From contig ONOV01000031.1 of the NCBI GenBank assembly GCA_900319505.1, positions 1 through 19,284 on the forward strand: 19,284 nucleotides of DNA. The letters are read 5' to 3'. The notes under the pieces were generated by a model that was not told the origin of the DNA, ran no database searches, and worked only from the letters and a program-made list of their open reading frames with translations. The stretch's first letter is position 1, and every line of letters starts with the position of its first letter. Both the position numbers and the translations under genes were made by a program. Shown here one piece after another: positions 1 to 19,284 of the stretch. The DNA comes from an uncultured Erysipelotrichaceae bacterium. GTDB taxonomy: Bacteria; Bacillota_I; Bacilli_A; Erysipelotrichales; Erysipelotrichaceae.

Positions 1-10
1 GGAAAAATTC

Positions 11-322
11 ATGGCAAAAAATTCTGTAAGAATTCGTCTGAAGGCTTACGAGAACAGAAGTCTGGATGCGGCTGCCGAGAAGATCGTCAAGACTGCTACT
101 GGACACGGCGCTAAGAAGATTGTCGGACCTGTTCCGCTGCCTACTGAACGTGAGGTCGTTACGATCCTGCGTGCTGTTCACAAGTATAAGGATTCCCGTG
201 AGCAGTTTGAAATCCGCACACACAAGAGACTGATTGAGATTGTCGGTCCGAGTGCTGAGACAATCGACGCATTAAGCAGACTGGATCTGCCGTCCGGTGT
301 CGATATTGAGATCAAGCTTTAA
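11..322 (+). CDS. rpsJ: 30S ribosomal protein S10
   Basis: S10 sits in the head of the 30S subunit and, in known systems, also partners NusB in transcription antitermination. The 103-residue length is normal for the family. Visible signatures are [20 protein letters not shown] near the N-terminus, GPVPLPTE at about 39-46, and [16 protein letters not shown] at about 62-77, which forms the long loop reaching into the head. The C-terminus [11 protein letters not shown] is typical. It is the first gene of the S10 operon and is followed 23 bases later by rplC. Only ten bases precede the ATG, with a weak GGAAAA purine stretch, so the operon promoter and any leader regulation lie outside the window. 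Confidence 0.97.
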
Positions 323-345
323 GGAAAGGAACCAGGTAAAGAAAG

Positions 346-1146
346 ATGAAAGGTATCTTAGGAAGAAAGCTGGGTATGACTCAGGTCTTCACCATCGATG
401 GAACACTGATTCCTGTGACTGTCATCGATGTGAAGCCTAATGTTGTGCTTCAGAAAAAAACAGTAGAAACCGATGGCTATGAAGCCATTCAGCTGGGTTA
501 TGAAGATGTAAAGGAACACCGTTCCAACAAGCCGTCCATCGGCCATGCCAAGAAGGCTGGAACAGCTCCCAAGAAGTACATCAGAGAAATCAGAGCTGAT
601 GAAATGATGAACCTGAACCCGGGCGATGTCGTTAAAGCTGACCTGTTCAAGGCCGGTGATGTCGTTGATGTTCAGGGCACATCCAAAGGTCATGGCTACA
701 GCGGCACAATCGTTCGTAACAATGCGAGCAGAGGCCCGATGAGCCATGGTTCCGGTCATCACAGACATATCGGTTCCCTCGCTACCAACGGCCGTAACAA
801 CGGTGTTGTCAACAAGGGCACAGTGATGCCGGGTCATGAAGGCTGCTATACAACAACCAACCAGAACCTGACAGTAGTCAAGGTTGATGCGGATGAGGGC
901 TATATCCTGGTCAAGGGCAACGTTCCCGGACCGAAGAAGGGCTTAGTCATGATCCACACAACTGTCAAGCCGGTTAAGGAAGTTGCAGTTGAAGAGCTGA
1001 TCTCCTATGCAGGCGGCGATGTTCAGGAAGAGCTCAACAAGGTTGAGTCCACAATCAACGCCGAACTTGCCGAGGAAGAAAAGGCAAGACAGGCTGCTGA
1101 AGAGGCCAAGAAGAAGGCCGCAAGCGCAGCCCGGAAAGGTAAGTAA
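346..1146 (+). CDS. rplC: 50S ribosomal protein L3 with C-terminal extension
   Basis: L3 nucleates 50S assembly and reaches the peptidyl-transferase centre with its central loop. The N-terminal MKGILGRKLGMTQVF and the core motif GTSKGHGYSGTIVRN (about 111-125), followed by SRGPMSHGS (128-136), identify it. The protein is 266 residues; the family is usually about 205-215. The excess is a tail from about residue 211 rich in Ala, Glu and Lys, likely a charged helix or coiled coil. The loop after SRGPMSHGS (HHRHIGSLATNGRNNGVV) also departs from the usual HRRPGS pattern. It lies 11 bases before rplD, whose AGGAGG ribosome binding site follows the L3 stop. Confidence 0.96.
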   Translation: MKGILGRKLGMTQVFTIDGTLIPVTVIDVKPNVVLQKKTVETDGYEAIQLGYEDVKEHRSNKPSIGHAKKAGTAPKKYIREIRADEMMNLNPGDVVKADLFKAGDVVDVQGTSKGHGYSGTIVRNNASRGPMSHGSGHHRHIGSLATNGRNNGVVNKGTVMPGHEGCYTTTNQNLTVVKVDADEGYILVKGNVPGPKKGLVMIHTTVKPVKEVAVEELISYAGGDVQEELNKVESTINAELAEEEKARQAAEEAKKKAASAARKGK

Positions 1147-1157
1147 GGAGGATCACA

Positions 1158-1790
1158 ATGGCACAGATTGATGTTTACAATCAGAACGCCGAGGTAGTCA
1201 AGCAGGTTGAGCTGAACGATGCAGTATTCGCTATCGAGCCGAATCAGCAGGCGATCTACGATGCAGTTCTGACATATCTGGCAGGTCTTCGTCAGGGCAC
1301 ACATTCCACCAAGACAAGACACTTCGTATCCGGATCCGGCAAGAAGCCGTTCCGTCAGAAGGGCACAGGCCGTGCCCGTCAGGGTTCCACGAGAGCTACT
1401 CAGTGGAGACATGGTGCGATCGCTTTCGGACCGCATCCGAGAAAGTATAACCTCAAGATGAACCGCAAGGTCAGAAGACTGGCTTATCGTTCTGCTCTGT
1501 CTGAAAAGAACGCTGAGAAGAATCTGACTGTCATCGAGAATCTCAGCTTTGATGAGATGAAGACAAAGAAAGCTGTTGAACTGCTGAAGAAGTTCGGCTT
1601 CGACAGAAAGACACTGTTTGTTGCGGATCCTTCTGAAGATGTTGAAAACGCATATGTATCCATGCGCAACATCCCGAACGCTGCTCTTGTCACTGTTCCT
1701 CAGCTGAATGTCTATGACATTGCCAACGCCGACAAGATCGTGTTCACAGAAGCTGCCGCTGCAACAGCAGGGGAGGTATTTGCAGAATGA
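1158..1790 (+). CDS. rplD: 50S ribosomal protein L4
   Basis: L4 binds 23S rRNA domain I and lines the exit tunnel; in gammaproteobacteria it also represses the S10 operon, which is not established for Bacillota. At 210 residues it has the usual length. The conserved tunnel-loop block GKKPFRQKGTGRARQGSTRA is present at about 67-86, followed by QWRHGAIAFGPHPRKY and KVRRLAYRSALS. The start is fixed by GGAGG ten bases upstream of the ATG. The gene overlaps rplW by four bases (ATGA), implying coupled translation of L4 and L23. Confidence 0.96.
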   Translation: MAQIDVYNQNAEVVKQVELNDAVFAIEPNQQAIYDAVLTYLAGLRQGTHSTKTRHFVSGSGKKPFRQKGTGRARQGSTRATQWRHGAIAFGPHPRKYNLKMNRKVRRLAYRSALSEKNAEKNLTVIENLSFDEMKTKKAVELLKKFGFDRKTLFVADPSEDVENAYVSMRNIPNAALVTVPQLNVYDIANADKIVFTEAAAATAGEVFAE

Positions 1791-2074
1791 ACGCACGTGA
1801 CATTATCAGAAGACCGATCGTTACTGAGAAGTCCAACACGGTAAAAGATAGCAACTGGATCGTCTTCGAAGTAGCAAAAACTGCCAACAAGATCTCCGTT
1901 GCCCAGGCTGTCCGTGAGATCTACGGCATCAGACCGGTAGCTGTTAACATCGTTAACACAAAGCCGAAGACAAGAAGAGTCGGCCGTTATTCCGGCAAGA
2001 CAAGAGCCATCAAGAAGGCTTATGTCAAGCTTCCGGAAGGACAGACCATCGACATCTACAACTCAGAGAACTGA
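1787..2074 (+). CDS. rplW: 50S ribosomal protein L23
   Basis: L23 lies at the exit of the peptide tunnel and docks trigger factor and SRP. It is 95 residues, as is usual. Seen motifs are DIIRRPIVTEKS near the N-terminus, FEVAKTANKISVAQAVREIY in the middle and NTKPKTRRVGRYSGK, which is the rRNA-binding loop. The ATG overlaps the rplD stop in an ATGA arrangement, with GGGGAGG about 15 bases upstream inside rplD. Its stop codon falls inside a 7-bp hairpin (see the separate entry). Confidence 0.96.
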   Translation: MNARDIIRRPIVTEKSNTVKDSNWIVFEVAKTANKISVAQAVREIYGIRPVAVNIVNTKPKTRRVGRYSGKTRAIKKAYVKLPEGQTIDIYNSEN

Positions 2075-2112
2075 GTTAGAGAATCAAATATCGGAGGAAT
2101 TCGCTATCTCCG
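2060..2112 (+). other. Two tandem hairpins in the rplW-rplB junction
   Basis: The first is a perfect 7-bp stem AACTCAG/CTGAGTT (2060-2066 with 2071-2077) closing the tetraloop AGAA; it includes the rplW stop codon. The second pairs CGGAG (2092-2096) with CTCCG (2108-2112) around an 11-base loop and contains a spare GGAGG. Neither is followed by a T-run, so these are not intrinsic terminators. The 65-base gap is one of the longest inside the ribosomal cluster. Roles in mRNA processing or in decoupling L23 and L2 translation are possible but unproven. Confidence 0.45.
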
Positions 2113-2139
2113 GAAAACTGCGAAAGGAAAAAGAAAGAA

Positions 2140-2979
2140 ATGCCTATTATCAAGTATAAGCCGACCAGTGCCGGCCGCAGAAACATGTCAACTCTGGACA
2201 ACCGTGCCAGACTGACTAAGGGTGCAACCCCTGAACGTTCTCTGTTAGCGCCGAAGAAGAGCAAGGGCGGCAGAAACAATAACGGACGCATCACAACCCG
2301 TCATCAGGGCGGCGGCGTCAAGCAGAAGTACAGAATCGTCGATTTCAGACGTAACAAGGACAACGTCCCTGGCAAAGTTGCTTCCATTGAATACGATCCG
2401 AACAGAACAGCAAACATTGCTCTGATCAACTACGCTGATGGTGAAAAGCGCTACATCATCTGCCCTGCAGATCTGAATGTAGGCGATACAATCGTTTCCG
2501 GTGAAGCTGTCGATATCAAGACAGGCAACGCCATGGAAATGAAAAACATCCCTGAAGGTACATTCGTCCACAACATCGAGATGCTCCCGGGCAAGGGCGG
2601 CCAGATGGCAAGAGCTGCCGGCTCCTATGCTCAGATCCTCGGTTTTGAAGGAAAGTATGTCATCCTTCGTCTCATGAGCGGTGAAGTCCGCAAGGTTCCG
2701 GCAAACTGCCGTGCTACTATCGGTACAGTCGGCAACGCTGACTGGAACCTGGTCAACTTAGGCAAGGCCGGCCGCAACAGATGGAGAGGTATCCGTCCGA
2801 CAGTTCGTGGTTCAGCCATGAACCCTGTCGATCACCCTCATGGTGGTGGTGAAGGTAAGGCTCCTGTAGGCCGTAAGTCTCCTATGACACCTTGGGGCAA
2901 GAAAGCCATGGGTGTTAAGACTCGCAATCCTAAGAAGAAGAGCAACGATCTGATCGTCAGAAGACGCAACGGAAAATAA
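2140..2979 (+). CDS. rplB: 50S ribosomal protein L2
   Basis: L2 is required for subunit association and peptidyl-transferase activity. The 279 residues match the family (about 275). Diagnostic stretches are [14 protein letters not shown] at the N-terminus, [18 protein letters not shown] (54-71), [20 protein letters not shown] (83-102) and the C-terminal [14 protein letters not shown] block (227-240). That block holds the histidine (H232) matching E. coli H229, which is important for activity. The ribosome binding site is a modest AAAGGA at 2123-2128, eleven bases from the ATG, weaker than most in this operon. rpsS follows after 19 bases. Confidence 0.97.
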
Positions 2980-2998
2980 GCTGAAAGGAGAATAGAAG

Positions 2999-3268
2999 AT
3001 GTCAAGAAGCATTAAGAAGGGCCCGTTCTGCGATGCTTACCTCCTCAAGAAGGTAGAAGAACAGAACAAGGCAAATAAAAAAGAAGTCATCAAGACATGG
3101 TCCCGCCGTTCAACGATTTTCCCGAGCTTCGTGGAACATACATTCGCTGTCTATAACGGCAAGGAACACGTTCCGGTCTATGTAACAGAAGATATGGTCG
3201 GTCATAAACTCGGTGAGTTTGTTCCGACCAGAAAGTTCAGCGGTCACGGCAGTGACAAGGCAGCATAA
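2999..3268 (+). CDS. rpsS: 30S ribosomal protein S19
   Basis: S19 forms a complex with S13 in the 30S head near the A-site tRNA. It is 89 residues, normal for the family. The start [18 protein letters not shown], the central [13 protein letters not shown] and the C-terminal [16 protein letters not shown] are canonical. GAAAGGAG lies just upstream of the ATG. It sits between rplB and rplV, in the standard S10 order, with a 15-base gap to rplV. Confidence 0.97.
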
Positions 3269-3283
3269 GGAGAAGGTAAGAAC

Positions 3284-3619
3284 ATGGATGTAAAGTCAAC
3301 AGCAAAGACTGTCCGCGTCACCCCGCGCAAGGCCAGACTGGTTCTGGATCTTGTCAGAGGCAAGAGCGTGGATGAGGCCCTGGCAATCCTGGAGTTCACT
3401 CCGAACAAGGCTGCCGAGGCAGTATACAAGGTCGTTAAAACAGCAGCTGCTGATGCGACCAACAACTTTCAGCTGAATTATGAACAGCTGTATGTCAAAG
3501 CCTGCTATGCAGACGAAGGCATCGTCATGAAGCGTTTCAAGGCAGCAGCCAAAGGAAATGCTCATCCGAGAATGAAGAGAACAAGCCACATTACAGTTGT
3601 GGTTTCTGATGAGAGATAA
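3284..3619 (+). CDS. rplV: 50S ribosomal protein L22
   Basis: L22 contacts all 23S rRNA domains, and its beta-hairpin lines the exit tunnel beside L4. The 111-residue length is typical. The N-terminal helix motif VRVTPRKARLVLDLVRGKSV (about 11-30) is diagnostic, as is the hairpin region KRFKAAAKGNAHPRMKRTSH (about 84-103) followed by ITVVVSDE. The ATG is preceded by AAGGAGAAGG. It sits 18 bases before rpsC. Confidence 0.97.
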   Translation: MDVKSTAKTVRVTPRKARLVLDLVRGKSVDEALAILEFTPNKAAEAVYKVVKTAAADATNNFQLNYEQLYVKACYADEGIVMKRFKAAAKGNAHPRMKRTSHITVVVSDER

Positions 3620-3637
3620 GGGAGGAAGATCAAGAGT

Positions 3638-4456
3638 ATGGGACAGAAAGTAAGTCCGATCGGCATGCGTGTCGGTGTCATCCGTGACTGGAACTCCAGA
3701 TGGTATGCAGAAAAGAAAGACTTCAGCGATCTTCTGAACGAAGACGTTAAAATCAGAAATTATCTGGAAAAGAGTCTCAAGGATGCCTACATTTCCAGAA
3801 TTGAGATTGAAAGACCCGGCAAGAAGGATGTCAAGGTAATCATCCGCTGTGCCAGACCGGGTGCTGTCATCGGCAAGTCCGAGGATGGCAAGGCTGAAAA
3901 GATGGAAGCCACAAAGAAGGCGGTTGCCAAGATTGCCGGCGGCAAGAGTGTCAAGATTGATGTCATTCAGGTTGCCAATCCGGATCTGGATGCACGTCTG
4001 GTTGCCCGCAAGATCTGCGAACAGCTGGAAAACCGTCAGTCCTTCCGTGTGACACAGAAGAAGGCAATTCAGCAGACTATGCGTTCTGGTGCCAAGGGCA
4101 TCAAGACACTGTGTAAGGGCCGCTTAGGCGGTGCTGAAATCGCGCGTCAGGAAGGCTATGCAAAGGGTGTCGTTCCGCTGCATACACTGCGTTCCGATAT
4201 CGATTATGCCTGCGAAGAGGCACACACCACATACGGCAAGCTGGGCGTCAAGGTCTGGATCTGCCGCGGTGAAGTGATGCCGGGTGAAATGGTCAAGGAA
4301 CCGGAAGCACCGAAGAATTCTCTGCGCAATGACAGAAGAAACGGCCGCAGAAACAACAGACGTTTCAACAGCCGCCGCAATAACGCTGAGAACAACACAG
4401 CTGCAGCAGCACCTGTAAAGGCTGCTGCTGGGGCTGCTGAAGGAGGTAATAACTGA
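3638..4456 (+). CDS. rpsC: 30S ribosomal protein S3 with variant KH loop and C-terminal tail
   Basis: S3 shapes the mRNA entry tunnel together with S4 and S5. The N-terminal [18 protein letters not shown], a type II KH domain (about 45-110) and the C-terminal domain with [10 protein letters not shown] (161-170) and [11 protein letters not shown] (181-191) identify it. Two features are odd. The KH signature, usually IGKxG, reads [12 protein letters not shown] (77-88), about four residues longer than in B. subtilis or E. coli S3. The protein is 272 residues rather than about 215-235, because of a tail from about 218 rich in Arg, Asn and then Ala. Reading is uninterrupted, so neither looks like a frameshift. 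The tail's 3' end encodes the AGGAGGT ribosome binding site for rplP. Confidence 0.96.
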
Positions 4457-4458
4457 TT

Positions 4459-4878
4459 ATGTTAATGCCTAAGAGAGTAAAGTGGAGAAGACCGCATCGT
4501 CTCTCCTATGAAGGACGCGCCAAGGCCGGCCGTGAATTAGCATTCGGCGATTACGGTCTGGTTGCGGACGAAGGCGCTTATGTAAGCAGCGCGCAGCTCG
4601 AGGCTGCCCGTGTAGCCATGACACGTTATATGAACCGTGGCGGTCAGGTCTGGATCCGTATCTTCCCGCAGCTTGCTAAAACAAAGAAGCCTCTGGAAGT
4701 ACGTATGGGATCTGGTAAAGGTGCTCCGGATCACTGGGTTGCAGTGGTTCAGCAGGGCAGGATCATGTTTGAAGTCGGCGGTGTCGATGAGGCAACTGCC
4801 AGAGAAGCACTGCGTCTTGCGGCCAACAAGCTTGGCGTAAGAACACGCTTCATTAAGAAGGGCCAGGAGGTACGCTAA
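4459..4878 (+). CDS. rplP: 50S ribosomal protein L16
   Basis: L16 sits by the A-site tRNA elbow and is essential for late 50S maturation. The 139 residues fit the family (about 137-144). The start [14 protein letters not shown] is canonical, and the first ATG is chosen over the internal one because homologues begin ML(M/L)PKR. Further motifs are [18 protein letters not shown] (about 54-71) and [18 protein letters not shown] (about 80-97). AGGAGGT lies at 4441-4447, inside the end of rpsC. The stop-to-start gap is only two bases. Confidence 0.97.
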
Positions 4879-4881
4879 GTC

Positions 4882-5079
4882 ATGAATGTGAAAGAAATCA
4901 GAGACCTGAGCGATGATGAACTCAAGGAAGAAGTCACATCCCTGAAAGAAGAACTCTATAACCTGCGTTTCCAGCAGGCTACGGGCGCACTGGAAAATCC
5001 TGCCCGCATCAAAGACATCAGGAAAACAATCGCACGTATCTATACTGTTATGACAGAACGTGCTGCTGCTAACAAATAA
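4882..5079 (+). CDS. rpmC: 50S ribosomal protein L29
   Basis: L29 is a small two-helix protein beside L23 at the tunnel exit. The 65 residues are the usual size. [20 protein letters not shown] followed by [20 protein letters not shown] and [11 protein letters not shown] matches the family helix pattern well. Its ribosome binding site, AGGAGGT at 4864-4870, lies in the last codons of rplP, giving a close L16-L29 coupling. rpsQ follows within 14 bases. Confidence 0.96.
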
Positions 5080-5093
5080 AGGAGGGCATGAAA

Positions 5094-5357
5094 ATGGCAG
5101 AAAGAAACGCGAGAAAAGTCCTGCGCGGAACAGTCGTGTCCGACAAGATGGACAAGACAATCGTCGTTGAGATCAATACACAGAAGCGCCATCCTTTATA
5201 TGGCAGACATGTAAAGTTCACAACACGTTTCAAGGCGCATGATGAGAACAATGAAGCACATGTCGGTGATGTTGTTGAAGTGATGGAGACAAGACCTCTG
5301 TCCAAGGACAAGCATTACAGACTGGTCAAGGTTGTTCAGAAAGCAGTAGTTCTTTAA
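5094..5357 (+). CDS. rpsQ: 30S ribosomal protein S17
   Basis: S17 is a primary 16S rRNA binding protein with an OB fold. The ATG at 5094 is preferred over the in-frame ATG at 5088. GGAGGG at 5081-5086 is seven bases from the former but only one from the latter, and homologues begin M(S/A)ERNxRKV. From 5094 the protein is 87 residues, identical in length to B. subtilis S17. Motifs seen are [33 protein letters not shown] and [19 protein letters not shown]. It is followed by a 16-base gap to rplN. Confidence 0.95.
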
Positions 5358-5373
5358 TAGGAGGCAAGGTTAG

Positions 5374-5742
5374 ATGATTCAGAATGAAACCAGACTGCAT
5401 GTAGCAGACAATACCGGTGCCAAGGAACTGCTTGTAATCAGATGCCTTGGAGGCTCCAAGAGAAAGAGAGCCAGCATCGGCGACATTGTTGTCTGTGCAG
5501 TAAAGCACGCTGCTCCTAATGGAACAGTCAAGGAAGGTCAGGTCGTCAAGGCAGTTATCGTTCGTACTGTCTATGGCGTCCGTCGTGAAAACGGCAGCTA
5601 CATCAAGTTCGATGACAACGCTGCTGTCATTATCAAGGAAGACAATACTCCGACAGGTACACGTATTTTCGGACCGGTAGCACGTGAAATCCGTGATGCA
5701 GGCTTCATGAAGATCGTATCCCTGGCACCGGAAGTACTTTAA
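5374..5742 (+). CDS. rplN: 50S ribosomal protein L14
   Basis: L14 lies at the subunit interface, takes part in bridges to 16S rRNA, and is the docking site of the silencing factor RsfS. All 122 residues align with the canonical length. [55 protein letters not shown] and [19 protein letters not shown] are family hallmarks. TAGGAGG precedes the start. The 12-base spacer to rplX carries an AAGGAGGAG site. Confidence 0.97.
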
Positions 5743-5754
5743 GGAGGAGCCACA

Positions 5755-6078
5755 ATGAAAATCAAGACAGGTGATGAAGTCAAGGTGATCAGCGGCCATT
5801 ACAAGGGAACAGTCGGCACTGTCAAGGCCGTATTCCCGGAAGAGCATAAGGTCATTGTTGAAGGTGTCAACATGGTCAAGAAGGCTCTGAAGCCGTCCCA
5901 GGCAAATCCGGAAGGCGGCATTGTCGAAAAGGAAGCCAAGATTGATGTTTCCAACGTCATGGCTTACGACAAAAAGGCAAAGGCTGCCAGCCGTATCGGC
6001 ATCAAGTTCGATGAGAACGGCAATAAGCAGAGATATTACAAGAAGTCCGGCACAGTCGTGAAGGAGGAGAAGAAGTAA
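5755..6078 (+). CDS. rplX: 50S ribosomal protein L24
   Basis: L24 is an assembly-initiator protein of the 50S with a KOW domain. The KOW motif is seen at the N-terminus as [20 protein letters not shown], followed by [20 protein letters not shown] and [20 protein letters not shown]. At 107 residues it is normal (about 101-105), with a few extra Lys and Glu at the end. The C-terminal codons KEEKK supply the purine-rich AAGGAGGAGAAG used as the ribosome binding site of rplE. The last base of its TAA is the first base of the rplE ATG. Confidence 0.96.
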
Positions 6079-6617
6079 TGAACCGTCTCGAACAGAAATA
6101 TGTTGAAACAGTTAAGCCTTCACTGATGAAAGAATTCGGCTACAAGTCCGTTATGGAAGCGCCGAAGCTGGAGAAGGTTGTCCTCAACATGGGTGTCGGC
6201 GATGCGATCGTCAACCCGAAGCTGCTGGATGAAGCAGTTGAGGAAATGACCCTTATTTCCGGTCAGAAGCCGGTTATCACAAAGGCAAAGAAGTCCATCG
6301 CTAACTTCAAGCTTCGTGAAGGAATGAGCATCGGCTGCAAAGTCACTCTCCGCGGTGAGAGAATGTACGAATTCCTCGACAAGCTCTTCAACATTGACCT
6401 GCCGCGTGTCAGAGATTTCCACGGCGTCAGCGGAACAGCATTCGACGGCAGAGGCAACTATACTCTGGGCGTAAAGGAACAGCTGATTTTCCCTGAAATT
6501 GACTACGATAAGGTCAATAAGGTCAGAGGTCTGGATGTTGTCATTGTTACAACTGCCAAGACCAACAAAGAAGCATATGCGCTGCTGAAGGAACTCGGCA
6601 TGCCGTTTGAGAAGTGA
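6078..6617 (+). CDS. rplE: 50S ribosomal protein L5
   Basis: L5 binds 5S rRNA with L18 and contacts S13 and P-site tRNA. At 179 residues it has the same length as B. subtilis L5. Motifs include [14 protein letters not shown] (about 30-43), [20 protein letters not shown] (about 63-82), [20 protein letters not shown] and [17 protein letters not shown]. The one-base TAATG overlap with rplX implies translational coupling. The next gene is the zinc-type S14. Confidence 0.97.
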
Positions 6618-6630
6618 GAAGGAGAACGAA

Positions 6631-6816
6631 ATGGCAAAGAAATCTCAGAAAGTAAGACAGGCGCGTCCTGCTAAGTTCTCTACACGTGAATATACACGCT
6701 GCCGGATCTGCGGACGTCCTCATTCTGTCATCCGTAAGTACGGTATCTGCAGAATCTGTTTCAGAGAACTGGCTTACAAGGGCCAGATCCCTGGTGTACG
6801 CAAGGCCAGCTGGTAA
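6631..6816 (+). CDS. rpsN: 30S ribosomal protein S14, zinc-binding type Z
   Basis: S14 is a late-binding head protein. The start at 6631 ([10 protein letters not shown]) is chosen over the in-frame ATG at 6607: AAGGAG at 6619-6624 is correctly spaced from 6631, while 6607 lies inside rplE. The result is 61 residues, the length of type Z S14. Zinc ligands are visible as C24-R-I-C27 and C40-R-I-C43, so this is the zinc-dependent (C+) form, sometimes named rpsZ. The C-terminal [11 protein letters not shown] is canonical. A zinc-independent paralogue elsewhere in the genome cannot be assessed from here. Confidence 0.96.
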
Positions 6817-6831
6817 GGAGGTAACGTTAAG

Positions 6832-7230
6832 ATGAATATGACAGATCCGATTGCGGACATGCTCACCAGAATCCGTAATGGCATTCAGGCACGCATGGAG
6901 ACCGTTGACGTAGCTCCTTACAGCAGAGTCAAGGCTGAAATTGCCCGTATTCTGAAGGCTGAAGGCTACATCGAAAATTATGCCGTTGAGGGCGAGGGCA
7001 TTGAAAAGAAAATCGTCGTCACGCTGAAGTATTCACACGGCCAGAGTGTCATCAGCGGAATCAAGCGTATTTCCAAGCCGGGTTTACGTGTTTATGCCAA
7101 GGGTGATGAAGTACCGAAGGTACTGAATGGCTTAGGCACAGCAATCATCTCCACTTCCAATGGCATGATGACTGACAGAGATGCACGCAAACAGCATATC
7201 GGCGGCGAAGTTGTCGCTTATATCTGGTAA
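6832..7230 (+). CDS. rpsH: 30S ribosomal protein S8
   Basis: S8 binds the central domain of 16S rRNA; in E. coli it represses the spc operon at the L5 region, which is not shown for this group. The protein has 132 residues, as in B. subtilis. The start [17 protein letters not shown] matches homologues beginning M(V)MTDPIADML, so ATG 6832 is used, preceded by TAAGGAGGT. The C-terminal part [33 protein letters not shown] and GGEVVAYIW is the conserved RNA-binding half. Confidence 0.97.
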
Positions 7231-7249
7231 TTAAAGGAAAGGATAAAAA

Positions 7250-7798
7250 ATGTCACGTATCGGAAATAAGGCGATTACCATTCCGGCCGGCGTTGAAGTC
7301 AGCGTCGCGGACGGCAATGAGGTGACTGTTAAGGGACCCAAGGGAACCCTGACCAGAAAATTCTCCCCGCTGATGGCAATCGAAATCAACGAAAATGTTC
7401 TGACGGTAAAACGTCCTGATGAAGAAAAGCACACAAAGCAGCTTCATGGCACAACACGTGCTCTGATTGCCACCATGATTGAAGGTGTCTCCAAAGGCTA
7501 TGCCAAGACACTGAAGATCGTAGGTATCGGTTACAGAGCTGCCTTAGCCGGCAGCAAGCTGACCCTGAATGTCGGCTTCTCTCACCCGGTTGACTTCACT
7601 GTTCCGGAAGGACTGGAAGTCAAGGTACCGGATGCCAATACCATCCAGATCAGCGGTATCGACAAGCAGCTTGTCGGTCAGTTCGCTGCTGTTGTCAGAT
7701 CCATTAAGAAGCCTGAACCTTACCATGGAAAGGGTATCCTCTATGATGGAGAACATATCCGCCGTAAGGAAGGCAAGACAGCTGCGGCTAAGAAGTAA
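7250..7798 (+). CDS. rplF: 50S ribosomal protein L6
   Basis: L6 lies near the GTPase-associated centre and is needed for late assembly. The 182 residues contain the two duplicated domains expected of the family. Signatures are [29 protein letters not shown], the interdomain [19 protein letters not shown] (about 80-98) and the C-terminal [20 protein letters not shown] (about 152-171). AAAGGAAAGGA precedes the ATG. rplR follows after 17 bases. Confidence 0.97.
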
Positions 7799-7815
7799 GG
7801 GAAGGAGAGAGATAT

Positions 7816-8172
7816 ATGCTGAATAAGACAAAGAAGAATGAAGAACGTATCCGCCGGCATAAGCGTGTACGCAGAGTAGTCAGCGGTACTCCCGACTGCC
7901 CTAGACTGAACGTATTCCGTTCCAATGCGCACATCTATGCTCAGGTAATTGATGACACCAAGGGTGTCACACTGTGCTCTGCCAGCTCCAAGGATCTCAA
8001 GCTGGAAAATGGCGGCAATGTTGAAGCAGCCAAGCAGGTTGGTGCAGCAATTGCTGAAAAGTGCAAGGCACTGAACATCGAATCTGTCCGTTTCGACAGA
8101 GGCGGTTATGTATATCACGGAAGAGTCCAGGCGCTGGCTGATGCGGCCAGAGAAGCCGGACTGAAGTTCTGA
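7816..8172 (+). CDS. rplR: 50S ribosomal protein L18
   Basis: L18 binds 5S rRNA in the central protuberance. At 118 residues it fits the family (about 116-122). Diagnostic stretches are [20 protein letters not shown] (about 14-33), [20 protein letters not shown] and [20 protein letters not shown] near the end. GGAAGGAGAG precedes the start. The reading ends in TGATG, where an in-frame ATG of the S5 frame overlaps the stop, but the S5 start is placed 18 bases later (see rpsE). Confidence 0.96.
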
Positions 8173-8189
8173 TGGAAGGGAGAAAAGAA

Positions 8190-8780
8190 ATGCCTACTGA
8201 AAATACAACAGAGCAGCGTCCGAATAACAACGGCGGCCGTTTCGAAAGAGGTAACAACAACCGCGGCGGTCGCAGACAGTTCTCCCGTAAGCGTGAACCG
8301 AAAGAATTTGAAGATGTAGTAGTTTCCATCAACCGTGTATCCAAGACAGTCAAGGGCGGCCGCAGAATGCGTTTTGCCGCACTGGTAGTTGTCGGTGATA
8401 AGAAGGGCAGAATCGGCTTCGGCATGGGTAAAGCTGCTGAAGTACCGGATGCGATCAGAAAAGCAAATGAAGCAGCTGTAAAGAATGTCTTCAGAGTCAG
8501 CCTGGTTGAGGATAACAGAACTGTTCCGCATGCAGCCAAGGGTGTACATGGTGCATCTACGGTATATCTGCAGCCTGCTGCTCCTGGTACTGGTGTTATC
8601 GCCGGCGGTGCAGTAAGATCTATTCTGGAACTGGCTGGTGTATCTGATGTCCTGTCCAAGGTCATCGGCAGCCGTACTTCCGTTAACGTCGTTTACGCGA
8701 CTCTCGATGCTCTCAGGCAGATGCATACTGTTGAAGATGTTGCCAAGCTGAGAGATAAGAAAGTCTCGGAAATTCGCTGA
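8190..8780 (+). CDS. rpsE: 30S ribosomal protein S5 with Asn/Arg/Gly-rich N-terminus
   Basis: S5 acts in decoding accuracy and at the mRNA entry site with S3 and S4. The core begins near residue 40 with [20 protein letters not shown], then [20 protein letters not shown] and [20 protein letters not shown]. The start at 8190 is preferred because AAGGGAG (8176-8182) is well spaced from it; an in-frame ATG at 8172 overlapping the rplR stop has no such site. From 8190 the protein is 196 residues against about 166 in Bacillus. The excess is an N-terminal segment rich in Asn, Arg and Gly containing [14 protein letters not shown]. The gene expected next, rpmD, is missing. Confidence 0.95.
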
Positions 8781-8793
8781 GGAGGACATTCGG

Positions 8794-9234
8794 ATGAAAT
8801 TAAATGAAATGAAAGCCAATGAGGGTGCTCGTTCCGTTTCCAAGAGAATCGGAAGAGGCCTCGGCAGCGGTTGGGGCAAGACAAGCGGTAAGGGTCAGAA
8901 AGGTCAGAACTCCAGATCCGGCGGCGGTGTAGCCATCGGATTTGAAGGCGGTCAGACACCTTACTTCAAGAGAATGCCTAAGAGAGGCTTCACAAACTTC
9001 ACACGCAAGGAATATGCCGTTGTGAATGTTGAAAGCCTGAATAAGTTTGAAGATGGTGCAACAGTTGATTATGAAGCATTGAAGGCTGCAGGACTGGTCA
9101 AGAAGCATCTTGACGGTGTCAAGGTTCTCGGCAATGGAAAGCTTGAAAAGAAACTGACCGTCAAAGCTGAGAAGTTTTCTAAGACTGCTCAGAAGAGTAT
9201 TGAAGAGGCGGGCGGAACAGTAGAGGTGCTCTGA
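8794..9234 (+). CDS. rplO: 50S ribosomal protein L15
   Basis: L15 is a late 50S assembly protein with a long extended N-terminal tail threading 23S rRNA. All 146 residues fit the family. The Gly/Lys-rich tail [20 protein letters not shown] (about 18-37), the [20 protein letters not shown] block (about 50-69) and the C-terminal [20 protein letters not shown] are diagnostic. TGAGGAGG overlaps the rpsE stop and sets the start. The 13-base gap from rpsE leaves no room for L30. It is followed two bases later by secY. Confidence 0.97.
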
Positions 9235-9236
9235 TC

Positions 9237-10520
9237 ATGGGGCATACGTTCGCCAGCATGTTCAAGAATAAGGAGATCCGCAATAAGATCTTCTTCACGC
9301 TTGCCATGCTGCTGATCTATCGTGTTGGAGCCTCTATTCCGGTACCTGGTGTTGATTCAAAGGCACTGGCATCTCAGATCGGTGAAAACTCAATACTCAA
9401 CATGATGAATCTGCTGGGCGGCGGTGCGCTGGAAAGACTGTCCATCTTCTCGATGGGTGTCACACCATACATCACTTCCAGCATCATCATTCAGCTTCTC
9501 TCCATGGATGTCATTCCGTCTTTAACGGAATGGGCCAAGTCAGGACAGACGGGCCGTGAGAAGATTGAAAAAACTACCCGTTACTTCGCCGTGATTCTGG
9601 CATTTGTCCAGGCGTATTCTCTGGTATACAGCTTTGATAAGCAGTATGCTGTCCTGGCAGATTCCAATCTGGCAACGTATCTGTATACAGCTACGATTCT
9701 CTGTGCCGGTGCGGCGTTCCTTCTGTGGATCGGCGACCGTATCTCCATGAAGGGAATCGGCAACGGTATCTCCATTATTATTTTCGCCGGTATTGTTTCC
9801 AATATGCCGACACAGTTCACAGAAGTGTATAATAGCCTTGTAGGTGGGTCCAGTAACGGAGAAATCTTCAACGGTGTATTACAATTTGTAATTTACTGTG
9901 CGGTTTATCTTGCAATTATTATCTTTGTTGTTATTATGGAAACGGCTGTTCGTAAAATTCCGATTCAGTATACGAACAGCATCAGCAATCGCGGCAGAAA
10001 TGATGTAACGTACTTACCGTTAAAGATCAACAGTGCTTCGGTTATCCCGGTCATCTTTGCTTCGTCAATTATGACGGCACCGCAGATTATTATCAGCTTC
10101 TTCAATACGAATCTGTATAACAAGCTGCAGAATTATCTGTCTCTGTCCAAGCCGTTCGGTCTTTGTCTGTACGCAGTGCTGACGATTCTCTTTACGTTCT
10201 TCTACACAGACCTGCAGATGAATCCGGATGAAGTCGCAGACAATCTCAGAAAGTCTGATGCTTATATCCCTGGTATTCGTCCGGGTGCTGATACAAAGAA
10301 GTACCTGCATAAGGTTCTCAACCGTATCACCGTTTTAGGTGCTCTGGGACTGACTCTGGTAGCCGTGCTGCCGTACATTCTGCCGATGTTTACATCTATT
10401 CCTTCCAATACTGGTATTGGCGGAACAGGTATCATCATCGTTGTCGGTGTCGCCATGGAAACGATCGGACAGATCAAAGGCCAGCTGACACAGAAGGAGT
10501 ATCACGGTTTCCTGAACTAA
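9237..10520 (+). CDS. secY: Protein translocase subunit SecY
   Basis: SecY is the membrane channel of the general secretion pathway, working with SecE, SecG and SecA. The 427 residues and multiple hydrophobic segments (for example about 17-34, 72-88, 117-132, 151-165, 215-234 and 372-388) fit the ten-helix family. The amphipathic N-terminus with NKEIRNKIFFTLAMLLIYRV leads into helix 1, followed by the plug region NMMNLLGGGALERLSIFSMG. The cytoplasmic loop NPDEVADNLRKSDAYIPGIR (329-348) contains the arginine corresponding to the SecA-critical E. coli R357. AGAGGTG at 9222-9228, inside rplO, is the ribosome binding site. Its place between rplO and adk is the standard spc order. Confidence 0.97.
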   Translation: MGHTFASMFKNKEIRNKIFFTLAMLLIYRVGASIPVPGVDSKALASQIGENSILNMMNLLGGGALERLSIFSMGVTPYITSSIIIQLLSMDVIPSLTEWAKSGQTGREKIEKTTRYFAVILAFVQAYSLVYSFDKQYAVLADSNLATYLYTATILCAGAAFLLWIGDRISMKGIGNGISIIIFAGIVSNMPTQFTEVYNSLVGGSSNGEIFNGVLQFVIYCAVYLAIIIFVVIMETAVRKIPIQYTNSISNRGRNDVTYLPLKINSASVIPVIFASSIMTAPQIIISFFNTNLYNKLQNYLSLSKPFGLCLYAVLTILFTFFYTDLQMNPDEVADNLRKSDAYIPGIRPGADTKKYLHKVLNRITVLGALGLTLVAVLPYILPMFTSIPSNTGIGGTGIIIVVGVAMETIGQIKGQLTQKEYHGFLN

Positions 10521-10532
10521 AGGAGGACGTAT

Positions 10533-11183
10533 ATGAACATTCTTATCATGGGGCCTGCTGGAGCTGGAAAAGGCACAATGTCTGATCTGATTCTGCAGGC
10601 GTACGACATCCCGCACATTTCTACCGGTGATATGCTCCGGGAGAATGTCGCTAATGGCACTGAGCTGGGAAAAGAAGCTAAATCCTATATGGATGCCGGC
10701 AAGCTTGTCCCGGACGATGTGATTAATGCCATGGTGGAAAAGAGGCTGCAGGAGCCTGACTGTCAGAAGGGCTATCTCCTGGATGGCTTCCCCCGTACTC
10801 TTGTACAGGCGAAGGCATTTGAAGAGATTGCTGCCAAGATCGGCAAGCCTGTTGAGGCTGTGCTGGCATTGGAAGTTGACTTTGAAATCCTGAAGGAGCG
10901 TGTGACAGGACGCCGCGTATGTCCGAAGTGCGGTGCGATCTATCACATCAGTAACTTCCCGCCGAAAGTGGAAGGTGTCTGTGACAAGTGCGGCAGCCCG
11001 CTCAAGCAGAGAGCTGACGATACTGTTGAGAAACTGACCCAGCGGATGAAGGAATACGACGCTTCAACAAAGCCGGTCATCGACTTCTATGATGAAAAAG
11101 GATTGGTAACACATCTTGACGCATCACAGAAACCTGATGTAGTATTCGGACGCATCAAAGAAGCTTTAGCTAAGATTGATTAA
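10533..11183 (+). CDS. adk: Adenylate kinase, zinc-type LID
   Basis: Cytosolic adenylate kinase interconverts ATP + AMP and 2 ADP. The 216 residues match the long-LID family. The P-loop is GPAGAGKGT (7-15); the usual form is GxPGxGKGT, so proline and alanine are exchanged at positions 8-9. STGDMLRENV and LLDGFPRTLVQA (about 82-93) form the AMP-binding region. In the LID, C130-P-K-C133 and C150-D-K-C153 form a four-cysteine zinc site typical of Gram-positive enzymes. AAAGGAGG precedes the ATG. It is the last gene before the 203-base non-coding gap; the usual downstream map and infA are not here. Confidence 0.97.
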   Translation: MNILIMGPAGAGKGTMSDLILQAYDIPHISTGDMLRENVANGTELGKEAKSYMDAGKLVPDDVINAMVEKRLQEPDCQKGYLLDGFPRTLVQAKAFEEIAAKIGKPVEAVLALEVDFEILKERVTGRRVCPKCGAIYHISNFPPKVEGVCDKCGSPLKQRADDTVEKLTQRMKEYDASTKPVIDFYDEKGLVTHLDASQKPDVVFGRIKEALAKID

Positions 11184-11185
11184 CT

Positions 11186-11233
11186 GACAGAAAGGAAAGG
11201 AAGCCAGTCTTCCTTTCCTCTGTCTTGTCTTTT
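11186..11233 (+). terminator. Terminator-like hairpin after adk
   Basis: The arm at 11186-11203 (GACAGAAAGGAAAGGAAG) pairs with 11209-11224 (CTTCCTTTCCTCTGTC), giving a 16-bp stem with a two-base bulge and a five-base loop. It is followed by TTGTCTTTT, an imperfect T-run. This looks like an intrinsic terminator, partial terminator or attenuator separating the spc block from rpmJ onward. Termination strength is uncertain because the T-run is interrupted by G and C. Confidence 0.7.
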
Positions 11234-11244
11234 CTAAGGCACAC

Positions 11245-11342
11245 GAAGAAGGTACGTAAGGACAGATCCGTCCCACGTTCCTGGTAAAATCTACATGCAC
11301 AGACATGTGCATTTTAACAGGCAGGATATGTCATCCTTCTTC
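11245..11342 (+). ncRNA. Candidate structured leader RNA upstream of rpmJ
   Basis: This is a 98-base element closed by an 8-bp helix, GAAGAAGG (11245-11252) with CCTTCTTC (11335-11342). Inside are two hairpins. One pairs ACGT-AA-GGAC (11254-11263) with GTCC-C-ACGT (11270-11278) around AGATCC. The other pairs ATGCACA (11295-11301) with TGTGCAT (11306-11312) around GACA, with flanking AAAA/TTT that can extend it across a TCTAC bulge. No convincing coding potential is seen between adk and rpmJ. The position, in a 5' leader before ribosomal genes, suggests a protein-binding autoregulatory RNA, but I recognise no named family. No convincing promoter was found in the gap. Confidence 0.5.
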
Positions 11343-11386
11343 ACTTGTTTCTAAGACGTGGTAATTTGATTCAGGAGGAACTGAAG

Positions 11387-11500
11387 ATGAAAGTAAGACC
11401 TAGCGTCAAACCTATTTGTGACAAGTGCAGAGTCATCAAGCGCAAGGGCGTAGTGATGGTAATCTGCGAAAACCCGAAGCATAAGCAGAGACAGGGTTAA
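11387..11500 (+). CDS. rpmJ: 50S ribosomal protein L36
   Basis: L36 is the smallest 50S protein and binds 23S rRNA near the L7/L12 stalk base. It has 37 residues, exactly the usual short form. The zinc ligands C11-D-K-C14, C27 and H32 are all present, as is the start [28 protein letters not shown] lies eleven bases upstream of the ATG. It normally follows infA; here it follows the structured non-coding gap. rpsM starts 22 bases downstream. Confidence 0.96.
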
Positions 11501-11522
11501 TTTGGAGGAAAATTAGAAGAAT

Positions 11523-11888
11523 ATGGCACGTTTTGCTGGTGTAGATATTCCGAACAACAAACAGGTCGGAATTTCCTTAACCTATATCTATGGCATCGGC
11601 CGTACAACAGCCAAGAAGGTATGTGAGGCTGCCGGTGTTGACACAACGATCCGTGTAAAGGATCTGACAGAAGAGCAGGAGACAGCGCTCCGTCAGCAGA
11701 TCGATAAGATCAAGACTGAGGGTGATCTGCGCCGTGAAGTTTCTCTGAACATCAAGAGACTCATGGAAATCGGTTCTTACAGAGGTCTGCGTCACAGAAG
11801 AAATCTGCCGGTACGCGGTCAGAGAACCAGAACTAACGCTCGTACAAGAAAAGGACCGCGTCGTACGGTTGCCAACAAGAAGAAGTAA
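11523..11888 (+). CDS. rpsM: 30S ribosomal protein S13
   Basis: S13 is in the 30S head, contacting the P-site tRNA and bridging to L5. The 121 residues are normal. The start [20 protein letters not shown], the helix-hairpin-helix [18 protein letters not shown] and the C-terminal [19 protein letters not shown] followed by [13 protein letters not shown] are diagnostic. The nearest strong ribosome binding site, GGAGG at 11504-11508, is 14 bases from the ATG, longer than its neighbours; AGAAGA lies closer and may contribute. rpsK follows after 16 bases. Confidence 0.97.
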
Positions 11889-11904
11889 TTAGGAGGACAT
11901 TGGA

Positions 11905-12309
11905 ATGCCAACAAAGAAGAATACATCTGCGGCTAAGACTCGTAAAAAGAAGATCCGCAGAAATGTGGCGAAGGGTGTCGCTCACATTCATTCAACATTC
12001 AATAACACGATTGTTACAATCGCTGATGAAGCTGGAAATGTTGTCTCCTGGAGCTCCGCTGGTGCTTTAGGATATAAAGGTTCCCGTAAATCTACACCTT
12101 ATGTTGCTCAGCTGTGTGCTGAAGCTGCCGGCAAGGCTGCTGTTCAGCAGGGCATGAAGACAGTTGAAGTCAACGTGAAAGGACCTGGTCCGGGTCGTGA
12201 GGCTGCTGTAAGATCCTTACAGACAGCTGGTCTTACCATCACAGCAATCAACGACGTGACGCCGATTCCGCACAACGGATGCCGTCCGCCTAAGAGACCT
12301 CGTGGATAA
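11905..12309 (+). CDS. rpsK: 30S ribosomal protein S11
   Basis: S11 lies on the platform of the 30S subunit near the E-site and mRNA exit. Of 134 residues, the first 15 or so form the usual Lys/Arg/Ala-rich tail. Then come [20 protein letters not shown] (about 24-43), [20 protein letters not shown] and [20 protein letters not shown], with the invariant ending [20 protein letters not shown] sets the start. The usual alpha-operon rpsD (S4) is not between rpsK and rpoA, as is also the case in B. subtilis. Confidence 0.97.
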
Positions 12310-12332
12310 TTAAAATAATAGGAGGATAATGC

Positions 12333-13292
12333 ATGCAAAAGTTTGAACGGCCCAATTTTGAAGTTCAGGAATCTGACGAAACGGAACATTTCGGAAGATT
12401 TGTTCTTTCCCCGCTTGAGAGAGGTTTTGGAACGACAATCGGGAACGCTCTGCGCAGGGTCCTGCTGTCCTCCCTCCCGGGTGCTGCCGTCTTCTGCATT
12501 AAGGTTGATGGTGTCTACCATGAGTTCACAACCATTCCGGGTGTAAGAGAAGATGTTTCCATGATCATCCTGCAGATCAAGCAGCTGATCATGAAGATTC
12601 AGGACGATGATGAATATAAGCTTGAGATTTCAGCGGAAGGTCCCTGCACAGTAACAGCAGGCGACATTCACTGCCCGGCTGGTGTTGAGATTCTGAATAA
12701 GGATCTTGAAATCGCTCATGTCGAAGCCGGAAGCAGACTTGAAATGGAACTGAAGGCCAAGACCGGCCGCGGTTACGTTGCCGCTGAAATCAACAAGCAG
12801 CAGAATGCCAGCAAGGGACAGGATATCGGTGCTGTCTATACAGACTCCATCTATACACCTGTTACCAAGGTAGCTTATACGGTCAATCCTACCCGTGTCG
12901 GTCAGGATGTTAAATATGATGCTTTAACCATGGAGATTACAACCAATGGTTCCATCACACCGCGTAAGGCTCTGGCAACGGCAGCTAAGATTCTGATCGA
13001 CCACCTTGAGATTGTTGAGGCGGAAGATGAGAATGTCGCTACAAGTGACTCTGTTATTGATGAAGGCGGACAGGAAGTCGCACCGAAGGGTCAGGCAATG
13101 TTAATCGAAGACCTCGACCTCTCCGTACGTTCTTATAACTGTCTGAAGAGAGCTAACATCGCAACAGTAGATGAACTCACACAGAAGACCGAGGATGAAA
13201 TGATGAAAGTCAGAAATCTCGGCAAGAAATCACTGAAAGAGGTAAAGGATAAGCTGGAGGCTCTCGGCCTGCACTTCAAATCCTTTGACTGA
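12333..13292 (+). CDS. rpoA: DNA-directed RNA polymerase subunit alpha
   Basis: The alpha subunit dimer scaffolds RNA polymerase assembly, and its C-terminal domain contacts UP-elements and activators. The 319 residues are close to the B. subtilis length of 314. The N-terminal domain shows [20 protein letters not shown] (21-40) and [13 protein letters not shown]. An acidic linker (about 229-256) leads to the C-terminal domain, where [16 protein letters not shown] (261-276) carries R266, matching DNA-contacting E. coli R265, and RNLGKKSL (294-301) is intact. The ATG at 12333 is preceded by TAGGAGGA at a good distance; another ATG at 12329 is out of frame. Confidence 0.98.
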
Positions 13293-13306
13293 TAGGAGGA
13301 ACCAAC

Positions 13307-13666
13307 ATGTGGAATCGTAAGTTTGGCAGAAACGCTGACCATCGTAAGGCTATGCTCAGAAATATGGCTACTTCTGTTATTCTCTATGGCAAGGTAGAGA
13401 CAACAGAAGCTAAGGCAAAGGATATGCGCAGTGTTGTTGATGAGCTGATTACTCTTGGCAAGAAGGGTGATCTGGCATCCCGCAGAAAAGCAGCTTCATA
13501 CATCCGCAACGTAACGGATGAGAAGACAGGCAAGACTGCGCTGCAGAAGCTCTTCGACGAAGTCGCTCCCAAGTACGCTGACCGCAAAGGCGGATATACC
13601 CGCGTTGTGAAGACAGGCGTTCGTAAGGGTGATGCCGCTCCGATGGCTTACATCGAGCTTGTATAA
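13307..13666 (+). CDS. rplQ: 50S ribosomal protein L17
   Basis: L17 is located near the tunnel exit on the solvent side of the 50S. The 119 residues have the start [40 protein letters not shown] and the end [29 protein letters not shown] precedes the ATG. It is the last gene of the alpha block, followed within a dozen bases by a clear intrinsic terminator. The ecfA1-ecfA2-ecfT-truA-rplM-rpsI genes that usually follow in Bacillota are not here. Confidence 0.97.
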
Positions 13667-13677
13667 GCAAATCATGA

Positions 13678-13709
13678 GACTGGGGGTTTATATCCTCCAG
13701 TCTTTTTTT
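13678..13709 (+). terminator. Intrinsic terminator of the ribosomal cluster
   Basis: A 9-bp stem GACTGGGGG (13678-13686) with CCTCCAGTC (13694-13702), one G-U pair included, encloses a seven-base loop and is followed at once by seven T residues. It starts 11 bases after the rplQ stop. This is a textbook Rho-independent terminator for the rpmJ-rplQ transcript. Confidence 0.9.
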
Positions 13710-13716
13710 GTATGAT
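13687..13716 (+). promoter_or_regulatory. Possible promoter of the GntR gene, inside the terminator
   Basis: TATGAT at 13711-13716 resembles a -10 box and is preceded by TG. TTTATA at 13687-13692 matches four of six -35 bases at 18-base spacing. Transcription would start near 13723, leaving a short leader before the ribosome binding site AAGGGA at 13731. The evidence is sequence match only, and the -35 lies in the terminator loop. Confidence 0.25.
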
Positions 13717-13741
13717 AAAAAGGAATGAGAAAGGGAAATCT

Positions 13742-14473
13742 ATGCCCAAAAGCAAATATGAAGACATTCTGAGAGATATTCAGGGAGATATCATATCCGG
13801 AAAATACAGGGCAGGTGATTATCTGCCTTCTGAAAATGAATATGCCCGTAAATACGGCTGTACCAGGAATACAATCCGCCGGGCGCTGAATGTACTGTCG
13901 GAGGATGGTTTTGTTATTCCCCAGCATGGCAAGGGCGTACAGGTAATACCGAATGACTTCTCCAACCGCAATGTATTCACGGCAGGCGGTATTGAAAGTT
14001 TTGCGGAAGCAGCGAACCGTATCGGTGTAACGGTTGTTACAAAAGTAATCAGCTTTCAAAAGAAGATCTGTGATCATACCACCAGCAATATGACAGGTTT
14101 TGATGAAGGATCTGAACTGTATGACATTGAAAGAGAACGGATTGTCAGCGGGCAGCGTATTATTCTGGACCATAACATTTTTCTGGCAGCTGAGACACCT
14201 GGGCTGACAGCTGAGATAGCAGAAAGGTCCATCTATCAGTACCTGGAGGATACGTTAGGTATGGTCATTACAACTTCCAGGCGTATGGTGACCGCCGAAA
14301 GAGCTGCCCGGAGAGATATGGAAACACTGGATCTGGGAACATATGACTTTGTCCTTGTAATCACGGGCCAGGTGTTCAATTCCAAAGGGATCATGTTTGA
14401 ATATACCCAGTCCCGCAACCGTCCGGACAAGGCATGTTTCACTGAAACAGCGGTACGTAAGAGAAGGCACTGA
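13742..14473 (+). CDS. GntR/HutC-family transcriptional regulator, TreR-like
   Basis: This is a DNA-binding regulator with a winged helix-turn-helix (about 4-68) and a UTRA effector domain (about 80-240). The N-terminal motifs YEDILRDIQGDIISGKYRAG, LPSENEYARKYGCTRNTIRR and LNVLSEDGFV are classic GntR. The UTRA part reads FTAGGIESFAEAANRIG, DIERERIVSGQRIILDHNIF and FEYTQSRNRPDKACF, recalling B. subtilis TreR, which binds trehalose-6-phosphate. The start is ATG 13742 (243 residues), served by AAGGGA; an in-frame ATG at 13712 abuts the terminator T-run. No trehalose gene is nearby. The partner is the phosphatase gene 19 bases downstream, so the effector may be another phosphorylated compound (inference). 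Confidence 0.85.
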   Translation: MPKSKYEDILRDIQGDIISGKYRAGDYLPSENEYARKYGCTRNTIRRALNVLSEDGFVIPQHGKGVQVIPNDFSNRNVFTAGGIESFAEAANRIGVTVVTKVISFQKKICDHTTSNMTGFDEGSELYDIERERIVSGQRIILDHNIFLAAETPGLTAEIAERSIYQYLEDTLGMVITTSRRMVTAERAARRDMETLDLGTYDFVLVITGQVFNSKGIMFEYTQSRNRPDKACFTETAVRKRRH

Positions 14474-14492
14474 TATTACCGGGGAAATAGTT

Positions 14493-15578
14493 ATGCCAGA
14501 AACCGATTATGAGCACAGTATTCTAAGCATTTCCAATGCTTTGAGAAGCCGTTTTGACCTGCCGGTCTATGCCCCGTATGATCCTGTCACAAAGCTGTGG
14601 GCAAAGCAGTACCGGTGTGTCATTACCGTGCTTGTCGATGCGATGGGAGCAGAACAGATCACCAGGAATCTCGGGGAAGACGCTTTTGTCAGGAAATATA
14701 TGTTTTCTTCCTTTGATTCCGTCTATCCGCCGACCACAACTGCAGCTACCACCTCTTTTCTGAGCGGCCGCTATCCGGATGAAACCGGCTGGCTTGGCTG
14801 GCATCAGTACTTCACGGAAGTAAATGATGAAGTGATTCTGTTTCTGGGAACAGGACAGTATTCACGCAATAATTATCCCGGCTGTGCAGACAAAGCACTG
14901 CCGGTCAGAAAGATCTACGATGAGCTGAATGAAAAGGGCATCAAAGCCGACAGTATCTGGCCGAGCTTCGGTCATAACGGCTGTCATACCTTCAAAGAAC
15001 AGTGTGATCTTGCTTTAAAGCTGGTACAGGATCCAGAGCTTCAGTATCTTTATGTATACTGGGATCTTCTGGATGACTGCATGCACCATAATGGCCCATA
15101 CTCATCCAAAGCAAAGGATATGATGCAGGATATCTCAGATACTCTGGGTGAACTGGCTTCACAATTGCCCGCAGATACAGGTCTGATGGTCATCGCAGAT
15201 CATGGACAGGTTGATACGGTTCCGGTTCTGATCGGGGAAGATGAGAAGCTGCTGGGAATGCTGTCAAGGCTGCCGTCCCTGGAAGCGCGCACCATGTCAT
15301 TCCAAGTGAAGAAGACGTATCTCAGGGAGTTTGAAGCCTGCTTCCGCAAAACCTATCCATTCTATGATCTTTACAGTATGAAGAAAACCTGTAAGGAACA
15401 TGTGTTCGGGTATGGTACAGAACATCCTCGTTTTCGGCAAATGCTGGGCGATTATGTCGCCTTTGCCCGTACGCCTGAAACCCTGTTTTTCAGTGCCAAT
15501 CAGATCATGAAGGGGCATCATGGCGGTGCCATGCGTGAGGAGAGGAAAATACCGCTTATTCTTTATCCCGGCATATGA
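14493..15578 (+). CDS. Alkaline phosphatase superfamily protein (phosphodiesterase/nucleotide pyrophosphatase type)
   Basis: This is a predicted two-metal phosphohydrolase of 361 residues, from an ATG just after GGGGAAA; longer in-frame starts lie inside the regulator gene. The metal and catalytic positions expected of the PF01663-like fold are visible: VLVDAMG with D49, the nucleophile-region PPTTTAATTSF (T81-T83), D194 and H198 in DLLDDCMHHNGP, D236-H237 in IADHGQ, and H342/H343 in KGHHGGA near the C-terminus. No signal peptide is seen, so it is likely cytosolic. It probably shares a transcript with the upstream GntR gene. The substrate cannot be predicted: nucleotide, phosphodiester, phosphonate-derived or sugar-phosphate compounds are all possible. 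Confidence 0.85.
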   Translation: MPETDYEHSILSISNALRSRFDLPVYAPYDPVTKLWAKQYRCVITVLVDAMGAEQITRNLGEDAFVRKYMFSSFDSVYPPTTTAATTSFLSGRYPDETGWLGWHQYFTEVNDEVILFLGTGQYSRNNYPGCADKALPVRKIYDELNEKGIKADSIWPSFGHNGCHTFKEQCDLALKLVQDPELQYLYVYWDLLDDCMHHNGPYSSKAKDMMQDISDTLGELASQLPADTGLMVIADHGQVDTVPVLIGEDEKLLGMLSRLPSLEARTMSFQVKKTYLREFEACFRKTYPFYDLYSMKKTCKEHVFGYGTEHPRFRQMLGDYVAFARTPETLFFSANQIMKGHHGGAMREERKIPLILYPGI

Positions 15579-15580
15579 GA

Positions 15581-15608
15581 ATTGTTTCATGGAAACAGTC
15601 GTATTTTT
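15581..15608 (+). terminator. Possible weak terminator after the phosphatase gene
   Basis: ATTGTTTC (15581-15588) pairs with GAAACAGT (15592-15599), one G-U pair included, around the three-base loop ATG. CGTA and then five T residues follow. The stem is short and AT-rich. The dyad could instead be an operator for a regulator, lying just ahead of the next gene's TATAAT box. Confidence 0.4.
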
Positions 15609-15620
15609 CTGAAGGAAATG

Positions 15621-15626
15621 TATAAT
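15621..15626 (+). promoter_or_regulatory. TATAAT -10 box 8 bases before the lipoprotein ATG
   Basis: A perfect TATAAT, directly preceded by TG, ends eight bases before the ATG at 15635. Typical start-site spacing would put the transcript's first base at or within a few bases of the start codon, implying a leaderless or near-leaderless mRNA. No good TTGACA-like -35 is seen at 16-18 bases. Confidence 0.45.
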
Positions 15627-15634
15627 GGTCACAT

Positions 15635-16840
15635 ATGATCAGAAAAGCAGAAATATGCCTGTTATGCTTAGTCCTTGCCGGATGCGGCAGCGCAGCACAA
15701 AAGACGGACGGAACCGCATCATCGACTGCTCCGGCAGCTGTGCAGAGATTAAGTGTCAGCTATGATGACTACAGCAATGCCATAAAGAATGCCGAAACTG
15801 CCAGGAGCTACACGGCAGGTGTGAAATGTGCCTATGACATGCATTACAGTGATAACACGATGGATGCCTTCGATATGGATGCCGTACTGGAATATGACGG
15901 CAGTACATCGGATGTGAATGCACATCTGAATCAGAATATCGATTCCAACGGTACGAAGTCCACGATGGATGGCTATTATTATGGCGGGCGTCTGTACAAT
16001 ACGTATAACAGCGTAACATATTATGAAGATATGGATGTGGATGGACTGCTGAGCAGTGTACTGGTGCCATTGAGTGCAAAGTGCTATGACAAAGATGATA
16101 TTAAATCATTAAGCGGTACACAGGAAGGCAGTAAGACGGTCTATACCTTAACACTTGATCCCAAAGCGGCAGATGATATCTTCTCCAGCCGCTATGATTC
16201 CTATGGCCTGAAAGACTATGATGACTTCAATGTCACTTCCGGTACCGTAAAAGATACATTTGATGAAAAGGGGCGTCTGGCGAATGAAACAGCAGACTTT
16301 ACCATATCCGTCAGCTATGAATCACAGAAGATTACGGTAGATTATTCCTCTGAAGTCAGTTTCAGCAGGCTGGACAGTACAAGTGTGACAATCACGGATG
16401 ACATGAAGAAGAGTCAGGCATCCTATGTCAATTACAGGGATATTGATACATCCAGTATCAAGACGATCACCGATGATGATGACAGTGCGGAAGCTACAGT
16501 AACAGATACATTCAGGAAGAGACTGGTATCACGGCTGAACTATAACAAGGGAAGCGATGGTCTCTATACACTTGAGTTCAATAACGGCAATGAATCCTAT
16601 CAGATTGATTTCAGCAGGCATACGTTCCTGTATGCGGAAAGATCCATCAAATATTCCTATAACTGGAAGAGCGATGTCGGTTCCATGGGCAGCTGTACGG
16701 TAGACTTCAGCAATGATTCTCATCGTACCAGCGAATGTAAGGATTCTACAGCAGATACCATCGAACAGGTTAAGACATACTTTGAAATGGAATTATATTA
16801 CTGCGGTCTGACTCTGGCAGATCTGCAGGCAGAAGGATGA
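15635..16840 (+). CDS. Putative secreted lipoprotein of unknown function
   Basis: The 401-residue protein begins with a short signal peptide ending in the lipobox LAGC (14-17). It would be lipidated at C17 and anchored to the outer face of the membrane. The mature part starts with a Ser/Thr/Ala-rich linker, then long beta-rich, strongly acidic and Tyr-rich stretches such as DGYYYGGRLYNTYNSVTYYE and FTISVSYESQKITVDYSSEV. These recall LolA/LppX-type lipid-binding lipoproteins; this is impression only. A C-terminal domain from about 290 contains several cysteines. An in-frame TAA at 15623 and no other nearby ATG make 15635 the start, yet the closest GAAGGA is 18 bases away, too far for a normal ribosome binding site. 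The ACT gene follows after 18 bases and may be co-transcribed. Confidence 0.8.
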   Translation: MIRKAEICLLCLVLAGCGSAAQKTDGTASSTAPAAVQRLSVSYDDYSNAIKNAETARSYTAGVKCAYDMHYSDNTMDAFDMDAVLEYDGSTSDVNAHLNQNIDSNGTKSTMDGYYYGGRLYNTYNSVTYYEDMDVDGLLSSVLVPLSAKCYDKDDIKSLSGTQEGSKTVYTLTLDPKAADDIFSSRYDSYGLKDYDDFNVTSGTVKDTFDEKGRLANETADFTISVSYESQKITVDYSSEVSFSRLDSTSVTITDDMKKSQASYVNYRDIDTSSIKTITDDDDSAEATVTDTFRKRLVSRLNYNKGSDGLYTLEFNNGNESYQIDFSRHTFLYAERSIKYSYNWKSDVGSMGSCTVDFSNDSHRTSECKDSTADTIEQVKTYFEMELYYCGLTLADLQAEG

Positions 16841-16858
16841 CAGAAAGGGAGTAGAACT

Positions 16859-17131
16859 ATGAGAGCAGTAATTTCAGTCGTCGGCAAGGACCGCCCGGGC
16901 ATCTTGGCCTTTGTAGCGGTATACTGTGCCAAGCGCAGCATCAACATCACGGATGTAACCCAGAAAGTATTACAGGATCTATTTACCATGATCATGACCG
17001 TTGAAGTCCCGGCCGAACTGGAAGATCACTTCGAAGATCTGGTCGCAGACATTGAAAAGGCCGGCGATGCGGAAGGGCTGAAGATTCATCTCATGCATGA
17101 GGATATCTTCGATGCCATGCATACAATCTGA
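16859..17131 (+). CDS. ACT domain protein, UPF0237 family
   Basis: This 90-residue protein is a single ACT domain, a small-molecule (often amino acid) binding module. It opens with [20 protein letters not shown], the canonical ACT strand-loop-helix with the DRPG turn, and continues [28 protein letters not shown] at 16844-16851 fits the start. It is separated from the next gene by only eight bases. ACT-UPF0237 and UPF0210 proteins are repeatedly found as a pair in Bacillota, so it is probably the regulatory or ligand-sensing partner of the downstream protein; the ligand is unknown. Confidence 0.92.
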
Positions 17132-17139
17132 GGGATACT

Positions 17140-18501
17140 ATGGCACAGAAAGAAGATAAGATACTGGAAACCATACGGATGATCGATGAGGAATGCCTGG
17201 ACGTCCGTACGATTACCATGGGTATTTCCCTGATGGACTGCTGTGACAGCGATATTGACCGCTCCTGTGAAAAGGTCTATCAGAAGATTACGACTAAGGC
17301 AAAGGATCTGGTCAAGGTAACACATGATATCTCTGCCCAGTACGGCATCCCGATTGTCAACAGCCGTGTCAGTGTAACCCCGATTGCCTTACTGGTTTCC
17401 GCTTCCGGCGGTGATCCTGTCAAGTATGCAAAGACGCTGGACAAAGCTGCCAAAGCCATCGGCATCAACTTCATCGGCGGCTATTCCGCGCTGGTGCAGA
17501 AAGGCATGACGCCAGGCGATGAAGCTTTGATCCGCTCCATTCCAAGAGCTCTTGCCGAGACAGACCTTGTCTGTTCATCCGTCAATGTCGGTTCAACCAA
17601 AGCCGGCATCAATATGGATGCCGTAAAGATCATGGGCCAGGTGGTCAGAGAATGTGCGGAACTGACCAAAGATGATAACTGTGCCGGTGCTTCCAAGCTG
17701 GTTGTCTTCTGCAATGCCGTTGAAGATAATCCGTTTATGGCCGGAGCATTCCATGGCGTTTCGGAACCTGACTGCGTCATCAATACCGGCGTTTCCGGTC
17801 CGGGTGTGGTCAGAATGGCCATCCGCAAGGCTGGCAGGGAAGCGACAATGGATGAGATTGCGGAAGTCATCAAGAAGACGGCATTCAAGGTGACCCGTAT
17901 GGGACAGCTTGTTGCCACAGAAGCTTCCCGCCGCTTAGGTGTACCGTTCGGTATTGTCGACCTGTCGCTTGCCCCGACCCCTGCGGTTGGTGATTCGGTT
18001 GCTCAGATTCTGGAAGAAATCGGTCTTGAGACATGCGGCGGTCCGGGCACAACAGCGTGCCTTGCCATGCTGAATGATGCCGTCAAGAAAGGCGGCGTCA
18101 TGGCCTCCAGTTCAGTCGGCGGTCTTTCCGGTGCCTTTATTCCGGTATCCGAGGACCAGGGCATGATTCAGTCAGCGGAAAAAGGTGTGCTTACCATTGA
18201 AAAACTGGAAGCCATGACCGCCGTATGCTCCGTCGGTCTTGATATGATCATCATCCCGGGTGATACAACCGCTGAGACCATCTCTGCCCTGATTGCGGAT
18301 GAAGCGGCTATCGGTATGATCAACAACAAGACAACGGCCTGCCGTCTCATTCCGGCCATCGGCAAGAAAGCAGGAGAAACATTGAACTTCGGCGGTCTGA
18401 TGGGCTACGGCCCGATCATGCCGGTCAAGAAGTCAAAACCGGATGTCATGGTGAACAGAGGAGGACATATTCCTTCCCCGATTCACTCCTTAAAGAATTA
18501 A
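17140..18501 (+). CDS. UPF0210/DUF711 family protein (PFL-like fold)
   Basis: This is a conserved 453-residue protein of unknown function. Family hallmarks are [17 protein letters not shown] (about 20-36), [32 protein letters not shown] (about 68-85), the Gly-rich [20 protein letters not shown] and the C-terminal [15 protein letters not shown]. Structural work on homologues places the family near pyruvate formate-lyase-like folds, but I see no glycyl-radical motif in the C-terminal part. The gene starts eight bases after the ACT gene, with a modest GAGGGA site four bases from the ATG, so translational coupling is likely. A strong terminator follows, ending the transcript. Confidence 0.92.
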
Positions 18502-18507
18502 AATAGA

Positions 18508-18538
18508 AGCATCCTCTCTCATTGTGAGGATGCTTTTT
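18508..18538 (+). terminator. Intrinsic terminator after the UPF0210 gene
   Basis: AGCATCCTC (18508-18516) pairs perfectly with GAGGATGCT (18526-18534) around a nine-base loop. The five-T run at 18534-18538 follows, its first T shared with the stem. The T-run runs straight into AAAGGAG, the ribosome binding site of the next gene, so the element may act as an attenuator for it. Confidence 0.88.
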
Positions 18539-18549
18539 AAAGGAGTATT

Positions 18550-19146
18550 ATGTCTGTCGCATCAAAAGCTATATTGATTATTTTTCTTGTCGTACTTGCC
18601 ATGGAATTGATCTATCGCAATACGGAACCGCACAAGCTTGTTTCATTGATTGATCAGGAAGACTGGGATCAGTTTGATAAAGAATCTTCTTCCTGGCGGG
18701 CCGCTTTCTTCATGAACCCTTACCGGCTGTTCTGCCTCAAGCTCAACAGCTACATTATGCGTAATGATAAGTTTGCCGTAAAAGGGCTGTTAGGCACATG
18801 GAATGTCAGGCGCATGAGCTATCAGAAGAAAGCCTATGTTGCCAGCCGCTGCTTTGAATACTTTGTATCTATTCATGATGTCAAAGAAGCACGCCGCTTC
18901 TATGACATGATTCAGGAACTGCCGGATGATCCTAAAACAAAGCGGCATGCGGAATGGGTCATGGATACCTATATCCGTAAGAAGTATACCTACCTGGAGC
19001 AGGCTGAGGCAGAGGCAGAGCGTATGCCGGAAGGCAGCCGTTCGGATCTCTATATGCTTGTTTCAGCCATGTATGAAAACAAAGGCGATCATGCCAAAGC
19101 CGATGCATTTGAAAAGAAAGCAAAGGCAGATCTGGAAAGCAATTAA
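18550..19146 (+). CDS. Small membrane-anchored, TPR-like protein of unknown function
   Basis: The 198-residue protein has one N-terminal hydrophobic helix (about 5-22, AILIIFLVVLAMELIY) without a lipobox, so it is probably a single-pass membrane protein. The rest is helical and rich in Tyr, Lys and Ala. Paired helix segments such as KAYVASRCFEYFVSIHDVKE, ARRFYDMIQELPDDP and YMLVSAMYENKGDHAKADAF look like degenerate TPR repeats, which usually mediate protein contacts. AAAGGAG at 18539-18545 fits the start. Only 48 bases, mostly terminator, separate it from the previous gene, and no separate promoter is evident. I do not recognise a named family. Confidence 0.75.
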   Translation: MSVASKAILIIFLVVLAMELIYRNTEPHKLVSLIDQEDWDQFDKESSSWRAAFFMNPYRLFCLKLNSYIMRNDKFAVKGLLGTWNVRRMSYQKKAYVASRCFEYFVSIHDVKEARRFYDMIQELPDDPKTKRHAEWVMDTYIRKKYTYLEQAEAEAERMPEGSRSDLYMLVSAMYENKGDHAKADAFEKKAKADLESN

Positions 19147-19169
19147 GACGGTACGCTGTATCGTCTTTT
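19145..19169 (+). terminator. Intrinsic terminator overlapping the last gene's stop codon
   Basis: AAGACGGTAC (19145-19154) pairs with GTATCGTCTT (19158-19167), ten base pairs with one G-U, around the loop GCT. TT and then C and T residues follow, so the T-run is short. The first two stem bases belong to the TAA stop. Confidence 0.65.
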
Positions 19170-19192
19170 CTGTTGAAAGATCCAGTTTGAAA

Positions 19193-19198
19193 TATAAT
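19193..19198 (+). promoter_or_regulatory. TATAAT box in the right-edge intergenic region
   Basis: A perfect TATAAT follows the AT-rich stretch TTTGAAA. A TTGAAA hexamer lies 14 bases upstream, which is short for a -35. Transcription would begin near 19205 and run out of the window. A further TTGACT at 19268-19273 could be another -35 whose -10 lies beyond the edge. Confidence 0.4.
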
Positions 19199-19219
19199 TT
19201 AGGAAACCAAGCGGGAATC

Positions 19220-19240
19220 CTCGGCCATTCAATGACCGAG
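19220..19240 (+). other. Hairpin in possible 5' leader at the right edge
   Basis: CTCGG (19220-19224) pairs with CCGAG (19236-19240). Inside, CAT and ATG can add three pairs across a C-A mismatch, leaving a TCA loop. It lies about 15 bases downstream of the expected start from the TATAAT box and is not followed by a T-run. The remaining bases to 19284 show no gene; they could be the beginning of a leader, riboswitch or small RNA, cut by the window end. Confidence 0.3.
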
Positions 19241-19284
19241 ATGAAAGCGTAATTTGTTAATAATCCTTTGACTGTATGTGCTTA

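Follow-up and report, generated by a model that had tools for sequence, protein, structure and literature searches.

We found that a conserved structured RNA stands between adk and rpmJ in an uncultured Erysipelotrichaceae bacterium, and that the same RNA is written within the codons of infA (IF1) across the order Erysipelotrichales and other families of its class. The element is non-coding in the stretch of 19,284 nucleotides analyzed here (the window) and in 20 other distinct copies, and it is coding, within infA, elsewhere. We consider it fairly probable that infA also serves, class-wide, as an RNA operator for the ribosomal-protein genes behind it, and that this operator has outlasted the gene on about seven occasions. 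Five or six of these are losses of infA within a single genus, provided that no infA was regained there, and one is the duplication of an operon in a second lineage, termed lineage 2.

The features of the locus are given in Table 1. The first open reading frame (ORF) 3' of the element is one that we take to be rpmJ (bL36); rpsM, rpsK, rpoA, and rplQ were ORFs named from sequence, and they served as tblastn queries. The closest named relative by S13 was Lactimicrobium massiliense (88%). In all 37 loci examined, the match to the element lay between adk and rpsM, and the element was placed consistently before ribosomal-protein genes, including its standalone copies 5' of rpmJ. Inverted repeats comparable to the long hairpin behind adk follow adk in infA-less relatives and in lineage 2, as judged by eye. 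This hairpin may be terminator-like, a processing site, or the 5' border of the leader.

Table 1. Features of the adk-rplQ region in the window
Feature	Position	Strand	Basis or remark
adk	10533-11183		Upstream flank of adk-rpmJ interval
Long hairpin just 3' of adk stop codon	11186-11224	+	Terminator-like site 11193-11219
P3 outer helix, 5' strand GAAGAAGG	11245-11252	+	Duplex/partner-swap test
P3 inner helix, 5' strand GACAGAUCC	11261-11269	+	Same P3 duplex; one G.A mismatch, ends 1 nt before P1
P1, 5' strand UCCCACGU	11271-11278	+	Two-sided changes in 21 non-coding copies; synonymous-codon excess in infA relatives
P2 lower helix, 5' strand CUGGUAAAAU	11281-11290	+	Covariation; UAAAAUC invariant in 21 A3 rows
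C.C mismatch	11291, 11310	+	Alignment A3
P2 upper helix UACAUG/CAUGUG	11292-11297/11304-11309, loop 11298-11303	+	Alignment, thermodynamics
P2 lower helix, 3' strand AUUUUAACAG	11311-11320	+	Alignment, covariation
P3 inner helix, 3' strand GGAUAUGUC	11324-11332	+	P3 duplex
P3 outer helix, 3' strand CCUUCUUC (= CCTTCTTC)	11335-11342	+	P3 duplex
P1, 3' strand ACGUGGUA	11356-11363	+	Covariation; crosses P3
Shine-Dalgarno AGGAGG of rpmJ	11373-11378	+	Sequence
rpmJ (bL36), first gene 3' of element	11387-11500	+	Translation
rpsM (uS13)	11523-11888	+	ORF
rpsK	11905-12309	+	ORF
rpoA	12333-13292	+	ORF
rplQ	13307-13666	+	ORF

Structure, covariation, and spread of the element

The initial annotation, made on the window alone, had described an 8-bp closing helix around two hairpins, and this anatomy held in part. 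The closing helix (11245-11252 with 11335-11342) is real and forms the outer half of P3; its complementarity is kept in relatives of the genus with different letters. By contrast, the proposed 7-bp stem with a GACA loop pairs the upper half of P2 in a different, competing register, with which thermodynamics and the 20 other non-coding copies disagree. The favored register stacks UACAUG/CAUGUG on UAAAAU/AUUUUA with a C.C mismatch. P1 had been missed, and this helix (11271-11278 with 11356-11363) extends the element to 11363.

P1 (NNNNACGU/ACGUNNNN; general form, CCNACGU/ACGUNGG) encloses P2, an irregular, mismatched hairpin (UAAAAUC..CAUUUUA) composed of CNNN-UAAAAU, the C.C mismatch, and a six-pair upper stem. 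The C.C mismatch was present in all 21 rows of alignment A3 and in 115 of 124 infA genes, and absent from five variants of genus g4. In the window's genus, P3 joins the stretch 5' of P1 to the spacer 3' of P2. Since P1 crosses P3, the two helices would together make an H-type pseudoknot or else be mutually exclusive, and formation of the pseudoknot is possible.

Folding of positions 11235-11352 gave -34.3 kcal/mol (z -3.6), and none of 200 shuffles was as stable; the core (11271-11363) folded with a z of -3.2, and both P1 and P2 helices appeared in every one of six cores folded singly. In the genus (11 copies), 95.1% of the 264 cells were paired, with two-sided changes in 9 of 24 pairs. In the 21 distinct non-coding copies (these 11 and 10 of lineage 2), 92.9% of 504 cells in the 24 pairs were paired, and two-sided changes were found in 12 of 24 pairs (46 cells). 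The covariation score of the 21 copies was 0.262 versus 0.103 when shuffled, and 0 of 500 shuffles reached it; when partners were slid by 1 to 3 columns, 27 to 48% of cells were paired (maximum, 47.6%). There were 20 G-U cells versus 9 A-C cells (G-U on the opposite strand), which favors the + strand. The element is a conserved structured RNA; the initial annotation had named a lack of covariation among relatives as the outcome that would speak against it, and the helices do covary.

Alignment A3 omits L068 and L069 (near-copies of L067), the five g4 variants, and L370, which shares its core with L196. Because R1 and a letter pattern were used to find the lineage-2 rows of A3, the invariance of UAAAAUC/CAUUUUA in them is partly the result of selection; the pattern fitted all 13 infA-less intervals of the genus.

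P3 is supported by its own partners. The duplex of upstream stretch and spacer had -22.4 kcal/mol in the window, and across the 11 distinct infA-less copies the mean was -22.7 kcal/mol for own duplexes versus -13.8 for swapped ones, with 0 of 20,000 permutations as low. The letters of P3 differ widely among species, and complementarity is maintained. In L005, P3 was weak, its own duplex (-14.3) being weaker than those with three foreign spacers.

No family of Rfam 15 reached its cutoff at the element in the window, where only chance matches by E value, such as miRNA families, were obtained, and the cutoff of Alpha_RBS (RF00140) was reached at the element neither in the window nor in six relatives. 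Thus, the element matches no Rfam family, as its initial description as an undescribed RNA had supposed. Besides, the accessible portions of the openly licensed literature searched (PMC7247131, PMC8040213, PMC8632094, PMC11109978, PMC10931766, PMC7160235, and PMC12786226) did not describe any RNA element within infA or 5' of rpmJ.

A model trained on the 11 non-coding copies only had matches in 219 of 244 genomes of the order and in 338 of 394 genomes of the class, and the loci read from those matches mostly hold infA in frame. Because the model score is partly plain infA likeness, the synonymous test described below is the stronger evidence. Family f16 (genomes of 0.7 to 0.9 Mb) had no match among the matches listed, and the phylum search showed no genome outside the class among the matches listed (195 of 295), so that it supplies no outgroup. 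The element is a widespread structured RNA that is undescribed in the sources searched.

Some additional matches were also examined. Second matches in G199, G206, G207, G209, and G225 were the reverse strand of the P2 hairpin and not extra copies, and those in G254, G256, and G264 were reverse-strand P2 at the element's own place. P2-like letters in Bacillus, with R1 scores up to 61 bits, were not claimed as the element because their pairing is not in excess of the synonymous null. Second matches in G001, G011, and G042 stand before a second rpmJ.

Dual coding in infA and retention after its loss

In the family, infA was in frame in the adk-rpmJ interval of 25 of 30 loci read; the other five were L002, L004, L005, and L008, which are without infA, and L025, which is cut by a contig end. 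The window element aligns with the middle of infA of relatives. There, the codons for AHV(S/A)GKIRM..IRILPG are written CAC GTT.CT GGT AAA ATC CGN ATG ... CGC ATT TTA CC, and those for LTRG are written TTA ACA CGT GGG. In the window and the infA-less relatives, the full reading frame is lost and the helical letters are kept with compensated changes. The initial annotation had read the stretch as a candidate undescribed structured RNA that belongs to rpmJ-rpsM-rpsK-rpoA-rplQ, has no evident coding potential, and occupies the place of map and infA. Covariation and the Rfam search lend good support to the first point, the lack of coding potential is correct for the window, and relatives do hold infA at that position; the location of the RNA in the coding sequence of those infA genes had not been foreseen.

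Codon homozygosity in 77 Erysipelotrichales infA genes was 0.83 in the 19 element columns versus 0.47 in 35 other columns (p 1e-6) and versus 0.48 in 62 rpsM columns of the 42 loci holding rpsM (p 3e-7). Within the element, variation was seen at codons in which the wobble base lies beyond P1 or has a weak pair (CGN39, ATN43, and CGN64). Upon synonymous randomization, these 77 genes had 7.91 of 8 pairs in P1 (null, 4.28) and 14.97 of 16 in P2 (null, 12.32). Other families of the class were represented by 47 genes, in which pairing exceeded the null as well (P1, 6.87 [null, 4.08]; P2, 14.72 [null, 11.88]); these genes were recognized by pattern among 71 loci, all of them R1 matches, and therefore lean toward the element; several further coding cases in these 71 loci were missed by the recognition pattern. 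No pairing excess was detected in 38 Bacillus/Paenibacillus/Enterococcus-type genes, those parsed of 43 listed (P1, 4.89 [null, 5.30]; P2, 13.32 [null, 13.12]). For P3 in infA, z was -2.45 for the 16 genes of the genus, -1.98 for the order, -0.66 for the rest of the class, and -0.02 for Bacillales types. The codons of infA are thus held synonymously for RNA pairing, i.e., by dual coding, across the order and other families of the class.

The 77 genes were the 92 infA genes in 94 loci minus 15 near-duplicates (13 of the window's genus and 2 of g70). Most were chosen by rpsM position, and the second family and some others came in through R1 matches. Two loci of the 94-locus set, L215 and L222, are without infA and carry standalone elements instead.

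Among 70 genomes of the window's genus, 47 have a native infA, 13 are infA-less with an assembled adk-rpmJ interval, and 10 were not assessable (nine without rpsM, and G215 cut by a contig end). All 13 assessable infA-less genomes keep the element, in 11 distinct sequences. In a tree of adk-rpmJ-rpsM with 43 genus rows of the 61 genomes with rpsM and 5 outgroup rows, the presence and absence of infA needs 6 changes, 5 of which are forced by well-supported branches, and a single infA-less clade was rejected. We read these changes as losses because a regain with the codons of the element seems unlikely; on this reading, infA would have been lost about six times in the genus, if it was never regained. 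The element is a relic only insofar as the surrounding gene has gone.

A divergent IF1 is encoded elsewhere in 11 of the 13 infA-less genomes, including that of the window (C37:6905-7090; L073), and no such IF1 was found in the infA-less G207 and G222. The divergent protein has YDL.NGRI for YDLTRGRI in several infA-less species of the genus (e.g., L073, G187:C2, and G102:C205), and the codons of the element were absent from both copies whose DNA was inspected. Native infA and a second IF1 occur together in G181, G196, G228, G229, and G234, possibly an intermediate state. Between P1 and the rpmJ start codon lie 23 nt in the window and 23 to 71 nt in its genus. A scan of the 13 infA-less copies (11 distinct) revealed a promoter-like TGnTANAAT between P1 and rpmJ in L004, L005, L008, L064, and L070, perhaps a new promoter gained after the loss of infA.

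Standalone and duplicated copies in other genera

A standalone element 5' of rpmJ was also found in genera g2, g12, g14, g22, g30, g42, and g55, with adk directly upstream in the seven lineage-2 loci searched for adk. The lineage-2 copies retain the helices and little else of infA, and in 10 of 10 copies P1 ends 14 to 22 nt before the rpmJ start. Their spacers are 5 to 12 nt long, which makes a P3 of the genus type impossible there and places P3 outside the common core. A TTATAAT repeat before these copies was dropped as a promoter candidate, as it belongs to the inverted repeat after adk.

G112 holds two operons on one 3.1-Mb contig: infA (with the element)-rpmJ-rpsM-rpsK-rpoA-rplQ, about 2.3 kb behind 23S-5S genes, and secY-adk-element-rpmJ-rpsM-rpsK-rpoA-rplQ. 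The contamination estimate of this genome is 10%, and both operons are on the same contig. Two alpha operons were seen in genera related to the window's, whole in G112 (L357 and L358) and in pieces in G088 (L367 and L368) and G101 (L364 to L366). The rpoA copies in these three genomes are divergent, with about 45 to 48% and 52 to 56% identity to the RpoA of the window, and two different RNA polymerase alpha subunits may coexist.

In genus g4, a variant with a different mismatch in place of C.C stands 5' of rpmJ in 5 of 5 genomes, as judged by eye, and these variants score low (R2, 25.6 to 40.2 bits). The same five loci (L377 to L381) have a conserved, structured-looking stretch of ~100 nt between adk and the element, CCGUC.GCCCGCGGU.....GCCC..., in 5 of 5 genomes; no Rfam match was found at this stretch beyond one chance-level match of snoRNA type.

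In G060 (L264), infA is followed 69 nt later by a paralog of rpoA, with no room for rpmJ and no ribosomal-protein genes between them. The element codons of this infA have drifted (R2, 23.7 bits), whereas the rpmJ-rpsM-rpsK copy of the same genome carries a standalone variant element. In this one genome, on which the linkage rests, the element travels with rpmJ-rpsM-rpsK and not with infA or rpoA.

Candidate function and relation to known leaders

The element persists in the checked relatives without infA, and it therefore probably controls the downstream ribosomal-protein genes. The reading that we favor, and hold to be rather likely, makes the element an mRNA operator that acts in cis on rpmJ-rpsM-rpsK, followed by rpoA-rplQ, and that is probably bound by a ribosomal protein. 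The RNA structure, its dual coding, its repeated retention without infA, and its linkage in one genome are direct observations. In the proposed mechanism, native infA would become dispensable, mostly beside a divergent IF1 elsewhere in the genome, and would decay around the element, while the RNA would persist as a free leader. Excess ribosomal protein would bind the P1-P2 unit; the first candidates are S13, S11, L36, and L17 of the operon, and S4 would be a special case. Translation of rpmJ would then be lowered by the closure of P1, which P3 would hold in place in the window's genus, and that of the genes behind rpmJ would be lowered through coupling. We infer the ligand, the repression, and the translational coupling; translational control is supported by the short distance between the element and the rpmJ start in lineage 2. 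Several points speak against the operator: the 23 to 71 nt between P1 and rpmJ in the genus is far for simple steric blocking; transcripts from the promoter-like sites in five genus copies would lack the element; translating ribosomes would unfold it inside infA; the pseudoknot is not universal, as P3 is weak in L005, is only weakly favored in infA of other families, and cannot take its genus form in lineage 2; the search for rRNA mimicry stayed at chance level; the g4 variants are without C.C and score low; and the linkage comes from G060 alone.

Other explanations account for part of the data. P1-P2 might be a nuclease site in the long spc-adk-alpha transcript or a cap protecting the mRNA at its rpmJ end, with no sensing of a ligand. 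Such a role in processing or stability fits the position at the adk/alpha border behind the hairpin that follows adk, needs no translation, and suits the variable distance to rpmJ; we nevertheless regard it as rather unlikely, because unpaired conserved letters (C.C; the U at the P1-P2 joint; AAY before the P1 3' strand, in 16 of 21 copies) suggest a specific partner and because, in one genome, the copy ahead of rpmJ-rpsM-rpsK was retained and the one ahead of rpoA has drifted. Control of transcription, by antitermination or attenuation at the adk-alpha border through RNA polymerase, a Nus-type factor, or a metabolite (riboswitch), would agree with the terminator-like hairpin between adk and the element and with the switch-like competition or crossing of P1 and P3. 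However, the element sits after this hairpin and not before it, no terminator-like site on the + strand was found between the element and rpmJ in the window, and lineage 2 keeps P1-P2 despite spacers too short for a genus-type P3, which leaves this account very improbable. A decaying infA pseudogene without function, in which the likeness is a gene remnant, would explain why the stretch aligns with infA of relatives and why partial IF1 matches occur in G207, G209, and G225. Helical letters were nevertheless kept with compensatory changes after about six separate state changes, and lineage-2 copies keep the helices and little else of infA, so we give this explanation hardly any credence.

Within the operator reading, and as part of the probability assigned to it, S4 encoded elsewhere is an unlikely ligand. 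As a possible hint, AAYACGURGG (the 3' strand of P1 with its 5' neighbor) would mimic the 3' strand of 16S helix 18, and the alpha operon would be repressed in trans as in Escherichia coli. This pattern occurs once in the 16S and 23S rRNA of two Erysipelotrichaceae genomes, at 16S position 528 or 541, presumably helix 18 in the 530 region near S4; the chance of a match was 0.027 by Markov shuffles of the rRNA of one genome, with the pattern chosen after the match had been seen. It has been reported that S4 represses the alpha operon in E. coli (PMC10931766) and that the Firmicutes S4 leader imitates rRNA (PMC7247131). Against S4, there is no rpsD in the window between rpsK and rpoA, where the gap is only 23 nt. 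The protein bound by a leader is usually encoded in the operon behind it. Furthermore, the score of this 16S site with covariance model R2 was no better than chance (10.4 bits; E 3.3), P2 has no conserved GUAA, its column 14 being variable, and some relatives have a separate subthreshold Alpha_RBS-like match at the rpsM start. In the search for rRNA mimicry by covariance model, R2 gave only chance-level scores against 16S and 23S.

Several known systems resemble the proposed operator. Bacillota ribosomal-protein leaders (L10, L13, L19, L20, L21, and S15) are small covarying structures in 5' untranslated regions; the element is likewise small, covarying, and placed before ribosomal-protein genes, but it is mostly coding. 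In E. coli, one strand of the L20 pseudoknot lies inside infC (IF3). There, an initiation-factor gene stands before ribosomal-protein genes, a placement also seen here with infA, and L20 controls rpmI-rplT through a long-range pseudoknot, according to a review (PMC10931766), whereas the present element has a different factor (IF1), operon, and fold, and its whole core lies in coding sequence and survived the loss of the gene. By analogy, the infC-rpmI-rplT pseudoknot would be nearest in kind, and the E. coli alpha-operon leader (S4) nearest in target.

The latter leader, Alpha_RBS (RF00140), is a pseudoknotted mRNA structure. It binds S4 and belongs to the same operon type, whereas the element lies 5' of rpmJ, ends at 11363, and is not at the ribosome-binding site of rpsM. 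At the rpsM start of the window, Alpha_RBS scored 14.9 bits versus a cutoff of 38, and only the unpaired coding tail aligned. Subthreshold Alpha_RBS matches were seen at rpsM starts in g4 (32.1 to 37.4 bits in 5 of 5 loci) and in L254 (32.1 bits), where the alignment includes a partial stem. They lie outside the element, and membership in Alpha_RBS was rejected; they may be chance likeness of rpsM starts or a second leader of the S4 type. Eckert and Weinberg (2020; PMC7247131) predicted S4 leaders by covariation for Clostridia and Fusobacteriales, where these precede rpsM-rpsK-rpsD-rpoA-rplQ. Compared by description, these are likewise predicted leaders before alpha genes, but rpsD is in their operon and absent from the window's, and most of the relatives read have the present element inside infA.

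If the operator reading is correct, it would describe one way in which Bacilli other than Bacillales control their alpha operon. It would also provide a natural experiment in dual coding, in which the same RNA was held under coding constraint, freed repeatedly, and left to drift where only rpoA follows. The element offers an explanation, besides IF1 itself, for the strong synonymous constraint in infA, and it illustrates that regulators hidden in coding sequence can escape intergenic searches. Alpha-operon regulation in Bacilli, called unknown in a review (PMC10931766), now has a specific candidate element.
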